Positions 1 to 64,000 of a stretch of 64,000 nucleotides of DNA are shown here, one piece after another. Both the position numbers and the translations under genes were made by a program. This DNA comes from Jiangella ureilytica (GTDB lineage Bacteria; Actinomycetota; Actinomycetes; Jiangellales; Jiangellaceae). Location: contig NZ_SMKL01000024.1 in NCBI RefSeq assembly GCF_004348545.1, positions 1 through 64,000 of the forward strand, read 5' to 3'. The notes below the pieces were generated by a model that did not search any database, had not been told where the DNA came from, and saw only the letters and a program-made list of their open reading frames with translations. Each line of letters starts with the position of its first letter. The first letter of the stretch is position 1.

Positions 1-117
1 CTCTTAGCCGCGAATCCGCGCCTCAAGCGGACCGGTGGGCGCTGCGCGCCCTTGGGGTCCGCTTGACCCGCGGCTTCGCGGCCTAAGAACGGGCAGCTAT
101 CAGGGGGACGGGGGGAG
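1..117. repeat. Palindromic intergenic repeat, copy A (left end off window)
   Basis: A long hairpin-forming sequence. Inner arms TCAAGCGGACC (23-33) and GGTCCGCTTGA (56-66) are exact complements. Outer arms, starting CTTAGCCGCGAATCCGCG near position 3 and ending in GCGGCCTAAG near 87, also pair with a few mismatches. The right end carries the tag GGCAGCTATCAGGGGGACG. Copies B and C have the same plan, with the reverse complement of the tag at their left end; here the left tag would lie outside the window. No open reading frame of credible coding character overlaps it. Function unknown. Confidence 0.6.
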
Positions 118-341
118 TCTGGCGACGTGCGCGGGGTCGGCGGGCCTTGGTGCGTCCGCGATGTGGGATTTGGCGCGTTTCGCGGGGCCATCACGAGGTT
201 CTCTGCCGCTTCACGAGGCATGCATGCCTGGTGATGTGGCAGAACGCCTGGTGATGTAGCGGATCGCCGATGATCAAGGCTGTGCACAGCCCGGCGAACC
301 GGGACGAAACGGGCACGCGGACCGCGAGGCGTGCCCAGGTT
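118..341. other. Gene-free spacer between repeat copies A and B
   Basis: No credible gene is seen here; the short open frames lack a ribosome binding site and family resemblance. It contains a near-palindrome at 202-243 and the 15-mer GATCGCCGATGATCA (262-276) that recurs at 28222-28236. Confidence 0.5.
202..243. repeat. 42-bp near-palindrome with perfect 14-bp core
   Basis: The core AGGCATGCATGCCT (216-229) is a perfect palindrome. The flanks TCTGCC and GGCAGA pair exactly, and the rest of each 14-nt arm matches at most positions. CCTGGTGATGT occurs twice in direct orientation just after the core, about 20 bp apart. It could be a protein-binding site or part of a decayed mobile sequence; nothing seen decides between them. 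Confidence 0.5.
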
Positions 342-493
342 CTCCCCGTCCCCCTGATAGCTGCCCGTTCTTATGCCCCGGGTGCCCGGGTCAAGCCGAA
401 GCCCCGCAAGCACAGCAGCGAAGCAACCACAGCGGGCGCCGGCTTGAGGCGGGTGCCCGGGGTTAAGAGAATGGGCAGCAGGGGGACGGGGAG
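342..493. repeat. Palindromic intergenic repeat, copy B
   Basis: A complete copy of the palindromic element. The left end CTCCCCGTCCCCCTG pairs with the right end CAGGGGGACGGGGAG. Inside are CTGCCCGTTCTTA / TAAGAGAATGGGCAG and GGGTCAAGCCG / CGGCTTGAGGC. Positions 344-373 are a perfect 30-bp reverse complement of 84-113 in copy A. It lies just downstream of panB on the minus strand, so it could act as a transcript end, but the arms are much longer than an ordinary terminator. Confidence 0.65.
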
Positions 494-533
494 CCAACCC
501 CGAACCCCGCCGAACTCGGCAAAGACCCCCGGC

Positions 534-1370
534 TCAGTGGTACGTGTGCTCCTCGGCCGGGAAGGTGCCGCTGACGACGTCGTCGGCGAAGGCCCGGGTG
601 GCGGTGAGGAGCGCGCCGCGGACGTCGCCGTACTGCTTGACGAAGCGCGGCATGCGGTCCTCGCGCATGCCGGCCATGTCCTGCCAGACCAGCACCTGGG
701 CGTCGACGTCGGGGCCGGCGCCGATGCCGACCGTCGGGATGTGCAGGCGCTTCGTGACCTCGGCGGCGACCTCGGCCGTCACCATCTCGAGGACCACAGC
801 GAACGCGCCGGCCTCTTCCAACGCCAGCGCCGCCTCGACCAGGCGATCGCCGTCGGTGCCGCGGCCCTGTACTCGGTAACCGCCGAGCGCGTTGACGCTC
901 TGTGGCGTGAACCCGATGTGCGCCATGACCGGGACGCCCGCCTCGACGATGCGGTGGACCGACTCGACGACCGGCAGCCCGCCCTCGAGCTTCACCGCCT
1001 GCGCGCCGGTCTCTTTCATGATGCGGATCGACGTGGCCAGCGCCTGCTCGGGTCCCAGCTGGTAGGAGCCGAACGGCAGGTCGCACACCACGAGCGCCCG
1101 GCTGGTCGAGCGCACCACGGCGCGGGCCAGCGGGACGAGCTCCTCGACCGTGACGGGGACGGTGTCGGCGTGGGCGTAGACGTTGTTGCCGGCGGAGTCG
1201 CCCACCAGCAGCACCGGGATGCCGGCGGCGTCGAAGATCTCGGCGGTGTACATGTCGTACGACGTGAGCATGGGCCAGCGCTCGCCGCGCTCCTTGGCCG
1301 TGCGCAGGTCGCGGATGGTGACCCGCCGGGAGAGCTTGCCGCCGTACAACGGGACGGTCTCGTGCGTCAT
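534..1370 (-). CDS. panB: 3-methyl-2-oxobutanoate hydroxymethyltransferase (ketopantoate synthesis)
   Basis: PanB transfers a hydroxymethyl group from 5,10-methylene-THF to 2-oxoisovalerate to make ketopantoate, the first committed step to pantothenate and CoA in the cytoplasm. The 278-residue protein shows the family marks: LTSYD near the N-terminus, VGDSAGN (usually VGDSLGM, Mg-binding Asp), DLPFGSYQ, and KLEGG. The ATG at 1370 was chosen because AGGAG precedes it and the protein then begins like its homologues; a longer frame adds 22 unlikely residues. It lies 86 bp downstream of nadE on the same strand, so the two cofactor genes may be cotranscribed. The gene is followed by repeat copy B. 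The identification is firm. Confidence 0.95.
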   Translation of the reverse strand: MTHETVPLYGGKLSRRVTIRDLRTAKERGERWPMLTSYDMYTAEIFDAAGIPVLLVGDSAGNNVYAHADTVPVTVEELVPLARAVVRSTSRALVVCDLPFGSYQLGPEQALATSIRIMKETGAQAVKLEGGLPVVESVHRIVEAGVPVMAHIGFTPQSVNALGGYRVQGRGTDGDRLVEAALALEEAGAFAVVLEMVTAEVAAEVTKRLHIPTVGIGAGPDVDAQVLVWQDMAGMREDRMPRFVKQYGDVRGALLTATRAFADDVVSGTFPAEEHTYH

Positions 1371-1456
1371 CGCAGGACTCCTAGAGTGTGTCTCGAGGCC
1401 CGTGGCCGGGTCCCCTAACGCCCCCCATTGTCCCACGCGCGGGCCCGCGGCGCCCG

Positions 1457-3406
1457 TCAGCCGGGCGGAGGGGGCGGCGGCAGCTCCCGCCGCGGCTCCT
1501 GGTCGACGACGGCGGCAGCCCGCGGTCCCGCAGGCGGTTGCGGCTGGTCGACGACGGCGGCAGCCTGCGGTCCCGCAGGTGGTTGCGGCTGGTCGACCAC
1601 GGCGGCAGCCTGCGGTTCGGGGGCGGACGCCGGGTGCGGAACCTCACGCCAGGCGCTGGTGATGGGCACCCGGCGGTCGCGGCCGAAGTTGCGGATGGTG
1701 ATCTTCGGGCCGGGCGGGTACTGGCGCCGCTTGTACTCGGCGGTGTCGACCATGCGCAGCACCTTGGCGACGAGGTCGGCGTCGAACCCGGCGGCCTGCA
1801 GCTCACCGGCGTCGAGGTCCTGCTCGAGGTGCCGGTACAGGATGTCGTCGAGCAGCGGGTAGTCGGGCAGCGAGTCGGAATCGAGCTGGCCGGGGCGCAG
1901 CTCGGCGCTCGGCGGCTTGTCGATGGAGCCCTGGGGGATGGGCGGGGTCTCGCCGCGCTCGGCCGCGGCGGCGTTGCGCCAGCGGGCCAGCTCCCAGGTC
2001 AGCGTCTTGGGGACGTCCTTGATGGGCGCGTAGCCGCCGACGGCGTCGCCGTAGATCGTGGAGTAGCCGACCGCGAGCTCGGTCTTGTTGCCGGTGGCGA
2101 GGACCAGGTGGCCCTCCTGGTTCGACAGCCCCATGAGCGCCATGCCGCGCACGCGGGCCTGCAGGTTCTCCTCGGCCAGCCCGGTGAGCTCGAGGTTGTC
2201 GAGGAAGGCGCGGACCATGGGCGCGATCGGGATGGTGCGGAAGTTCAGCTTGGTCCGGTCGGCCAGCTCCTGGGCGTCGGACTTCGAGTGATCCGACGAG
2301 TACGAGCTCGGCATCGAGACCCCGTACACGTTCTCGGCGCCCAGCGCGTCGACGGCCAGCGCGGCGACGAGCGCGGAGTCGATGCCGCCCGACAAGCCCA
2401 GCACCACGGACGTGAAGCCGTTCTTGCGCACGTAGTCGCGCAGCCCGGTGACGATGGCCGCGTAGACCTCGGCGTGGTCGGACAGCCGCGGCGCCAGGGC
2501 TCCGGGGTCGGGCGTGTAGGCCGGCAGCGGCGCCGTGGTCAGCGTGGTGCGGTGCACGGCGAACCCGGCGATGCGCTCCTGTGCCATGCCCCACGGGCCG
2601 GGCGCCGGCGCGACGGCCTCGGGCAGCTGCAGGTCGACGACGAGGCAGCCCTCGTCGAACTGCGGCGCCCGGGCGAGCACCTCGCCGTCGGGCCGCACGA
2701 CCAGGCTGTCGCCGTCGAACACCAGCTCGTCCTGGCCGCCCACCATGTTCACGTATGCCAGCGTGGCCTGCGCGTCGGCGGCGCGGCGGCGGGCGAGGTC
2801 GAGGCGGGTGTCGTCCTTGTTGCGCTCGTAGGGCGACCCGTTGACGACGAGAAGCAGCCCGGCCCGGGCCTCGCGCGCGACCGACACCGGCCCGCCGTCC
2901 TGCCAGATGTCCTCGCAGACGGCCAGCGCGACGTCGATGCCGTGCAGCCGGAAGACGCCCAGGTGGTCACCGGGGACGAAGTAGCGGAACTCGTCGAACA
3001 CGCCGTAGTTGGGCAGGTGGTGCTTGGCCTGCCGCGCGACCACGCGCCCGCCGTAGAGGACGGCGACGGCGTTCTGCGGCGACCCTTTGGGCCGGCCCAG
3101 CTGGTACTGCCTCGCCGTGGTGTCGTCGCGGCCCAGGTAGCCGACGACGACGGCAGCGGCGCCCAGGCCCTCGGCGTCGAGGCGGACCGCCAGCTTCTCG
3201 AGTGCCGCACGGGACGCGTCGACGAACGACGCCCGCAGCGCGAGATCCTCGACCGGATACCCCGTGAGCATCATCTCGGGGAACGCGACGAGGTGGGCGT
3301 GCTGGCCGGCGGCGTGCCTCGTCATGCGCACGACGAGGTCGGCGTTGGCCTCGAGCGCACCGACGGTGGGGTTCACCTGAGCGAGCGCGATTCTGATCTG
3401 CGGCAC
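1457..3406 (-). CDS. nadE: Glutamine-dependent NAD+ synthase
   Basis: Makes NAD+ from deamido-NAD+, ATP and glutamine. The N-terminal nitrilase-type glutaminase has its triad in view: Glu in PEMMLTGYP (about residue 45), Lys in RQAKHHLPNYG, and Cys164 in VCEDIWQ. The C-terminal synthetase has the ATP-pyrophosphatase loop SGGIDSA near residue 340. Start is GTG. At 649 residues it is some 60 longer than typical members. The excess is a Pro/Ala/Gln tail built from about three copies of AAAVVDQPQPPAGPQ ending in a proline run, encoded by a 45-bp tandem repeat at 1502-1618. panB follows on the same strand. The function is firm; the tail looks like a recent, probably disordered extension. Confidence 0.95.
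   Translation of the reverse strand: MPQIRIALAQVNPTVGALEANADLVVRMTRHAAGQHAHLVAFPEMMLTGYPVEDLALRASFVDASRAALEKLAVRLDAEGLGAAAVVVGYLGRDDTTARQYQLGRPKGSPQNAVAVLYGGRVVARQAKHHLPNYGVFDEFRYFVPGDHLGVFRLHGIDVALAVCEDIWQDGGPVSVAREARAGLLLVVNGSPYERNKDDTRLDLARRRAADAQATLAYVNMVGGQDELVFDGDSLVVRPDGEVLARAPQFDEGCLVVDLQLPEAVAPAPGPWGMAQERIAGFAVHRTTLTTAPLPAYTPDPGALAPRLSDHAEVYAAIVTGLRDYVRKNGFTSVVLGLSGGIDSALVAALAVDALGAENVYGVSMPSSYSSDHSKSDAQELADRTKLNFRTIPIAPMVRAFLDNLELTGLAEENLQARVRGMALMGLSNQEGHLVLATGNKTELAVGYSTIYGDAVGGYAPIKDVPKTLTWELARWRNAAAAERGETPPIPQGSIDKPPSAELRPGQLDSDSLPDYPLLDDILYRHLEQDLDAGELQAAGFDADLVAKVLRMVDTAEYKRRQYPPGPKITIRNFGRDRRVPITSAWREVPHPASAPEPQAAAVVDQPQPPAGPQAAAVVDQPQPPAGPRAAAVVDQEPRRELPPPPPPG
1502..1618 (-). 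repeat. 45-bp tandem repeat inside the nadE 3' end
   Basis: Two full units (1502-1546 and 1547-1591) differ at a few bases, and a third partial unit follows. The period is a multiple of three, so each unit adds 15 residues (AAAVVDQPQPPAGPQ type) to the NadE C-terminus without changing the frame. Confidence 0.85.
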
Positions 3407-3477
3407 GATCCGAGCTTAACTGCGCGTCGACACCCGTCAGCTACCCGGCGGACACACCCGTGGGGCAGACTGGCGGC

Positions 3478-4815
3478 GTGGAGAAGCAGCAGCAGTTCGT
3501 CCTCCGGTCGCTGGAAGAGCGCGACATCCGGTTCGTCCGGCTCTGGTTCACCGACGTGCTCGGGTTCCTGAAGTCCGTGGCGGTGGCGCCGGCCGAGCTC
3601 GAGAACGCGTTCTCGGAGGGCATCGGGTTCGACGGCTCGGCCATCGAGGGGTTCGCCCGCGTCTACGAGGCCGACATGCTGGCCAAGCCCGACCCGACGA
3701 CGTTCCAGGTGCTGCCGTGGCGCGGCGGGTCCAACGGGACGGCTCGCATGTTCTGCGACATCCTCATGCCCGACGGCTCGCCGTCGTACGCCGACCCGCG
3801 GCACGTGCTCAAGCGCGCCCTCAGCCGGGCCGCCGAGCAGGGCTTCACGTTCTACACCCATCCCGAGGTCGAGTTCTTCGTCTTCAAGAACCAGCCCGAG
3901 GGCGGCGACGAGCCCGTTCCCGTCGACGCCAGCGGCTTCTTCGACCACACGGCGCACGGCATCGCCCAGGACTTCCGCCGCGACACCATCACGATGCTCG
4001 AGGACATGGGCATCTCGGTCGAGTTCAGCCACCACGAGGGCGCGCCCGGCCAGCAGGAGATCGACCTGCGCTACGCCGACGCCCTGGCCACGGCCGACAA
4101 CCTCATGACGTTCCGGGCCGTGGTCCGCGAGGTCGCGTTGTCGCAGGACCTCTACGCGTCGTTCATGCCCAAGCCGTTCACCGCCTGGCCGGGGTCGGGC
4201 ATGCACACCCACGTGTCGCTGTTCGAGGGCGACCGCAACGTCTTCCACGAACCGGGTGCGGAGTACCAGCTGTCCAAGACGGCCCGCTCGTTCATCGCCG
4301 GGCTGCTCAAGCACGCGCCCGAGATCACCGCCGTCACCAACCAGTGGGTCAACTCCTACAAGCGGCTGCGTGGCGGCGGCGAGGCGCCGGCCTACATCTG
4401 CTGGGGCCACAACAACCGGTCCGCGCTGGTCCGGGTGCCCATGTACAAGCCCGACAAGGGGCAGTCGGCACGGGTCGAGTTCCGCTCGCTCGATTCCGCC
4501 TGCAACCCGTACCTCGCCTACGCGGTCATCCTCGCGGCCGGCCTCAAGGGCATCGAAGAGGGCTACGAGCTGCCGCCGGGCGCCGAGGACGACGTGTGGG
4601 CGCTGACCGACCGCGAGCGCCGGGCCATGGGCATCGACCCGCTGCCGGCCTCGCTCGACGAGGCGATCCAGGCCATGGAGAACTCCGAGCTGGTCGCCGA
4701 GACCCTGGGTGAGCACGTCTTCGAGTTCTTCCTGCGCAACAAGCGCGCGGAGTGGAACGAGTACAGCCTGCAGGTCACCGCGTTCGAGCGGGCCAAGATG
4801 CTGCCGGTGATGTGA
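3478..4815 (+). CDS. glnA2: Glutamine synthetase family protein, GlnA2 type
   Basis: A 445-residue glutamine synthetase-fold enzyme. The opening VEKQQQFVLRSLEERDIRF, then GFDGSAIEGFARV, MPDGSPSYADPR and VTNQWVNSYKRL are, as I recall them, very close to mycobacterial GlnA2. The adenylylation-site tyrosine motif of GlnA1 ([12 protein letters not shown]) is absent: the equivalent region reads ELPPGAEDDVW, so GlnE should not control it. GTG at 3478 is preferred over GTG at 3460 because it gives the homologous N-terminus; neither has a strong ribosome binding site. Members of this clade have been reported to glutamylate polyamines rather than make glutamine, so the substrate here is open. A class I amidotransferase follows after 4 bp. 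Confidence 0.9.
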   Translation: MEKQQQFVLRSLEERDIRFVRLWFTDVLGFLKSVAVAPAELENAFSEGIGFDGSAIEGFARVYEADMLAKPDPTTFQVLPWRGGSNGTARMFCDILMPDGSPSYADPRHVLKRALSRAAEQGFTFYTHPEVEFFVFKNQPEGGDEPVPVDASGFFDHTAHGIAQDFRRDTITMLEDMGISVEFSHHEGAPGQQEIDLRYADALATADNLMTFRAVVREVALSQDLYASFMPKPFTAWPGSGMHTHVSLFEGDRNVFHEPGAEYQLSKTARSFIAGLLKHAPEITAVTNQWVNSYKRLRGGGEAPAYICWGHNNRSALVRVPMYKPDKGQSARVEFRSLDSACNPYLAYAVILAAGLKGIEEGYELPPGAEDDVWALTDRERRAMGIDPLPASLDEAIQAMENSELVAETLGEHVFEFFLRNKRAEWNEYSLQVTAFERAKMLPVM

Positions 4816-4819
4816 TCCG

Positions 4820-5527
4820 TTGATCGACGTCATCCAGCATGAGTCAGGCTGCCCGCTGGACCGGTTCGAGGGCTGGTTGACGGCGGCGGCTGCGGACGTG
4901 CGGGTGGTGCGCCCGTACGACGGCGACCCGGTGCCGTCGGTCCCCGCGGAGGGGCTGATCGTGCTGGGCGGGCAGATGTCGGCCTACGACGACGGCGTGG
5001 CGCCGTGGCTGCCGGCGGTGCGTGCGCTGCTCGCGGTTGCCGCCGCCGAGGCGACGCCGACGCTCGGGATCTGCCTGGGCGCCCAGCTGCTCACGGTCGC
5101 CTGCGGCGGCCGGGTCGAGGTCGATGCGGCGCCGGGGCGCGAGTCGGGTGTGGTCGACGTGCGCTGGCTGTCGTCGGCGGCCGACGATCCGCTGGTCAGC
5201 GGGCTGCCCGACCCGTTCCCGGGGCCGAGCATGCACGCCGACGCCGTGGCGTCGCTGCCGGCCGGCGCCGTCCTGCTGGGATCGTCGGCGATGTACCCGC
5301 ACCAGGCGTTCCGGGTCGGCGCCGCGGCATGGGGCGTGCAGTTCCACCCAGAGGTGTCGGAGCCCACGTTCGCGGGCTGGGCGGCCGAGCACCCCGACGT
5401 CGACTCGGCCGCGGTGGTGGGCGAACTGGTGTCACGCGACGCCGAGGTGGCAGCCGCCGGGCGCGAGCTGGCCACCCGGTTCGCCGCGATCGTCGCCAGG
5501 GCGGCGTCGTCGGCGGTCCCTCGGTAG
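4820..5527 (+). CDS. Class I glutamine amidotransferase (GMP synthase-like GATase1)
   Basis: A stand-alone glutaminase-type domain of 235 residues. The nucleophile elbow GICLGAQ places Cys85, and VQFHPEV gives His176 and Glu178, so the triad is complete. Proteins of this class hydrolyse a gamma-glutamyl amide. The start is TTG, 4 bp after the glnA2 stop, so the two are almost certainly cotranscribed; the ribosome binding site is weak, suggesting coupling. Pairing with GlnA2 suggests, by inference only, a gamma-glutamylation/hydrolysis route analogous to PuuA/PuuD. It lacks the synthetase domain of GMP synthase, so it is not GuaA. Confidence 0.85.
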   Translation: MIDVIQHESGCPLDRFEGWLTAAAADVRVVRPYDGDPVPSVPAEGLIVLGGQMSAYDDGVAPWLPAVRALLAVAAAEATPTLGICLGAQLLTVACGGRVEVDAAPGRESGVVDVRWLSSAADDPLVSGLPDPFPGPSMHADAVASLPAGAVLLGSSAMYPHQAFRVGAAAWGVQFHPEVSEPTFAGWAAEHPDVDSAAVVGELVSRDAEVAAAGRELATRFAAIVARAASSAVPR

Positions 5528-5534
5528 GCAGACC

Positions 5535-5939
5535 ATGTCCCGCGTTCGGTGGCATGCGCCGGTGCTGGCGGTCATCGCGGCCGGGGGAATGCTCGGGTCG
5601 CTGGCCCGCTGCGGCGCCGGCCTGCTGGCGGGCGAGACCGCCTGGCCGTGGCCGATCCTGCTGGTCAACACGTCGGGCTGTCTGCTCATCGGCGTGCTGA
5701 TGGCGGTGCTGCTCGACCTCACCGCGCCGCACCGGCTGCTGCGGCCGTTCCTCGGCATCGGCGTGCTGGGCGGGTACACGACGTTCTCCACCTATGCCGT
5801 CGACGTGCAGCGGCTGGTCGTGTCCGGGCGTGAGGTGGCGGCGCTGGCGTACGTCCTGGTGACGCCGGTGCTGGCGCTGGTGGCGGTCTGGGTCGGGACG
5901 GTCCTGAGCCGTTCCGTCAGAGGAAGGGGACGTGCATGA
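5535..5939 (+). CDS. crcB: Fluoride efflux channel subunit CrcB/Fluc (first copy)
   Basis: A 134-residue, four-helix membrane protein of the CrcB/Fluc family, which exports fluoride as dual-topology dimers. Visible marks are GSLARCGAG in helix 1, [12 protein letters not shown] in helix 2 and [12 protein letters not shown] in the broken helix 3, where the TTFST segment lines the pore. The ATG is 7 bp after the amidotransferase stop. The stop overlaps the start of the DUF190 gene (ATGA), and a second crcB follows it, so this is one translationally coupled set. Two unlike CrcB proteins side by side usually indicate a heterodimeric channel. No fluoride riboswitch could lie here, since the upstream gene leaves no room. 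Confidence 0.93.
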
Positions 5940-6298
5940 CGCTCGAGGGGCCGGCTCGGCGGCTGACCGTCGCGGTCGGCGAGAACGACACCTGGCACGG
6001 GATGCCGCTGTACACCGAGATCGTGCACCGGGCGCATGCCGCGGGCCTGGCCGGCGCCAGCGTGTTCCGCGGCATCGAGGGGTTCGGCGCGTCGAACCAC
6101 ATCCACACCACACGCATCCTCAGCCTGTCCGAGGACCTGCCGGTCGCCGTCGTCGTCGTGGACGTCGCCGAGAAGGTCGAGCCGTTCGCGGCCGAGATCG
6201 CGCCGCTGGTCCACGAGGGCCTCATCACCCTGGCCGACGTCGAGGTGGTCCGGTACGTGGGGCGGGGCGCCGGCGATCGCGGCGGCGGTGCTGCGTGA
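5936..6298 (+). CDS. DUF190 domain protein between two crcB genes
   Basis: A 120-residue cytoplasmic protein of the DUF190 family. It contains the typical [19 protein letters not shown] stretch, [12 protein letters not shown], then [16 protein letters not shown] and a C-terminal VEVVRYV. The fold of this family is PII-like (ferredoxin-like); its biochemical role is not settled. It overlaps the first crcB by ATGA and the second by GTGA, so it should be made in step with both channel subunits. This position suggests a regulatory or accessory role in fluoride export, which is inference from context. Confidence 0.9.
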
Positions 6299-6648
6299 CG
6301 GTGCTGCTGGTGGCCGCCGGGGCCGCCGTCGGGGCGCCGCTGCGCTACGTCGTGGACCGCTGGGTGCAGACGCGCCTGGGCGCCGGGTTCCCGTGGGGGA
6401 CGCTGGTGGTCAACGTGGCGGGCTCGCTCGTGCTGGGGCTGGTGCTGGGCTCGCCGACGGTGTCGGCGCCGGTCGTCGCCGTGGCCGGGACCGGGTTCTG
6501 CGGCGCGCTGACCACCTACAGCACGTTCAGCTACGAGACGCTGCGGCTGATCGAGGACGGCGCCTGGTCGCGCGGTGCCGCCAACGTGCTGGTGAGCATG
6601 GCCGCCGGCCTGGGCGCCGCCGCGCTCGGCTGGTGGCTCGCGTCCTGA
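6295..6648 (+). CDS. crcB: Fluoride efflux channel subunit CrcB/Fluc (second copy)
   Basis: A 117-residue four-helix CrcB protein. Marks: [27 protein letters not shown] and [12 protein letters not shown]. It is shorter and clearly divergent from the first copy, as expected for the partner of a heterodimeric Fluc channel. The GTG start overlaps the DUF190 stop (GTGA). glnE starts 29 bp downstream, so read-through into it is possible. Confidence 0.93.
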
Positions 6649-6677
6649 GCGCGAACCTACGGCGGTAGGTTTGTCGC

Positions 6678-9600
6678 ATGTCTGTGAACCGGACCGAGGG
6701 CCGCGTCGCGTCGCTGGCCAAGGCCGGGTTCGCCGACACCGCCGCGGCTCAGCGCGAGCTCGACGGCCCGCTGCTCGGCGGTCTGGCCGCCGAGGCCGAC
6801 CTGGTCGCCGCGCTCGCCGTCGTCGCCGATCCCGACCTCGGGCTGCGCGGGCTGGGCCGGCTGCTCGAGTCGGTCTCGGCGCTGGACGACCCCGCCGAGC
6901 TGGACCAGCTGCGCACGGTGCTCGCCGGCGATTCGCCGCACCGGCGCCGGCTGCTCGCGGTGCTCGGGTTCAGTTCGGCGCTCGCCGACCACCTGTGCCG
7001 GCACCCGGAGCACTGGCGTGACCTCGTCGATCTGGACCCCGAGAACCGCCCGGGGGCCGACTCCGTCCGCGCCCGCATGCTCGAGGCCGTCGGCGCCGAT
7101 CCCGCCGCAGCCGAACCTGGAGCCACCGGTGAGCAGCCGGAGCTCCTCGACACGCTGCGCACGGCCTACCGCCGGCACGTCACGTCGCTGGCGGCGCTCG
7201 ACCTCGCCGACCGGCTCGACGTCGCCGCCGTCGCCGCGGAGCTCGCCGACCTTGCCGGTGCCACGCTCGAGGCCGCCCTCGCCGTCGCCCGGGCCGGGCT
7301 GCCCGCCGACGCGCCCGGCTGCCGGCTCGCCGTCATCGCCATGGGCAAGGCCGGCGGCCGCGAGCTCAACTACGCCTCCGACGTCGACGTCGTGTTCGTC
7401 GGCGAGCCGCCGGCCGACGCGCCCGACGACGCGACTGGCTGGCTGGCCACCGCGACGACGCTGGCCACCGCCCTGATGCGGGCGTGCTCCGTCTACACCG
7501 GCGAGGGCACCATCTGGCCGGTCGACGCCGCGCTGCGGCCCGAGGGCAAGCAGGGACCGCTGGTGCGCACCGTCGCCAGCCACGTCGCCTACTACCGCGA
7601 CTGGGCGAAGACCTGGGAGTTCCAGGCGCTGCTCAAGGCGCGTCCCGTGGCCGGCGACCGCGAGCTCGGGCAGGAGTACCTCGACGCCGTCACGCCCATG
7701 GTGTGGACGGCGGCCGGTCGCGACGGCTTCGTCGACGACGTGCACGCCATGCGGCGGCGGGTCGAGCACCACATCCGCCCGGCCGACGCGGACCGGCAGC
7801 TCAAGCTGGGTCCAGGCGGCCTGCGCGACGTCGAGTTCGCCGTCCAGCTGCTGCAGCTCGTGCACGGCCGGGCCGACGCGAGCCTCCACGACGGCAACAC
7901 GCTCGGGGCGCTCGGGGCGCTGACGGCGGGCGGCTACGTCGGGCGCGAGGACGGCGCCGTGCTCGACGCCGCGTACCGGTTCCTTCGGACGTTCGAGCAC
8001 CGCATCCAGTTGCGCGGGCTACGCCGCACCCACGTCGTCCCCGACTCCGACGAGCAGTTGCGCATCCTCGCGCGCTCGCTGTCGCTTCGCCAGCCTTCGG
8101 AGCTGAACGACGTCTGGCACCAGCAGGCGCGCGAGGTGCGGCGGCTGCACGAGAAGCTGTTCTACCGGCCGCTGCTGTCCGCCGTGGCGCGGCTGCCGGG
8201 CGACGGCGTCCGCCTCAGCCCCGAGGCGGCGCTGGCCCGGCTGCAGGCGCTCGGGTACGCCGACCCGGCGGGCGCGCTGCGACACCTCGAAGCGCTGACC
8301 ACGGGGGTGTCGCGGCGGGCCTCGATCCAGCGGACGCTGCTGCCGGTGCTGCTCGGCTGGTTCGCCGACGCGCCCGAGCCCGACACCGGGCTGGCCGGGT
8401 TCCGCAAGGTCAGCGAGGCCTTGGGGACGACGCCGTGGTACCTGCGGCTGCTCCGCGACGACGGCGCCGCGGCCGAGCGCATGGCCCGGGTGCTGGCGTC
8501 CGGCCGGTACGCCACGGAGCTGCTGCTGCGCGCGCCCGAATCCGTCGCCATGCTCGGCGACGACGACGCGCTGCGGCTGCGCGAGCGCGGGCCGCTCGAG
8601 AAGGAGGTCCTGGCCGGCGTCCAGCGCCACGACGATCCCGTCGACGCCATCGGGGTGGTGCGGGCCATGCGCCGTCGCGAGCTGTTCCGCGTCACCGTCG
8701 CCGACCTGGTGGGGGAGGTGCCGGTCGAGAGCATCGGCGAGGCGCTGACGGTGATCGCCGAGACCACGCTGTCCGGCGCCCTGGCCGCCGCCACCCGCGC
8801 GGTCGAAGCCGCGCGCGGCGGGCCGCTGCCCACCCGGCTGGCCGTGGTCGCCATGGGCCGGCTCGGCGGGCGCGAGATGGGCTACGCCTCGGACGCCGAC
8901 GTGCTGTTCGTGCACACGCCCTACCCCGACGAGGAGGAGACCGCGGGGGGATCCGCCGCCCTCGCCGTCGCCAACGAGATGACGCGGCTGCTGTCGCTGC
9001 CCTCACCCGAGCCGTCGCTGACCGTCGACGCGGCGCTGCGGCCCGAGGGCAAGCAGGGGCCGCTGGTGCGCACGCTGGCCTCGTACGCCGCCTACTACCA
9101 CCGGTGGGGTGAGGTGTGGGAGCGGCAGGCGCTGCTGCGGGCGGCGCCGTGCTGCGGCGATCCCGAGCTGCTGCGCCGCTTCTCGGCACTGATCGACCCC
9201 TTGCGGTGGCCGACTGCGGGGCTGACGGACGGGCAGATCCGCGACGTGCGGCGCATGAAGGCGCGGGTCGAGTCCGAGCGGCTGCCCCGCGGCGCCGACC
9301 CCTCGATGCACCTGAAGCTGGGCCCGGGCGGGCTCGCTGACGTCGAGTGGACGGCGCAACTGCTGCAGCTGCGGCACGCGTCGTCGGTGGCCGCCCTGCG
9401 CACGACGTCGACACCGGGGGCGCTGGACGCGGCCGTGGCGGCCGGGCTGCTGTCGTCGCCGGACCGGACGGTTCTCGTCGACGCCTGGCGGCAGGCGGCC
9501 CGCATCCGCAACGCGACGGTCCTGGTCACCGGCCGCCCGTCCGACATGCTCCCGAAAGATCCGAAGACGCTGGCGGCGGTGTCGCGCGTCCTCGGCTACG

Positions 9601-9698
9601 GCGTCGGCGAGAGCACCGTCTTCGTCGACGACTACCACCGCAGCGCCCGCAAGGCCCGCGCCGTCGTCGAACGCCTCTTCTACGACGACGTCCGCTGA
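6678..9698 (+). CDS. glnE: Bifunctional glutamine synthetase adenylyltransferase / adenylyl-removing enzyme
   Basis: GlnE switches GlnA1 off and on by attaching or removing AMP at a tyrosine, in response to nitrogen state. The 1006-residue protein has the two nucleotidyltransferase halves: GKAGGRELNYASDVD near residue 222 (removase half) and GRLGGREMGYASDAD near residue 726 (transferase half). Each is followed by a conserved LRPEGKQGPLVRT block and a KLGPGGL(R/A)DVE block. The length agrees with other actinobacterial GlnE proteins. Its target GlnA1 is encoded 9 kb away at 18.6 kb, separated by a catabolic block; in many actinobacteria glnE and glnA1 are adjacent. Confidence 0.96.
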   Translation: MSVNRTEGRVASLAKAGFADTAAAQRELDGPLLGGLAAEADLVAALAVVADPDLGLRGLGRLLESVSALDDPAELDQLRTVLAGDSPHRRRLLAVLGFSSALADHLCRHPEHWRDLVDLDPENRPGADSVRARMLEAVGADPAAAEPGATGEQPELLDTLRTAYRRHVTSLAALDLADRLDVAAVAAELADLAGATLEAALAVARAGLPADAPGCRLAVIAMGKAGGRELNYASDVDVVFVGEPPADAPDDATGWLATATTLATALMRACSVYTGEGTIWPVDAALRPEGKQGPLVRTVASHVAYYRDWAKTWEFQALLKARPVAGDRELGQEYLDAVTPMVWTAAGRDGFVDDVHAMRRRVEHHIRPADADRQLKLGPGGLRDVEFAVQLLQLVHGRADASLHDGNTLGALGALTAGGYVGREDGAVLDAAYRFLRTFEHRIQLRGLRRTHVVPDSDEQLRILARSLSLRQPSELNDVWHQQAREVRRLHEKLFYRPLLSAVARLPGDGVRLSPEAALARLQALGYADPAGALRHLEALTTGVSRRASIQRTLLPVLLGWFADAPEPDTGLAGFRKVSEALGTTPWYLRLLRDDGAAAERMARVLASGRYATELLLRAPESVAMLGDDDALRLRERGPLEKEVLAGVQRHDDPVDAIGVVRAMRRRELFRVTVADLVGEVPVESIGEALTVIAETTLSGALAAATRAVEAARGGPLPTRLAVVAMGRLGGREMGYASDADVLFVHTPYPDEEETAGGSAALAVANEMTRLLSLPSPEPSLTVDAALRPEGKQGPLVRTLASYAAYYHRWGEVWERQALLRAAPCCGDPELLRRFSALIDPLRWPTAGLTDGQIRDVRRMKARVESERLPRGADPSMHLKLGPGGLADVEWTAQLLQLRHASSVAALRTTSTPGALDAAVAAGLLSSPDRTVLVDAWRQAARIRNATVLVTGRPSDMLPKDPKTLAAVSRVLGYGVGESTVFVDDYHRSARKARAVVERLFYDDVR

Positions 9699-9734
9699 CC
9701 GCGCTGATCGGAGTTGGACGAGAGGAGCTTTGTG

Positions 9735-10250
9735 ATGACGACTGTTGACGAGAACTCCACCGACGCCGCGTATCTGGAGCGCTGTATCGAGCTGGCCGAG
9801 GCGGCCCTCGCCGCCGGCGACGACCCGTTCGGGTCGGTACTGGTGGGCGCCGACGGCACGGTGCTCGGCGAGGACCACAACCACGAGACGACCGCCTCCG
9901 ACCCCACCGCGCATCCGGAGCTCGCGCTGGCCCGGTGGGCCGCTCGGCACCTGCCGCCCGACCAGCGCGCGGGCGCGACCGTCTACACGTCAGGCGAGCA
10001 CTGCCCGATGTGTGCAGCGGCGCACGGCTGGGTCGGGCTGGGCCGCATCGTCTTCGCGGCGTCGAGCGCGCAGCTGGCCGCCTGGCGCGCGGAGTGGGGC
10101 CTGCCGCCGTCACCCGTCACAGCGTTCCCGATCACCGACGTCGTGCCCGGGATCGAGGTCACCGGGCCGGTTGCGCCCTACGACGAACGCGTGCGCGTGC
10201 TCCACGAGCGCGCCGCGCGGAACCGCGCCCAGACGAAGCTCATTCCTTGA
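9735..10250 (+). CDS. Nucleoside/nucleobase deaminase (CDA-like zinc hydrolase)
   Basis: A 171-residue member of the cytidine/guanine deaminase superfamily. Zinc ligands and catalytic Glu are in view as HPELALARW (His-x-Glu) and EHCPMCAAA (usually PCxxC). The remainder, DDPFGSVLVGADG near the N-terminus and FPITDVVPGIEV near the end, fits guanine- or cytosine-deaminase-like members rather than tRNA adenosine deaminase. ATG at 9735 was chosen because GAGGAG precedes it by about 7 bp. The substrate cannot be told from sequence. It overlaps the 3' end of the convergent permease gene by 11 bp. Confidence 0.85.
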   Translation: MTTVDENSTDAAYLERCIELAEAALAAGDDPFGSVLVGADGTVLGEDHNHETTASDPTAHPELALARWAARHLPPDQRAGATVYTSGEHCPMCAAAHGWVGLGRIVFAASSAQLAAWRAEWGLPPSPVTAFPITDVVPGIEVTGPVAPYDERVRVLHERAARNRAQTKLIP

Positions 10251-11067
10251 CGGCTCCGGCCAGCAGGCCCTGGACGAACTTGCGCTGGGCGACGATGTAG
10301 GCGATCAGCACCGGCAGCGCCACGAGCACGGCAGCCGCAGCCGTCGTGCCCGGGTCGCTCTCGCGGCGGTTGCCGGCGAAGAACGACAGCGCCACCGGCG
10401 TGGTGCGGGCCTCCGGGTTGTCCGAGAGCAGCACCAGCCCGAGCAGGAACTCGTTCCACGTGTACAGGAACAACAGCGTGGCGAGCACCCCGACCGCGGG
10501 AGCGGCGACCGGGAGCAGGATGTGCCGGAGCACCTGCATCCGCCCGGCGCCGTCGATCATGCCGGCCTCGCGCAGCGTCGCCGGGATGCTGCCGAAGTAG
10601 CCGCGCATCCACACCGTCCCGAGTGCCACCGAGAACGCGATCTGCGGCAGGATCACCGCCGGATACGTGCCGAGCAGACCCCAGTCCTTCATCTGGTGGT
10701 AGATCGGGATGACGGTGGCCTCGTACGGCATCACCAGGCCGAGCAGGAACACCCCGACCACGACCTTCGCCAGCGGGAGGTCCAGCACTCCGAGTGCGTA
10801 GCCGGCCAGCACCGACAACAGCACGGCCACGACCACCACGGTCCCGGTGATGATCAGGCTGGACACCAGCGCGTCGGAGAACCCGCCCCGTTCCCAGGCG
10901 TTGGTGAAGTTGCCGAGGCTCGGGTTCTCCGGCAGCGCGAACCCGGACAACCGCCGGCCCGGCTCGTTGAGCGCCAGCATCAGGATCGACAGGAACGGGT
11001 AGAGCGCCACCAGCGAGGCCAGGACGAGCAGGGCATGGCTGACGACGGCGTCGCGGCGGCGCGTCAC
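10240..11067 (-). CDS. ABC sugar-type transporter, inner membrane permease (MalG-like)
   Basis: A 275-residue permease of the MalG type, the second half of the membrane channel of a carbohydrate-type importer. It has about six membrane helices, beginning with HALLVLASLVALYPFLSIL, and the EAA loop LREAGMIDGAGRMQVLRHILLP that contacts the ATPase. It then has the typical LFLYTWNEFLLGL. The GTG start overlaps the stop of the upstream permease (GTGA). No ATPase gene is present in the cluster, so a shared MsiK-like ATPase elsewhere is likely. The 3' end overlaps the convergent deaminase gene. Confidence 0.92.
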   Translation of the reverse strand: MTRRRDAVVSHALLVLASLVALYPFLSILMLALNEPGRRLSGFALPENPSLGNFTNAWERGGFSDALVSSLIITGTVVVVAVLLSVLAGYALGVLDLPLAKVVVGVFLLGLVMPYEATVIPIYHQMKDWGLLGTYPAVILPQIAFSVALGTVWMRGYFGSIPATLREAGMIDGAGRMQVLRHILLPVAAPAVGVLATLLFLYTWNEFLLGLVLLSDNPEARTTPVALSFFAGNRRESDPGTTAAAAVLVALPVLIAYIVAQRKFVQGLLAGAVKE

Positions 11068-12014
11068 CGGGCCGCGTCCCGGTCTCGCAGCCCGGCCATG
11101 ACGGCGCCGACCACGACGAGGATGAACAGTGTCAGCACGACGGCGACCGCCGCGGCATCGCCGACCTCGCGGGTCAGGAACGCGCCCTCGTAGACGTACA
11201 CGCTGGGGACGGTGGTCGACGTTCCCGGCCCGCCTGCCGTCGTGTTCCAGACGATGTCGAAGTTGCGCAGCGCGAAGATGCTGGTGAGCACCAGCGCGAT
11301 CCGCAGCTCCGTCCGCAGCCCCGGGACGGTGACCACGAAGAACTCGCGGATCGCGCCGGCGCCGTCGATGCGCGCCGACTCGTACAGCTCGCGCGGGATC
11401 CGCTGCGCACCGGCCAGGAAGAGCATCATGCACAACCCGAACTGCACCCACGTGCCGATCAGGCCGACACTCACCAGTGCGGTGTCGAAGTCCCCGAGCC
11501 AGGCGCGCGTCAGTGCGCCGAGACCGACGGCGTCGAGCACTGCGTTGAGCGGCCCGCCGAGGTCGTAGATCCACCGCCACGCGACGGCGATGACCACGGA
11601 CGACAGGATCTGCGGGATGAACAGCACCGAGCGGAACAGCGCCAGTCCGCGGATCCGGATCCTGGTCATCAGGCCGGCGATGACCAGTCCGACGGCGGTC
11701 GGCAGCAGCGCATAGAAGACCAGGAACACCAGCGAGTGCCCGAGCGTCGACTGCAGGACGCCGGACTCGAACAGCTCGGTGTAGTTGTCGAACCCCACCC
11801 ACGTGGCGAGCGTCAGGCCGTCCCACTCGAAGAGTGAGGTGTACGCCGTCTCGCCGATCGGCCGCAGCGCGAACGCGACGTAGACCGCGAGCGCCGGCAG
11901 CACGTACAGGTAGCCCCACCAGTCCCGCCGGCGTCGGCGGGCCGGGGCCGGTGCGGGCGCCCGCGGGCCAGGCGCGTGGTCGCGCCCGGCCCGCGGGGTG
12001 GCGGTCGACGTCAT
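11064..12014 (-). CDS. ABC sugar-type transporter, inner membrane permease (MalF-like)
   Basis: A 316-residue MalF-type permease. After a basic, proline-rich N-terminal tail comes a first helix (WWGYLYVLPALAVYVAFAL) and about five more. The EAA loop reads ELYESARIDGAGAIREFFVV. LRNFDIVWNTTAGGPGTST is the usual MalF signature. ATG overlaps the stop of the solute-binding lipoprotein gene (ATGA), and its own stop overlaps the next permease start, so the three genes form one coupled operon. The substrate is unknown; the family takes up sugars and other polyols or glycosides. Confidence 0.93.
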   Translation of the reverse strand: MTSTATPRAGRDHAPGPRAPAPAPARRRRRDWWGYLYVLPALAVYVAFALRPIGETAYTSLFEWDGLTLATWVGFDNYTELFESGVLQSTLGHSLVFLVFYALLPTAVGLVIAGLMTRIRIRGLALFRSVLFIPQILSSVVIAVAWRWIYDLGGPLNAVLDAVGLGALTRAWLGDFDTALVSVGLIGTWVQFGLCMMLFLAGAQRIPRELYESARIDGAGAIREFFVVTVPGLRTELRIALVLTSIFALRNFDIVWNTTAGGPGTSTTVPSVYVYEGAFLTREVGDAAAVAVVLTLFILVVVGAVMAGLRDRDAAR

Positions 12015-13375
12015 CAGCGTTCGGCCTGGAAGGCCGCCCAGTCGTCCTGGATGGGTGTGACGAACTCTTGCGGGGTCACCCGCCCGTCCATGAGCTCCTG
12101 GAGGGCGCCGCCCATGGTCGCCATCATCGAGCCGGTGGCCCAGTCGAAGGAGTAGGTGTTGCCACCGTCGGCCAGGATCGTCCCGGACCCGGCCACGGCG
12201 TCGGCGAACAAGGGCTCCGCGGTGTCGATCTGCTGTGCCAGCACGGGCACCCGGCCGAGGTCGGCCAACTTCTGCGCCCACTCGTCGCTGGTGATGAGGC
12301 CGATGAACGCGGCCGCCGCGGGGACCACGTCGGACTCGGTGCTGACGTGCCAGCCCATCCCCAGCGAGCCGGACGCGACGTGCAGGCCGGACTCGCCGGG
12401 GGGCATCGGGAAGAAGCCGAAGTCGCCGCCGCCGGCCTGGATCGCCGCCAGCTGCCACGTCCCGCCGATCAGGAACACGCCCTCGCCGGCCGCGAACCGG
12501 GCGACGGCGTCGTCCTCGGCCAGGCCGTTGTAGCCCTCGCCGAAGTAGCCCTGCTGCGCCCACTCCTGGATCGTCGTCGCGGTGGCGACGTTCTCTGGGG
12601 TGTCGAAGGTGGCGCCTTCGGTGCCGCTGATCCAGTCGCGGGTGACGGCCGGGTCGGCGTTCTGGCCCTGGACCACGCCGAAGATGTGCAGGCCGGTGCT
12701 CTTGAGCGCGTTGCCGAACATGATCGGCTGCTCGCCCGCCGCCCGGGCGGTCGCCAGAGCCGCCTCGAAGTCGTCGAAGGTCTGTGGCAGCTCGAGCCCG
12801 AGCGCGTCGAGCTTGGCCGTGTTGTAGTAGACACCGACCATCGAGACGACGGGGGAGATGCCGTAGATGCTGCCGGTGCCGAACCGGGTGCCGTCGTCGG
12901 ACCAGCGGAACTCGCCGAGCGTCGACTCGCCGTACCGGTCGTACCACTCGTAGGCCTCGGCGAGGTCGTCCAGCGGCCGGATCAGGCCGGCCTCGACCAG
13001 CGCTCCGTCGAGCGCGTAGCCCTGGGCTCCCTGCGCGAGGTCGGGCGGGTCGCCGCCGCTGAGCGTGTTGGCTTCGGTGCGCACGATGTCGTCGTAACTG
13101 CGGTACTCCACCTCGACCGTGACGTTCGGGTACAGCTCCTCGTACTCCGGGATCAGCTCGGTGAGGGTGCTCTCCTCGCCGGCGTCGGCGAGGACGCGCA
13201 AGGTCACCTCGCCGAGCTCGGCCACCTCGTCCGCGGTCACCGGTGCGGTGATCTCCTCGGTGCCCGCACGCGCCGGCGCGTCGTCCTCCGACGACGAACC
13301 CGGCGTGCCGCAGGCGGCGAGGGTGAGGACGACGACGGCTCCGCCGCCGGTGAGCCAACGCACGGGTGCATTCAC
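12014..13375 (-). CDS. ABC transporter extracellular solute-binding lipoprotein
   Basis: A 453-residue family 1 solute-binding protein. The N-terminus is a lipoprotein signal ending in the lipobox LTLAACG, followed by a Ser/Asp-rich linker and the two-lobe binding domain. Typical pieces are LIPEYEELYPNVTVEVEY, FAAGEGVFLIGGTWQLAAI and PMPPGESG. GTG at 13375 was chosen because AAGGAGAGA lies just upstream. It is the first gene of the importer operon, facing the LacI gene operator region on its 5' side. The nearby regulator and CoA-dependent enzymes suggest it captures the substrate they degrade. Confidence 0.93.
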   Translation of the reverse strand: MNAPVRWLTGGGAVVVLTLAACGTPGSSSEDDAPARAGTEEITAPVTADEVAELGEVTLRVLADAGEESTLTELIPEYEELYPNVTVEVEYRSYDDIVRTEANTLSGGDPPDLAQGAQGYALDGALVEAGLIRPLDDLAEAYEWYDRYGESTLGEFRWSDDGTRFGTGSIYGISPVVSMVGVYYNTAKLDALGLELPQTFDDFEAALATARAAGEQPIMFGNALKSTGLHIFGVVQGQNADPAVTRDWISGTEGATFDTPENVATATTIQEWAQQGYFGEGYNGLAEDDAVARFAAGEGVFLIGGTWQLAAIQAGGGDFGFFPMPPGESGLHVASGSLGMGWHVSTESDVVPAAAAFIGLITSDEWAQKLADLGRVPVLAQQIDTAEPLFADAVAGSGTILADGGNTYSFDWATGSMMATMGGALQELMDGRVTPQEFVTPIQDDWAAFQAER

Positions 13376-13440
13376 GGGTCTCTCCTTCGAGCGCATCGTG
13401 TGGGCGGAACGCCCGGGCTCGGCGTCCATCGGCCGGAACG

Positions 13441-13454
13441 GTAAAACCTTTTTC
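13441..13454 (+). promoter_or_regulatory. Candidate LacI-family operator upstream of the importer operon
   Basis: GTAAAACCTTTTTC at this site resembles GTAAAACGTTTGTC read on the minus strand at 14583-14596, upstream of the SDR operon (12 of 14 matches). LacI-family operators often centre on AACGTT-like cores. The two sites flank the LacI gene and face the two operons it probably controls. Confidence 0.45.
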
Positions 13455-13479
13455 TATGTCCGGACATAGTGACATGTCA
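13454..13479. promoter_or_regulatory. Two adjacent perfect palindromes upstream of the importer operon
   Basis: CTATGTCCGGACATAG (13454-13469) is a perfect 16-bp palindrome, immediately followed by the perfect 10-bp palindrome TGACATGTCA (13470-13479). They lie about 80 bp upstream of the solute-binding protein gene, next to the candidate LacI site. They look like operator sites for a dimeric regulator; which one is not known. Confidence 0.5.
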
Positions 13480-13502
13480 AGGCGAGCGGGGAGGATGCCG
13501 CG

Positions 13503-14522
13503 TCAGCGGGCAGGCGGGCGGTACCGGGTGGTCGTCCCGCGCACGACGATGCGCGGGGGCGGCTCGGTGATGACGACGTGCTCGGGCTCGCCGTGGTCGA
13601 GCAGCGCGAGCAGCAGTTCGACCGAGCGGTGGCCCAGCGCCTGCAGTGGCAGCTCGACGACCGTCAGGCCGGGCTGCAGGTACTGGGCGAAGAAGACGTC
13701 GTGGAACCCGATGACGGAGAGGTCGGCGGGGACGTCGAGGCCGCGGTCACGGGCGGCGGCCACGGCGCCGACCGCGGCCAGCACGCTGGCCGCCATGACG
13801 GCCGTCGGCCGGTCGGCGCGGTCGAGGACGGTGCCCATGGCCTGCCGGCCGGCCTCCGCGGTGTGCCCGCCGCGGCGGACCCAGGCGACGTTGACCGGCA
13901 GCCCGGCCGTCCGCATGGCCACCTCCCAGCCGCGGGTGCGGGCGAAGCCACGCTCGGTCTCGCCGTCGAGCTCGAGCAGCCCGATATCGCGGTGACCGAG
14001 GCCGATGAGGTGCTCAGTGGCCATCCTTGCGGCCGCCTCGTTGTCGAGGGTGACGCTGCCCAGCGCGTCGGCCGAGTCGTTGACGATGACGGTCGGCACG
14101 ATACCGGCGGCCTCCGCGGCCACCCGCCGGTCCGCCTCGATGCCGGCCGGGAGCAGCAGCAACCCGTCGACTATTCCGCTGTTGACCACCCGGCTGAAGC
14201 TGGCGGCGTCGCGGGCGAGCTCCGGCACGTCGGCCAGCATGAGCACGTAGCCGTGTCGCGACGCGGCCTGCTGGGCTCCGGCGATGACCGCGGCGTAGAC
14301 CGGGTTGCTGACGTCGTGCACGGCCAGCGCCAGGGTGCCCAGCCGGGCCCGCCGCAGGGCGCGCGCGGCTCGGTTGGGCGTGTAGTTGACGGCCCGGGCG
14401 GCGGCGTGGATGCGCTCTCGGGTCTCCGGCCGGACCCGGACGGCGGGGTCGCCGTTGAGCACCCGCGACACGGTGCCGACGGTGACGCCGGCCGCGGCCG
14501 CGACATCGACGATCCCTGCCAT
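13503..14522 (-). CDS. LacI-family transcriptional regulator
   Basis: A 339-residue regulator. The N-terminal helix-turn-helix reads VDVAAAAGVTVGTVSRVLNG, followed by the hinge helix region YTPNRAARALRR. A periplasmic-binding-protein-like effector domain follows (TLALAVHDVSNPVYAAVI, GVIGFHDVFFAQY-like features). It sits between the importer operon downstream on the same strand and the divergent SDR operon. Paired candidate operators flank it, so it probably represses both until the imported substrate or a derivative binds. The effector is unknown. Confidence 0.93.
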   Translation of the reverse strand: MAGIVDVAAAAGVTVGTVSRVLNGDPAVRVRPETRERIHAAARAVNYTPNRAARALRRARLGTLALAVHDVSNPVYAAVIAGAQQAASRHGYVLMLADVPELARDAASFSRVVNSGIVDGLLLLPAGIEADRRVAAEAAGIVPTVIVNDSADALGSVTLDNEAAARMATEHLIGLGHRDIGLLELDGETERGFARTRGWEVAMRTAGLPVNVAWVRRGGHTAEAGRQAMGTVLDRADRPTAVMAASVLAAVGAVAAARDRGLDVPADLSVIGFHDVFFAQYLQPGLTVVELPLQALGHRSVELLLALLDHGEPEHVVITEPPPRIVVRGTTTRYRPPAR

Positions 14523-14582
14523 GGCCCACCTCGTCCGATTGACATCCCGTGCGGTTGTCCCGCACGATATCGGAGCGTATCA

Positions 14583-14596
14583 GACAAACGTTTTAC
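14583..14596 (-). promoter_or_regulatory. Candidate LacI-family operator upstream of the SDR operon
   Basis: On the minus strand this reads GTAAAACGTTTGTC, with an AAACGTTT palindromic core. It lies 10 bp before the SDR start codon, overlapping the region just ahead of its ribosome binding site, a suitable place for repression. Its partner is at 13441-13454. Confidence 0.5.
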
Positions 14597-14606
14597 CAGG
14601 AGTGGC

Positions 14607-15392
14607 ATGAGAGGCTTGACTGGCCGGCGCGCTGTCGTGACCGGAGCGGGCGGCGGCATCGGCCGGGCCGTGGCGGTCCGCCTGGCCGAGGAGGGCATGG
14701 TCACCGCGCTGCTGGACCGCGACGAGGCGGCGCTGTGGCAGACCGCGGGCGAGGTCGAGGAGGCGGGCGGCGTGGCCCACCTCGTCCCGCTCGATCTCGC
14801 CGACCCGCCAGAGGTCGAGGCCGGCCTCGCCACCGCCGTCGACCGTCTCGGCGGGCTGGACGTCCTGGTCAACAACGCGGCGGTCGCGGTGGCGGGCAGC
14901 GTGGAGTCGTTGGGCCTGGACGACTGGCAGACGGCGTTCGACGTCAACCTGCGCGCCGCGTGGCTGACCATGAAGCATGCGCTGTCGTGGCTGCGCGCGT
15001 CCGACGCGGCCGCCGTCGTGAACGTGTCCAGCCTGCAGGGGATCCGCGGCTTCGCCGGCTGGGCGGCGTACGCCTCGACCAAAGCCGGCCTGATCGGTCT
15101 GACCACGCAGGCGGCCATCGAATACGCCCGCGACGGCATCCGGGTCAACGCCGTCGCGCCGGGCACCATCGCGACCCCGATGAACGAGAGGATCCTCGCC
15201 GAGGCGGCCGACCCTGACGCCGTCCGGGCGACCTGGAACTCGCTCCACGCGCTCGGCCGCATCGGCGAGCCGGCCGAGGTGGCCGCCGCGGTCGCGTTCC
15301 TCGCCTCGGCCGAAGCGTCGTTCGTCACCGGCCACGTGCTCCTCGTCGACGGCGGTGCGGCCGTGCTCGGCTCCTCCGGTGTGAGCTCGTGA
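14607..15392 (+). CDS. Short-chain dehydrogenase/reductase (SDR)
   Basis: A 261-residue classical SDR, an NAD(P)-dependent alcohol/ketone oxidoreductase. The cofactor loop is TGAGGGIG, then LVNNAAVA. The catalytic set is Asn in FDVNL, Ser in VNVSSLQG, and YASTK (Tyr and Lys). VNAVAPGTIATPM follows. The acidic residue after the second strand (LLDRDE) favours NAD. ATG follows CCAGGAG. It is the first gene of a four-gene operon with 4-bp overlaps; it probably oxidises a hydroxyl group of the imported compound. The substrate is not predictable. Confidence 0.92.
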   Translation: MRGLTGRRAVVTGAGGGIGRAVAVRLAEEGMVTALLDRDEAALWQTAGEVEEAGGVAHLVPLDLADPPEVEAGLATAVDRLGGLDVLVNNAAVAVAGSVESLGLDDWQTAFDVNLRAAWLTMKHALSWLRASDAAAVVNVSSLQGIRGFAGWAAYASTKAGLIGLTTQAAIEYARDGIRVNAVAPGTIATPMNERILAEAADPDAVRATWNSLHALGRIGEPAEVAAAVAFLASAEASFVTGHVLLVDGGAAVLGSSGVSS

Positions 15393-16546
15393 CCACGCTG
15401 CGCGTGCTGTGCTGGGACGATCCGCGGTGTCTGGCGCCGATGCGGGCGGCGGCGACGGCGTTCGCCGCGGCCCGGCCGGGGGTGCGGGTCGAGGTGGCCG
15501 GCCGGCCGCTCGCGGCGTTCAACGACCAGCCCATCGGAGAGGCCGCCGCCGGCCACGACCTCGTCGTCTTCGATCATCCGATGGCACCGCGAGCGGCTGA
15601 GTCCGGCGCACTGCTGCCGCTCGGGCCGGCCGGCACGGACGCCGTCGGTGCAACACAGGGATCGTTCGACTGGCAAGACAGGTCGTGGGGGATCCCGGTC
15701 GATGCCGCCTGCCAGGTCGCGGTCTCCCGGCCGGACCTGCTGCCCGGCGCCGACGTGCCGCGTACGTGGCCCGACGTGGTCGCCTTCGCCCGCGCCCACC
15801 CGGGCCGGGTTGCCGTCCCGCTGTTCCACAGCGACCTGCTGTGCGTGCTGCTCAGCCTCACCGCCGCCATCGGCGCCCCGATCGGGCCGGGCGGGTTCGC
15901 GGTCGACGACGCCGCGGTCGAACTGCTGTGCGAGCTGGCCGCACTGGTCGACGACGATCTGCTGTACCGCAACCCGCCGGCCGTTCTCGCCGAGCTGGCC
16001 ACGACCGGCCGCTGGCTCTACATCCCGCTCTCGTTCGGCTATGCGCGCTTCTCCGCGCGGTCCGGCACAGCGGGCCGGGAGCCGGCGCCGGCATCGACGG
16101 GTGCACGGCTGGCCTGGCACGATGCGCCCACCGGGCCCGGCGGCGCCATCGGCACGCTGCTGGGCGGCGCCGGGCTGGGGGTCAGTGCCGCGAGCACCGC
16201 GCCGGATCTCGCCGCGGAGTTCGCCGCGTGGTACGGCAGCGCGGACGTACAGCGGCAAATCGTCGGCCCTGCCGGCGGCCAGCCGGCGGCGGCCGCGGCC
16301 TGGGGTGACGACGACCTCGACCGCGCCTTCGGCGGCTTCTACTCCGCCACCCGCCGGTCGATGCTGGGCGCCGTCCGCCGGCCGGCGCACCCGCGGTGGC
16401 CGCGGTTCCAGCACGAGGCCGGCCTGCTGCTGCGCGACGGGCTCGCCGGCGGCGCCCGGCCCCCCGGCCTCGCCGCTGAGCTGCGTGCCCTGCAACGCCG
16501 GCATGGCATCCCTTCCGACGTCGAAACGAAGGTGGTTCCCGCGTGA
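15389..16546 (+). CDS. Solute-binding-protein-like protein without signal peptide
   Basis: A 385-residue protein that looks like a family 1 extracellular solute-binding protein: LRVLCWDDPRC at the start, AATAFAAARPGVRVEVAGRP, HDLVVFDHP, the WGIPVDAACQVAVSRPDLL region, and a C-terminal half with LAAEFAAWYGSADVQRQIV. Yet it begins directly with the first beta strand and has no hydrophobic signal or lipobox. The GTG start overlaps the SDR stop and its own stop overlaps the CoA-transferase start, so no missed signal sequence can precede it. It probably stays in the cytoplasm. It may sense or hold the substrate or a CoA-pathway intermediate; this is inference. Confidence 0.75.
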   Translation: MTTLRVLCWDDPRCLAPMRAAATAFAAARPGVRVEVAGRPLAAFNDQPIGEAAAGHDLVVFDHPMAPRAAESGALLPLGPAGTDAVGATQGSFDWQDRSWGIPVDAACQVAVSRPDLLPGADVPRTWPDVVAFARAHPGRVAVPLFHSDLLCVLLSLTAAIGAPIGPGGFAVDDAAVELLCELAALVDDDLLYRNPPAVLAELATTGRWLYIPLSFGYARFSARSGTAGREPAPASTGARLAWHDAPTGPGGAIGTLLGGAGLGVSAASTAPDLAAEFAAWYGSADVQRQIVGPAGGQPAAAAAWGDDDLDRAFGGFYSATRRSMLGAVRRPAHPRWPRFQHEAGLLLRDGLAGGARPPGLAAELRALQRRHGIPSDVETKVVPA

Positions 16547-17727
16547 ACGACAGCCCCGGTGCCCTCGACGGCATCCGCGTCCTCGACTTCAGCCAGATGA
16601 TGCTCGGCCCGTTCGCCACCCAGCTGCTCGCCGATCTCGGCGCCGACGTGGTCAAGGTCGAGCGGCCGGTGGTGGGCGAGTGGGAACGCGGCCTCGAGAT
16701 GGGCGGCCGGCTGCTCAACGACGTGTCGTCGGCGTTCCTGGCGATGAACCGGAACAAGCGCTCCGTCGCCGTCGACCTGAAGTCGCCGGCCGGCCGCGAC
16801 GCGATCCTGTCGCTGGCGGCCGGGTTCGATGTCGTTGTCGAGAACTTCCGGCCCGGCGTCATGGACCGGCTGGGTCTGGGCTACGAGGACTTTCGCGCCG
16901 TCCGGCCGGACGTGATCTACTGCTCCGGATCCGGCTGGGGGCAGGAGACGACGTACGCGCGGCAGAACCGGCCCGGGCAGGACCTGCTGGTCCAGGCGAT
17001 GAGCGGGCTGGCCGCCAATGCGGGGCGCGCGGGAGAGCCGCCGGTCGTCGCGGGCACGTCCGTCAGCGACGCGGTCGGTGCGTTGACCCTCGGCAACGGC
17101 ATCCTCGCCGCGCTGGTGGCTCGCGGCCGGACCGGCCGAGGCCAGCGGGTCGAGGTCGATCTCTTCCACAGCACGATGGCGATCATGTGCCAGGAGATCG
17201 CGGCCATGGTCAACCAGAAGCAGGAGTACGAGCGATCGGAGGCCGGCATCGCCCAGCCCTGGCTGGCGGCGCCGTACGGCATCTACGCGGTCGCCGACGG
17301 CGCGGTCGCGATCGCGATGGGCGACCTCGACCGGCTCGGCGCCGTGGTGGGGGGCGATCTCACCGGTCTCGACGGCTGGCTGGACCGCGACGAGATCAAG
17401 TCCGCGCTCGACGTCCTGGTGGCCGGGCGGTCCGCCGACGAACTGGTGGCCGCGCTGACGCGCGCCGGCCTGTGGGCGGCCCGGGTGCGGACCATGCGCG
17501 AGGCCGTCGACGAGCTGCGCGCCGACGGCTCGCCGCTGCTGGTCACCGTCGACCTGCCGGAGACCGGCGAGGTGGAGCTGGTCGGCTGCCCGATCACGCT
17601 CAGCGCCACGCCCTGGACCCAGCGCCGCCGGCCCCCGCTGGTGGGCGAGCACACCGACGAGGTGCTCGCCGAGGCGCTGCCGCCGGCGGAGATCGCCGCG
17701 CTGCGTGCGGCCGGGGCCATCCAGTGA
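16543..17727 (+). CDS. Class III CoA-transferase (CaiB/BaiF family)
   Basis: A 394-residue CaiB/BaiF/Frc-type enzyme that moves CoA between carboxylic acids. Marks are GIRVLDFSQMMLGPFATQLL, LGADVVKVERP, NRNKRSVAVDLKSPAGRD, VVENFRPGVMDRLGLGYE, and GQDLLVQAMSGL, whose Asp is the expected acyl nucleophile. Start GTG and stop overlap the neighbouring genes. It would activate the imported or oxidised acid to its CoA thioester for the enoyl-CoA hydratase encoded next. Donor and acceptor are unknown. Confidence 0.93.
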   Translation: MNDSPGALDGIRVLDFSQMMLGPFATQLLADLGADVVKVERPVVGEWERGLEMGGRLLNDVSSAFLAMNRNKRSVAVDLKSPAGRDAILSLAAGFDVVVENFRPGVMDRLGLGYEDFRAVRPDVIYCSGSGWGQETTYARQNRPGQDLLVQAMSGLAANAGRAGEPPVVAGTSVSDAVGALTLGNGILAALVARGRTGRGQRVEVDLFHSTMAIMCQEIAAMVNQKQEYERSEAGIAQPWLAAPYGIYAVADGAVAIAMGDLDRLGAVVGGDLTGLDGWLDRDEIKSALDVLVAGRSADELVAALTRAGLWAARVRTMREAVDELRADGSPLLVTVDLPETGEVELVGCPITLSATPWTQRRRPPLVGEHTDEVLAEALPPAEIAALRAAGAIQ

Positions 17728-18524
17728 GCGCCATCGAGCGCCGCATCGACGAGCACCTCGTCGTCCGGCGCGACGGCGCCGTCGTCACCGTCACCGTGGA
17801 CCGCGAGGACGCCCTCGGCGCGTTGTCGCGCTCGATGCTGGTGGCGCTCGACGCCTTCCTGCCCGGGCTCGCCGACGACGACGACGTCCGTGTCGTCGTG
17901 CTGACCGGCACCGGCCGCGGGTTCGTCGCCGGCGCCGACATCGGCGAGTACCACGGCGTCGACCAGCGGCGCTTCGACGACTACCAGCGGCTGGGCCGGC
18001 GGGTTCTCGACGCCGTCGAGGCGTTGCCGCAGTACACCGTCGCCGCCGTGAACGGGTACGCCCTCGGCGGCGGGTTCGAGCTGGCCCTGTGCTGCGACGC
18101 GATCCTCGCCACCGAGCGGGCGAAGTTCGGCCTGCCCGAGGTGAAACTGGGCCTGCTGCCCGGCGGGGGCGGCAGCCAGCGGCTGGCCCGGGCGCTCGGC
18201 GTGCGGTTCGCGCTCCGGCTGGTCGCCACGGGCGCGATGGTGCCGGCCGGTGAGCTCTACCGGCGCGGGCTCGTCGACGAGGTGTACGCCGACGACGCGG
18301 CGCTGCGAGCGGGTGCATGGGACCTCGCCGGCACCGTGGCCGCAGGTGCGCCGCTCGCGGTGCGGGGGGCCAAGCGGCTGGTCCGCGAAGGATCGGCGAT
18401 GCCGCTGCCGGACGCACTGGGGTTCGAGCAGGCCGTGCTGTCGTCGCTGTTCGCCACCGAGGACGGTCGCGAGGGCGTGGCCGCATTCGTCGAGAAGCGC
18501 GACCCGGTCTTCCGCGGCCGCTGA
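17724..18524 (+). CDS. Enoyl-CoA hydratase/isomerase family protein
   Basis: A 266-residue crotonase-fold enzyme. The oxyanion-hole segments are FVAGADIGEY and NGYALGGGFELAL. One catalytic Glu lies in LPEVKLGLLPGGGGSQRL. It would add water to, or otherwise rearrange, the CoA thioester produced by the preceding CoA-transferase. The GTG start overlaps the upstream stop. It ends the four-gene operon, which closes with a strong hairpin shared with convergent glnA. Confidence 0.92.
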   Translation: MSAIERRIDEHLVVRRDGAVVTVTVDREDALGALSRSMLVALDAFLPGLADDDDVRVVVLTGTGRGFVAGADIGEYHGVDQRRFDDYQRLGRRVLDAVEALPQYTVAAVNGYALGGGFELALCCDAILATERAKFGLPEVKLGLLPGGGGSQRLARALGVRFALRLVATGAMVPAGELYRRGLVDEVYADDAALRAGAWDLAGTVAAGAPLAVRGAKRLVREGSAMPLPDALGFEQAVLSSLFATEDGREGVAAFVEKRDPVFRGR

Positions 18525-18575
18525 CCACATGACGGCCGCCGGCCGAGAACGCCCTGTCCGGACCACACAGCTGGA

Positions 18576-18615
18576 GAGCCGCCGGCCGCGCCTCGAGGCA
18601 GGCGGCCGGCGGCTC
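18576..18615. terminator. Bidirectional hairpin between the hydratase gene and glnA
   Basis: GAGCCGCCGGCCGC (18576-18589) and GCGGCCGGCGGCTC (18602-18615) form a perfect 14-bp stem with a 12-nt loop. It sits between the ends of two convergent genes, so it probably ends both transcripts. No U-tract is obvious, as is common in high-G+C genomes. Confidence 0.75.
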
Positions 18616-18643
18616 CCGTCAGGGGTGTGCCCTGCAGTACCGA

Positions 18644-20068
18644 TCAGATGTCGAAGTACAGCTCGAACTCGTGCGGGTGGGGGCGCAGGCGGATCGGGTC
18701 GATCTCGTTGGTGCGCTTCCAGTCGATCCAGGTCTCGACGAGGTCGTCGGTGAAGACCCCGCCCTCGAGCAGGTAGTCGTGGTCGGACTCGAGGGCGTCG
18801 AGGGCCTCGCCGAGGGACGACGGGACCGTCGCGATGTTGGCGTGCTCCTCGGGCGGGAGCTCGTACAGGTCCTTGTCGACCGGCTCCGGCGGCTCGATCT
18901 TGTTGCGGATGCCGTCGACGCCGGCCATGAGCATGGCGGAGAAGGCCAGGTACGGGTTGCTCGACGGGTCGGGCACGCGGAACTCGATGCGCTTGGCCTT
19001 CGGCGAGGTGCCGGTGACCGGGATGCGGACGGCAGCGGAGCGGTTGCGCTGCGAGTAGACCAGGTTGACCGGGGCCTCGAAGCCGGGCACCAGGCGGTGG
19101 TACGAGTTCACCGTCGGGTTGGTCCAGGCGAGCAGCGAGTCGGCGTGCTTGATGAGGCCGCCGATGTACCAGCGCGCCATGTCGGACAGGCCGCCGTAGC
19201 CGAGCTCGTCGTAGAACAGCGGGTCGCCGTTCTTCCAGAGCGACTGGTGGCAGTGCATGCCCGAGCCGTTGTCGCCGAACAGCGGCTTCGGCATGAAGGT
19301 GGCGGTCTTGCCGGCCTCCCAGGCGACGTTCTTGACGATGTACTTGAACAGCATCAGGCGGTCGCCGGCGTGCTTGAGGGTGTCGAACTTGTAGTTGATC
19401 TCGGCCTGGCCGGCGGTGCCGACCTCGTGGTGGGCCCGCTCGATCTCGATGCCGACGTTGGTCATCGCCTTGACCATGTCGTCGCGGAGGTCGGCGTAGT
19501 GGTCGACCGGCGGGACGGGGAAGTAGCCGCCCTTGTACCGCGTCTTGTAGCCGCGGTTGCCGCCCTCTTCGGTGCGGCCGGTGTTCCAGGCGCCCTCGAT
19601 GGAGTCGATGTAGTAGTAGCCCGCGTTCTGCTTGGTCTCGAAGCGGACGTCGTCGAAGACGTAGAACTCCGCCTCGGGGCCGAAGTAGACGGTGTCGGCG
19701 ATGCCGGAGCTGGCGAGGTACGCCTCGGCCTTGGCCGCGATGTTGCGCGGGTCGCGGCTGTAGGGCTCACCGGTGAAGGGGTCGACGATGGAGAAGTTCA
19801 GCGCGAGGGTCTTGGCCTTGCGGAACGGGTCGACGAATGCCGTCGCCGGGTCGGCGATCAGCTTCATGTCGGACTCGTGGATGGCCTGGAAGCCACGGAT
19901 CGAAGAGCCGTCGAACATCAGGCCCTCGGCGATGGCATCGGCGTCGAACGCCGTCGCGGGCACGTTGAAGTGCTGCATCACGCCCGGCAGGTCGCAGAAG
20001 CGGACATCGACGAACTCGATGCCCTCGTCCTTGACGAACTTCAACAGCTCGTCCGCGTTGGTGAACAT
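18644..20068 (-). CDS. glnA: Glutamine synthetase type I, GlnA1
   Basis: The main ammonium-assimilating glutamine synthetase (glutamate + NH3 + ATP). It has 474 residues, the usual length. Marks: [68 protein letters not shown]. The adenylylation site DLYELPPEE is present, so GlnE encoded at 6.7 kb can inactivate it. The second of two ATGs (20068) was chosen: it is spaced 8 bp from AAGGAG and gives [12 protein letters not shown], the normal start. A GlnR-type box lies about 100 bp upstream, so transcription is probably activated under nitrogen limitation. Confidence 0.97.
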
Positions 20069-20164
20069 CCGCATTCTCCTTCGCGCCGGTACGGCGCAGT
20101 CCGCATCCGTCGACGGTCGGCGTTGACCGAATTGCCCTCGTGGCCCGGACGCTAGATTCCTGGG

Positions 20165-20202
20165 ATTTCCCGATGGTGTCCCAAGTGTTTCACCAGTGTT
20201 AC
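20165..20202 (-). promoter_or_regulatory. GlnR-type nitrogen-control box upstream of glnA
   Basis: Read on the minus strand the site is GTAAC-n6-GAAAC-n6-GACAC-n6-GAAAT. This is the four-half-site arrangement of actinobacterial GlnR boxes (gTnAc-n6-GaAAc repeated), with the exact 6-nt spacers throughout. It is about 100 bp upstream of the glnA start codon, where it could support activation by GlnR. A possible -10 (TAGCGT) lies a little downstream. Confidence 0.8.
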
Positions 20203-20326
20203 GTGCCGCGTGAGGCCCTCCGCTGATCCGGTGGCCGCCGTGTCGCGGCCAGGGCGATTCCCCTTTCCCTCGTGGGACTCGACGCCGCCTGGGACCTCGC
20301 GGCCGGCGCCCGGCTAGGCTCGGCCT

Positions 20327-20749
20327 GTGAGCTCGAACCAGCCGCCCGCCACCGACGTCCAGCTGCCCGAACGCGGCCCCGGCTCGCCGGGGAGCTGGCC
20401 GCGGCGCATCGGGGCGCTGCTGCTCGACTGGCTCGCGGGCAACCTCGTCGCGTTCATCGTCACCGGCGGCGACTCCGGCGTCTGGGACGCGCAGAGTGAC
20501 GTGTTCTGGCTGCCGCTGGTCTGCTGGTACCTGCTCGTGGTGCTGTCCACGACACTGGCGGGCGGCAGTCTGGGCCAGCTGATGCTGGGGCTGCGGGTGG
20601 CGCATCTGGGCGGACGGCGCGTCAACCTGCTGGTCGCGGCGGTGCGAACCCTGATGATCGCGCTGGTCATTCCGCCCCTGGTGTTCACGCGCGACGGTCG
20701 CGGCTTGCACGACCTCGCCTCCAACACCGCGGTCGTCAACGTCCGCTGA
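20327..20749 (+). CDS. RDD family membrane protein
   Basis: A 140-residue protein with a proline-rich cytoplasmic start and an RDD domain. The segment [20 protein letters not shown] carries the Arg/Asp pair of the family. Then come a second helix ([20 protein letters not shown]), [14 protein letters not shown], and the final [16 protein letters not shown] with the usual Asp near the end. RDD proteins are of unknown or varied function. The start is GTG. It lies divergent from glnA, as in mycobacteria (Rv2219A from memory), so the pairing is an old one. Confidence 0.85.
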
Positions 20750-20815
20750 ACACGCTTGGGGCCGACGGCGTCAGCCTGCGGTCGGCGGGGACTCGCCTCT
20801 GTCGCTCGCCGGGTG

Positions 20816-20867
20816 GACCCCTCCCGTTCGGGTGGGTAGGCCCACCCTACGGGCGGGCACCGACACC
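20816..20867. repeat. Intergenic repeat family D, copy 1
   Basis: Carries GGGTGGG(T)AGGCCCACCC, a 7-bp stem, followed by TACGGGCGGGCACCGACACC. The same run of about 50 bp recurs at 24576-24624 and 24674-24724, with one extra T here. It lies between the ends of the convergent RDD and DUF4191 genes. Confidence 0.7.
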
Positions 20868-20901
20868 CTCCGCAATCCAGGCAGCGGGCACGCGACTCAC
20901 G

Positions 20902-21020
20902 GCCGGGGAGCTGCACCCCGCGGCTGAGCCAGCCGGGGAGCTGCACCCCGCGGCTGAGCCAGCCGGGGAGCTGCACCCCGCGGCTGAGCCAGCCGGGGAG
21001 CTGCACCCCGCGGCTGAGCC
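20902..21020. repeat. Four tandem 30-bp repeats downstream of the DUF4191 gene
   Basis: Four head-to-tail units (20902, 20932, 20962, 20992) are identical, the last lacking one base. Read on the minus strand each holds CGCGGGGTGCAGCTCCCCGG, which resembles the end of the neighbouring gene (CGCGGAACGCAGCTTCCCGG). No spacers are present, so this is not a CRISPR array. GGGGAGCTGCACCCC within each unit can fold as a short hairpin. Confidence 0.85.
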
Positions 21021-21022
21021 GT

Positions 21023-21721
21023 TCAGCGGCCGGGAAGCTGCGTTCCGCGGGGGATGCGGGCACCCTTGGGCAGCGGGCCCTTGGGGATGCCGATGGGCGT
21101 GCTGCCCAGCGCCCGCAGCCGCTGCCGCAGCTCGGTGACCTCGGCCGGCCGGATGTTCTTGGGCAGCTTGTTGAGGTGCCGGGTGAGCCGGGGGAGCGGC
21201 ACCTGGCCGTCCTCGCGGCCCACGATGATCTCGATGACCGGCATCTCGGGCGCGACCCGGGCGTGGCGCTTCTTCTCCTGCGCCAGCAGGTTGGCGACCC
21301 GGCCGGCGACGGCGCCCTCGCCGATGAGCACGATGCCGGGGCGGCCGACGGCGCGGTGGACGACGTCCTGGTGGCGGTTTGCGCCGACCATGGGCGTGGT
21401 GTCCCAGCCGCGGCGCAGCGTGCCCAGGGCGGCCGCGGCGGCGCCGGGCTGGCCTTCGATCTGGCCGTACGCGGCCCGCTCGGCCCGCCGTCCGAACACG
21501 ATGGCGGCGGCCAGCAGCGCGATGGGCAGACCGACGATGATCCACAGCCACAGCGGGCCGACGAACAGGCCCACGAGCACCGACAATGCGATGACGCCGA
21601 GCAGGATGCCGAGAATGATCCACCCGACCCAGCGGTCGGACCGGCGGGCCATTTTGTAGGTCTGCCGGATCTGCGCGATGCGTCCGGTCTTCTCGGTTCC
21701 CGCCTCGTCGTTGCGTGCCAT
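21023..21721 (-). CDS. DUF4191 membrane protein
   Basis: A 232-residue protein of the actinobacterial DUF4191 family. A basic N-terminal segment (IAQIRQTYKMARRSDRWVGW) leads into two close membrane helices (ILGILLGVIALSVLVGLFVG and LWLWIIVGLPIALLAAAIVFG). A conserved cytoplasmic domain follows (GAAAAALGTLRRGWDTTPMV, VLIGEG, LLAQEKKRHARVAPEMPV). It ends PRGTQLPGR. ATG at 21721 fits the family start; there is no strong ribosome binding site. It is downstream of lipB-lipA on the same strand, a conserved neighbour pair. Function is unknown. The DNA just after its stop repeats its 3' end four times. Confidence 0.88.
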   Translation of the reverse strand: MARNDEAGTEKTGRIAQIRQTYKMARRSDRWVGWIILGILLGVIALSVLVGLFVGPLWLWIIVGLPIALLAAAIVFGRRAERAAYGQIEGQPGAAAAALGTLRRGWDTTPMVGANRHQDVVHRAVGRPGIVLIGEGAVAGRVANLLAQEKKRHARVAPEMPVIEIIVGREDGQVPLPRLTRHLNKLPKNIRPAEVTELRQRLRALGSTPIGIPKGPLPKGARIPRGTQLPGR

Positions 21722-21791
21722 GGGGAGAAGAGTACTTCTTCGCTGGTGGTGCTCCGGAACCACCCGAAAGCGACAGCCGAGCCGTCCGCCG

Positions 21792-22721
21792 TCAGCGCGC
21801 GGCGCGGGCCTCCATGGCCTGCCGGTAGAGCCTGCCGGCGCGGTACGACGAGCGCACCAGCGGCCCGGACATGACGCCCGCGAAGCCGATCTGCTCGGCC
21901 TCGGCCTGCAGCTCCACGAACTCCTCGGGCTTGACCCACCGCTCGATGGGGTGGTGCCGGACGGAGGGGCGCAGGTACTGCGTGATGGTGATGAGGTCGC
22001 AGCCGGCCTCGTGCAGGTCGACCAGCGCCTGCGAGATCTCTTCGCGGGTCTCGCCCATGCCGAGGATGAGGTTCGACTTGGTGATCATGCCTGCGGCCCG
22101 GGCGATGGAGATGACGTCGAGCGAGCGCTCGTACCGGAACGCCGGCCGGATGCGCTTGAAGATGCGCGGCACGGTCTCGACGTTGTGCGCGAACACCTGC
22201 GGCTGCGCGTCGAAGACCTGCTGCAGCAGCTCGGCGCGGCCGGAGAAGTCGGGCGTCAGGATCTCGACCCCGGTGTTCGGGTTGAACTTGTGGATCTCGC
22301 GGATGGTCTCGGCGTAGAGCCAGGCGCCCTCGTCGGGGAGGTCGTCGCGGGTGACGCCGGTGACCGTGGCGTAACGCAGGCCCATGGCCTGGACCGACTC
22401 GGCGACCCGGCGCGGCTCGTCGCGGTCGAGGTCGTCGGGCTTGCCGGTGTCGATGAGGCAGAAGTCGCACCGTCGCGTGCAGTGGTCGCCCCCGATGAGG
22501 AACGTCGCCTCGCGGTCTTCCCAGCACTCGAAGATGTTGGGGCAGCCGGCCTCTTGGCAGACCGTGTGCAGGCCCTCGCGTTTCACCAGCGACTGCAGCT
22601 CGCGGTACTCCGGGCCCATGGTCGCCTTCGTCTTGATCCAGGAAGGCTTCTTCTCGATGGGCGTGGCGGCGTTGCGTACCTCGAGGCGGAGCAGCCGACG
22701 TCCCTCCGGTGCGACAGTCAC
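21792..22721 (-). CDS. lipA: Lipoyl synthase
   Basis: A radical SAM enzyme that inserts two sulfurs into protein-bound octanoyl groups. At 309 residues it is of normal length. The radical SAM cysteines are CTRRCDFC. The auxiliary cluster cysteines are in [14 protein letters not shown], and the closing RSSYRAG supplies the serine ligand. The GTG start is 9 bp after the lipB stop, so the two lipoate genes form one operon. Its products would be used by the E2 at 29.2 kb and by the glycine cleavage system (gcvT at 35.8 kb). Confidence 0.97.
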
Positions 22722-22730
22722 CCCTTCACC

Positions 22731-23435
22731 TTACGTCTGCGGCTGCAGCGCGAGGAGATCGTCGAGGTGACGTTCGACATACGGGAGCACCTCGGCGACG
22801 GTGACCCGGCGGCCCAGCTCCTTCGAGAGCGTGGTGGTGCCGGCGTCGCTGATGCCGCAGGCGATGATGCGGTCGTACCAGCCGAGGTCGTTGTCGCAGT
22901 TGAGGGCGAACCCGTGCATGGTGACGCCCTGGGCGACCCGCAGCCCGACGGCGCCCAGCTTGCGGTCGGGGCCGCCGTCGCCGGGCTGGATCCAGACGCC
23001 GCTGCGGCCGTCGACCCGGACGCCGTCGACGCCGAAATCGTGGCAGACGTCGAGCATGAGCTGCTCGACGCGGCGGACGTAGCCGATGACGTCGTACGGC
23101 TCGGGCAGCTCGAGGATCGGGTAGCCGGTGAGCTGGCCCGGCCCATGCCAGGTGATCTTGCCGCCCCGGTCGACGTCGATGACCGGCGCGCCGGCGTCGA
23201 GCAGTGGCCGCTCGTCGGGCGTGGTGCGCTTGCCCGCCGTGTAGACCGCCTCGTGCTCGAGCAGCACGACGGTGTCGTCGATCTCGCCCGCGACCCGCGC
23301 GGCGTGCAGCCGCCGCTGCTCGTCCCAGGCCTCCTGGTACGGCACGTAGCCCTCGTGCCGGATGATCCGTAGCTCGCCCACAGACGTCGAGCCTACGCCC
23401 GCCGGGAAGGCTTCCGGCAACACCGCGGTTGGCAC
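22731..23435 (-). CDS. lipB: Octanoyl-ACP:protein N-octanoyltransferase
   Basis: Transfers octanoate from ACP to the lipoyl domains, the step before LipA. Marks: [51 protein letters not shown] with the catalytic Lys, and CGISDAG with the catalytic Cys. GTG at 23435 has GAGG about 10 bp upstream. A GTG at 23381 would give a start closer to many homologues, so the N-terminus is uncertain by 18 residues. The start region faces the divergent LLM gene with almost no gap. Confidence 0.95.
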
Positions 23436-23440
23436 CTGTC

Positions 23441-24490
23441 GTGACCTCTTCTCCTCCGGCGGGCTCCCGCAGCGCGCAGGCCCGCTTCCGCGGAGTACCC
23501 CTGTCCGTTCTCGACCTCGCTCCTGTCGTCACGGGGTCGACCCCGTCGGCGGCCCTGGCGAACACGCTGGAGCTGGCCCGGCTGGCCGACGGCCTGGGCT
23601 TCCGGCGCTACTGGCTGGCCGAGCACCACAACATGCCGGGCATCGCCAGCTCCGCGCCGCCGATCCTCATCGGGGCGGTGGCCGCCGCGACGACGGCGAT
23701 CCGGGTCGGCTCGGGCGGGGTCATGCTGCCCAACCACATGCCGCTCGTGGTCGCCGAGCAGTTCGGCACGCTCGATGCGCTGCACCCCGGTCGCATCGAC
23801 CTCGGCATCGGCCGGGCGCCGGGGACCGACGGGCTGACGGCGCACGCGCTGCGCGGGAGCAGCGACCCGCGCCTGGTCGAGGAGTTCCCGCAGCATCTGG
23901 CCCAGGTCCGGGCCTTTTTCTCCGGCGACTGGCCCGCCGACCACCCCTACGCCGCCATCACCGCGACGCCGGGCCGAGGCGCGGACGTGCCGGTCTGGCT
24001 GCTCGGGTCCAGCGACTACAGCGCGCAGGCGGCGGCCGCGCTGGGGCTGCCCTTCTCGTTCGCGCACCACTTCAGCTCGGCGAACACCGTCCCGGCGCTG
24101 ACGCTCTATCGCGACCGCTACCAGCCGTCGGCCGCCCACCCCGCGCCCCACGCGATGGTCGCCGTCAGCGTCGTGCTGGCCGACGACGACGCGCGCGCGG
24201 AGTGGCTCGCCGCGCCGATGAAGCTGTCGATGCTGCGCGTCCGGACCGGGCGGCCGGGGCCCCTGCCGACGCCCGAGGAGGCCGCGGCGCACACGTTCAC
24301 CCCGGCCGAGCTGGAGATGATGGCGCCGTTCCTGGGCGGGCAGATCGCGGGCGGGCCCGACACCGTCCGCCGCGAGCTGGCGGCGCTGCTGGACCGGACG
24401 GCGGCCGACGAGCTCATGATCGTGACGACGGTGACCCCGCAGGCCGACCGGCTGCGCTCCTACGAGCTGCTGGCGAAGCTGCTGCCCTGA
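23441..24490 (+). CDS. LLM-class flavin-dependent oxidoreductase (luciferase-like monooxygenase)
   Basis: A 349-residue TIM-barrel protein of the bacterial luciferase superfamily, MsnO8-like subgroup. Marks: [74 protein letters not shown], and [23 protein letters not shown]. Such enzymes use FMNH2 or F420H2; the substrate is unknown. GTG at 23441 was chosen; it leaves only 5 bp to the divergent lipB start, so the two promoters must overlap the coding regions or each other. Confidence 0.9.
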
Positions 24491-24575
24491 CGCCGGCGGA
24501 CCACGCCCGGTGTGGGCGAGTTACTGCTGCTGTGGCGGTAATGGCTCGCCCCCGACGGCGAGGCCGCCCGGCACG

Positions 24576-24624
24576 GACCCCGCCCGGCTGGGTGGGAGGC
24601 CCACCCTACGGGCGGGCACCGACA
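24576..24624. repeat. Intergenic repeat family D, copy 2
   Basis: GACCCCGCCCGGCTGGGTGG begins the unit, followed by the hairpin GGGTGGG-AGG-CCCACCC and ACGGGCGGGCACCGACA. It lies in the 273-bp gap between the convergent LLM and peptidase E genes, 98 bp from copy 3 in the same orientation. Nothing else was recognised in that gap. Confidence 0.7.
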
Positions 24625-24673
24625 ACGCCGCCGTCGCGCAGGCCGGCACGGTCGCGGTGGCGGTCGCCGGATC

Positions 24674-24724
24674 GACCCCGCCCGGCCGGGTGGGAGGCCC
24701 ACCCTACGGGCGGGCACCGACACC
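24674..24724. repeat. Intergenic repeat family D, copy 3
   Basis: Nearly identical to copy 2 (one base differs in the first 20, CTGGG versus CCGGG) and in the same orientation. It could end transcription of either neighbour through its 7-bp stem, but the conserved region is longer than the hairpin. Confidence 0.7.
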
Positions 24725-24763
24725 GTCGTGAGCCGAACGTCGCGGAGCTGAACCTGCGCCTCG

Positions 24764-25480
24764 TCAGACGGGCTCGGCGGTGAGGACGGACTCCTTGGCC
24801 TCGCCGCCGACCGCGTCGACGACGTAGCCGCGGGCGCCGTCGCGCTCGGCGTGGACGGCGGCCAGCTCCGTCCCGCGGTACAGCAGGCCGGCGCCGTCGT
24901 CGGTGGCGTACGAGGTGGGCAGGACGCCGTCGGCGACCATCCGGTGCAGGACGACGCGGCGCTCCTCCTCGGAGTCGTAGTGCACGCCGTTGCCGTACGG
25001 CAGCAGCGCGAGCCCGTCGGTGACCGCGCGCAATCGCGGCCCGAACGAGTCGGTCGGGCCGCCCGCGTGCCAGCAGATCGAGCCCGCCGACACGCCGGCC
25101 AGAACGACGCCGGCCTCCCACGCCTCGCGCATGACGTCGTCGAGGCCGTGCAGCCGCCACATCGCGAGCAGCCCCGCGACCGAGCCCCCGCCGACCCAGA
25201 GCACGTCCTGGGCCAGCACGTGCGCCCGGACGTCCTCGACGTTCGGCATCGGGAACAGGCTCAGGTGGGACACGTCGACCGACCAGCCCGCGAACGCGGC
25301 GTACGTGAGCTGGACGTAGCTCACGTTGTCGCCGGACGCCGTCGGCAGGAAGCACAGCTTGGGCCGATCGGCGCCGGTCAGCCGCAGCGCGAGCTTCGCC
25401 AGCCCCGCCGGCCGGAGGTTGTCGCGGGCGTCGCGGGCGAACCCGCCGCTGGTGGCGAGGATGGTCGGCGTGCGGGTCAT
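24764..25480 (-). CDS. Peptidase E-like protein (S51 family)
   Basis: A 238-residue member of the S51 dipeptidase family, class I amidotransferase-like fold. The nucleophile elbow is GVSAGSICW, giving the catalytic Ser. Before it comes WVGGGSVAGLLAMWR, and the start holds ILATSGGFARDARDN. PepE cleaves Asp-X dipeptides; actinobacterial relatives are annotated the same way, without much direct proof. The ATG overlaps the stop of the DedA-like gene (ATGA), so the two are cotranscribed. Confidence 0.88.
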   Translation of the reverse strand: MTRTPTILATSGGFARDARDNLRPAGLAKLALRLTGADRPKLCFLPTASGDNVSYVQLTYAAFAGWSVDVSHLSLFPMPNVEDVRAHVLAQDVLWVGGGSVAGLLAMWRLHGLDDVMREAWEAGVVLAGVSAGSICWHAGGPTDSFGPRLRAVTDGLALLPYGNGVHYDSEEERRVVLHRMVADGVLPTSYATDDGAGLLYRGTELAAVHAERDGARGYVVDAVGGEAKESVLTAEPV

Positions 25481-26007
25481 CGGGCCTCCTGGTCGTGGAC
25501 GAGCGTCTGTCGTGCCCGGCGGCGACGGTAGCTCAGGACGGCCGCGACCACGGCCAGCGCTCCCAGCACGACGGCGGCCGCGGCCAGCGGCGAGGCCGAC
25601 GCGACCTCGGCCGCGCCCCACACCACGCTCAGCCCGCCGACGGTCCAGACGACCGCCCACAGCGCCGACCCGACGAGCATCGCCGCCAGATAGCGGCCGA
25701 ACGGCATGCGGGTGGCGCCGGCGACCGCGTTGACGGCGGTCTGGACGCCGATGGTCAGGAACGACAGCGTGACGGCGGCCGGACCGTACCGCGCGACGAC
25801 CCGTTCGGCCCGGGCCAGGCGGTCGCGGCCGATGCGGTCGCCCCAGCGTGACCGCGCGATCCCCGTCCCGGCGGCGCGTCCCAGCCAGTAGGTCGCCTGG
25901 GCGCGCGCGACGACGATGCCGAACATCACCGCGATGCCGATCCAGAGGGGAAGTCCGAACGGGCTCTCGGGGGCGGCGAGCGGCGTGACCCCGTCCATGT
26001 CCGGCAT
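25477..26007 (-). CDS. DedA/VTT-domain membrane protein
   Basis: A 176-residue membrane protein with four to five hydrophobic segments: LPLWIGIAVMFGIVVARAQA, then a basic cytoplasmic loop, VTLSFLTIGVQTAVNAVAGATRMPFGRYLAAMLVGSALWAVVWTVGG, and two C-terminal helices before a basic tail. The MPFGRYLAAMLVGSALW stretch is typical of the VTT domain; DedA relatives move lipids or carriers across the membrane. ATG at 26007 is the best start; ATG at 25998 is also possible. The classical DedA arginine motif is weak, so the exact role is unclear. The stop overlaps the peptidase E start. Confidence 0.78.
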   Translation of the reverse strand: MPDMDGVTPLAAPESPFGLPLWIGIAVMFGIVVARAQATYWLGRAAGTGIARSRWGDRIGRDRLARAERVVARYGPAAVTLSFLTIGVQTAVNAVAGATRMPFGRYLAAMLVGSALWAVVWTVGGLSVVWGAAEVASASPLAAAAVVLGALAVVAAVLSYRRRRARQTLVHDQEAR

Positions 26008-26125
26008 CGTAGTCACCGTCGCGACACGCCCGACGAAGCATCCGGACCGATGTGTGACATCGGCCCTGCGGACTTGTGACACGGCCGATGAGGCATCCGG
26101 GCCCGAGGTTTGCAACGATGGGCCG

Positions 26126-28060
26126 ATGCAGGGTCTCGAGACTCCCGCGGGTTACACCGTCACCCGGCGGCTCGGCTCCGACGCGTCGGCCATGTTCCTC
26201 GCGCGAGAGGACGCGACCGGTGCGTCCGTCACCCTGCGTTTCGTCGGCCAGCCCGACCGCCAGGTGCGCGACCGCCTCCGGCTCTCCGCGGCGGCATTGC
26301 GCTCCGTCAATCACCCGCACGTCATCGAGTTCCTCGATATCGTCGACGGTCCCGGCGGCGTGGTCGTCGTGCTGGGCGCGGCCGAGGGCGGAAGCCTGGC
26401 CGGCATCATCGGCGCACGCGGCGTGCTGCCGGCCGGCGAGGTCGTGACGGCCTGCGCCCCGGTCGCCGAAGGGCTCACCGAGGTGCACCGCCGCGGGCTC
26501 GTCCACGGCGACCTCACGCTCGACGACATCGTCTTCAGCCTCGACGGCCGGCCCATGGTCGCCGGCATCGGGCTGGTCCAGGCCGGCATCCCGCTGCGGG
26601 TCGGCCAGCGCGCGCGGCCGGTGCCGCCCGAGGTCCAGGCCGGCTCGCCGCCCGGCCCGCCGGCCGATGTGTACGGGCTGGTCACGGCCGCCGTCGTCGC
26701 CCTGACGGGGTATCTGCCGTCCGCGCGGCTCTCGCTGCCCGCCGTCCCGCCGGCCACCCAGGCGCTGCTGGCCAGCGCGCTCGACCCCGTGCCCAACCGG
26801 CGTCCGCCCGCCAGCAGCATCGGCAACGTCTTCTTCGCCGTCGCCGACCCCGCACCGGTCGAGCTCGTCCTCGAAGAGGGCCACGCGACGACGGGCACCA
26901 TGCGGCCGGTCCTCGACGCCCCCGCCATGGGCGCCGACGACGACGTGGCCGCCTTCATGCGCCGCTCCACCGCCACCGGCCGCCGCGCCCGCCGCCGGGC
27001 CGAGTCCGGCGACCAGCGCGACGTCCCCGAGGTCGGCACGCCGGGCGCCATCGGCGGCCTGGTGGGGCCGGCGGGCGCGGCTGGCGCTGCCGGTGCCGCT
27101 GGCGCCGCCGGCGCTTCTGCGGCTCCGGGCGTGGGTGCGCCGCCCGTGCCGGGTGGCGCCGGGGCGAGCCCGACGGCGCCCACCGGGCCGATCCGCACGC
27201 CGCGCCGTGGCCGCCGTGGGCGGGGTGAGGCGACCCCGGCCGGCCCGGGCGGCGCGGGGCCGGGTGGCGCCGGGCCGGGTGGCGCTGGGCCGGGCGGTCC
27301 TGGCGGGCGTGGTCCCGGCGGCATCGACGACGGCGCCAACGTGCCGGTGCCCGACGGCGTGCTGCCGGGCGAGCGCCGCCGCGGCCGCAGCGCCGGCGAA
27401 GCTCTCGCCGCCGCGCCGGCCGCGAAGCAGTCGCGCCGCGGCCGTCCGCCCGCACCCGAGGACCCTGACGGCGGCACGAAGCGCAAGGACCGCCTCTGGA
27501 TCGTCAGCGCGCTGGTGGCATTGCTGCTGGTGGCGGGCGTGGCGATCGTCGGCTGGCGCATCTTCGGCGACGACACCCCGACGGCCGGCCCCGGCACCGG
27601 CTCCAGCCCCAGCGACACCGAGGCGTCGACCGACCTCTGCGGTGGGCCGCAGCCCGCGCCCACCGCGCCGCCGCCCGCCGTCACCGACTGGACGCAAGAG
27701 GTCCAGCGGCTGTACTCGCTGCGCGCGCAGGCGTTCGAGGAGAGCAACCCCGAGCTGCTCTGCGAGGTGCACGCCCCGACCAACTCCATCCTCGCCGACG
27801 ACGCCGAGCTCCTCGAGGAGTACGCCGACGCCGGGGTCCACACCGAGGGCCTCACCTTCGAGGTGGTCAACGCCGAACTGGTCTCGCAAGAGGGCGGCCG
27901 GGCGACGGTCACCATCACCCAGCGCATCCCCGACTACACGCTGGTCAACGAGGACGGCGAGGTCGAGCAGGAGATCGCCGGCACCGAGGACCAGACCTGG
28001 GACGCCGACCTCGTCGCCGTCGCCAACCCCGACGGCACCACGTCCTGGCGGTTCGGCTAG
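26126..28060 (+). CDS. Serine/threonine kinase-like membrane protein, probably a pseudokinase
   Basis: A 644-residue protein. Residues about 1-260 follow the Hanks kinase fold: YTVTRRLGSDASAMFLA (glycine loop), SVNHPHVIEFLDIVDGPGG, VAEGLTEVHRRGLVHGDLTLDDIVF and ADVYGLVTAAVVALTGYLP. Key catalytic residues are missing: the ATP-binding Lys strand reads ASVTLRFVG with no Lys, the HRD motif is HGD (His127), and DFG is replaced by AGIGL (146-150). A long Ala/Gly/Pro linker with collagen-like PGGAG repeats, a Lys/Arg patch and a single membrane helix (about 458-480) lead to an outside domain of about 140 residues of SnoaL/NTF2-like appearance. Probably a signalling or scaffold protein rather than an enzyme. 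Confidence 0.82.
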   Translation: MQGLETPAGYTVTRRLGSDASAMFLAREDATGASVTLRFVGQPDRQVRDRLRLSAAALRSVNHPHVIEFLDIVDGPGGVVVVLGAAEGGSLAGIIGARGVLPAGEVVTACAPVAEGLTEVHRRGLVHGDLTLDDIVFSLDGRPMVAGIGLVQAGIPLRVGQRARPVPPEVQAGSPPGPPADVYGLVTAAVVALTGYLPSARLSLPAVPPATQALLASALDPVPNRRPPASSIGNVFFAVADPAPVELVLEEGHATTGTMRPVLDAPAMGADDDVAAFMRRSTATGRRARRRAESGDQRDVPEVGTPGAIGGLVGPAGAAGAAGAAGAAGASAAPGVGAPPVPGGAGASPTAPTGPIRTPRRGRRGRGEATPAGPGGAGPGGAGPGGAGPGGPGGRGPGGIDDGANVPVPDGVLPGERRRGRSAGEALAAAPAAKQSRRGRPPAPEDPDGGTKRKDRLWIVSALVALLLVAGVAIVGWRIFGDDTPTAGPGTGSSPSDTEASTDLCGGPQPAPTAPPPAVTDWTQEVQRLYSLRAQAFEESNPELLCEVHAPTNSILADDAELLEEYADAGVHTEGLTFEVVNAELVSQEGGRATVTITQRIPDYTLVNEDGEVEQEIAGTEDQTWDADLVAVANPDGTTSWRFG

Positions 28061-28187
28061 TGCGCCGGAGTCGTGTGCCGAGCCGGTGGGTCAGCCCTTT
28101 GCTGTCTCGATCGACGAGGGTGCGCCTCGAGTCCGCGCCCTCGGCTCAACAGCACCAGGGGGCCCGCCATACGGCAGGAGCGCGCGC

Positions 28188-28235
28188 GATCATCGGCGAT
28201 CGACCACGCCAGGACGGGGTCGATCGCCGATGATC
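28188..28235. terminator. Perfect 18-bp inverted repeat downstream of the kinase-like gene
   Basis: GATCATCGGCGATCGACC (28188-28205) and GGTCGATCGCCGATGATC (28218-28235) are exact complements around a 12-nt loop. It lies between convergent gene ends, so a bidirectional terminator is plausible. The 15-mer GATCGCCGATGATCA at its right arm also occurs at 262-276, which suggests a repeat family instead. The remaining bases of this 249-bp gap show nothing else. Confidence 0.55.
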
Positions 28236-28309
28236 ACGGAGATCCACAGGTAGCGGCCAGCGGAACCAGCAGGTGGCTGGCAAGCGCGGCAGATCCCGGC
28301 GAGCCGGCG

Positions 28310-29200
28310 TCACAGAGCGGCGCGGATGATCTCGCGCACGTCCTCGTGGTCGAACGTGAACCCCGCCTCGGTCAATCTCGTGGGCAGGATCCGCAGGCTG
28401 CCCAGCAGTTCCGACGACGCCTCGCCGAGGGCGATCTGCAGGCCGATCCCCGGCACCGGCAGCAGCCGGGGCCGGTGCAGCTCGTGGGCCAGGACCCGGC
28501 TGAACTCGCCGTTGGACACCGGCGCCGGGCAGCAGACGTTGTACGGGCCCACGCACCCGTGCTGCTCGATCATGAACCGCAGCGCCCGGACCACGTCGTG
28601 CAGCGACACGGGGCTCCAGAACTGCTCCCCGTTGCCGAAGTGACCGCCCAGGCCCAGCCGGAACAGCGGCAGCAGCGGCTTCAGCGCCCCGCCGCCGGGC
28701 CCGATCACCAGGCCGAACCGAGGGTGGCAGACGGCGATGTCGGCGGCCCGGGCGGGGGCGGCGGCGTGCTCCCAGTCCTGGCACAGCCGCGCGAGGAAGC
28801 CGTCGCCGGCCTCGGACTCCTCGTCCAGCACCTCGCGGCCGCGGTCGGGGCCGTAGAAGCCCATGGCCGAGGCCGACACGAAGACCCGGGGCCGGGTCGA
28901 GAGCCCGGTCAGGGCCGACGCGAGCACCGTCGTCGAGCGGATGCGGCTGTGGTGGAGCTGCTTCTTGAACCGTCGCGTCCACCGCCGCGAGCCGACGTTG
29001 ATGCCGCCCAGGTGCACGACGGCCTCGACGCCGGCCATACGGGCCAGCGGGACCACGCCCTGCTCGGGGTCCCACTGTGCCTCGTCCGGGGCGGCCGGAC
29101 GGTGCCGGACCAGCCGCAGCACGTCGTGGCCGGCGGACTCCAGGCCCGCGACGAGCGCCGTGCCGATGAACCCGCTGGAACCCGCGACCGCGACCCGCAC
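28310..29200 (-). CDS. TIGR01777-family epimerase (SDR_a / YfcH-like)
   Basis: A 296-residue nucleotide-binding SDR-like protein. The Rossmann loop is VAVAGSSGFIGTALV, followed by HLGGINVGSRRWTRRFKKQ, SASAMGFYGPDRG and GPGGGALKPLLPLFRLGLGG. The C-terminal DUF1731 tail holds LLPVPGIGLQIALGEASSELLGS. Substrate unknown. The GTG start is 4 bp from the E2 gene stop, so it is the last gene of a leftward lpdA-E2 operon. Mycobacteria have a homologue in the same place (Rv2216 from memory). Confidence 0.92.
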   Translation of the reverse strand: MRVAVAGSSGFIGTALVAGLESAGHDVLRLVRHRPAAPDEAQWDPEQGVVPLARMAGVEAVVHLGGINVGSRRWTRRFKKQLHHSRIRSTTVLASALTGLSTRPRVFVSASAMGFYGPDRGREVLDEESEAGDGFLARLCQDWEHAAAPARAADIAVCHPRFGLVIGPGGGALKPLLPLFRLGLGGHFGNGEQFWSPVSLHDVVRALRFMIEQHGCVGPYNVCCPAPVSNGEFSRVLAHELHRPRLLPVPGIGLQIALGEASSELLGSLRILPTRLTEAGFTFDHEDVREIIRAAL

Positions 29201-29204
29201 GCGC

Positions 29205-31097
29205 TTACACGCCCAGGTCGGCCTCGAACGCCCCGCCCTCGAGCCGCTTCTTCACCGTGCCGAGGAACCGGGCGGCGTCGGCGCCGTCGATGAGCCGGTG
29301 GTCGTAGCTCAGCGCGAAGTACACCATGTGCCGCACGGCGATGGTCTCGCCCAGGTTGGGGTCGTCGATGACCATCGGACGCTTGACGACGGCGCCGGTG
29401 CCGAGGATGGCGACCTGCGGCTGGAAGAAGATCGGCGTGTCGAACAGCGCGCCGCGGCTGCCGGTGTTGGTCAGCGTGAACGTGCCGCCGGTGATCTCGT
29501 CGGGCGTCAGCTTGCCGGTGCGCGCCTTCTCGGCGACCTCGGCGATCTTGCGGGCCAGCCCGGCGATGTTGAGGTCGCCGGCGTCCTTCACGACGGGGAC
29601 CAGCAGGCCCTGCTCGGTGTCGACGGCGATGACGAGGTTCTCGCGGTCGTGGTAGGTGACCTCGCCCTTCTCGACGTCGATGGACGCGTTGATCTTCGGG
29701 TGCGCCTTGAGCGCCTCGACCGCGGCCTTCGCGAAGAACGGCAGGAACGACAGCTTGACGCCCTCGCGCTGGGCAAAGTCGCCCTTCAGGCGGTCGCGCA
29801 GCCGGGCCAGCGTGGTGATGTCGATCTCGATGACGGTGGTGAGCTGCGCGGTCTCTTGCAGCGACTCGTGCACGCGCTTGGCGATGACCTTGCGCATGCG
29901 GGTCAGCTTCTCGGTGGTGCCACGCAGCGGCGACGGCTCGACCGACTCGGCCGCCGCGGCGGGCTGGGCCGCCGGTGCGGGGGCCGACGGCGCCGGCTGT
30001 GCGGCGGCCGCCTTGGCGGCCTCGGCCGCGGCGAGCACGTCCTGCTTGCGGACCCGCCCGCCGACGCCGGTGCCCTGGACGCTGCCGAGGTCGACGTTGT
30101 GCTCGGCGGCCAGCTTGCGCACCAGCGGCGTGACGTACGTGGCGCCGTTGCCCGACGGGGCCGCGGCGGGCGCCGATGGAGCCGGAGCGGACGGCGGCGC
30201 CTGCGTGGCGGTGGCCTGCGGACCCTGGGTCTGCGCGGCCTGCGGCACCGGCTGCTCGGCCGGGGCCGCCTGAGCCGGCGCGGCCTGCTGCGGCGCGGGC
30301 GCCGCCTGCTGGGCCGGAGCCTCGTCCTGCGCCGGCGCGGACTCCTGTGCCGGAGCCGCGGGAGCGGGCGCGGCCGACGCGCCGTTGCCGCCGGCGGTGC
30401 CGACGAGCGCGAGCACGGCGCCGACCTCGACGGTCTCGTCCTCGGCGACCTTGATCTCGAGCAGCGTGCCGGCGACCGGCGACGGGATCTCGGTGTCGAC
30501 CTTGTCGGTGGAGATCTCGAGCAGTGGCTCGTCGACGGCGACCGTGTCGCCCGGCTGCTTGAGCCAGCGCGTGACCGTGCCCTCGGTGACGCTCTCGCCC
30601 AGCGCCGGCAGGGTGACCGGCGTGCTCTCGCCCGAGCCACCGGCGCCGTCGCCCGACGAGGCCGGCGCGGCCTCCGCGGCCGGTGCCTCCGCGGCCGGAG
30701 CGGCCTCCTCGGACGGTGCCTCCGCAGCCGGTGCCTCCACCTGGGCCGGAGCGTCCTCGGCCGGAGGGGCCTCCTCGGCGGACGGAGCCTCCTGCGTCGG
30801 AGCGGCCTCGGCCTGGGCCGGCTCCTGGCCGCCGCTGCCGCCGTCGCCGCTGGTCTCGCCCTCCTCGCCGATGACCGCCAGCTCGGCGCCGACCTCGACG
30901 GTCTCGTCCTCGGCAACCTTGATCTCGAGCAGCGTGCCGGCGACCGGCGACGGGATCTCGGTGTCGACCTTGTCGGTGGAGATCTCGAGCAGTGGCTCGT
31001 CGACGGCGACCGTGTCGCCCGGCTGCTTGAGCCAGCGCGTGACCGTGCCCTCGGTGACGCTCTCGCCGAGTGCGGGCAAGGTGACGGAGGTTGCCAT
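29205..31097 (-). CDS. Dihydrolipoamide acyltransferase, E2 of a 2-oxoacid dehydrogenase complex
   Basis: The E2 core that carries acyl groups on lipoyl arms and hands them to CoA (pyruvate or 2-oxoglutarate dehydrogenase; DlaT/SucB type). It has 630 residues. Two lipoyl domains have lipoylated lysines at about 43 and 199, each in [14 protein letters not shown], joined by Ala/Pro/Glu linkers. An E3-binding domain (about 318-356, [20 protein letters not shown]) and the catalytic domain with SYDHRLIDG (His near 600) follow. ATG has AGAGGA upstream. The two lipoyl domains are encoded by about 183 bp that differ at one base. lpdA is upstream on the same strand. Confidence 0.95.
30417..30600 (-). 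repeat. Internal DNA repeat: second lipoyl domain of E2
   Basis: This stretch matches 30885-31068 with a single mismatch (GGCGACC versus GGCAACC), at an offset of 468 bp. It encodes the second lipoyl domain. Near-identity at synonymous sites points to recent duplication or gene conversion. Confidence 0.9.
30885..31068 (-). repeat. Internal DNA repeat: first lipoyl domain of E2
   Basis: Partner of 30417-30600. It encodes the first lipoyl domain of the same protein. Confidence 0.9.
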
Positions 31098-31165
31098 CGT
31101 CTGTCCTCTCGAGTCCTACATACCGTCTTCGCTACAAGGCCGAGGCAAGCTTATGCCCCGGCAGG

Positions 31166-32548
31166 TCAGCCGTGGACGTGCAACGGCTTGCCGGCGAGCG
31201 CCAGGTGCGCCTCGCCCAGGGCTTCGCTCTGGGTGGGGTGCGGGTGGATGAGCTGGGCGACCTCGTGCGGCATGGCCTCCCAGTTGTAGATGAGCTGGGC
31301 CTCGGCGATGAGCTCGCCGACCCGCGCGCCCACGAGGTGGATGCCGATGACCGGGCCGTCCTTCTCGCGCACGACCTTCGCGAAGCCCTGCGTCTTGAGG
31401 ATCTGGCTCTTGCCGTTGCCGGCGAGGTTGTACTCGAGCGCCTCGACCTTGTCGTCGCCCAGCCGCTCCTTGGCCTGCGCCTCGGTGAGCCCTACCGAGG
31501 CGACCTCGGGGTCGCAGTAGGTGACCTTGGGGATGCCGAGGTCGTCGACCGGAACCGGGTTCAGGCCGGCGATGTGCTCGGCCACGAAGATGCCGTGGGC
31601 GAAGCCGCGGTGCGCCAGCTGCAGGCCGGGGACGATGTCGCCGACGGCGTAGACGTTCGGCACTGACGTGCGCAGCCGCTCGTCGGTGACGACGAAGCCG
31701 CGGTCGAGCGTGACGCCGTTCTCCTCGTAGCCGAGGTTCTCGGTGACCGGGCCGCGGCCGACGGCGACCAGCAGCACCTCGGCGTCGATGGTCTCGCCGT
31801 TCTCGAGCGACACGGTGACGCCGTCGTCGCGCTTCTCGACGCCGGCGAACCGGACGCCGGTCTTGAAGCCGATGCCGCGCTTGCGGAACGTGCGCTCGAC
31901 CACCTTCGAGGCGGCCTCGTCCTCGGCCGGGACCAGCCGGGGGAGCGCCTCGACGATGGTGACCTCGGCGCCGAACGAGCGCCAGACGCTGGCGAACTCG
32001 ACGCCGATGACGCCGCCGCCGAGCACGACCACCGACGACGGCACGCGGTCGAGCGTGAGCGCCTCGTAGCTGCTGAGGACGTGGGTGCCGTCGATCTCGA
32101 GGCCGGGCAGCGTGCGGTTGCGCGACCCCGTGGCGAGGACGACGTTGCGGCCCTCGTAGCGGGTGCCGGCGACCTCGACGGCGTTGGGCGCGACGAGCGT
32201 GCCCTCGCCCTCGACGAACGTCACCTTGTTGGCCTTGACCAGGCCCTGCAGGCCCTTGTAGAGCCGTGCGACGATGCCGTCCTTGTAGGAGTTGACGCCC
32301 GGCATGTCGATGCCCTCGAACGAGGTCTTGACGCCGAACTGCTCGCTCTCGCGGGACTGGTCGGCCACCTCGGCGGCGTGCAGCAGCGCCTTGGTGGGGA
32401 TGCAGCCGTAGTGCAGGCAGGTGCCGCCGACCTTGTCCTTCTCGATCAGGGCGACGCTCAGTCCCAGCTCGCTGGCGCGGAACGCCGCGGCGTAGCCGCC
32501 GCTTCCGCCGCCGAGGATGAGGACGTCGAATGCGGCGGTGTCGGCCAC
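31166..32548 (-). CDS. lpdA: Dihydrolipoyl dehydrogenase (E3)
   Basis: The FAD enzyme that re-oxidises the lipoyl arm of E2 with NAD+. It has 460 residues. FAD loop GGGSGGYAAAFRA; redox-active disulfide in GGTCLHYGC (Cys44 and Cys49); NAD loop VVLGGGVIGVEFASVWRSFG; second FAD site NVYAVGDIVPG; and the C-terminal catalytic HPHPTQSE. The GTG start follows GAGGAGC. The gene lies 68 bp upstream of the E2 gene on the same strand, so E3-E2 would be coexpressed. The identity is firm. Confidence 0.97.
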   Translation of the reverse strand: MADTAAFDVLILGGGSGGYAAAFRASELGLSVALIEKDKVGGTCLHYGCIPTKALLHAAEVADQSRESEQFGVKTSFEGIDMPGVNSYKDGIVARLYKGLQGLVKANKVTFVEGEGTLVAPNAVEVAGTRYEGRNVVLATGSRNRTLPGLEIDGTHVLSSYEALTLDRVPSSVVVLGGGVIGVEFASVWRSFGAEVTIVEALPRLVPAEDEAASKVVERTFRKRGIGFKTGVRFAGVEKRDDGVTVSLENGETIDAEVLLVAVGRGPVTENLGYEENGVTLDRGFVVTDERLRTSVPNVYAVGDIVPGLQLAHRGFAHGIFVAEHIAGLNPVPVDDLGIPKVTYCDPEVASVGLTEAQAKERLGDDKVEALEYNLAGNGKSQILKTQGFAKVVREKDGPVIGIHLVGARVGELIAEAQLIYNWEAMPHEVAQLIHPHPTQSEALGEAHLALAGKPLHVHG

Positions 32549-32762
32549 GGTGGTGCTCCTCGATGTCGTCGGTGTCGTCGAGACGTCTGTCGCGGGTGGC
32601 TCCGGCCGGGATCGGCCCGCCGAAGCTCCTTCCACGTCAACAGCATCCTTCCATCCGCTGTTCCGACACCATTCACCGGACCGGGACGTTGCACTGTGGC
32701 GAGGTACTGTCGCGATACGGTCCTGGTTTCCACCAGGCGAACGAGACTCGGAGGTCGACACG

Positions 32763-33086
32763 ATGGGGTTGTTCCGGCGACGGCGGAAGAGCGCCGAGGG
32801 CAGCTTGGATCGCGCTGCCGACTCCGCCGACGTCAAGCACCTCGAGGAGTTCGCCCGGACCCGCCGGGGCGTCGAGGCGTTCGTCGAGCCGCCCACCACC
32901 ATGACGGCGACCACCGTCGTCTTCGTCGCCCACGACGGCGAGTGGACCCGCCGCCGGGTCCGCGACGCCGCCGCCGCGCACGGGCTGGCCCGCAAGCTGG
33001 GCATCCCCGCGTACGACGCGCAGGTCGTGGGCTACCCGCAGCGCATGCGCGACTGGAACCGCAAGAACGGCGGCCGCGGCGTCTGA
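32763..33086 (+). CDS. Conserved hypothetical protein, small and basic
   Basis: A 107-residue protein of unknown function. It starts with an Arg-rich patch (MGLFRRRRKSAEGS), then LEEFARTRRGVEAFVEPPTT, the strand TTVVFVAHDGEWTRRRV, and a C-terminal segment LARKLGIPAYDAQVVGYPQRMRDWNRKNG. The pattern of a short sheet with conserved Gly/Pro looks like a genuine small domain; similar proteins are found across actinobacteria, often mislabelled oxidoreductase. It is divergent from lpdA. No membrane helix or cofactor site is visible. Confidence 0.75.
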   Translation: MGLFRRRRKSAEGSLDRAADSADVKHLEEFARTRRGVEAFVEPPTTMTATTVVFVAHDGEWTRRRVRDAAAAHGLARKLGIPAYDAQVVGYPQRMRDWNRKNGGRGV

Positions 33087-33110
33087 GCGCCGGCGACCGC
33101 CGTCCTCCGC

Positions 33111-33240
33111 CGTCCCCCTGCTGCATCCATTGTCGGCAGCGCGAGAGGCCGCCTCAAGCGGACCGACGGCGCTTCGCACGAGAGAGGGACCGCTTGACCC
33201 GACCTCTCGCGCCACCGCTACAGCAGCCATCAGGGGGACG
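33111..33240. repeat. Palindromic intergenic repeat, copy C
   Basis: A 130-bp palindromic element bounded exactly by CGTCCCCCTG (33111) and CAGGGGGACG (ending 33240). Inside are GCGCGAGAGGCCGCCTCAAG and the matching GACCTCTCGCGC arm, and TCAAGCGGACC / GGACCGCTTGA. The end tags and the TCAAGCGG core are shared with copies A and B, while the arms between them differ but still pair within each copy. Confidence 0.7.
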
Positions 33241-33371
33241 CCCGAAAGAATGCGCGTGGCCCCTAGATCCGCTGTGCGTTGGGCCGGTCTGGCCGCTGAC
33301 GGCTGCGATGGGGCGTGGCGACCAGTCCCGCCGGATGACGTCTCGCCGGCCGCGCACTGATACCCGGGAAT

Positions 33372-33447
33372 CCGCCGGATACTCGCGAAACCGGTGCTTG
33401 GCGACCCCATTGCGGCGCTAAGCGCCGGTCTCGCGAGTATCCGCCGG
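33372..33447. repeat. 23-bp imperfect inverted repeat downstream of pepA
   Basis: Left arm 33372-33394 and right arm 33425-33447 match as reverse complements at 21 of 23 positions, around a 30-nt loop; both hold ATACTCGCGA or its complement. It lies 16 bp after the pepA stop on the minus strand, so it may end that transcript. Confidence 0.65.
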
Positions 33448-33462
33448 TTTCGCGGAGCGACG

Positions 33463-34962
<1,500 letters not shown>

Positions 34963-35016
34963 GGTTCTCCTGACGGTCGCGCGTTTCAGACGATTCCGCC
35001 CGATGCTACCGCCGGG

Positions 35017-35778
35017 TCACCCTCGTTCCACCTCGCGCCCGTCGCGCGGAGCGAACACCGTCAGCGCCTCGGCATCGGAGTACACGGTGCGCGCGTACGC
35101 GTCGGCCCAGGCGGCCGCACCCGGGTACGAGCTGGCCGCCACGACGGCGTCGCCGAGCGCCTCGGGGTCGACGGCCGTCGTCCGCAGCGTCACGACGCCG
35201 TCGCGCAGCAGCGCCCAGTGCGGACCGGGCCGACCGTACGGCATGCCGACGCTGCCCGGGTTGACGACCAGCCGGCGGTCGACCAGCCGCTGGAACGGCA
35301 TGTGGGTGTGCCCGCAGACGACGGTGCGCACGTCGGCCGGGACCATGGACAGCACGTCGGCCCAGCGCGTCAGCGAGCTGTCGACCAGAACCACCTCGTC
35401 GTCGTCGCGCGGTGTGCCGTGGCAGAACAGCACCGGCCCGAACCCGTCGGCCTCGAGGGTGACCGGATGGGGGAGCGCGTCGAGCAGCTCGACCTGGTCC
35501 GGCCGCAGCTGCCGCCCGGCCCAGTCCGACACGTCGATGCCCGACGCGCCGCCGCGCGCGACGGTGACCAGCTCGCGGTCGGCGTTGCCCCGCACCCAGA
35601 CGACGCGGTCGCCCTCGTCGGCGAGCCGGTCGAGGGTCTCGACGGGCAGCGGCCCGGCCGCGATGTCGCCGGTCAGCACGATGCGCTCGGCCGCACGGAC
35701 GTCCGGCTCGGCCAGCACCGCCTCGAGCGCGGGCAGCGATCCGTGGACGTCGGACAGGACGGCGACGGAGGCGGCCAT
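35017..35778 (-). CDS. Metallophosphoesterase (YfcE/MJ0936-like)
   Basis: A 253-residue calcineurin-like phosphoesterase. All five metal-binding blocks are visible in order: [31 protein letters not shown] and VCGHTHMPF, followed by NPGSVGMP, typical of the YfcE group. Such enzymes cleave phosphodiesters; the natural substrate is unknown. ATG at 35778. It lies 54 bp upstream of pepA on the same strand, so cotranscription is possible; gcvT is divergent with a 54-bp gap. Confidence 0.93.
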
Positions 35779-35832
35779 GCCCCGAGGATAGGGGAGGCCG
35801 GCACCTGCTGGTCACCCCGTAGGGTGTCGCCC

Positions 35833-36933
35833 GTGAGCACCGACGACCTCGCCAAGACCTCCCTGTACGACCGCCACGTGGCGCTGGGCGCCAAGTTCGC
35901 CGGGTTCGGCGGCTGGTCCATGCCGCTGCAGTACTCCGGCGTCGTCGACGAGCACACCGCCGTGCGCGAGCGGGTCGGGCTGTTCGACGTCAGCCACCTC
36001 GGGAAGGCATCGGTCACCGGGCCGGGCGCACGGGCGTTCGTCGACTCGTGCCTGACCAACAGCCTGGAGAAGATCGGGCCGGGGCAGGCGCAGTACACGC
36101 TGTGCTGCGACGAGTCCGGGGGAGTGGTCGACGACCTCATCGTGTACCTGCGTGCCGACGACGACCTGCTGCTGGTGCCCAACGCCGCCAACAACGCCGA
36201 GGTGGTCCGGCGGCTCGCCGCGGCCGCGCCCGGCGGGGTCGAGGTGCGCGACCGGCACCGCGACTACGCCGTGCTCGCCGTGCAGGGCCCGGGCAGCGAC
36301 GAGGTGCTGACGGCGCTCGGGCTGCCCACCGGCCACCCGTACATGTCGTTCACCGAGACCGCGCACGACGGCGTCCCTCTGGTGGTGTGCCGCACCGGCT
36401 ACACCGGCGAGCGCGGCTACGAGCTGCTGGTGCCGTGGGACGACGCCGCGACGGTGTGGGACGCACTGCTGGCGGCCGGGGCCGGCCACGGCATCGTGCC
36501 GGCCGGACTGGGCGCCCGCGACACTCTGCGCACCGAGATGGGCTACCCGCTGCACGGCCAGGACCTCTCGCTGGACATCTCGCCGGTGCAGGCGCGGGCC
36601 GGCTGGGCGGTCGGCTGGTCCAAGCCGGCGTTCTGGGGCCGCGACGCGCTGCTGGCCGAGAAGGCGGCCGGCCCGGCGCGGCGGCTGCAGGGCATCAAGG
36701 CGCGCGGCCGCGGCATCCCGCGCCCGGGCATGACGGTGACCGCCGGCGGCGAGCCGGCCGGCACCGTCACGTCGGGGACATTCTCGCCGACGCTCAAGCA
36801 GGGCATCGGGCTGGCCCTGCTGCCGCCCGACATCGCCGAGGGCAGCGAGGTGCAGGTCGACGTGCGCGGCCGGGCCGAGACGTTCGAGGTCGTGCGGCCG
36901 CCGTTCGTGCGGCCCTCGACCAAGGGGAGCTGA
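35833..36933 (+). CDS. gcvT: Aminomethyltransferase, glycine cleavage system T protein
   Basis: Takes the aminomethyl group from lipoylated H protein to tetrahydrofolate, releasing ammonia. It has 366 residues. Marks: [66 protein letters not shown] with the folate-site Asp, and [37 protein letters not shown]. The GTG start is 54 bp from the divergent phosphoesterase. No gcvH or gcvP is in the window. The enzyme depends on lipoate made by LipA/LipB encoded 13 kb away. Confidence 0.96.
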
Positions 36934-36942
36934 CCGGTCGCC

Positions 36943-37221
36943 GTGACGCGCGTGATCGTGCTCGACAGCGGCTGCAGCGCGGGCACCACGGCGCCGGCCC
37001 GGTCGCAGGCGGTCCTGCCCGAGCCTCGGCTGACCTTCGCCGTCGACTCCCTCATCGACGCGATGCCGGCGGCGCTTCAGGACGGCGACGGCGTCACCGG
37101 CATGGCCGCCGCCCCGGCCGATCTCGCGCACCGCGGCGTGACCTACGACCTCGAGGTCGACACCACCCACACCACGCCCGCGCAGTGCGCACGGACGGTG
37201 GCGGGGCGGCTCGGAGCCTAG
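36943..37221 (+). pseudogene. Internally deleted chloramphenicol-phosphotransferase-like remnant
   Basis: A 92-residue frame. Its first half, VIVLDSGCSAGTTAPARSQ then VLPEPRLTFAVDSLIDAMP, resembles the N-terminus of chloramphenicol 3-O-phosphotransferases as I remember them (IVLNGGSSSGKS..., VLPEPWLAFGVDSLIDAMP). Its second half, VTGMAAAPADLAHRGVTYDL and EVDTTHTTPAQCA, resembles the C-terminus of the same family. About 80-90 residues between them, including the catalytic and substrate region, are absent. The P-loop Gly-Lys-Ser has become Gly-Thr-Thr. So a full-length gene has lost its middle in frame and its ATP site; activity is very unlikely. Its stop overlaps the convergent MFS gene stop. 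Confidence 0.72.
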
Positions 37222-38471
37222 TCCTCGGCGACCTCGAGCCGCCGCGGCGCGTGGCGCAGCGACGAGGACCAGGCGATCATCGCGGCGACGGCGAGCGACA
37301 GCTGGCTCAGCAGCAGCGCCTCGTCGGTCTCCATGACCCCGGCCAGCGCGCCGGCGACCAGGGCGCCCACCGGGTAGCCGAGCCCGAACGTGACCATGCG
37401 CCCCGCCGTCATGACCCGGCTCATCAGCGGCTCGGGGGTGACCTGCTGGCGCAGCGTGACCGAGACGGTCGCGATGAGGACGTAGGCGACGGACCAGGCG
37501 ACGATGGCCAGTGCGCCGGCCACCCAGCTCTCGGCCATGGCCAGCGCGACGCCCGTGGCGGCGGCGAACGGCAGCGTGACCAGCGCCGCCCGCACGCCGC
37601 CGAAGCGGTGCATGAGCCGCGGCACGAGGACGCTGCCGATGACGCCCCCGACGCCCCAGGCGCCGAAGAGCATGCCCAGGCGCCAGTCGCCCTCCTGGAC
37701 GCCCAGCGTGCGGTCGGCCCAGACGACGAGGATCGCCATCAGCGCACCGGCGCTGAAGGCGACCAGGATCCCGATGACGATCATCACGCGCACGATCGGG
37801 TGCCGCAGGATGAACCGCGTCCCGTCGGCGACGGCGGTCAGCCGCAGCGGGTTGACGCGGTCGCGGGCGCCGCTCAGGGGCCGGGTGATGCTGCGGATGA
37901 GCATGGCCGACGCCACGAACGTCAGCACGTCGACGGCGATGATCGAGGCGGGCGACACGACGACGATGAGGGCGCCGGCGGCCATGGGCACGACCGTCTC
38001 GGCCACCGTGCTGCCGCCGAACACCAGGGCGTTGGCCGCCGGCAACCGGTCGCGGCCGACCAGGCTGGGCAGCGCGCCCTGGTTGGCGGCGTCGAAGAAC
38101 ACGAAGATGGTCCGCACGCCGAACGCGGCGATGAGGACGTGAGCCGCGGTGAGCACGTCGAGCCAGTAGGCGACGGGCACGGTGGCGAGGGCGAGCGCGG
38201 CCAGGACGTCGGCGCCGACCATGACGCGGCGGCGGTCGACGTGGTCGGCGAGCGCCCCGGCCCAGAGGCCGAAGACCAGGTACGGGACGGCCTCGGCGAC
38301 GATGACCAGCGAGGTCCAGGTGGCCGACCCGGTGATGCCGTAGATCAGCACCGGCATGGCGATGAACGTCACCGCCGAGCCCGTCAAGGAAACGATGCGC
38401 GCCGCCACGTACCGGAAGACGTCCGGATCACTGAGCAGACGCGTGCGCCGCGTAGGCGCTGAACTACTCAC
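37218..38471 (-). CDS. Major facilitator superfamily exporter (MFS_3 / EntS-like)
   Basis: A 417-residue membrane protein with about twelve helices. It starts FRYVAARIVSLTGSAVTFIAMPVLIYGITGSA. The loop GLWAGALADHVDRRRVMVGAD holds the MFS motif A (G-x-x-x-D-R). A charged cytoplasmic loop sits in the middle, followed by LGMLFGAWGVGGVIGSVLVPRL. Proteins of this group export siderophores or drugs; the substrate is unknown. The GTG start has no partner gene upstream. It is convergent with the phosphotransferase remnant, a possible former resistance pair. Confidence 0.9.
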   Translation of the reverse strand: MSSSAPTRRTRLLSDPDVFRYVAARIVSLTGSAVTFIAMPVLIYGITGSATWTSLVIVAEAVPYLVFGLWAGALADHVDRRRVMVGADVLAALALATVPVAYWLDVLTAAHVLIAAFGVRTIFVFFDAANQGALPSLVGRDRLPAANALVFGGSTVAETVVPMAAGALIVVVSPASIIAVDVLTFVASAMLIRSITRPLSGARDRVNPLRLTAVADGTRFILRHPIVRVMIVIGILVAFSAGALMAILVVWADRTLGVQEGDWRLGMLFGAWGVGGVIGSVLVPRLMHRFGGVRAALVTLPFAAATGVALAMAESWVAGALAIVAWSVAYVLIATVSVTLRQQVTPEPLMSRVMTAGRMVTFGLGYPVGALVAGALAGVMETDEALLLSQLSLAVAAMIAWSSSLRHAPRRLEVAED

Positions 38472-38816
38472 GTCGATGAACCCCCGCCCCCCGGCATTCG
38501 AACTTTACGCGGAAGGCAACAGCATGACGCGTGACTTGTCAAGGCGCGCTGGGGCGCGTCGCCGGGCGCCCACGAGGCGCCCGCCGAAGTGGCCCTGGCG
38601 CCGTTGCTCCGATGGAGGAACGAGGGCGCGTCGTTGCCGTCCCCTGCGCGGCAACGACGCACCCTTGTACCCGTCAAGACAGAGCGGGCCGCGGGTTATG
38701 ACGCGGGCCGGCGGAGAATTCTTCGTGTGACGTGGGCAACAGCGGGCCGGGCGCCGTTGCGCGGGCGGCGGACCGTACTGTCGGGCGGAGTGAACGGCGT
38801 AGATCGGGAGGCGAAG
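38472..38816. other. 345-bp gene-free interval
   Basis: Promoter region shared by the MFS exporter (leftward) and the small hypothetical gene (rightward). It contains a stem-loop at 38624-38664 and is otherwise unremarkable. No frame here has a ribosome binding site and coding character. Confidence 0.6.
38624..38664. repeat. Stem-loop in the MFS upstream region
   Basis: GCGTCGTTGCCG (38628-38639) and CGGCAACGACGC (38649-38660) form a perfect 12-bp stem with a 9-nt loop; GGG and CCC extend it after one mismatch. Not next to a gene end, so its role is unclear. Confidence 0.55.
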
Positions 38817-39038
38817 ATGAGCTGGACATGGCGGTTCCTGGCGCCGGACGGCGGTAACGCGTCGGGTGTCGACGACGGCGCGGGGCGCTCGGAGGCCGGC
38901 TTCCCGACGCAGTCCGACGCCGAGAGCTGGCTGGGAGAGCACTGGCGCGGGCTGGTCGAGGCCGGCGTCGACTCGGTGGTGCTGGTCGAGGACGGCCGGG
39001 ACGTCTACGGCCCGATGAGCCTCAAGCCGCCGGACTGA
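38817..39038 (+). CDS. Small conserved hypothetical protein
   Basis: A 73-residue acidic protein: MSWTWRFLAPDG at the start, a linker rich in Gly and Asp, then FPTQSDAESWLGEHWRGLVEAGVDSVVLVEDGRDVYGPMSLKP. The second half, a helix then a strand ending in YGPM(S/T)L, recurs in small actinobacterial proteins of unknown role. A good GGGAGG ribosome binding site precedes the ATG. A strong terminator follows. No membrane segment. Confidence 0.75.
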   Translation: MSWTWRFLAPDGGNASGVDDGAGRSEAGFPTQSDAESWLGEHWRGLVEAGVDSVVLVEDGRDVYGPMSLKPPD

Positions 39039-39069
39039 CGGCGGAGGCCGCCGGGCCGGCGGCCGCGGT

Positions 39070-39104
39070 GCGGCGGGCCGGTCCGGTGTAGACCGGCCCG
39101 CCGC
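39070..39104. terminator. Bidirectional hairpin terminator
   Basis: GCGGCGGGCCGGTC (39070-39083) pairs perfectly with GACCGGCCCGCCGC (39091-39104) around a 7-nt loop. It lies 32 bp after the small hypothetical gene and 24 bp from the end of the convergent aldo/keto reductase gene. Confidence 0.82.
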
Positions 39105-39127
39105 GCGTGCGAGCCCTGTGACTGCCG

Positions 39128-40129
39128 TCAGTACTTGGGCGACCTCTTGGCGGTCTCGGCCGGGTCGCGCACGACGGCGTCGCCCAGCACGTCGTCGATC
39201 GCCGTCAGCAGATCCGCGTCGAGCGTGACCCCACTGGCCTTGACGTTCTCGGTGACCTGCTCCGGCCGCGAGGCGCCGACGATGGCGGCCGCGACGTTGC
39301 GGTTCTGCAGCACCCACGCCACCGCGAGCTGGGCGAGCGAGAGCCCGGCCTGCTCGGCGAGCGGCTGCAGCCGCTGCACGCGGCCGAGGACGTCGTCGGT
39401 GAGCCAGCGCCGGGTGATGTCGGAGCCGCCTGACGTCAGCGCGCCGCGGGAGCCCTCGGGCGCCCCCTGGCCCGGCTGGTACTTGCCGGTGAGCACGCCC
39501 TGGGCGATGGGCGAGAAGACGATCTGCGAGACCCCCACCTCTTCCGAGGCCGGCACGACGTCGGACTCGATGACTCGCCAGAGCATGGAGTACTCGGGCT
39601 GGTTGGAGACGAACGGGATGCGCAGCTCGCGCGCGAGGGCGTGGCCCTGGCGGATCTGCTCGCCGGTCCACTCCGAGACGCCGATGTAGAGGGCCTTGCC
39701 GGAGCGGACGAGGTCGGCGAACGCCTCCATCGTCTCCTCGAGCGGGGTGCTCGCGTCGTAGCGGTGCGCCTGGTAGAGGTCGACGTAGTCGACGCCGAGG
39801 CGGCGCAGGGAGCTGTCGATCGACTCGTGGATGTGCTTGCGCGACAGGCCGCGGTCGTTGGCGCCGTCATGGCCGACGGGCCAGAACACCTTCGTGAAGA
39901 TCTCGAGCGACTCACGCCGGATGCCGGCCAGCGCCCGGCCGAGGACCTCCTCGGCGCGGCCGCCCGCGTAGACGTCGGCGGTGTCGAACGTGGTGATGCC
40001 GGCGTCGAGCGCCGCGCGGACGCAGGCGACGGCGGTGTCGTCCTGCACCTGGGAGCCGTGCGTGATCCAGTTGCCGTACGCGATCTCACTGATCTTGAGG
40101 CCGGACCGGCCGAGGCTGCGAAAGTCCAT
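39128..40129 (-). CDS. Aldo/keto reductase
   Basis: A 333-residue NADPH-dependent TIM-barrel oxidoreductase, closest in style to the potassium-channel beta-subunit/YghZ group: MDFRSLGRSGLKISEIAYGN, GITTFDTADVYAGGRAEEVLG, with catalytic Asp and Tyr. The catalytic Lys is in IFTKVFWP and the His in YQAHRYD. A C-terminal NADP site reads IVGASRPEQVTENV. Substrate unknown. The ATG is well placed; the 153-bp gap upstream separates it from the GNAT gene. Confidence 0.93.
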   Translation of the reverse strand: MDFRSLGRSGLKISEIAYGNWITHGSQVQDDTAVACVRAALDAGITTFDTADVYAGGRAEEVLGRALAGIRRESLEIFTKVFWPVGHDGANDRGLSRKHIHESIDSSLRRLGVDYVDLYQAHRYDASTPLEETMEAFADLVRSGKALYIGVSEWTGEQIRQGHALARELRIPFVSNQPEYSMLWRVIESDVVPASEEVGVSQIVFSPIAQGVLTGKYQPGQGAPEGSRGALTSGGSDITRRWLTDDVLGRVQRLQPLAEQAGLSLAQLAVAWVLQNRNVAAAIVGASRPEQVTENVKASGVTLDADLLTAIDDVLGDAVVRDPAETAKRSPKY

Positions 40130-40282
40130 GCACGAGAATCTATCGGTCCGGCCGCGGCGGCTCGCGAGGAGGGGCCCCAGACGTCAGATGTCGGACCATC
40201 GCCTCGATGCCGGGTGAGACAACGGCCGAGAACGAACCGAGGACTCAGGGGACCTTGGGTCCCATCGCCGAACGGTGGTGCA

Positions 40283-40786
40283 TCACCCTTCGGGGAGGAC
40301 CAGGTCCTTGGTGAAGAACCGGCTGAACTCGGCGTCGCTGTAGTAGCCGTAGGGCTCAGTGGGGACGTACCCGCTGGACTGGTACAGCGCCATGGCCTCG
40401 GGCTGCTTGAGGCCGGTCTCGAGGACGACCCGGCGGTATCCGGCCTTGACGGCCTGCGCCTCGAGCTCGGCCAGCAGCCGGCGGGCGTGGCCGCCGCCAC
40501 GGTGCTCGTGCGCCACGTACATGCGCTTGATCTCGGCGACGCCGTCGTCGTGGCGGCGGAAACCGCCGGTGGCCACCGGCTCGTTGCCGACGAACCCGAC
40601 GAGGAACTGGCCCTCGGGCGGGGTGAAGTCCTCGGGCGCGATGGGCCCGACGTCGGGGTCGCCGTAGCGCTCCGCGTACTCGAGCTGCAGCTCGCTCTCG
40701 AGCGCCCGCACGACGGGGTCGGCGTAGCGCAGCGCGCGGATGAACAGGCCGGTGTCGTCGCGGTCGGCCGTGGGCGCCGTGCTCAC
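40283..40786 (-). CDS. GNAT-family acetyltransferase
   Basis: A 167-residue N-acetyltransferase domain. The acetyl-CoA loop is VAHEHRGGGHARRLLAELE, preceded by a strand (AEIKRMYV) and followed by YRRVVLETGLKQPEAMALYQSSGYVPTEPYG, the usual C-terminal motif B. Substrate unknown. The GTG start overlaps the stop of the DUF3043 gene (GTGA), so they are cotranscribed. Confidence 0.9.
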   Translation of the reverse strand: MSTAPTADRDDTGLFIRALRYADPVVRALESELQLEYAERYGDPDVGPIAPEDFTPPEGQFLVGFVGNEPVATGGFRRHDDGVAEIKRMYVAHEHRGGGHARRLLAELEAQAVKAGYRRVVLETGLKQPEAMALYQSSGYVPTEPYGYYSDAEFSRFFTKDLVLPEG

Positions 40787-41370
40787 ACGAGCGTCCCGGG
40801 CTTGACCTGAGGCTTGGGGAGGCGGAGCCGGCGCAGCTGGGTGGCGCGGGTGATGGCGTACAGCACGTGTCCCTTCCCGGGGTCGTCGGGGAAGCGCTTG
40901 CGCACCTCACGCTTCACCCGGACCCCGAGCATCGTCAAGTCGAGGATGAGCAGGATCATCGCGGCGAGCCAGACGATGGTGGACACGACCTGGACGGCGG
41001 CGATGCCGATGAGGCTGGTGAGCAGGATGATCAGGATGATCGGCAGGAAGAACTCCGCCACCGTGCGCCGGGAGTCGACGTAGTTGCGGATGAACATCCG
41101 CACCTCGCCCTGGTCGCGCGCGGGGAGGTGGCGTCCGTCGCCGGTGTTCAGCGCCTCGCGGGTCTTGACGCGTTCGGCGCGCATGCGCTCGCGCTCGCGC
41201 CGCATGGCCTCGCGGCGGTTCAGCGCGGGCCGGACCCGCTGCTTGCGGGCCTTCTGTGCCTCGGAGCGCTTGGGCGTGGGACGGCCCTTGCCACCGGCGC
41301 GGCCGGGGGCGTCCGCGACCTCGGCGGCGGGGACGTCAGCGGTCTCGGGAGAAGTTCGGCGACGGAACAC
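40783..41370 (-). CDS. DUF3043 membrane protein
   Basis: A 195-residue actinobacterial DUF3043 protein. A long, highly basic N-terminal region (KGRPTPKRSEAQKARKQRV, NRREAMRRERERMRAERVK) leads to DQGEVRMFIRNYVDSRRTVAEFFLP and two adjacent membrane helices, then a basic tail GVRVKREVRKRFPDDPGKGH. The function of the family is unknown. The start is GTG. It faces pspA across a 122-bp divergent promoter region and is coupled to the GNAT gene downstream. Confidence 0.9.
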   Translation of the reverse strand: MFRRRTSPETADVPAAEVADAPGRAGGKGRPTPKRSEAQKARKQRVRPALNRREAMRRERERMRAERVKTREALNTGDGRHLPARDQGEVRMFIRNYVDSRRTVAEFFLPIILIILLTSLIGIAAVQVVSTIVWLAAMILLILDLTMLGVRVKREVRKRFPDDPGKGHVLYAITRATQLRRLRLPKPQVKPGTLV

Positions 41371-41492
41371 GTTGACAAGGGTAGGACAGTATTCCCACCG
41401 GCCCTGCCACGCCGAGCCACCTACGCCGTAGGGTTGGATGGAAACACTGTGCTTGGCAGTGCCACCAGCTCGAGAAAGGGATACCTGGCCTC

Positions 41493-42287
41493 ATGGGGAT
41501 CCTCCAGCGAATGTCCATGATCTTCCGGGCGAAGGCCGAGAAGGCGCTCGACCGCGCCGAGGACCCCCGGGAGACGCTCGACTACTCCTACAAGAAGCAG
41601 CTCGAACTGCTTCAGAAGGTGCGCCGGGGCGTGGCCGACGTCGCCACCAGCCGCAAGCGCATCGAGGTCCAGATGACCCAGCTGCAGTCGCAGTCGGGCA
41701 AGCTGCAGGAGCAGGCGCAGAAGGCGCTGTCCCTGGGCCGCGAGGATCTCGCCCGCGAGGCCCTCACCCGCCGGTCCGGGCTGCAGAACCAGATCACCGA
41801 CCTGCAGACTCAGCACCAGTCGCTGCAGGGCGAGGAGGAGAAGCTCACCCTCGCCGCCCAGCGGCTGCAGGCCAAGGTCGAGTCCTTCCGCACGAAGAAG
41901 GAGACGATCAAGGCCAGCTACACCGCCGCCGAGGCCCAGACGCGCATCGGCGAGGCGTTCAGCGGCATCTCCGAAGAGATGAGCGACGTCGGCCTGGCCG
42001 TCCAGCGCGCCGAGGACAAGACGGCGAACATGCAGGCGCGGGCGGGTGCCATCGACGAGCTGCTGGCGTCGGGCGCTCTCGACGACCCCACCGGCACGTC
42101 CAAGGACGACATCACGCTCGAGCTCGACCGCCTCGCGTCCACCAGCGACGTCGAGCTGGAGCTGTCGCGGATGAAGCAGGAGATCACCGGTGGCGCCGAG
42201 CCGCCGAAGCAGCTCGAGGGCAACGGTGCGGCCCCGGCCGCCGAGTCGGCCGAGCCGCAGCGGCAGCGCGAGGAGGGCCAGCTGTGA
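41493..42287 (+). CDS. pspA: Phage shock protein A / IM30 family protein
   Basis: A 264-residue coiled-coil protein of the PspA/IM30 (ESCRT-III-like) family, which binds and steadies the stressed inner membrane. It opens MGILQRMSMIFRAKAEKALDRAEDPRETLDYSYKKQ, then a long heptad region (LQSQSGKLQEQAQKALSLGREDLAREALTRR and on). It ends in a short acidic, disordered tail. It heads a four-gene set, with pspAA overlapping its stop (GTGA), then htpX and pspAB; this is the arrangement known in actinobacteria for envelope stress. Confidence 0.95.
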   Translation: MGILQRMSMIFRAKAEKALDRAEDPRETLDYSYKKQLELLQKVRRGVADVATSRKRIEVQMTQLQSQSGKLQEQAQKALSLGREDLAREALTRRSGLQNQITDLQTQHQSLQGEEEKLTLAAQRLQAKVESFRTKKETIKASYTAAEAQTRIGEAFSGISEEMSDVGLAVQRAEDKTANMQARAGAIDELLASGALDDPTGTSKDDITLELDRLASTSDVELELSRMKQEITGGAEPPKQLEGNGAAPAAESAEPQRQREEGQL

Positions 42288-42577
42288 TCATCCGCATCAT
42301 GGGTGAGGGGCAGTTCGAGGTCGACGACACCCACCTGACCGAGCTCAACCGTCTCGACGACGTGCTGGGCGAGGCCATCGAGGGCGGCGACGACGACACC
42401 TTCCGCGCCGCACTGGGCGCCCTGCTCGCCGAGGTCCGACGGGCCGGCTCGCCGGTCGCCGACGACGCGCTGGTCGACAGCGACCTCGTCCTCCCCTACG
42501 ACGAGGCGCACATCGACGAGGTGCGCGAGCTGCTCACCGACGAGGGCCTCGTCCCGTCGGAGCCGCCGGTCACGTGA
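42284..42577 (+). CDS. PspA-associated protein PspAA
   Basis: A 97-residue protein: MIIRIMGEGQFEVDDTHLTELNRLDDVLGEAIEGGDDDTFRAALGALLAEVR, then DSDLVLPYDEAHIDEVRELLTDEGLVP. This is the PspAA domain, always found next to pspA in actinobacteria and archaea; its biochemical job is not fixed. The GTG start overlaps the pspA stop, so translation is coupled and a complex is likely. Confidence 0.92.
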   Translation: MIIRIMGEGQFEVDDTHLTELNRLDDVLGEAIEGGDDDTFRAALGALLAEVRRAGSPVADDALVDSDLVLPYDEAHIDEVRELLTDEGLVPSEPPVT

Positions 42578-42710
42578 CCCGTGCTGCTGTCCTGCGTCGC
42601 CGGGCGGGTCACGTGGCGGCTCTCCCGGCGGCGACGGGAACGGCGGCCGCGGGCGGCGCGTTCCACCAGTAGGAGCGGTGTCACTCGCCGCAGGTAGGAA
42701 GGGAACAGCG

Positions 42711-43613
42711 TTGGCTCGCTCGAGGTTCGCCCCGGACCGGGGTCTCTCGTTCCGGATGGGCCTGACGATGATCGTCTTGGCCCTGCTCTACGTCGTGTTG
42801 ATCGGCGCCATCTCGTACGGCACGGGCGCCGTCTGGCTCGGCGTGCTCATCGGCCTGGGTGTCCTGTGGGGCCAGTGGTACTTCTCCGACAAGCTCGCGC
42901 TGAGCGGTATGGGCGCCCGCGAGGTGTCGCCAGCCGAGGCGCCCGAGCTGCACGCCATGATCGACCGGTTGTGCGCTCTGGCCGACATGCCGAAGCCGCG
43001 GGTCGCCATCGCCGACACCGACATCCCCAACGCGTTCGCGGCCGGCCGCAGCCCCGACCGCGCCGTCGTCGCCGTCACCACCGGCGTCCTGCGCCGGCTC
43101 GACGAGCGCGAGCTCGAGGCCGTCCTCTCGCACGAGCTCTCGCACGTCGCACACCGCGACGTGCTGGTCATGACGGTGGCCTCGGTGGTGGGCGTGCTGG
43201 CCGGGTTCCTGACCAAGATGCTGCTCTGGTCCGGCCTGGGCAACAACCGCGGCGGCAACAACAACGCCGCCATCATGGTGCTCATCGTCACGGTCGTGGC
43301 GGCCGTGGTCTACGGCGTCAGCTTCGTGCTGACCCGGCTGCTCTCGCGCTATCGCGAGCTGGCCGCCGACCGCGCCGGCGCCATCCTCACCGGTCAGCCG
43401 TCGGCCCTGGCCAGCGCGCTGACGAAGATCTCCGGCGACATGGGCCGCATCCCGAAGAAAGATCTGCGCGCCGCCGAGCCGTACAACGCGTTCTTCTTCG
43501 TCCCGGCCCTCACCGGCAAGGTCGACATCGCGTCCCTCTTCGCCTCGCACCCGCCGCTGGAGAAGCGGCTCGAGCAGCTCAGCCGCATCTCCGTCGAGCT
43601 GGGCCGGGAGTGA
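42711..43613 (+). CDS. htpX: Membrane zinc metalloprotease HtpX
   Basis: A 300-residue M48 protease that removes damaged membrane proteins. Two N-terminal helices (GLTMIVLALLYVVLIGAISYG and the next) come before HELSHVAHRD, the zinc motif with catalytic Glu. Two more helices follow, then the third ligand region YRELAADRAGA. The TTG at 42711 was chosen because GGAAGGGA lies 7 bp before it and the protein then begins MARSRFAPDRGL like its homologues; the longer GTG frame is less likely. It sits between pspAA and pspAB, placing it in the envelope stress module. Confidence 0.94.
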   Translation: MARSRFAPDRGLSFRMGLTMIVLALLYVVLIGAISYGTGAVWLGVLIGLGVLWGQWYFSDKLALSGMGAREVSPAEAPELHAMIDRLCALADMPKPRVAIADTDIPNAFAAGRSPDRAVVAVTTGVLRRLDERELEAVLSHELSHVAHRDVLVMTVASVVGVLAGFLTKMLLWSGLGNNRGGNNNAAIMVLIVTVVAAVVYGVSFVLTRLLSRYRELAADRAGAILTGQPSALASALTKISGDMGRIPKKDLRAAEPYNAFFFVPALTGKVDIASLFASHPPLEKRLEQLSRISVELGRE

Positions 43614-43617
43614 ATCC

Positions 43618-44184
43618 GTGGGTCTCCTCGACGCCCTCTTCGGTCGGTCCAAGCAGGTCCAGCCCAACCTCGACGCCCTGTTCGCGCTGCCCACGGCGGC
43701 GCTGACCCTGGAGGCGTCGGCCCAGATGCATCCCAGCGGGGTCGGCGCGGTGTGCTTCCGCCAGGCCGAGGGCGGCCCGTTCGCCCGGCTCAAGGCCGAC
43801 GTCACCACGCTGCTCGGCGGCTCCGAGCCCGAAGAGGTGCACGACGCCTACGGCTACACCTGGCTGGTCGTGAAGCGGCAGCCGGAGCAGATGTCCGAGC
43901 TGTGCACCGACCTCCACGCGGTGAACTCCACGCTCGAAGAGGCCGGCTTCGGGCCGTCGCTGCTGTGCACGACCATCGGGCTGCGCTCCGAGGACGGCCG
44001 CGGGCTGGCGCTGGTCTACCTCTACAAGCGCGGCACGTTCTACCCGTTCGCGCCCCTGGACGCGCAGCGGCAGGACCGCGACAACGCGCTGGAGCTGCAG
44101 GTGCGCGCCCTGGTCGGTGGCGACCTCCCCATCGAGCCCGACGTCACCCGCTGGTTCCCCGTCTGGGGCGCCCCCGGCGTCTGA
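43618..44184 (+). CDS. PspA-associated protein PspAB
   Basis: A 188-residue soluble protein of the PspAB family: MGLLDALFGRSKQVQPNLDALFALPTAALTLEAS, then GVGAVCFRQAEGG, WLVVKRQPEQMSELCTDLHAVNSTLEEAGFGPSLLCT, VYLYKRGTFYPFAP, and the closing PDVTRWFPVWGAPGV. The role is unknown; it is tied to PspA and HtpX by constant gene neighbourhood. GTG starts 4 bp after the htpX stop. Confidence 0.9.
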   Translation: MGLLDALFGRSKQVQPNLDALFALPTAALTLEASAQMHPSGVGAVCFRQAEGGPFARLKADVTTLLGGSEPEEVHDAYGYTWLVVKRQPEQMSELCTDLHAVNSTLEEAGFGPSLLCTTIGLRSEDGRGLALVYLYKRGTFYPFAPLDAQRQDRDNALELQVRALVGGDLPIEPDVTRWFPVWGAPGV

Positions 44185-44211
44185 CCCGAGGTGCCGCCGC
44201 TGCCGGAAGCT

Positions 44212-44237
44212 CCCCTCGCCCCGGGACGGACGAGGGG
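44212..44237. terminator. Weak hairpin between pspAB and nadA ends
   Basis: CCCCTCG and CGAGGGG form a 7-bp stem with a 12-nt loop. A second short stem, CTCGCG / CGCGAG, follows at about 44240-44257. The position between convergent gene ends supports a terminator, but the stems are short. Confidence 0.4.
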
Positions 44238-44260
44238 CGCTCGCGCGTGGACGCGAGGGG

Positions 44261-45445
44261 TCAGTCCTTGACGGCGCCGCTGCCGGGCAGTGCGAGCATG
44301 CGGTCGAGGGCGACCCCGGCCCAACGGGCGGTGTCGTCGTCGACCTCGATGCGGTTGACCACGCGGCCCTCGACCAGGCTCTCCAGCGTCCAGACCAGGT
44401 GCGGGAGGTCGATGCGGTTCATCGTCGCGCAGAAGCACACCGTCTTGTCGAGGAAGACGACCGTCTTGTCGGGGTGCTCGGCGGCCAGCCGCTTGACCAG
44501 GTTGAGCTCGGTGCCGACGGCCCAGGCCGAGCCGGCCGGCGCCTCGGCGATGGCCTTGATGATGTACTCGGTCGACCCGACGTAGTCGGCGCCGACGACG
44601 ACCTCGTGCTGGCACTCGGGGTGGACCAGCACGTTGACGCCGGGGATGCGGGCCCGGACGTCGGCCACGGACTCGGCGCTGAACCGGCCGTGCACCGAGC
44701 AGTGGCCCTTCCACAGCAGCATGGTGGCCGCGCGCAGCTCCTCGTCGGTGACGCCGAAGCCCGGCTTGTGCGGGTCGATGACCACGCAGTCGTCGAGCGA
44801 CAGGCCCAGCTGCAGAACGGCGGTGTTGCGGCCCAGGTGCTGGTCGGGCAGGAACAGCACCTTCTCGCCCTTCTCGAACGCCCACTCGAGAGCCTGCCTG
44901 GCGTTGCTCGACGTGCAGACGGCGCCGCCGTTGCGCCCGCAGAACGACTTGATGTCGGCCGACGAGTTCATGTAGGTGATCGGCACGGTGCTCGACGCGA
45001 CGCCGGCCTCTTCGAGCCGCGCCCACGCGTCCTCGACCTGCAGGATGCGGGCCATGTCGGCCATGGAGCAGCCGGCGGCGAGGTCGGGCAGGATCACCTG
45101 CTGGTGGTCGCCGGTGAGGATGTCGGCCGACTCGGCCATGAAGTGCACGCCGCAGAAGACGATGAACTCCGCGTCGGGGCGGGCGGCGGCGTCGCGGGCC
45201 AGCTTGAAGGAGTCGCCGGTGACGTCGGCGAACTGGATGACCTCGTCGCGCTGGTAGTGGTGCCCCAGGACGAACACGCGGTCGCCCAGGGCCTCGCGGG
45301 CCCTGCGGGCGCGCTCGACCAGGTCGGGGTCGCTGGCGGCGGGCAGGTCACCGGGACACTCCACGCCACGCTCGCTGGTGGGGTCGGCGTTCCGGCCCAG
45401 CAGGAGCAACGGGACGGGTGTCGACGGGGTCTGGGTCACGGTCAC
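44261..45445 (-). CDS. nadA: Quinolinate synthase
   Basis: A [4Fe-4S] enzyme that condenses iminoaspartate with dihydroxyacetone phosphate to quinolinate in de novo NAD synthesis. It has 394 residues, long-type. Marks: VLGHHYQRDEVIQFAD, GDSFKLARDAA, FCGVHFMAESADIL, GCSMADMA, ITYMNSSADIKSFCG, AVCTSSNA, and HPECQHEVV, which supply the cluster cysteines and active-site histidines. GTG at 45445. nadB and nadC are not in the window; nadE at 1.5 kb acts at the end of the same pathway. Confidence 0.96.
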   Translation of the reverse strand: MTVTQTPSTPVPLLLLGRNADPTSERGVECPGDLPAASDPDLVERARRAREALGDRVFVLGHHYQRDEVIQFADVTGDSFKLARDAAARPDAEFIVFCGVHFMAESADILTGDHQQVILPDLAAGCSMADMARILQVEDAWARLEEAGVASSTVPITYMNSSADIKSFCGRNGGAVCTSSNARQALEWAFEKGEKVLFLPDQHLGRNTAVLQLGLSLDDCVVIDPHKPGFGVTDEELRAATMLLWKGHCSVHGRFSAESVADVRARIPGVNVLVHPECQHEVVVGADYVGSTEYIIKAIAEAPAGSAWAVGTELNLVKRLAAEHPDKTVVFLDKTVCFCATMNRIDLPHLVWTLESLVEGRVVNRIEVDDDTARWAGVALDRMLALPGSGAVKD

Positions 45446-45556
45446 GGCTCGTCAGCCCTCTCTCCGGCAGTCGGCGCCAACCTGGGTGTGGGCGTGCGAC
45501 CGCGTCGCCTCGGCGCTGGTGACAACACACGCCGTCCTCACAATCGTCCCACGCCG

Positions 45557-46399
45557 TCAACCGAATCCGGTGGACGGGACGTACGGCGCGGGCGGGCGCA
45601 TGTGGCGTAACGCCAGGTAGGAGTCCTGGTCGATGCGCAGACCAGCGGCGAGGCCGACGTCGATGGCCCACTCCTGGTCCGATGTGAGATTGCGCACGTC
45701 GACGGCCGACCCGGGCGCCGAACGCGCCAGCGCGGCCCAGAGCAGCCGCTGCGCCACGGCCCGGTTGGTCGCGGCCAGCCGGGTGACGCCCCACGGCGCG
45801 ACGCAGGCGTAGCCGGTGCCGGTCAGCAGGTCGCAGACCAGCAGCGTGCTGTAGCCGAGGACGTGCGCGTTGTCGGGCCGGTGCGTGGCGCCGCGGACCC
45901 GGCGGTCCACGGAGTCGACCAGGTCGAAGTCGGCCGCGGTGCCGAGGCGGACACCGTCGACGGCGGGCAGGGCGGACCGGTCGACCACGCCGGTGAGCCG
46001 CATGGTCGGGTACAGCGTGAACCCGGCCCGGCGGTAGCGCCGCAGCGCCTGGTGGTCGGGCAGCGACGTCAGCATGCCGCGCAGGCAGCCGGCGCCGTAG
46101 CCGACGGCGGCCTGGAGCAGCGCGGTGCCGATGCCCCGGCCCTGGTGGCCGGGGTGGACGGCGTAGGAGGACAGGATCCACAGCAGGTCCCGGCGCAGCG
46201 AGATCGCGACGCCGGCGACGGGACCGGCGCCGCCGGCCTCGTCGGCGACCCAGCAGCCACCCGGGTCGGTGCCGAGCAGGTGCGCGGCCTGCTCGCGCCA
46301 GCGGCGGCGGTGGTCGCCGGTGCGGTCGGCGGGGTAGGCGAGTGCCGTCAGCCGCTCCACCGCGTCGACGTCCTCGGGTCGCATCGGCCGGATCCGCAT
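45557..46399 (-). CDS. GNAT-family acetyltransferase
   Basis: A 280-residue protein. The N-terminal GNAT domain (about 1-135) has MRIRPMRPEDVDAVERL and the acetyl-CoA loop VHPGHQGRGIGTALLQAA, then LPDHQALRRYRRAGFTLYPTMRL. The C-terminal half (VRLGTAADFDLVDSVDRRVRG...LRHMRPP) resembles the degenerate second GNAT domain of two-domain enzymes. Substrate unknown. ATG at 46399. Confidence 0.88.
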   Translation of the reverse strand: MRIRPMRPEDVDAVERLTALAYPADRTGDHRRRWREQAAHLLGTDPGGCWVADEAGGAGPVAGVAISLRRDLLWILSSYAVHPGHQGRGIGTALLQAAVGYGAGCLRGMLTSLPDHQALRRYRRAGFTLYPTMRLTGVVDRSALPAVDGVRLGTAADFDLVDSVDRRVRGATHRPDNAHVLGYSTLLVCDLLTGTGYACVAPWGVTRLAATNRAVAQRLLWAALARSAPGSAVDVRNLTSDQEWAIDVGLAAGLRIDQDSYLALRHMRPPAPYVPSTGFG

Positions 46400-46418
46400 G
46401 CCTCCACCGTCCCAGAGA

Positions 46419-47189
46419 TCACAGGTCGATCAGCAGCCAGGTGGCACAGGCGACCCCCACGCCGAGCACGGCCAGCCGCAGCCCGCGGTCGGACAGCCGC
46501 TGCGCGATCCGGGCGCCGATGATGCCGCCGGCCAGGCTGAACGCCGCCAGCACCACCGCCACCGACCAGTCGACCGGCCCGAACACCGCGAACACCGCCA
46601 CGGACAGCGCGCTGATCAGGAACGACAGGAACACCTTGAGCGCGTTGGCCTGCTGCAGCTTCGACGGGTGGACGAGCGCCAGCACGGCGAACAGCAGGAT
46701 GCCCAGGCCCGCGCCGAAGTAGGCGCCGTACGCCCCCGCGGCGAACACCCCGCCCTCCGCGACGCCCGGCCGGCCGTCGCGCTCCGGCGAGGCCGCGGCG
46801 CCGCGGGCCGCCAGCGCCCGCGACAACCGCGGCTGCACGACGATCAGCACACAGCTGCCGACCAGCAGGAACGGCACCACCGTCTCGAAGACGCCCGGCG
46901 GCGGGAGCAGCAGCAGGACGCAGCCCAGCCCGGCGCCGACCAGCGACACCGCGCCCGACACGGCCAGCCGGCGCCGCGACACCCCGCGCAGCTGGGCCCG
47001 GTAGGTGAACGCGCTCGACGCGTATCCCGGCAGCAGCCCGGCGGCCTTGGTGACGTTGGCGGTCAGCGGCGGCAGCCCCATCCAGACCAGGACCGGGAAG
47101 GCCAGCATCGCCCCGCCGCCGGCGACCGCGTTGACGATGCCGGCGAGCAACCCGGCGGCCGCGACGACGACCAGCTCGACGCCGTTCAC
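46419..47189 (-). CDS. TauE/SafE (TSUP) family sulfite/anion exporter-like permease
   Basis: A 256-residue membrane protein with about eight helices. The first repeat has GLLAGIVNAVAGGGAMLAFPVLVWMGLPPLTANVTKAAGLLPGYAS, typical of the TSUP family; the second has FGAGLGILLFAVLALVHPSKLQQANALKVFLS. Members export organic sulfonates, sulfite or other anions; the substrate is unknown here. The GTG start is 7 bp from the end of the GntR gene, so it is the last gene of a nagA-gntR-TSUP operon. Confidence 0.9.
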   Translation of the reverse strand: MNGVELVVVAAAGLLAGIVNAVAGGGAMLAFPVLVWMGLPPLTANVTKAAGLLPGYASSAFTYRAQLRGVSRRRLAVSGAVSLVGAGLGCVLLLLPPPGVFETVVPFLLVGSCVLIVVQPRLSRALAARGAAASPERDGRPGVAEGGVFAAGAYGAYFGAGLGILLFAVLALVHPSKLQQANALKVFLSFLISALSVAVFAVFGPVDWSVAVVLAAFSLAGGIIGARIAQRLSDRGLRLAVLGVGVACATWLLIDL

Positions 47190-47196
47190 CCGGCGC

Positions 47197-47892
47197 TCAC
47201 TCGGCGGGTCCGTAGGTCTCGTCGAGCAGGCGGCGGGTGTGGTCGACGTGCTCGGCCATGAGCGCGGCGGCGCGGTCCGGGTCGGATGCGGCCATGGCCT
47301 CGTAGACGTCCTGGTGCTGCCGCCACGACGCCGGCGCGCGGTCGAGGATGATCGACGCGAGGTACCAGTCGATGCGCACCTGCAGGCCGGCCAGTGTCTC
47401 GGCCAGCACCTGGCTGCCGGCGGTGTCGGTGACCAGCTGGTGGAACAGCCGGTTGAGGCCGACGAGCTCGCGCTTGTCGTCGCGATCGAGGGCGGCGAAG
47501 CCGTCGGCGCAGATGCCGGCCATGGCCCGCAGCGTCTCGGCGTCCATCCGCTGCGCGGCGAGCCGGGCGCTCTCGGCCTCGAGCAGCGTGCGCAGGTGGA
47601 ACACCTCGTCGACCTCGCGGCGGGTCGGTTCGTGCACGAACGCGCCGCGGCCGGAGCGCAGCTCGACGAAGTGGCTGCGGGCCAGCATCTGCAGCGCCTC
47701 GCGCACCGGCTGGCGGCTCACCTGCAGCCGCTCGGCCAGCGTCTCCTCGCGCAGGTGCTCGCCCGGCGCCAGCACGCCGTAGATGATCAGCTGCTCGAGC
47801 TCGGAGCGCACCCGGTCGCGCAGCGGGCCGCCGCGCGCGATGGGCCGCCACCCCGGCGTCCCCCTGGTCCGGGTCCGGTCGGCCAGGCTCAC
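47197..47892 (-). CDS. GntR-family transcriptional regulator (FadR/FCD subfamily)
   Basis: A 231-residue regulator. The winged helix-turn-helix has LRDRVRSELEQLIIYGVLAPGEHLREETLAERLQVSRQPVREALQMLARSHFVELRSGRGAFV. The C-terminal FCD ligand domain has VFHLRTLLEAESARLAAQRM and histidines in FHQLVTD and EHVDHTRRLL that can bind metal. GTG overlaps the nagA stop (GTGA), so it probably controls nagA and the TSUP gene. The effector may be an amino-sugar derivative, by context only. Confidence 0.93.
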   Translation of the reverse strand: MSLADRTRTRGTPGWRPIARGGPLRDRVRSELEQLIIYGVLAPGEHLREETLAERLQVSRQPVREALQMLARSHFVELRSGRGAFVHEPTRREVDEVFHLRTLLEAESARLAAQRMDAETLRAMAGICADGFAALDRDDKRELVGLNRLFHQLVTDTAGSQVLAETLAGLQVRIDWYLASIILDRAPASWRQHQDVYEAMAASDPDRAAALMAEHVDHTRRLLDETYGPAE

Positions 47893-49127
47893 GCCGTCTC
47901 CTCGCGGTCGTAGACGATCTCGCCCCTGACATAGGTGGTGCGGACCCGCAGCTCGGCGTCGAGCACGACCAGGTCGGCGTGCTGGCCGGGGATCAGCCGG
48001 CCGCGGTCGGTGAGGTCCAGCGACTCCGCCGGGACGGCGGACGCCATGCGCAGTGCGTCGGCCGTCTCGACGCCACCGAGGCGGACGACGGTGCGCACCG
48101 CGTCGCACAGCCGGTCGACGCCGCCGGCCACGGCGCCGGTGAGGGTCCGCGCCCCGTCCTCGGTGACCTCGACCTCGGTGCCGTCCCAGCGCGTCTGCCG
48201 GCCGGGCTGCAGGCCGGACACGTCGGAGCCGTCGCTGACGAGCATGATCCGCTCCCAGCCGGCGACGCCGACGGCGAAGCGCACCATCTCCGGGGCGACG
48301 TGGACGCCGTCGCCGACGATCTCGCAGCGCACCCGCGGGTCGGCGAGCAGCGCAGGAACGGGCCCGGGGGAGCGGTGGTGCATGGGCGGCAGCGCGTTGA
48401 ACAGGTGCGTGGCGCGGTTCAGACCACGCCGGACGGCCGCCTCGGCCTGCTGGAACGACGCGCCCGAGTGGCCCAGCGACGGGTGCACGCCGGCCTCGGC
48501 GAGCCGGGCGACGGCATCCATGCCGTCGGGCAGCTCCGGCGCCAGCGTCACGACCTTGACGGCGCCGTCTCCGGCCTCGAGCAGGGCGTCGACGGCCTCG
48601 GGCGACGGCAGCCGGAGGTGCTCGGGACGGTGGACGCCGCGGTGCGACGGGTCGAGGAACGGCCCTTCGGCGTGGATGCCCACCAGGTCGACGCCGTGAC
48701 CCCCGGCCAGGCGGCCGCGCAGGCCGGCCAGCCCGTCGAGCGACCGGTGCAGCTGGTCGGCGCTCGCGCCGGACGTGGTGGCCAGGCAGGACGTGACGCC
48801 GCCGGCCGCAAGCCAGCGGGAGATGCGGATGCCGGCGGCGGCGTCGGCGGCCATGAAGTTGGCGCCCAGGCCGCCGTGCACGTGGGTGTCGACGAATCCC
48901 GGCGCGACGATGCAGCCGGTGGCGTCGTGCACGATGTCGACCCGGACCGCGTCGGACGGGTCGGTGCCGGCCGGGACCTCGCCGGCGGCGATGGTCTGGA
49001 TGACGCCGTCGCCGAACACGACGGAGCCGGGCTCGAGGCGGCCGTCGGCCCACAGCAGGATGCCGCCGGTGAGCGCGGTGCGCGGCGGCCGGGTTCCGGG
49101 CGTCCGCCGGCTGCTGGACGCGGTCAC
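47889..49127 (-). CDS. nagA: N-acetylglucosamine-6-phosphate deacetylase
   Basis: Removes the acetyl group from GlcNAc-6-phosphate in amino-sugar catabolism and cell-wall recycling. It has 412 residues. Marks: APGFVDTHVHGGLGANFM, GIHAEGPFLDPSHRG with the metal-binding Glu, LGHSGASF, NRATHLFNALPPMHHRSPGPV, and LVSDGSDVSG with the catalytic Asp. GTG at 49127 was chosen because the longer frame lacks similarity and GGGGGT precedes this codon. It is first in the operon with the GntR gene and TSUP permease. nagB is not in the window. Confidence 0.94.
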   Translation of the reverse strand: MTASSSRRTPGTRPPRTALTGGILLWADGRLEPGSVVFGDGVIQTIAAGEVPAGTDPSDAVRVDIVHDATGCIVAPGFVDTHVHGGLGANFMAADAAAGIRISRWLAAGGVTSCLATTSGASADQLHRSLDGLAGLRGRLAGGHGVDLVGIHAEGPFLDPSHRGVHRPEHLRLPSPEAVDALLEAGDGAVKVVTLAPELPDGMDAVARLAEAGVHPSLGHSGASFQQAEAAVRRGLNRATHLFNALPPMHHRSPGPVPALLADPRVRCEIVGDGVHVAPEMVRFAVGVAGWERIMLVSDGSDVSGLQPGRQTRWDGTEVEVTEDGARTLTGAVAGGVDRLCDAVRTVVRLGGVETADALRMASAVPAESLDLTDRGRLIPGQHADLVVLDAELRVRTTYVRGEIVYDREETA

Positions 49128-49264
49128 GGTGCACCCCCCACCCGCGCGGCGGACATGTCGTGCACGGACGATACCCGTCGCGGAGGCTCGGGTAACCGGC
49201 CGAGGAGCCGGATGGTCGCCGCCTGGAGTGCCACCCGTGCCTTGTGAGCAACTATCCAGGTCAT

Positions 49265-49278
49265 AGTACGAATGCATA
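49265..49278. promoter_or_regulatory. Candidate GntR-type operator upstream of nagA
   Basis: GTACGAATGCATAC is a partial palindrome (10 of 14 positions symmetric) in a noticeably A+T-richer stretch (about 49245-49290). It lies 138 bp upstream of nagA and about 100 bp upstream of the divergent glycerate kinase gene. GTA/TAC arms fit FadR-type sites loosely. Confidence 0.3.
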
Positions 49279-49374
49279 CAGGATGCAGAACCGTCGAGTC
49301 AAGACGGCCGCTGCGTTCGGGCCGCAGCATGGACGGCGCCGTGACCGGTGTGCGACATACGGCACACTCGGACC

Positions 49375-50496
49375 ATGCGGATCCTGGTTGCACCGGACAA
49401 GTTCGCCGGAACGCTCACCGCGGTCGAGGCCGCCGACGCCATCGCCGAGGGCTGGCGGCGCAGCGCACCCGGCGACGACGTCGTGGCCGTGCCCATGGCC
49501 GACGGCGGTCCCGGCTTCGTCGACGTCCTGCACTCCAGCCTCGGCGGCGAGCTGCTCGCCGCCACCGTCGCCGGGCCGCTCGGTGAGCCCGTCCCGGCCA
49601 CGTTCCTGCTGGCCGGCGACACCGCGTTCATCGAGTCCGCGCAGGCCTGCGGGCTGGCGCTGCTGCCGCTCGGCGACGACGGCCGCACGCCGTTGCCCGG
49701 TTCGGCCGCGCGGGCGTCCACGTACGGCGTCGGCGAGCTGGTCGCGCACGCCGTCGACGCCGGGGCGCGGCGCGTGGTCGTCGGGCTGGGCGGATCGGGC
49801 ACCAACGACGGCGGCGCCGGGCTGCTCGCGGCGCTGGGCGCGGTGGCGAAGCCCGAGGGCGCGCTGCTCGGCGGGTCCGACGCGCTGGCCGGGCTCACCG
49901 ATCTCGACCTCGCGCCGGCCCTGGCCAGGCTCGACGGCGTGGCGCTGGTGGCGGCGTCCGACGTCGACAACCCGCTGCTCGGCCTGCGCGGCGCCACCAA
50001 CGTGTTCGGCCCGCAGAAGGGCATCGTCGACGACGGCGCCAAGCTGGCGGCCGACGGGGCGCTGGCGACGTTCGCCGACCTCGCCGACCGCCGGGTCGCC
50101 GACCACCGCGGGGCCGGCGCCGCAGGCGGGCTGGGCTACGCGCTGCTGCTGCTCGGCGGCGTGCGCGAGCCCGGCTTCGACACCGTCGCCGGCGCCGTCG
50201 GACTGTCCGACCTCGTCGCCGGCGTCGACCTCGTCATCACGGGCGAGGGCAAACTGGACTGGCAGTCCATGAGCGGCAAGGTCGTGTCGGGGCTGGCGGC
50301 GCTGGCCGGTCCGGCGCTGCGCCCGTGCATCGCCGTCGCAGGCGCCGTCCAGGTCGGCAACCGCGAGCTGCGCGCCAACGGCATCGAGGCCGCGTACGCC
50401 ATGGTCGACATCGTCGGCACCGAGGAGTCGTTCGGCCGGCCGCGCGAGAGCCTCGCCGCCGTCGCCGAGCGCGTGGCGCGCACCTGGAGCCGCTGA
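49375..50496 (+). CDS. glxK: Glycerate kinase (GarK/GlxK type)
   Basis: Phosphorylates glycerate, linking glycerate to glycolysis. It has 373 residues. Marks of glycerate kinase family 1: MRILVAPDKFAGTLTAVEAADAIAEGW, VPMADGGPGFVDVL (usually ADGGEGT), VVVGLGGSGTNDGGAGLLAALG, GPQKGI and VITGEGKLDWQSMSGKVV. ATG at 49375 gives the conserved N-terminus. In mycobacteria a homologue sits beside the HesB/ErpA gene as it does here (Rv2205c-Rv2204c from memory). Confidence 0.93.
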   Translation: MRILVAPDKFAGTLTAVEAADAIAEGWRRSAPGDDVVAVPMADGGPGFVDVLHSSLGGELLAATVAGPLGEPVPATFLLAGDTAFIESAQACGLALLPLGDDGRTPLPGSAARASTYGVGELVAHAVDAGARRVVVGLGGSGTNDGGAGLLAALGAVAKPEGALLGGSDALAGLTDLDLAPALARLDGVALVAASDVDNPLLGLRGATNVFGPQKGIVDDGAKLAADGALATFADLADRRVADHRGAGAAGGLGYALLLLGGVREPGFDTVAGAVGLSDLVAGVDLVITGEGKLDWQSMSGKVVSGLAALAGPALRPCIAVAGAVQVGNRELRANGIEAAYAMVDIVGTEESFGRPRESLAAVAERVARTWSR

Positions 50497-50512
50497 CGAG
50501 ATGTGTGACGCG

Positions 50513-50527
50513 GAAGGAATGTCCTTC
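50513..50527. promoter_or_regulatory. Short palindrome ahead of erpA
   Basis: GAAGGA-ATG-TCCTTC is a perfect 6-bp inverted repeat around 3 nt, 57 bp before the erpA start codon and just after the glycerate kinase stop. It could be an operator for the Fe-S gene. The evidence is its position and symmetry only. Confidence 0.3.
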
Positions 50528-50583
50528 TGCCGGGTCGCGTTGTAGCGTGGAGACGTAGTCCGACCTCGAAGCAGGAGAACGAG

Positions 50584-50931
50584 ATGACGGTTCAGGAACA
50601 GGTCGCCGACGGTGTCGTGCTGACTGACGGCGCGGCATCCAAGGTCAAGGCGCTGCTCGACCAGGAGGGCCGCGACGACCTGGCGCTGCGCATCGCCGTT
50701 CAGCCCGGCGGCTGCTCGGGCTTGCGTTACCAGCTGTTCTTCGACGAGCGCTCCCTCGACGGCGACGTCGTCAAGGTCTTCGGCGGCGTCAACGTCGTCG
50801 TCGACCGCATGAGCGCCCCGTACCTCGGCGGAGCCACCATCGACTTCGTCGACTCCATCGAGAAGCAGGGGTTCACCATCGACAACCCCAACGCCGGCGG
50901 CTCATGCGCCTGCGGCGACTCCTTCCACTGA
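50584..50931 (+). CDS. erpA: Iron-sulfur cluster insertion protein ErpA/HesB
   Basis: A 115-residue A-type Fe-S carrier that passes clusters to apoproteins. The three conserved cysteines are in QPGGCSGLRYQLFFDE and at the C-terminal GGSCACGDSF. ATG follows AGGAGAA. It is followed by a strong terminator, so it is the end of its transcript. Client proteins in this window could include LipA, NadA and QcrA. The homologous gene in mycobacteria is Rv2204c (from memory). Confidence 0.95.
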   Translation: MTVQEQVADGVVLTDGAASKVKALLDQEGRDDLALRIAVQPGGCSGLRYQLFFDERSLDGDVVKVFGGVNVVVDRMSAPYLGGATIDFVDSIEKQGFTIDNPNAGGSCACGDSFH

Positions 50932-50944
50932 GCGGTCGCTCACC

Positions 50945-50979
50945 AAGGCTCTCGTCCCCTCGCCGGGGACGGGAGCCTT
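50945..50979. terminator. Strong bidirectional terminator after erpA
   Basis: AAGGCTCTCGTCCCC and GGGGACGGGAGCCTT form a 15-bp stem with one G-U pair, around the loop TCGCC. The A/T ends of the stem give a short U-run in either direction. It sits between convergent erpA and tusA. Confidence 0.88.
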
Positions 50980-50986
50980 CGTGCTG

Positions 50987-51208
50987 TCAGTGCCGCCGGC
51001 GGACGGTGTAGGCGTCGCCGTCGGCGCCCAGGTACTCGTGGCCGCGCATGCGACACCACGCCGGCACGTCCGACGCCGCGGCGGGGTCGTCGGCCAGCAC
51101 CGTCACCAGCGCGCCGACCTCGGCCTCGCCGATGTGCCTGGCCAGCTCGATGATCGGCAGCGGGCAGCGCATCCCGCGGCAGTCGAGCACCGGCGTGGCG
51201 TCGCTCAC
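50987..51208 (-). CDS. TusA-like sulfurtransferase
   Basis: A 73-residue SirA/TusA family sulfur carrier. The catalytic cysteine is in CRGMRCPLPIIELAR (CPxP motif). The remainder is a small two-layer fold: VGALVTVLADDPAAASDVPAWCRMRGHEYLG. It accepts persulfide sulfur from a cysteine desulfurase; the GTG start overlaps the desulfurase stop (GTGA), which strongly suggests the two are partners. The downstream target, such as tRNA thiolation or molybdenum cofactor, is unknown. Confidence 0.92.
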   Translation of the reverse strand: MSDATPVLDCRGMRCPLPIIELARHIGEAEVGALVTVLADDPAAASDVPAWCRMRGHEYLGADGDAYTVRRRH

Positions 51209-52377
51209 AGCGCCCCCAGCCCGGCGCGCAGCCGGGTCACCACGTCGGCGACGGCGACGAGGAGGCGGTCGACGTCGTCGCGGGTGGCGTCACTGGTCAG
51301 CGACACGCGGACGTTGCCGTGCGTGAGCGCCCCCATGGCGGCCAGCACGTGGCTGGGCCGCAGCGTGCTCGACGTGCAGGACGAGCCGCTCGAGATCGCG
51401 AACCCGGCCCGGTCCAGCTCCGTGACCAGTGCCTCACCGTCGACGTAGAGGCACGAGAACGTCACCAGGTGCGGCAGCCGCAACGTCGGGTGCCCCACGA
51501 CGTCGACGTCGGCCAGCAGCTCCGGGACGCGGGCGCGGATGTGGTCGACGAGCTCGCGCTGCCGGGCGGCGACGGCGTCGGCCTCCTCCCAGCGGGCCCG
51601 CAGCGCCGCGGCGGCGGCCAGCGCGGCGGGCACGTTCTCGAAGCCGGGCACGCGGCCGCCCTCGCGCTCGTCCCCGGGGAGCGGGGAGCGCCAGCGCACG
51701 TTCCTGCGTACGGCGAGGACGCCGACGCCGGCGGGCCCGCCCCACTTGTGCGCGCTCGCCGTCAGCACCGACCAGCCGGCCGGCAGCGGGACCCGCCCGG
51801 CCGCCTGTGCGGCGTCGACCAGCAACGGGACGCCCCGGCCGGCGCAGTGCGCGGCCACCTCGTCGACCGGCTGGACGGTGCCCACCTCGTGGTTGGCGGC
51901 CTGCAGACAGGCCAGGACGGTGTCGTCGGCGACGGCGGCGGCGAACGCCGCGGGGTCGACCCGGCCGTCGCGGTCGACGCCGACCTCCACCGTCCGGGCC
52001 CCCTCGTGCCGGGCCAGGTGCGCCGCCGACTGCAGCACCGCGGAGTGCTCGACGGCGGAGACGGCGACCACCCGCGGATCGCCGGCCTCACGCCGTCGGG
52101 CCGCGGCCGTCCCCAGCATCCCCAGCTGGATCGCCTGCGTTCCGCTGGCCGTGAACGACACCTCGTCGGGACGGGCGCCGACGACCGCGGCGACGACCTC
52201 GCGGGCGTTGTCCAGCAGCATGCGGGCCCGGCGGGCCGAGCCGTACAGCCGCGCCGGATCGGCCCAGCCCTCGTCGGCGGCGGCCAGCAGCACCTCGCGC
52301 GCCGCGGGGTGCAAGGGCTCCGTCGACGCGGCGTCGAAGTACCCGTCGGACGAGGCCGACACGCCGCGCGTGCTCAT
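51205..52377 (-). CDS. Cysteine desulfurase (NifS/IscS-like, class V aminotransferase)
   Basis: A 390-residue PLP enzyme that takes sulfur from cysteine as an enzyme-bound persulfide. It begins GYFDAASTEPLHPAAREVLL, then FTASGTQAIQLGM, VEHSAVLQS, and NHEVGTVQPV. PLP lysine is in TASAHKWGGP, and the active Cys is in ISSGSSCTSSTLRPSHVL. The loop around the Cys is of IscS type. ATG at 52377. It overlaps the TusA-like gene; ErpA is encoded beyond that. No IscU or SUF genes are nearby, so a role in sulfur relay is as likely as in cluster assembly. Confidence 0.92.
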   Translation of the reverse strand: MSTRGVSASSDGYFDAASTEPLHPAAREVLLAAADEGWADPARLYGSARRARMLLDNAREVVAAVVGARPDEVSFTASGTQAIQLGMLGTAAARRREAGDPRVVAVSAVEHSAVLQSAAHLARHEGARTVEVGVDRDGRVDPAAFAAAVADDTVLACLQAANHEVGTVQPVDEVAAHCAGRGVPLLVDAAQAAGRVPLPAGWSVLTASAHKWGGPAGVGVLAVRRNVRWRSPLPGDEREGGRVPGFENVPAALAAAAALRARWEEADAVAARQRELVDHIRARVPELLADVDVVGHPTLRLPHLVTFSCLYVDGEALVTELDRAGFAISSGSSCTSSTLRPSHVLAAMGALTHGNVRVSLTSDATRDDVDRLLVAVADVVTRLRAGLGAL

Positions 52378-52507
52378 CGTGTACCTCCCGGAATGACGGC
52401 GGACGGCTACCGCTAGGGTTGGGCGCGACAGGAGAAGTTTGCTCTCGCCACGGTGCCGGTTGCCAACCGCCCGCCCGGGCGAGCGGGTCGAAAGAGAAGG
52501 GCGCCTC

Positions 52508-53362
52508 GTGAGTCAGTCTGGCAGGGTCCGCCCGGCGCGTCGCCGGGCGGCGACCGCCGCCGTACTCCTTCTCGGCACGCTGATCGTGCTGGCTGGTTGC
52601 TCGGCACAGCAGCGCGACGACTGGTCGCGCCTGGCGCTCCCGGAGCCGGCCACAGAGGAGACGCCGCTGATCGGCAACCTGTGGGTCGGCGCCTGGGTCG
52701 CCGCGTTCGCCGTCGGCGTCCTGGTGTGGGGCCTGATCATCTGGGCGGTCATCGCCTACCGCCGGCGCGACGACGAGCTGCCGAAGCAGACGCGGTTCAA
52801 CATCCCGATCGAGTTCCTCTACACGGTCGCCCCGCTGTTCGTCATCGTGCCGCTGTTCTGGTTCACGGCCGACCACCAGGAGAAGATCACCGAGCTGTCC
52901 GACGACCCCGACGTCACCATCGGCGTCATCGGCCAGCAGTGGTCCTGGACGTTCAACTACATGGACGAAGAGGCGCACGACATCGGCACCATCAACGACC
53001 GCCCGACGCTGTACCTCCCGGTGGGCCAGACGGTCCGGTTCGACCTCATGTCGCCCGACGTCATCCACTCCTTCTGGATCCCGGCGTTCTACATGAAGAT
53101 GGACGTCATCCCGGGCCACCCCAACGCGTTCCAGGTCACCCCTGACCGCGAGGGCAGCTACGTCGGCCGCTGCGCGGAGCTGTGCGGCGCCTACCACCAG
53201 TCGATGCTGTTCAACGTCGAGGTGGTGTCCGAGCAGGAGTACCAGGACCACATCGACGCCCTGCGCGAGGCCGGCCAGGACACCATCATCGAGCCGCCCA
53301 TCCGCGGCGCCTACGACGACGAGGTCCTGGACGACGAGAACACGGGGGGTGACCACGAGTGA
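52508..53362 (+). CDS. ctaC: Cytochrome c oxidase subunit II
   Basis: The subunit that takes electrons from cytochrome c (here probably QcrC) into the CuA centre of the aa3 oxidase. It has 284 residues, with a lipoprotein signal ending LIVLAGC, two membrane helices ([25 protein letters not shown] and [19 protein letters not shown]), then an outside cupredoxin domain. CuA ligands are in [11 protein letters not shown] and [15 protein letters not shown] follows AGAAGG at 8 bp. Its stop overlaps the ctaD start (GTGA). First gene of ctaC-ctaD-ctaF. Confidence 0.96.
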
Positions 53363-55089
53363 CCACATATCTGGAGCGGACCGCCGCGGCGGAAGCCGCC
53401 GTCACGCTGCCCAAGCGCAAGGGCAACGTGGTCGTCCGGTGGATGACGTCCACCGACCACAAGATCATCGGCTACATGTATCTGATCGCGTCGTTCGGGT
53501 TCTTCCTGTTCGGCGGCGTGCTGGCGCTGTTCATCCGGGCCGAGCTGTTCTCGCCCGGCCGTCAGGTCGTCAGCGACGAGATGTACAACCAGCTGTTCAC
53601 CATGCACGGCACGATCATGCTGCTGCTGTTCGCGACGCCGCTGTTCATCGGCTTCGGCAACGTCATCGTGCCGCTGCAGATCGGCGCTCCCGACGTCGCG
53701 TTCCCGCGGCTGAACATGTTCAGCTTCTACCTGTTCCTGTTCGGCGGGCTCATCGTCTGCGCGGGCTTCATCACGCCGGGCGGTGCCGCGGACTTCGGCT
53801 GGTTCGCCTACGCGCCGCTGCACAACACCGTCTACAGTCCGAACGTCGGTGGCGACCTCTGGGTCGCGGGCCTGGCGATGAGCGGTTTCGGCACCATCTT
53901 CGGCGCCGTCAACTTCATCACGACCATCGTGTGCATGCGCGCGCCCGGCGTCACGATGTTCCGGATGCCGATCTTCACCTGGAACATCTTCGTCACCAGC
54001 GTCCTGGTGCTGATCGCGTTCCCGCTGCTGGCGGCGGCGCTGTTCGCGATGTTCGCCGACCGCAACCTCGGCACCCACATCTATGATCCGACGGCGGGTG
54101 GTGCGGTCCTCTGGCAGCACCTGTTCTGGTTCTTCGGCCATCCCGAGGTCTACATCATCGCGTTGCCGTTCTTCGGCATCATCACCGAGGTCATCCCGGT
54201 CTTCAGCCGCAAGCCGATCTTCGGTTACAAGGGCCTGGTGTTCGCGACGCTGTCCATCGCCGGCCTGTCCGTGGCGGTGTGGGCGCACCACATGTTCGTC
54301 ACCGGGGCGGTGAACCTGCCGTTCTTCGCGGCCATGACCATGCTCATCGCCATCCCGACCGGGCTGAAGTTCTTCGCCTGGATCGGCACCATGTGGCGAG
54401 GGTCGCTGACGTTCGAGACACCGATGCTGTTCTCCATCGGCTTCCTCGTGACGTTCCTGTTCGGCGGCCTCACGGGCATCATCCTGGCGTCGCCGCCGCT
54501 GGACTTCCACGTGTCCGACACCTACTTCGTGGTGGCGCACTTCCACTACGTGGTGTTCGGCACGGTCGTGTTCGCGATGTTCGCAGGGTTCTACTTCTGG
54601 TGGCCCAAGTTCACCGGCCGCATGCTCGACGAGCGCCTCGGCAAGGTGCACTTCTGGCTGCTGTTCATCGGCTTCCACGGCACGTTCATGGTGCAGCACT
54701 GGCTGGGCGTCGAGGGCTTCCCGCGGCGCTACTCCGACTACGAGCCGGGCGACGGGTTCACGTTCCTGAACCAGTTCTCGTCGGTGTTCGCCTTCGTGCT
54801 GGCCGCGTCGACGCTGCCGTTCCTGTGGAACGTGTGGCAGACCCGGCTCGCGCCGAAGGTGCAGGTCGACGACCCGTGGGGCTTCGGCAACTCGCTGGAG
54901 TGGGCCACGTCCTGCCCGCCGCCGCGGCACAACTTCACCTCGCTGCCGCGGGTGCGCAGCGAGCGGCCGGCCTTCGACCTCAAGTACCCCGAGGTCGCGG
55001 CCATGGCCGAGGGCAAACCGGCCAAGGCCGGGCCACTCACACAGACGCTCGGGCCCGCTGACGTCGCCGGCCCGGAGGAGGACAAGTGA
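53359..55089 (+). CDS. ctaD: Cytochrome c oxidase subunit I
   Basis: The catalytic subunit with heme a and the heme a3-CuB centre. It has 576 residues and twelve membrane helices. A heme a ligand is in [12 protein letters not shown]. CuB and the cross-linked Tyr are in [19 protein letters not shown], with further CuB histidines in WAHHMFVTG. Heme a3 and heme a histidines are in VVAHFHYVV. The start overlaps ctaC and the stop overlaps ctaF, so all three are coupled. Confidence 0.97.
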
Positions 55090-55478
55090 AGATCGAAGGC
55101 ATGATCTTCGCCATCGTGACGGTCTTCTTCGCGGGCGTCACGCCGGTGTACTGGTTCATGTCCGAGGACCCCACCGGCACGACGGCGCTCGTGCTGACGT
55201 TCGGCCTCGGCGCCATGATCGCGTTCTACTTCCTGCTGCTGTCGCGGCGCTTCCCGCCGCGGCCCGAGGACCGCGACGGCGAGGTCGAGGAGCTGGCCGG
55301 CGAGTACGGCTTCTACAGCCCGCACTCGTGGTGGCCGCTGGCCGCCGCCGGCGCGGTGTCGATGGTGTTCATCGGCCTCGTGTTCGCCTGGTTCATCTTC
55401 ATCATCGGGGTCGCGCTGGCCGCCATGGCCGCGGTCGGCTGGGTGTTCGAGTACTACCGGGGCGAGTACGCCCACTGA
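55086..55478 (+). CDS. ctaF: Cytochrome c oxidase subunit IV, actinobacterial type
   Basis: A 130-residue membrane subunit specific to actinobacterial aa3 oxidase. It has two N-terminal helices ([20 protein letters not shown] and [19 protein letters not shown]), a charged loop, the motif [19 protein letters not shown], and two more helices. GTG overlaps the ctaD stop. It ends the operon and is followed by a clear terminator. Confidence 0.94.
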
Positions 55479-55494
55479 TCGCTCTCTGATCGAC

Positions 55495-55535
55495 GCACAT
55501 CGCCCGTGGGCCCGCTGGGTCCGCGGGCGATGTGC
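55495..55535. terminator. Terminator after ctaF
   Basis: GCACATCGCCCG (55495-55506) and CGGGCGATGTGC (55524-55535) form a perfect 12-bp stem around a 17-nt G+C-rich loop that can itself pair. It is 17 bp after the ctaF stop. Confidence 0.8.
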
Positions 55536-55613
55536 CTCGATGAGGTTTCGAGGCGGCCGATCCGGTTACCTCTGGGGTGTCAGATGCCACAGACATCCTC
55601 GGAGGAGGTCGCG

Positions 55614-55820
55614 ATGATGGCTCAGCCTCTGACGGCGAAGATCCGGCGCGTGGACGACACCCTGCGCAAGCTGGTCGAACGCCGTGGCGACAACGACGAT
55701 CCCGCCTACGCCCTGCGCACGGCGGAGTCGATCGACCGGTGGCTCGACGAGCGGATCGTGCTGATGCGCAGTCGCGACGGCGACCCGGCGCTGGTCACGA
55801 CGGGCGAGCGGCGGGGCTGA
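55614..55820 (+). CDS. Small hypothetical protein
   Basis: A 68-residue charged protein: MMAQPLTAKIRRVDDTLRKLVERRGDNDDPAYALRTAESIDRWLDERIVLMRSRDG. It is mostly helical, with a possible amphipathic helix at the start, and no membrane segment. A very strong GGAGGAGG precedes the tandem ATG codons, supporting translation; the second ATG (55617) has the better spacing. No family was recognised. It stands alone between the ctaF terminator and the convergent EamA gene. Confidence 0.7.
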   Translation: MMAQPLTAKIRRVDDTLRKLVERRGDNDDPAYALRTAESIDRWLDERIVLMRSRDGDPALVTTGERRG

Positions 55821-55829
55821 CGCCGACTG

Positions 55830-56825
55830 TCATGGCTCGGCGACCGGGCGCGCGATGTCGTCGCAGCTGACGTCGAGCGCGTCGCGGTGACCATGGCCCT
55901 GTGCGGCCGGGACCGGCGCCGTCGCCGTCGTCGACCCGGCCGGCGACGCGATGGCCGGCACCGGCTCGGGCTCCTTGTCCTTCGAGGTCGCCAGCACCGA
56001 GCCGAACAGGATGAAACCGAACCCGAGGGCGGTGAAGACGGTGAACCGCTCGTCCAGCACGAGGACGCCGAGCACCAGCGCGACCGCCGGGTTGACATAG
56101 GTGATGACGGTGGAGCGGCTCGGCCCGACCTCGGCGACCAGGGCGAAGAACACCAGGAACGCCGCTACCGTGCACACCACGCCCAAGCCGGTGATGCTGA
56201 GCCAGACCTCGCTCGACAGCGGCTCTCCGGGCCACTGCACCAGGCCCAGCGGCAGGTACAGGACGGCCGACACCGTCAGCGACGCGGCCATGACCCCGAG
56301 GCCGGGCAGGTGCGAGAGCCAGCGCGACAGGATGATCGGCCCGACGGCGTAGCAGACGGCGGTCCCCGCGACGGCGAGGACCGGCGCCGGGCTGCTCGCC
56401 TCGACGTCGAAGCCGACCAGCGCGGCGACGCCGGCGAACCCGACCAGCAGGCCGGCCAGCCGCCGCCCGCCCGGTCGCTGCTCGGTGCCCATGACCCACA
56501 CCAGCACCGCGCCGACCAGCGGCACGGCGGCGACGAGCAGGCCGGTGAGCGAGCTGGTGAGCTCCTGCTCGGCGTACCCGAGGAGATACCAGGGGATGCA
56601 GACCTCGATGAGGGTGAAGGCGAGCAGCGGCCGCCAGTAGGGGACCAGCGGGCGCAGATAGCCCTTCCGGGCGGCGAGCGGCAGCAACAGGGCCGCGCCG
56701 ATGGCCGTCCGAGCCAGCACGATCGCGGCCGGGGACAGCTCCTCGACGGCCACCTTGATGAGCAGATAGGGGATGCCCCAGATGATCCCCAGCGCGACGA
56801 AGAGAATCCACCCTCGACGGGACAA
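55830..56825 (-). CDS. EamA/DMT-family membrane transporter
   Basis: A 331-residue drug/metabolite transporter with ten helices in two EamA repeats: GWILFVALGIIWGIPYLLIKVAVEELSPAAIVLART and AVCYAVGPIILSRWLSHLP in the first and second halves, and the usual YVNPAVALVLGVLVLDERFT. A disordered Pro/Ala tail of about 45 residues follows. TTG at 56825 was chosen because AAAGGAGG lies 6 bp upstream. The substrate is unknown. Confidence 0.9.
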   Translation of the reverse strand: MSRRGWILFVALGIIWGIPYLLIKVAVEELSPAAIVLARTAIGAALLLPLAARKGYLRPLVPYWRPLLAFTLIEVCIPWYLLGYAEQELTSSLTGLLVAAVPLVGAVLVWVMGTEQRPGGRRLAGLLVGFAGVAALVGFDVEASSPAPVLAVAGTAVCYAVGPIILSRWLSHLPGLGVMAASLTVSAVLYLPLGLVQWPGEPLSSEVWLSITGLGVVCTVAAFLVFFALVAEVGPSRSTVITYVNPAVALVLGVLVLDERFTVFTALGFGFILFGSVLATSKDKEPEPVPAIASPAGSTTATAPVPAAQGHGHRDALDVSCDDIARPVAEP

Positions 56826-56960
56826 CCCGGGCCTCCTTTGCCCCTCACGACGCGCTCCGCTCGGAGCACGTCGTCCACAGCATCATCCGGCGACGGCAGT
56901 TGTCCACATTTCGGCGATCGGCGGTTGAGCCGGGCGGCCGGGCGGGGGAGTGTCGCCTCC

Positions 56961-58055
56961 ATGACGATACGCGAACACCTCAGCGGCGCGGCGACGGCGG
57001 GCGGGCCGGGCGACCTCCTGGCCGCGGTACCGCACCTCATCGGCTTCCACCCGCATTCCAGCCTCGTCGTCGTCTGCGTCGACCTGGAGAAGCGGCGCAC
57101 CGGCATGATCATGCGCCTCGACCTGCCCGCACCCGAGCACGAGAAGGACTACGCGGCCGACCTGGCGCAGCGCATCGAGCACCACCCTCCCGACGCCGTC
57201 ATCCTGCTCTGCTACGGCGCAGAGCCGGACGCTCCGGGCCACCCGCCCGACGACCGCGCAGGCGGGCTGCCGCGTGCGGGGCTGATCGCGCACATCCTCG
57301 ACCACCTGGCCGGCGGCCCGGTCCAGGTCCTGGGCACCGCGTACGTCGACGACGGGCGGTGGTGGACCTACGACTGCGACCATCCGGGGTGCTGCCCGCC
57401 CGGCGGTGTCGCGTTGCCCGACTCCGGCACCGGCACCGCGGCTGACGTCGCGGCGCGGGCGGCGCTGCAGGGACGGCGCACGCTGTCGTCGCGGCGCGAG
57501 CTCGAGGACGCCGTGCGCGGGCCCACCGGCGCGGACGAGGAGGCGCTGCTGCGGGTCTTCGAGCGGGTCGACCGCGAGCTGGCCGCCGAGGCGCGTGCCG
57601 ACGGCGCCGAGGCCGTCCGCGGGCGGACCCTGGCCCTGGCGAGGGTGCTGCTGACGCAGTCCGCCGAGGGCCGGCTCGACCTCTCCGACGACGACGTCGC
57701 CCGGATGTGCCTCGGCGCGGCCGACCTGCCGGTGCGCGACCGGTTCGTGGCGCTCCAGACACCCGATCCGGCGGCCTGGCTGAGCCTGCTGACCGCGCTG
57801 GCCCGGCGCACGCCCGACGCGCGGTCGACGCCCGTCTGCACGGTCCTGGCCTGGGTCGCCTACCAGCAGGGCGACGGCGCCGTCGCGAACGTCGCGCTCG
57901 ACCGCGTCCTGGCCGTCGACCCGGGGCACACCATGGCCATGCTGCTGCGCTACTGCCTCGACGGCCAGGTCACCCCCGACCACATCACCGCCATGACCCG
58001 CGCCGCGGCGTCCAGCGCCCGCAGGGAGGTGAGCGGCGTTCCCCGTCAGCCGTGA
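56961..58055 (+). CDS. DUF4192 domain protein
   Basis: A 364-residue cytoplasmic protein of the actinobacterial DUF4192 family: GPGDLLAAVPHLIGFHPHSSLVVVCVD at the start, TGMIMRLDLP, VLGTAYVDDGRWWTYDCDHPGCCPPGG and a helical C-terminal part with RVLLTQSAEGRL and TVLAWVAYQQGDGAVANVALDRVLAVDPGHTMA. The Cys/His-rich CDHPGCCPP is conserved in the family and might bind metal. Function unknown. ATG at 56961 is preceded by GGGGGAG. It lies in the divergent gap with EamA. Confidence 0.9.
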   Translation: MTIREHLSGAATAGGPGDLLAAVPHLIGFHPHSSLVVVCVDLEKRRTGMIMRLDLPAPEHEKDYAADLAQRIEHHPPDAVILLCYGAEPDAPGHPPDDRAGGLPRAGLIAHILDHLAGGPVQVLGTAYVDDGRWWTYDCDHPGCCPPGGVALPDSGTGTAADVAARAALQGRRTLSSRRELEDAVRGPTGADEEALLRVFERVDRELAAEARADGAEAVRGRTLALARVLLTQSAEGRLDLSDDDVARMCLGAADLPVRDRFVALQTPDPAAWLSLLTALARRTPDARSTPVCTVLAWVAYQQGDGAVANVALDRVLAVDPGHTMAMLLRYCLDGQVTPDHITAMTRAAASSARREVSGVPRQP

Positions 58056-58081
58056 CCATGGCGCTGTTGTCGCTGCCATGA

Positions 58082-58149
58082 CGATCATGAGAGCGCCATG
58101 ATCGAGCGCCCGCACCCGCGCCCGCGCCGGCACCGGCACCGGCGCGGGC
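58082..58149. terminator. Inverted repeats between DUF4192 gene and qcrB
   Basis: CGATCATG / CATGATCG (58082-58089 and 58097-58104) form one short stem. GCCCGCGCCGG / CCGGCGCGGGC (58120-58130 and 58139-58149) form an 11-bp stem with an 8-nt loop. They lie between convergent gene ends, so the second is the likely terminator. CATGGCGCT just upstream is repeated in inverse as AGCGCCATG. Confidence 0.65.
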
Positions 58150-58213
58150 TCGAAATGCGCAACGCCCAGGCCGTCCGCGGAGGACGACCCGGGCGCTCCG
58201 GTAGTGTTGCCGG

Positions 58214-59869
58214 TTACTGCTGGCCGCTGGGCAGCTCGTCGCGGTGATCGGCCTCGACGGCATCGTGGCCGTGGCCGCCGTCGTGGTGGGCCGACTCGAG
58301 CTCCTCCCGCGTCGGCTTCTGCACCACGTCGCCGAAGTAGAAGCGGGAGAGGCGGGCCTGGACCCGCTTGCTCCGGTACTTCGGGTTCGGGATGCCGTTG
58401 GCGTCCGTGGCCGGCCCCGGGTCCGACGGCAGCTGCCGCTCGTGCCAGGTGATCTGGTAGGCCTCGGGCGGCGTGAGCGGCGCGTGCAGCTCGGAGAACT
58501 CGCCGTCGGGGCTGACCATGACGATGCCGGTCTCGCGGCCGTGCATGACCTTGTCGCGGTCGCGGCGCTGCAGGCCCAGGCAGATCCGCTTCGTCAACAC
58601 GAACACCAGCGGTGGCAGCACGATGATGCCGACCTGGATGAAGCGGGTGATCCAGTTGACCGGTATCTCGAGCACAGTGGCGAAGAAGTCGTTGCCACCG
58701 GCGATCATCAGCAGCAGGTAGAACGTGATGAACGCGGCGCCGATGCCGGTGCGGACGGGCACGTTGCGGGGCCGGTCCAGCAGGTGGTGCTCACGCTTGT
58801 CGCCGGTCGCCAGCTGCTCCAGCCACGGGTACAGCGCGAGCGGCGTCAGGATGAGCCCGGGCAGGATGATCGCCGGGATCAGCACGCTCATCGTGATCGG
58901 GCGGTCGAAGACGTAGAACTCCCACGCAGGCATCACGCGCAGTGCCCCGTCGAGGAAGCCGACGTACCAGTCGGGCTGGGTACCGGCCGACACCACCGAT
59001 GGATCGTACGGGCCCCACAGCCAGACCGGGTTGATCTGGATGGTCGCGGCCAGCAGGACGAGGACGCCCATGACGATGAACTGGAAGCCGCCGGCCTTGG
59101 CCACGTAGATCGGGTAGAACGGCGCGCCGGCGACGTTCTCGTTGGTCTTGCCGGGGCCGCCCCAGTGGGTGTGCTTCTGGTACCAGAGGATCATCAGGTG
59201 GGCCGTGACCAGCGCCAGGATGAGACCTGGGATCAGCAGGATGTGCATGGGGTAGAGCCGGGCGATGATGTCGTCGCCGGGATACTCGCCGCCGAACAGG
59301 AACGACGAGGCGTAGGTCCCGATGATCGGGATCGCCAGCATGCCGCCCTCGATGATGCGCAGGCCGGTGCCGGACAGCAGGTCGTCGGGGAGGGAGTAGC
59401 CGGTGAAGCCGGCCGCCACGCCCAGAAGCAGCAGGATGACGCCGATCAGCCAGTTGATCTCGCGCGGCTTGCGGAAGGCGCCGGTGAAGAAGACCCGCAG
59501 CATGTGCGCCGACATGGCGGCCAGGAAGATCAACGCGCCCCAGTGGTGCACCTGACGCATGAGCAGGCCGCCGCGCACCTCGAACGACAGCTCGAGGGTC
59601 GTGGCGTACGCCTCGGACATGCCCACGCCGCGCATCGGGGTGTAGGCGCCCTCGTACACGATGTGCGCCATCGACGGCTTGAACCACAGCGTCAGGAACA
59701 CGCCGGACAGCAGGATCATGATGAAGCTGAACAGCGCGATCTCGCCGAGCAGGAACGACCAGTGGTCGGGGAAGACCTTGCGGATGTTGCGCTTCAACCA
59801 GTTGGAGGCGGTGATCCGCTGGTCGACGAAGTCGACGACCTTGCCGGCACCGTTGACGATGGCGCTCAT
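58214..59869 (-). CDS. qcrB: Cytochrome bc1 complex cytochrome b subunit
   Basis: The quinol-oxidising cytochrome b with two b hemes. It has 551 residues. Heme ligand His pairs sit in MRQVHHWGALIFLAAMSAHMLRVFF and PMHILLIPGLILALVTAHLMI. WLIGVILLLLGVAAGFTGYSLPDD and PDWYVGFLDGALRVMP (the PDWY form of the PEWY quinol site) also mark it. The actinobacterial C-terminal extension is present and ends in a His/Asp-rich tail. ATG overlaps the qcrA stop (ATGA). TAA stop, rare here. It is the last gene of ctaE-qcrCAB. Confidence 0.97.
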   Translation of the reverse strand: MSAIVNGAGKVVDFVDQRITASNWLKRNIRKVFPDHWSFLLGEIALFSFIMILLSGVFLTLWFKPSMAHIVYEGAYTPMRGVGMSEAYATTLELSFEVRGGLLMRQVHHWGALIFLAAMSAHMLRVFFTGAFRKPREINWLIGVILLLLGVAAGFTGYSLPDDLLSGTGLRIIEGGMLAIPIIGTYASSFLFGGEYPGDDIIARLYPMHILLIPGLILALVTAHLMILWYQKHTHWGGPGKTNENVAGAPFYPIYVAKAGGFQFIVMGVLVLLAATIQINPVWLWGPYDPSVVSAGTQPDWYVGFLDGALRVMPAWEFYVFDRPITMSVLIPAIILPGLILTPLALYPWLEQLATGDKREHHLLDRPRNVPVRTGIGAAFITFYLLLMIAGGNDFFATVLEIPVNWITRFIQVGIIVLPPLVFVLTKRICLGLQRRDRDKVMHGRETGIVMVSPDGEFSELHAPLTPPEAYQITWHERQLPSDPGPATDANGIPNPKYRSKRVQARLSRFYFGDVVQKPTREELESAHHDGGHGHDAVEADHRDELPSGQQ

Positions 59870-60954
59870 CGCGTGCGCTCCCAGTAGCTCGGCCCGACGG
59901 GCTCGGTGAAGTCGCTCTGCGCGATCAGATAGCCCTCGTCGTCGACGGCGATCGGCAGCTGCGGGAGGCTCCGCGTGGCCGGGCCGAAGATCACCTTGCC
60001 GTTGTCCGAGAGGTCGAACGTGGACTGGTGGCACGGGCAGAGCATGTGGTGCGTGGTCTGCTCGTACAGGCTGATCGGGCAGCCGACGTGCGTGCAGATC
60101 TTGGAGTAGGCCAGGATGCCGTCGACGTTCCAGTTCTCGCGGCCCGGGGCGACGTGGATGTCCTCGGGCAGCATGCGGACCAGCATGACGGGCGACTTGG
60201 CCCGTTCGTTGATGCGCTCGGGACCGTGGTCGGGGAGGTCCTCGAACGTGGCCGGCATCGCGTTGACCAGCTGGCCGATCTCGAGGTCGGCGGCCCGGAT
60301 CGGCTGGAAGGTGACGTCGGTGAGGACGCGCACGCCCTCGTCCCAGATGGTGTGCGCCCTGCGCTCGCTGGGCGACAGGCCGGTGTTGGGGCCGAGGTCG
60401 CGCAGCATGATGACCGCGGGCAGCGGCAGCAGTGCCAACGCGCCGAGCAGCGAGTTGCGGATCAGCTTGCGACGGCCGAAGCCGGTCTCCTCGGTGCCGG
60501 TGTTGAAGTCGGCCAGGGCGGCGGCGCGGGTCTCGTCGTCGCTGCGCAGCGGGTGCCGCTCGTGCACGATCTCGGGAGAGGTCATGAGCGAGCGAGCCCA
60601 CTGGACGGCGCCGGTGCCGACCAGGAACAGGGCCAGGCCCAGGGTCAGGCCGAGCGTGAGGTTCGAGACCTGCACGTCGCCGAGGTTGACGCCCGTCTCA
60701 GGGTCGTCGGGGTGGATGCCGAAGACCACGAAGGAGACGATGAAGGCGACGATCAGGATCGAGGCCAGCGCGAACATGCCGGCCACCTGGCGCTCGGCCC
60801 GGCGCCCGGCCTTCGGCTCGACGTCGGTGAGCCGCGGCTCCTCGTGGTGCAGGCCGGGGTCGGTGATCGGGTCGCCCTGACGGGCCACCGCGTCCGAGCC
60901 GTGGGGGACGACGGCGTGCTCGTCGCCGTTGGGGTTCTGGTTGTGGGTGCTCAT
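59866..60954 (-). CDS. qcrA: Cytochrome bc1 complex Rieske iron-sulfur subunit
   Basis: A 362-residue Rieske protein with three membrane helices, the actinobacterial form: two early helices (MFALASILIVAFIVSFVVFG and LTLGLTLGLALFLVGTGAV), then LIRNSLLGALALLPLPAVIML. The [2Fe-2S] ligands are in CTHVGCP and CPCHQSTF. ATG overlaps the qcrC stop (ATGA) and its stop overlaps qcrB. It passes electrons from quinol to QcrC. Confidence 0.96.
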   Translation of the reverse strand: MSTHNQNPNGDEHAVVPHGSDAVARQGDPITDPGLHHEEPRLTDVEPKAGRRAERQVAGMFALASILIVAFIVSFVVFGIHPDDPETGVNLGDVQVSNLTLGLTLGLALFLVGTGAVQWARSLMTSPEIVHERHPLRSDDETRAAALADFNTGTEETGFGRRKLIRNSLLGALALLPLPAVIMLRDLGPNTGLSPSERRAHTIWDEGVRVLTDVTFQPIRAADLEIGQLVNAMPATFEDLPDHGPERINERAKSPVMLVRMLPEDIHVAPGRENWNVDGILAYSKICTHVGCPISLYEQTTHHMLCPCHQSTFDLSDNGKVIFGPATRSLPQLPIAVDDEGYLIAQSDFTEPVGPSYWERTR

Positions 60955-61802
60955 GCCTTCGACGACCTCGTCACGATCCAGGTGGCCATGCCGATCAGCA
61001 GGCCGATGCCCACCAGCCACGCCCACAAACCCTCGGCGACCGGGCCGACGCGGCCGATGGCGAGGCCACCGGGGTTCGGCTCGTTCTGCACGGAGTCGAG
61101 GAAGGCGATGATGTCTCGCTTGTCCTCGGGCGTGACCGTCTTGTCGTTGAACACCGGCATCGCCTGCGGGCCGGTGAGCATGGCCTCGTAGATGTGCCGC
61201 GGCTCGACGCCCGTCAAATTGGGCGCGAACTGGCCCATGGTCAGGGCGCCGCCCTGGCCGGTGGTGTTGTGGCACTGCGAGCAGTTGGTGCGGAACAGTT
61301 CGCCGCCGCGGGCGACGTTGCCGGCCGCGGGGTCGAGGTACTCCTCGGGCGGGCGCTCCGGCCCGGGAGCCAGCGAGGCGACGAACTCGGACAGGGCGTC
61401 GATCTGCTCCTGGCTGTACGAGACGGGCTTGCGCTCCGCCTGCGCGGACGGCGCGGCCAGCGGCATGCGGCCGGTGCCGACCTGGAAGTCGACGGCGGCG
61501 GCGCCGACACCGATGAGCGACGGGCCGAGAACCTCGCCGTCGCGGGCCACCTGGCCCTCGCCGTCGAGGCCGTGGCACGAGGAGCAGCCGATGGCGAACA
61601 GCTGCCGGCCCTCTTCGATCTGCGTGGACGAGGCGGCCTGCACGTTCTGCGAGGTGGTCGGAGCCAGCGCGGCGTAGGCCCCGCCCGTGGTGAACAGGAC
61701 GGCGACCAGCACCCCGACGGCGGCGAGCGGGTGCCGTCGCCGGGTGGACAGCAGCCGCCCGATCCAGGAGCCGCCGGGCCGGCCGGGCAACGATCTGGGC
61801 AC
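60951..61802 (-). CDS. qcrC: Cytochrome bc1 complex diheme cytochrome c subunit
   Basis: A 283-residue membrane-anchored protein with two c-type hemes, which replaces separate cytochrome c1 and c in actinobacteria. An N-terminal helix (HPLAAVGVLVAVLFTTGGAYA) leads to CSSCHG and CSQCHN heme motifs with methionine ligands in GRMPLA and QAMPVF. A C-terminal anchor helix follows (LWAWLVGIGLLIGMATWIV). GTG at 61802 was chosen, 4-6 bp from GAGGAG; GTG at 61817, overlapping the ctaE stop, is an alternative. Its stop overlaps qcrA. Confidence 0.95.
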   Translation of the reverse strand: MPRSLPGRPGGSWIGRLLSTRRRHPLAAVGVLVAVLFTTGGAYAALAPTTSQNVQAASSTQIEEGRQLFAIGCSSCHGLDGEGQVARDGEVLGPSLIGVGAAAVDFQVGTGRMPLAAPSAQAERKPVSYSQEQIDALSEFVASLAPGPERPPEEYLDPAAGNVARGGELFRTNCSQCHNTTGQGGALTMGQFAPNLTGVEPRHIYEAMLTGPQAMPVFNDKTVTPEDKRDIIAFLDSVQNEPNPGGLAIGRVGPVAEGLWAWLVGIGLLIGMATWIVTRSSKA

Positions 61803-61813
61803 GTCTCTCCTCG

Positions 61814-62461
61814 TCACTTGACCACGTAGATGGTGAGGAACAGGGCGATCCACACGACATCGACGAAGTGCCAGTAGTAGGACACGACGATCGTGCTGGT
61901 GGCCTGTTCGTGGGTGAACCGGCGCGTCATGTAGGTGCGCCCCAGCAGGAACAGGAACGCGATGAGCCCGAGCGTGACGTGCAGGCCGTGGAATCCGGTG
62001 GCCAGGTAGAAGATCGAGCCGTACGGGTCGCTGGACAGCGTCAGGCCCTCGTGCATGGCCAGCTCGGCGTACTCGAAGACCTGGCCGCCGATGAAGAACG
62101 CGCCCATGAGGAACGTCAGCACGAACCACTCGCGCATGCCCCACTTGCCGACCTGGAACACGGTGCCCAGCCGCCCGACCTGGCCGCGCTCGGCCCGCAG
62201 CACGCCCAGCTGGCACGTGACGGACGACAGCACCAGAACGGTGGTGTTGAGCAGCGAGAAGGGGACGTTGAGCAGCTCGGACTGCTGATCCCAGAGTGCC
62301 GGGGCATTGGACCGGAGCGTGAAGTAGATCGCGAACAGGGCCGCGAAGAACATCAGCTCGCTGGACAGCCACACGATCACCCCGACGGCGACGAGATTCG
62401 GTCGCTCGGGTTGCCGCGTGTGGGCAGCGTCGACGGCGGTTGCAGAAGCCACGTCCGTCAT
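61814..62461 (-). CDS. ctaE: Cytochrome c oxidase subunit III
   Basis: A 215-residue membrane subunit of the aa3 oxidase. Marks: [28 protein letters not shown] with a conserved acidic residue, [52 protein letters not shown], and [21 protein letters not shown]. It leads the ctaE-qcrC-qcrA-qcrB operon, the usual actinobacterial layout that reflects the III2-IV2 supercomplex. ATG at 62461. Confidence 0.96.
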
Positions 62462-62692
62462 TATGTCGGTCGCTCTTCGCGAGCACGACAGGACCCCGGG
62501 GTAGAGACGCCCGGCGTGTCCCTATCGATACTCGCCGAGGCGTCGGAGGTGAAGCAAGCCTTACCTTCACCATCCGGACCTGGCGGCGCCCTCGCCGGTG
62601 AGAACGTGCGCACCGGTACCATCGTTCCGACCAGCCAGCCATCACGACCGATGCCAGCGAGGGCCCGCAGGATGAGCAGCACCGAGCCGACC

Positions 62693-63091
62693 ATGACGAT
62701 CCTCGTCTACAGCGACGACCGCGCCACCCGCGAGCAGGTGCGGCTGGCCGTCGGCCGGCGTCCCGCGGCCGACCTGCCCAAGGTCGAGTTCGTCGAGGTC
62801 GCCACGCCCGCCGTCGTCATCCGGACGCTCGACGCCGGCGGCATCGACGTCGCCGTGCTCGACGGTGAGGCGGTCCCCGAGGGCGGCATGAGCCTCGCGC
62901 GCACCATCAAGGAAGAGATCTACAACGCGCCGCCGGTGCTCGTGCTCATCGGCCGGCCCCAGGACGCCTGGCTGGCCACGTGGTCGCGCGCGGAGTCGGT
63001 CGTGTCGCACCCGCTCGAACCCATCGCCGTCGCCGACGCCGTCGCCGACCTCATGCGGCGCCGCGCCAGCGGCGTTCCCGCCACGTCATGA
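62693..63091 (+). CDS. Degenerate receiver-domain (response-regulator-like) protein
   Basis: A 132-residue stand-alone receiver-like domain: [18 protein letters not shown], then [44 protein letters not shown], and [40 protein letters not shown]. The acidic DD pair and the Asp of VLDGEA, where phosphate would go, are present. The Ser/Thr after strand 4 is absent, and the Lys of the usual K-P is His (SHPL). So it probably does not work as a normal phospho-receiver. No output domain. ATG at 62693 gives the conserved start; 62672 is possible. The stop overlaps trpD (ATGA). Confidence 0.82.
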
Positions 63092-64000
63092 GCGAGACGC
63101 AGCAGACCTGGCCCGCCGTCCTGACGGCGCTCGTCAACGGCGAGGACCTCTCCACCGAGGCGGCCGCCTGGGCGATGGGCGAGATCATGCGCGGCGAGGC
63201 CACGCCGGTGCAGATCGCCGGGTTCGCGGTCGCACTGCGTGCCAAGGGCGAGACGGTCACCGAGCTCGAGGGCCTGGTCCAGGCCATGTACGACGTCGCG
63301 ACCCCGTTCCCCGACCCCGGCCCGGCCCTCGACATCGTCGGCACCGGCGGCGACCGCGCGCACACCGTCAACATCTCCACCATGGCCGCCATCGCCGCGG
63401 CCGGCGCCGGCGCGCGGGTCGTCAAGCACGGCAACCGGGCCGCGTCGTCGCTGTGCGGGTCGGCTGACCTGCTCGAAGGGCTGGGCATCCGGCTCGACCT
63501 GCCGCCCGCCCGCGTGGCCGAGATCGCCGTCGAGGCCGGCATCACCTTCTGCTTCGCCCCGGCGTTCCACCCGTCGCTGCGGCACGCGTCGACGGCGCGC
63601 AGCGAGCTGGGCATCCAGACGACGTTCAACATGCTCGGCCCCATGGCCAACCCGGCCCGGCCCAGCGCCCAGGCCGTCGGCGTGGCCGACGCGCGGGTGG
63701 CGGCGCTGATCGCCGGCGTGCTGGCCGGGCGCGGCACGTCCGCTCTGGTCTTCCGCGGCGACGACGGTCTCGACGAGCTCACCACCACGACGACGTCGCG
63801 GGTGTGGGTCGTGCGCGACGGCGACGTCGCCGAGGAGCGGTTCGACCCGGCGTCCCTCGGCATCGCGCCGGTGCCGGCCGAGGCGCTGCGCGGCGGCGAC
63901 GTCGCCTACAACGTCGGCGTGGCCCGGCGGTTCGTCGGCGGCGAGACGGGGCCGGTGCGCGACGCCGTCCTGCTCAACGCCGCGGCCGGGCTGGCGGCGT
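63088..64000 (+). CDS. trpD: Anthranilate phosphoribosyltransferase (truncated by the window edge)
   Basis: The second step of tryptophan synthesis, joining anthranilate to PRPP. About 304 of the usual 340-350 residues are inside the window, without a stop. Marks: [51 protein letters not shown] for PRPP and anthranilate binding, [37 protein letters not shown] and [13 protein letters not shown] overlaps the upstream receiver-like gene stop. A divergent position from ctaE is also seen in mycobacteria (Rv2192c-Rv2193, from memory). Confidence 0.96.

Follow-up and report, generated by a model that had tools for sequence, protein, structure and literature searches.

The gene at positions 26126 to 28060 of the window, the whole 64,000-nucleotide stretch of Jiangella ureilytica DNA analysed here, probably encodes a non-catalytic receptor or scaffold that spans the membrane once. 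From the N to the C terminus, its product consists of a degenerate Hanks-type kinase domain, a low-complexity linker, one transmembrane helix and an NTF2-like domain. We infer a lack of phosphotransfer, a ligand-sensing role for the outer domain and recruitment of a partner by the inner one: the NTF2-like domain would bind something in the cell-wall space, whether small molecule, peptide or partner protein, and the kinase-shaped inner domain, hardly capable of the usual phosphate transfer, would act as a protein-binding platform that a conserved basic tail motif probably joins. The domain order, the topology signals, the catalytic losses, purifying selection and a locus that is fixed in many families can all be read from the sequences. 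The features of the gene are as follows.

26126..28060, + strand: whole pseudokinase gene, 644 amino acids; ortholog in 21 of the 22 genomes of the same family
26126..26875, + strand: cytoplasmic pseudokinase domain (predicted), residues 1-250, with the Pkinase match at residues 11-199
26237..26239, + strand: R38 at the position of the beta3 (VAIK) lysine; arginine in 21/21 family sequences
26504..26527, + strand: catalytic loop HGDLTLDD, residues 127-134; HRD Arg replaced by Gly, Asp kept, Asn replaced by Asp
26564..26572, + strand: GIG at the DFG position, residues 147-149, as paired by hhalign
26936..26995, + strand: tail motif DDDVAAFMRRSTATGRRARR, residues 271-290, conserved within a poorly conserved linker
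27245..27289, + strand: residues 374-388, with three PGGAG repeats out of a total of four; low complexity, strain-specific
27494..27553, + strand: transmembrane helix, residues 457-476, from hydropathy and flanking charges
27632..28057, + strand: extracytoplasmic NTF2-like domain (predicted), residues 503-644, from an AlphaFold2 model and fold search

The open reading frame runs from an ATG at 26126 to a stop codon at 28058-28060, and its frame stays open further upstream in the window. In four orthologs (L017-L020) the frame opens just four codons before the methionine that matches 26126, which is therefore the likely start. A plasmid origin was considered and rejected; the lone match was to a Deinococcus plasmid (33% over 20% of the protein).

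The kinase-like domain and its catalytic residues

The window protein matched the Pkinase profile (PF00069) with 43.6 bits against a cut-off of 31.7; its match to the PASTA kinase model (NF033483), at 42.8 bits, was far under the cut-off of 450. When the Jiangella family alignment (21 sequences, window protein included) was compared with four kinases from the same genome, hhalign returned a probability of 99.8% and an E value of 4.3e-30, pairing R38 with the VAIK lysine, HGD with HRD, D134 with the catalytic-loop asparagine, GIG with DFG and S54 with the alphaC glutamate. The residue set of an active kinase (Lys, Asp, Asn and DFG Asp) is thus incomplete, reading R38, D129, D134 and G147. Arg38 and Gly128, the latter at the position of the HRD arginine, are each found in all 21 family sequences. 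The catalytic aspartate (D129) is kept in 15 of them, the window protein included, and is alanine in the other 6, and position 134 is Asp or Glu in 20/21. The DFG aspartate and the alphaC glutamate are each gone from 20/21, where the DFG position reads GIG, GVG or GAG; the sole exception for both is L026 (genome G003), which keeps the glutamate, HGD and an SDLG motif, with DLG at the DFG position. Glycines 2 and 3 of the G-loop are mostly absent. The DFG glycine, the proline and glutamate of APE, the alphaF aspartate and both C-lobe arginines are invariant in 21/21, and 23 residues span G147 to E169 in the window protein.

A displaced catalytic lysine, as in WNK kinases, is ruled out for the window protein, since its residues 1-250 contain no lysine whatsoever; the same holds for 18 of the 21 family sequences. 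With most of the catalytic residues gone, the C-lobe residues invariant and VAxK, HRD and DFG all retained by the four kinases from the same genome, the window protein is, as judged by sequence, a pseudokinase and not the product of a misread alignment. An earlier note on this DNA had proposed a probable pseudokinase lacking the ATP-binding lysine, the HRD arginine and the entire DFG motif. Its first loss is borne out by the pairing of R38, and of the catalytic residues "displaced but present" that it had named as a refutation, the alignment gives no displaced lysine. The other two losses call for qualification. The HRD arginine is indeed missing from the whole family, but this is not a mark of decay, because the 20 syntenic members in which Lys, Asp, Asn and DFG Asp are all retained lack it too (16 have Gly, 2 Ser and 2 Ala in its place, giving HGD, HSD and HAD, respectively); and DFG is lost as far as its aspartate is concerned, in all sequences except L026, whereas its glycine is invariant.

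An active but unusual enzyme is an unlikely alternative, in which Arg38 would replace the lysine, D129 would serve as the base and D133/D134 would bind metal, for use as a kinase or another transferase. The retention of D129 in 15/21 and of an acidic residue at position 134 in 20/21 speaks for it, as do precedents in PMC12599244, where the beta3 Arg of the ActPs2 and DYD families is modelled with ATP and SelO and SidJ have new activities. Because D129 is kept and such beta3-Arg families have been modelled with ATP, the window protein may, by analogy, retain some nucleotide binding or an unusual transfer reaction. Both points weigh against a receptor or scaffold, as does a structure prediction of the kinase domain from 9 close sequences, which yielded no usable model (pLDDT 38.8). 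Catalysis is opposed by the loss of the DFG Asp and the alphaC Glu in all but one sequence, by the mostly missing G-loop glycines and by the six orthologs in which the catalytic Asp has become alanine although the rest of the protein is conserved, and we retain the receptor or scaffold reading.

Linker, membrane helix and outer domain

The linker, which had been described as collagen-like, does not have that character across the family. The window protein has four copies of PGGAG and each of the other 20 sequences at most three, some none, and the longest G-X-Y run comprises seven triplets in the window protein, 8 and 11 in two others, four in one and 2 or 3 in the remaining 17; runs of at most four triplets in 18/21 leave no conserved long run. 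As the repeats vary by strain, the linker is best regarded as low-complexity, with no conserved collagen-like element. Its conserved part is the motif just after the kinase domain, DDVxxYM...GRRARR: GRRARR is found in 20/21, and L026 has GRHAAR in its place and also lacks the DDVxxYM part.

With the kinase domain left aside, hydropathy averaged over 19 residues comes up to 1.6 only at residues 454-482, in agreement with the membrane helix proposed earlier. The helix is preceded by KRKDR and followed by an acidic stretch. According to the positive-inside rule, the basic flank of a transmembrane helix lies on the cytoplasmic side, and the kinase-like part is therefore predicted to be inside and the C-terminus outside.

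For the C-terminal 142 residues AlphaFold2 gave a model with a mean pLDDT of 93.3. A Foldseek search with this model returned 37 matches at E <= 0.001, of which ranks 1-17 were the intermembrane-space domains of ARC6/PARC6 (E 5.4e-6 to 9.7e-5, with modest TM-scores of 0.48-0.61). Later matches included Tim44, the CaMKII hub and the RsgI9 NTF2 domain; many were NTF2-like and a few were not (SPLUNC1, a designed protein). VIA-align placed ARC6 entry 5d9r at Z 12.2, with an rmsd of 3.1 over 122 residues and 19% identity; the ARC6/PARC6 entries ranged over Z 10.9-12.2, and the next group, a mitochondrial ribosome chain, reached 9.8. The model thus supports an NTF2-like fold for the outer domain, as the earlier note had suspected, with the ARC6/PARC6 intermembrane-space domain as its nearest match in fold; sharing that fold reveals no function.

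The Pfam families SnoaL_3, SnoaL_4 and DUF4440 were absent from the scan of the window protein at E <= 1. Among 57 class members, DUF4440 was matched in 9 (best E 0.0011), SnoaL_3 in 3 and SnoaL_4 in 2, these being the only families among the 25 listed with more than one member matched, and the ARC6-like IMS profile (PF13355) was matched in 1/57 (E 0.087). Profile comparison of the outer domain with solved structures gave nothing convincing either, the best hit being a Rho exchange factor (E 0.0018) that looks like chance. Two cysteines, Cys 505 (27638-27640) and Cys 546 (27761-27763), are invariant in 16 aligned outer domains of the window's family and could form a lineage-specific disulfide; Cys 546 is missing from the consensus of the wider outer-domain family.

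The lip locus and the graded loss of the kinase part

Throughout Actinomycetes the gene has a fixed position, with lipB on one side and an oxidoreductase-sucB-lpd-pepA block on the other. In the window its surroundings are as follows.

21792..22721, - strand: LipA
22731..23435, - strand: LipB; adjacent and divergent in other members of the class, but separated from the pseudokinase gene by three others in the window
23429-24490, + strand: luciferase-like monooxygenase, between lipB and the VTT gene
24764-25423, - strand: peptidase S51 family protein, between lipB and the VTT gene
25477-26016, - strand: VTT-domain membrane protein, divergent from the pseudokinase gene
28310..29200, - strand: TIGR01777 family oxidoreductase, convergent neighbour
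29205..31097, - strand: SucB (2-oxo acid dehydrogenase E2), next neighbour

We collected 100 loci from 88 genomes, 99 of which hold an outer-domain ORF (100 such ORFs altogether). These loci are a non-random sample, drawn mostly from the upper parts of scored hit lists, and cover 87 of the 141 matching genomes outside the window's own family, which we take to be Jiangellaceae. In the flanking sequence covered, which mostly extended to about 8 kb, 87/100 ORFs had lipB in the 5' flank, the TIGR01777 oxidoreductase or sucB in the 3' flank, or both; the side on which neighbours lie was recorded for every one of the 100 ORFs and their strand for the first 60 loci, of which 57 had lipB-, oxidoreductase- or sucB-type neighbours. 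In these 60 loci lipB, when found, was directed away from the pseudokinase gene and the oxidoreductase, when found, towards it, except in L105, where it was reversed. Neighbours named on representatives were LipB, LipA, TIGR01777, SucB, dihydrolipoyl dehydrogenase, leucyl aminopeptidase, GlnA, DUF4191 and RDD. We do not claim a link to lipoate metabolism: with lipB transcribed away from the gene and the oxidoreductase towards it, the fixed place may simply reflect a block that rearranges slowly. Among 13 genomes picked from those with no outer-domain match, the oxidoreductase was matched in 11. Nine of their best loci were full-length: in five, lipB lay just 74-100 bases away, so that there is no room for the gene; in two more the gap measured about 590 and 785 bases, and in the last two the flank contained neither lipB nor sucB.

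Two side observations concern this region. The VTT-domain protein, presumably of the DedA type, is encoded divergently from the pseudokinase in 8/8 loci (L037-L044), and its match to the undecaprenyl phosphate transporter UptA, at 31.3 bits below a cut-off of 250, is a possible hint at the cell envelope. In L139 (G145), two outer-domain ORFs (4107-5294 and 8115-10217) lie near the lip locus; their outer domains are identical at 124/124 residues, which by sequence marks a recent local copy, and the shorter ORF is cut or contains an N-run.

The one genome of Jiangella's family scored as lacking an ortholog, G004 (81% complete), has weak kinase matches only and an outer-domain match at E 8.8e-11. 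A profile of the Jiangella-family outer domain matched 95/393 genomes of the class and a widened profile 162/393, in 70 of 137 genera; the larger count leans on the choice of profile, as the widened one was built from hits of the first. The domain is thus widespread in the class, and the Pfam scans did not assign it. In a sample of the phylum, 19/246 genomes were matched, 12 of them outside the class (G393, G404, G418, G431, G444, G467, G477, G517, G556, G566, G586 and G595), where the ORFs comprise 176-393 amino acids, with one exception of 543. The outer domain may, on this distribution, be older than its fusion to the kinase.

Automatic HMM alignment divided the 87 lip-locus ORFs into 20 that keep Lys, Asp, Asn and DFG Asp, 36 that are degenerate, 7 that are cut by a contig end or N-run and 24 with no kinase match at a first threshold of 30 bits. 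A more sensitive all-frame scan of these 24 recovered remnants in four (clear in L110 and L162, weak in L135, and weak and in a neighbouring frame in L113), leaving 20 with no trace, 14 of them in family f26. Lip-locus outer-domain genes with a degenerate or missing kinase part are, by their sequences, a reality. One might then suppose that the gene is decaying, the kinase domain being a departing relic and the outer domain alone being of consequence, and the 20 of 87 traceless ORFs would fit this. For Jiangella we regard it as very doubtful. Over seven pairs within the genus, the kinase domain showed dN/dS values of 0.062-0.215, the linker 0.120-0.556 and the helix plus outer domain 0.071-0.360; the kinase domain had the lowest ratio of the three parts in 6/7 pairs, and 47 alignment columns are listed as invariant among the 21 family sequences. 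The sequences thus indicate purifying selection on the kinase domain and a gene that is no relic in Jiangella. In the seventh pair (L011/L014) the kinase domain had the highest ratio, which counts against the receptor or scaffold reading.

Another 13 outer-domain ORFs lie off the lip locus, 12 of them in family f18: six are HRD/DFG kinases, five are degenerate, one has no kinase match and one is cut. When the lip-locus protein was compared with a kinase encoded elsewhere in the same genome, the outer domains were 89, 77 and 62% identical in G126 (L092/L095), G323 (L136/L084) and G354 (L143/L142), respectively, against 35-36% for the kinase domains. By sequence, the outer domain seems to have been transferred recently between the pseudokinase and an HRD- or HLD-type kinase; in the other 8/11 pairs, kinase and outer domains had diverged about equally. 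Such pairs raise the idea of a regulatory partnership, in which a pseudokinase would be paired with a true kinase whose outer domain is of the same kind, and both would answer the same input. The six f18 kinases and the three closely matching pairs are what it has in its favour, but we find it distinctly improbable: the Jiangella genome (G000) holds a single outer-domain copy and hence no such pair, the second kinase of G323 is of the HLD type with its beta3 Lys absent in the alignment, the ORF that encodes its counterpart in G354 is cut or contains an N-run, and in eight of 11 pairs the outer domains are not clearly closer than the kinase domains.

A FastTree phylogeny of 79 kinase domains, approximate and with long branches and several weak inner nodes, recovered the lip-locus family as one clade (support 0.65). 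Members with the full catalytic set all fell outside a pseudokinase-rich clade (support 0.925) that contains Jiangella, and so did five loss-bearing members (L079, L090, L102, L110 and L167), in which at least one of the four catalytic residues is absent in the alignment. L026 is the first branch within the window's family (support 0.959); because it branches first, the simplest reading is that the DFG Asp disappeared within this family after the L026 split and, on the evidence of these sequences, separately from f18.

We tentatively suggest, at somewhat below even odds, that the kinase was lost stepwise at the lip locus while the outer domain was kept, and that one family acquired the outer domain on an HRD/DFG kinase that looks active. 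The HRD Arg would have gone first and Lys, Asn and DFG Asp next, on more than one occasion; loss of the catalytic Asp would have followed, and that of the complete inner domain would have come last. The persistence of the outer domain in this series is by selection of hits, since that domain served as the search bait and loci with a kinase but no outer domain could not appear. If the series is true, the conserved function would lie in the outer domain and the kinase would be an exchangeable output. One syntenic gene occurs in three forms, namely an HGD-type kinase that looks complete, a pseudokinase and a kinase-less outer domain, and swaps of these natural orthologs at one locus could serve to test the role of a pseudokinase after catalysis is lost.

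Comparison with known systems

In a PDB sequence search, the top bacterial kinase and second match overall was PknI (5m09, E 6.4e-11), presumably that of Mycobacterium tuberculosis. PknI likewise lacks the HRD Arg (HND); unlike the window protein, it keeps DFG. The best fold match of the outer domain, ARC6/PARC6 (PF13355), shares just 19% identity with it and hardly any profile match.

Bacterial pseudokinases are present in many genomes and have been little explored by experiment, and the pseudokinase domains of MviN and EssB work as scaffolds, as described in PMC12599244. Like MviN (ActPs3), the window protein is actinobacterial and membrane-linked, with decayed catalytic motifs. The motifs themselves differ (VALT / Lsidhpsr / Y-- in MviN, VTLR / HGDLTLDD / GIG here), the window protein has an NTF2-like outer domain and no peptidoglycan-synthesis (MviN) part, and the complete motif degradation of ActPs3 is not seen, as the catalytic Asp is kept and the motifs align with no deletion (PMC12599244). 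ActPs3 is further marked by a deletion in the activation loop, a region in which the window protein has 23 residues from G147 to E169. The view taken earlier that the layout differs from that of MviN thus holds for both motif states and domains.

The beta3 Arg is shared with the ActPs2 and DYD families, together with a C-terminal membrane region or membrane association. The change of Asp to Asn, the DFG deletion (in most) and the 250-aa extension of the activation loop (in about 90%) that mark ActPs2 are absent here, as is the DYD motif at the DFG position that marks the DYD family. GLW pseudokinases carry GLW in place of HRD, where the window protein has HGD, and CP1 and DLHK have no transmembrane region, where the window protein has one such stretch. 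By the features stated in PMC12599244, none of the pseudokinase families compared from it fits the window protein, and a search of its main text gave no word starting with NTF2, HGD, extracellular, Jiangella or lipo. Among the papers listed in searches of the open-licence PMC literature, none was recognised as dealing with the pseudokinase locus or layout.

NTF2-like outer domains on kinases are in general already known: in PMC3924330, ligand binding is proposed for extracellular NTF2-like domains fused to protein kinase domains. The window protein differs from these fusions (DUF4878 and others) in that its outer domain matches no such family in the Pfam scans, its kinase domain is degenerate and its gene sits at the fixed lip locus, and it resembles them in its predicted arrangement, with the kinase domain inside the cell and the NTF2-like domain outside (PMC3924330).
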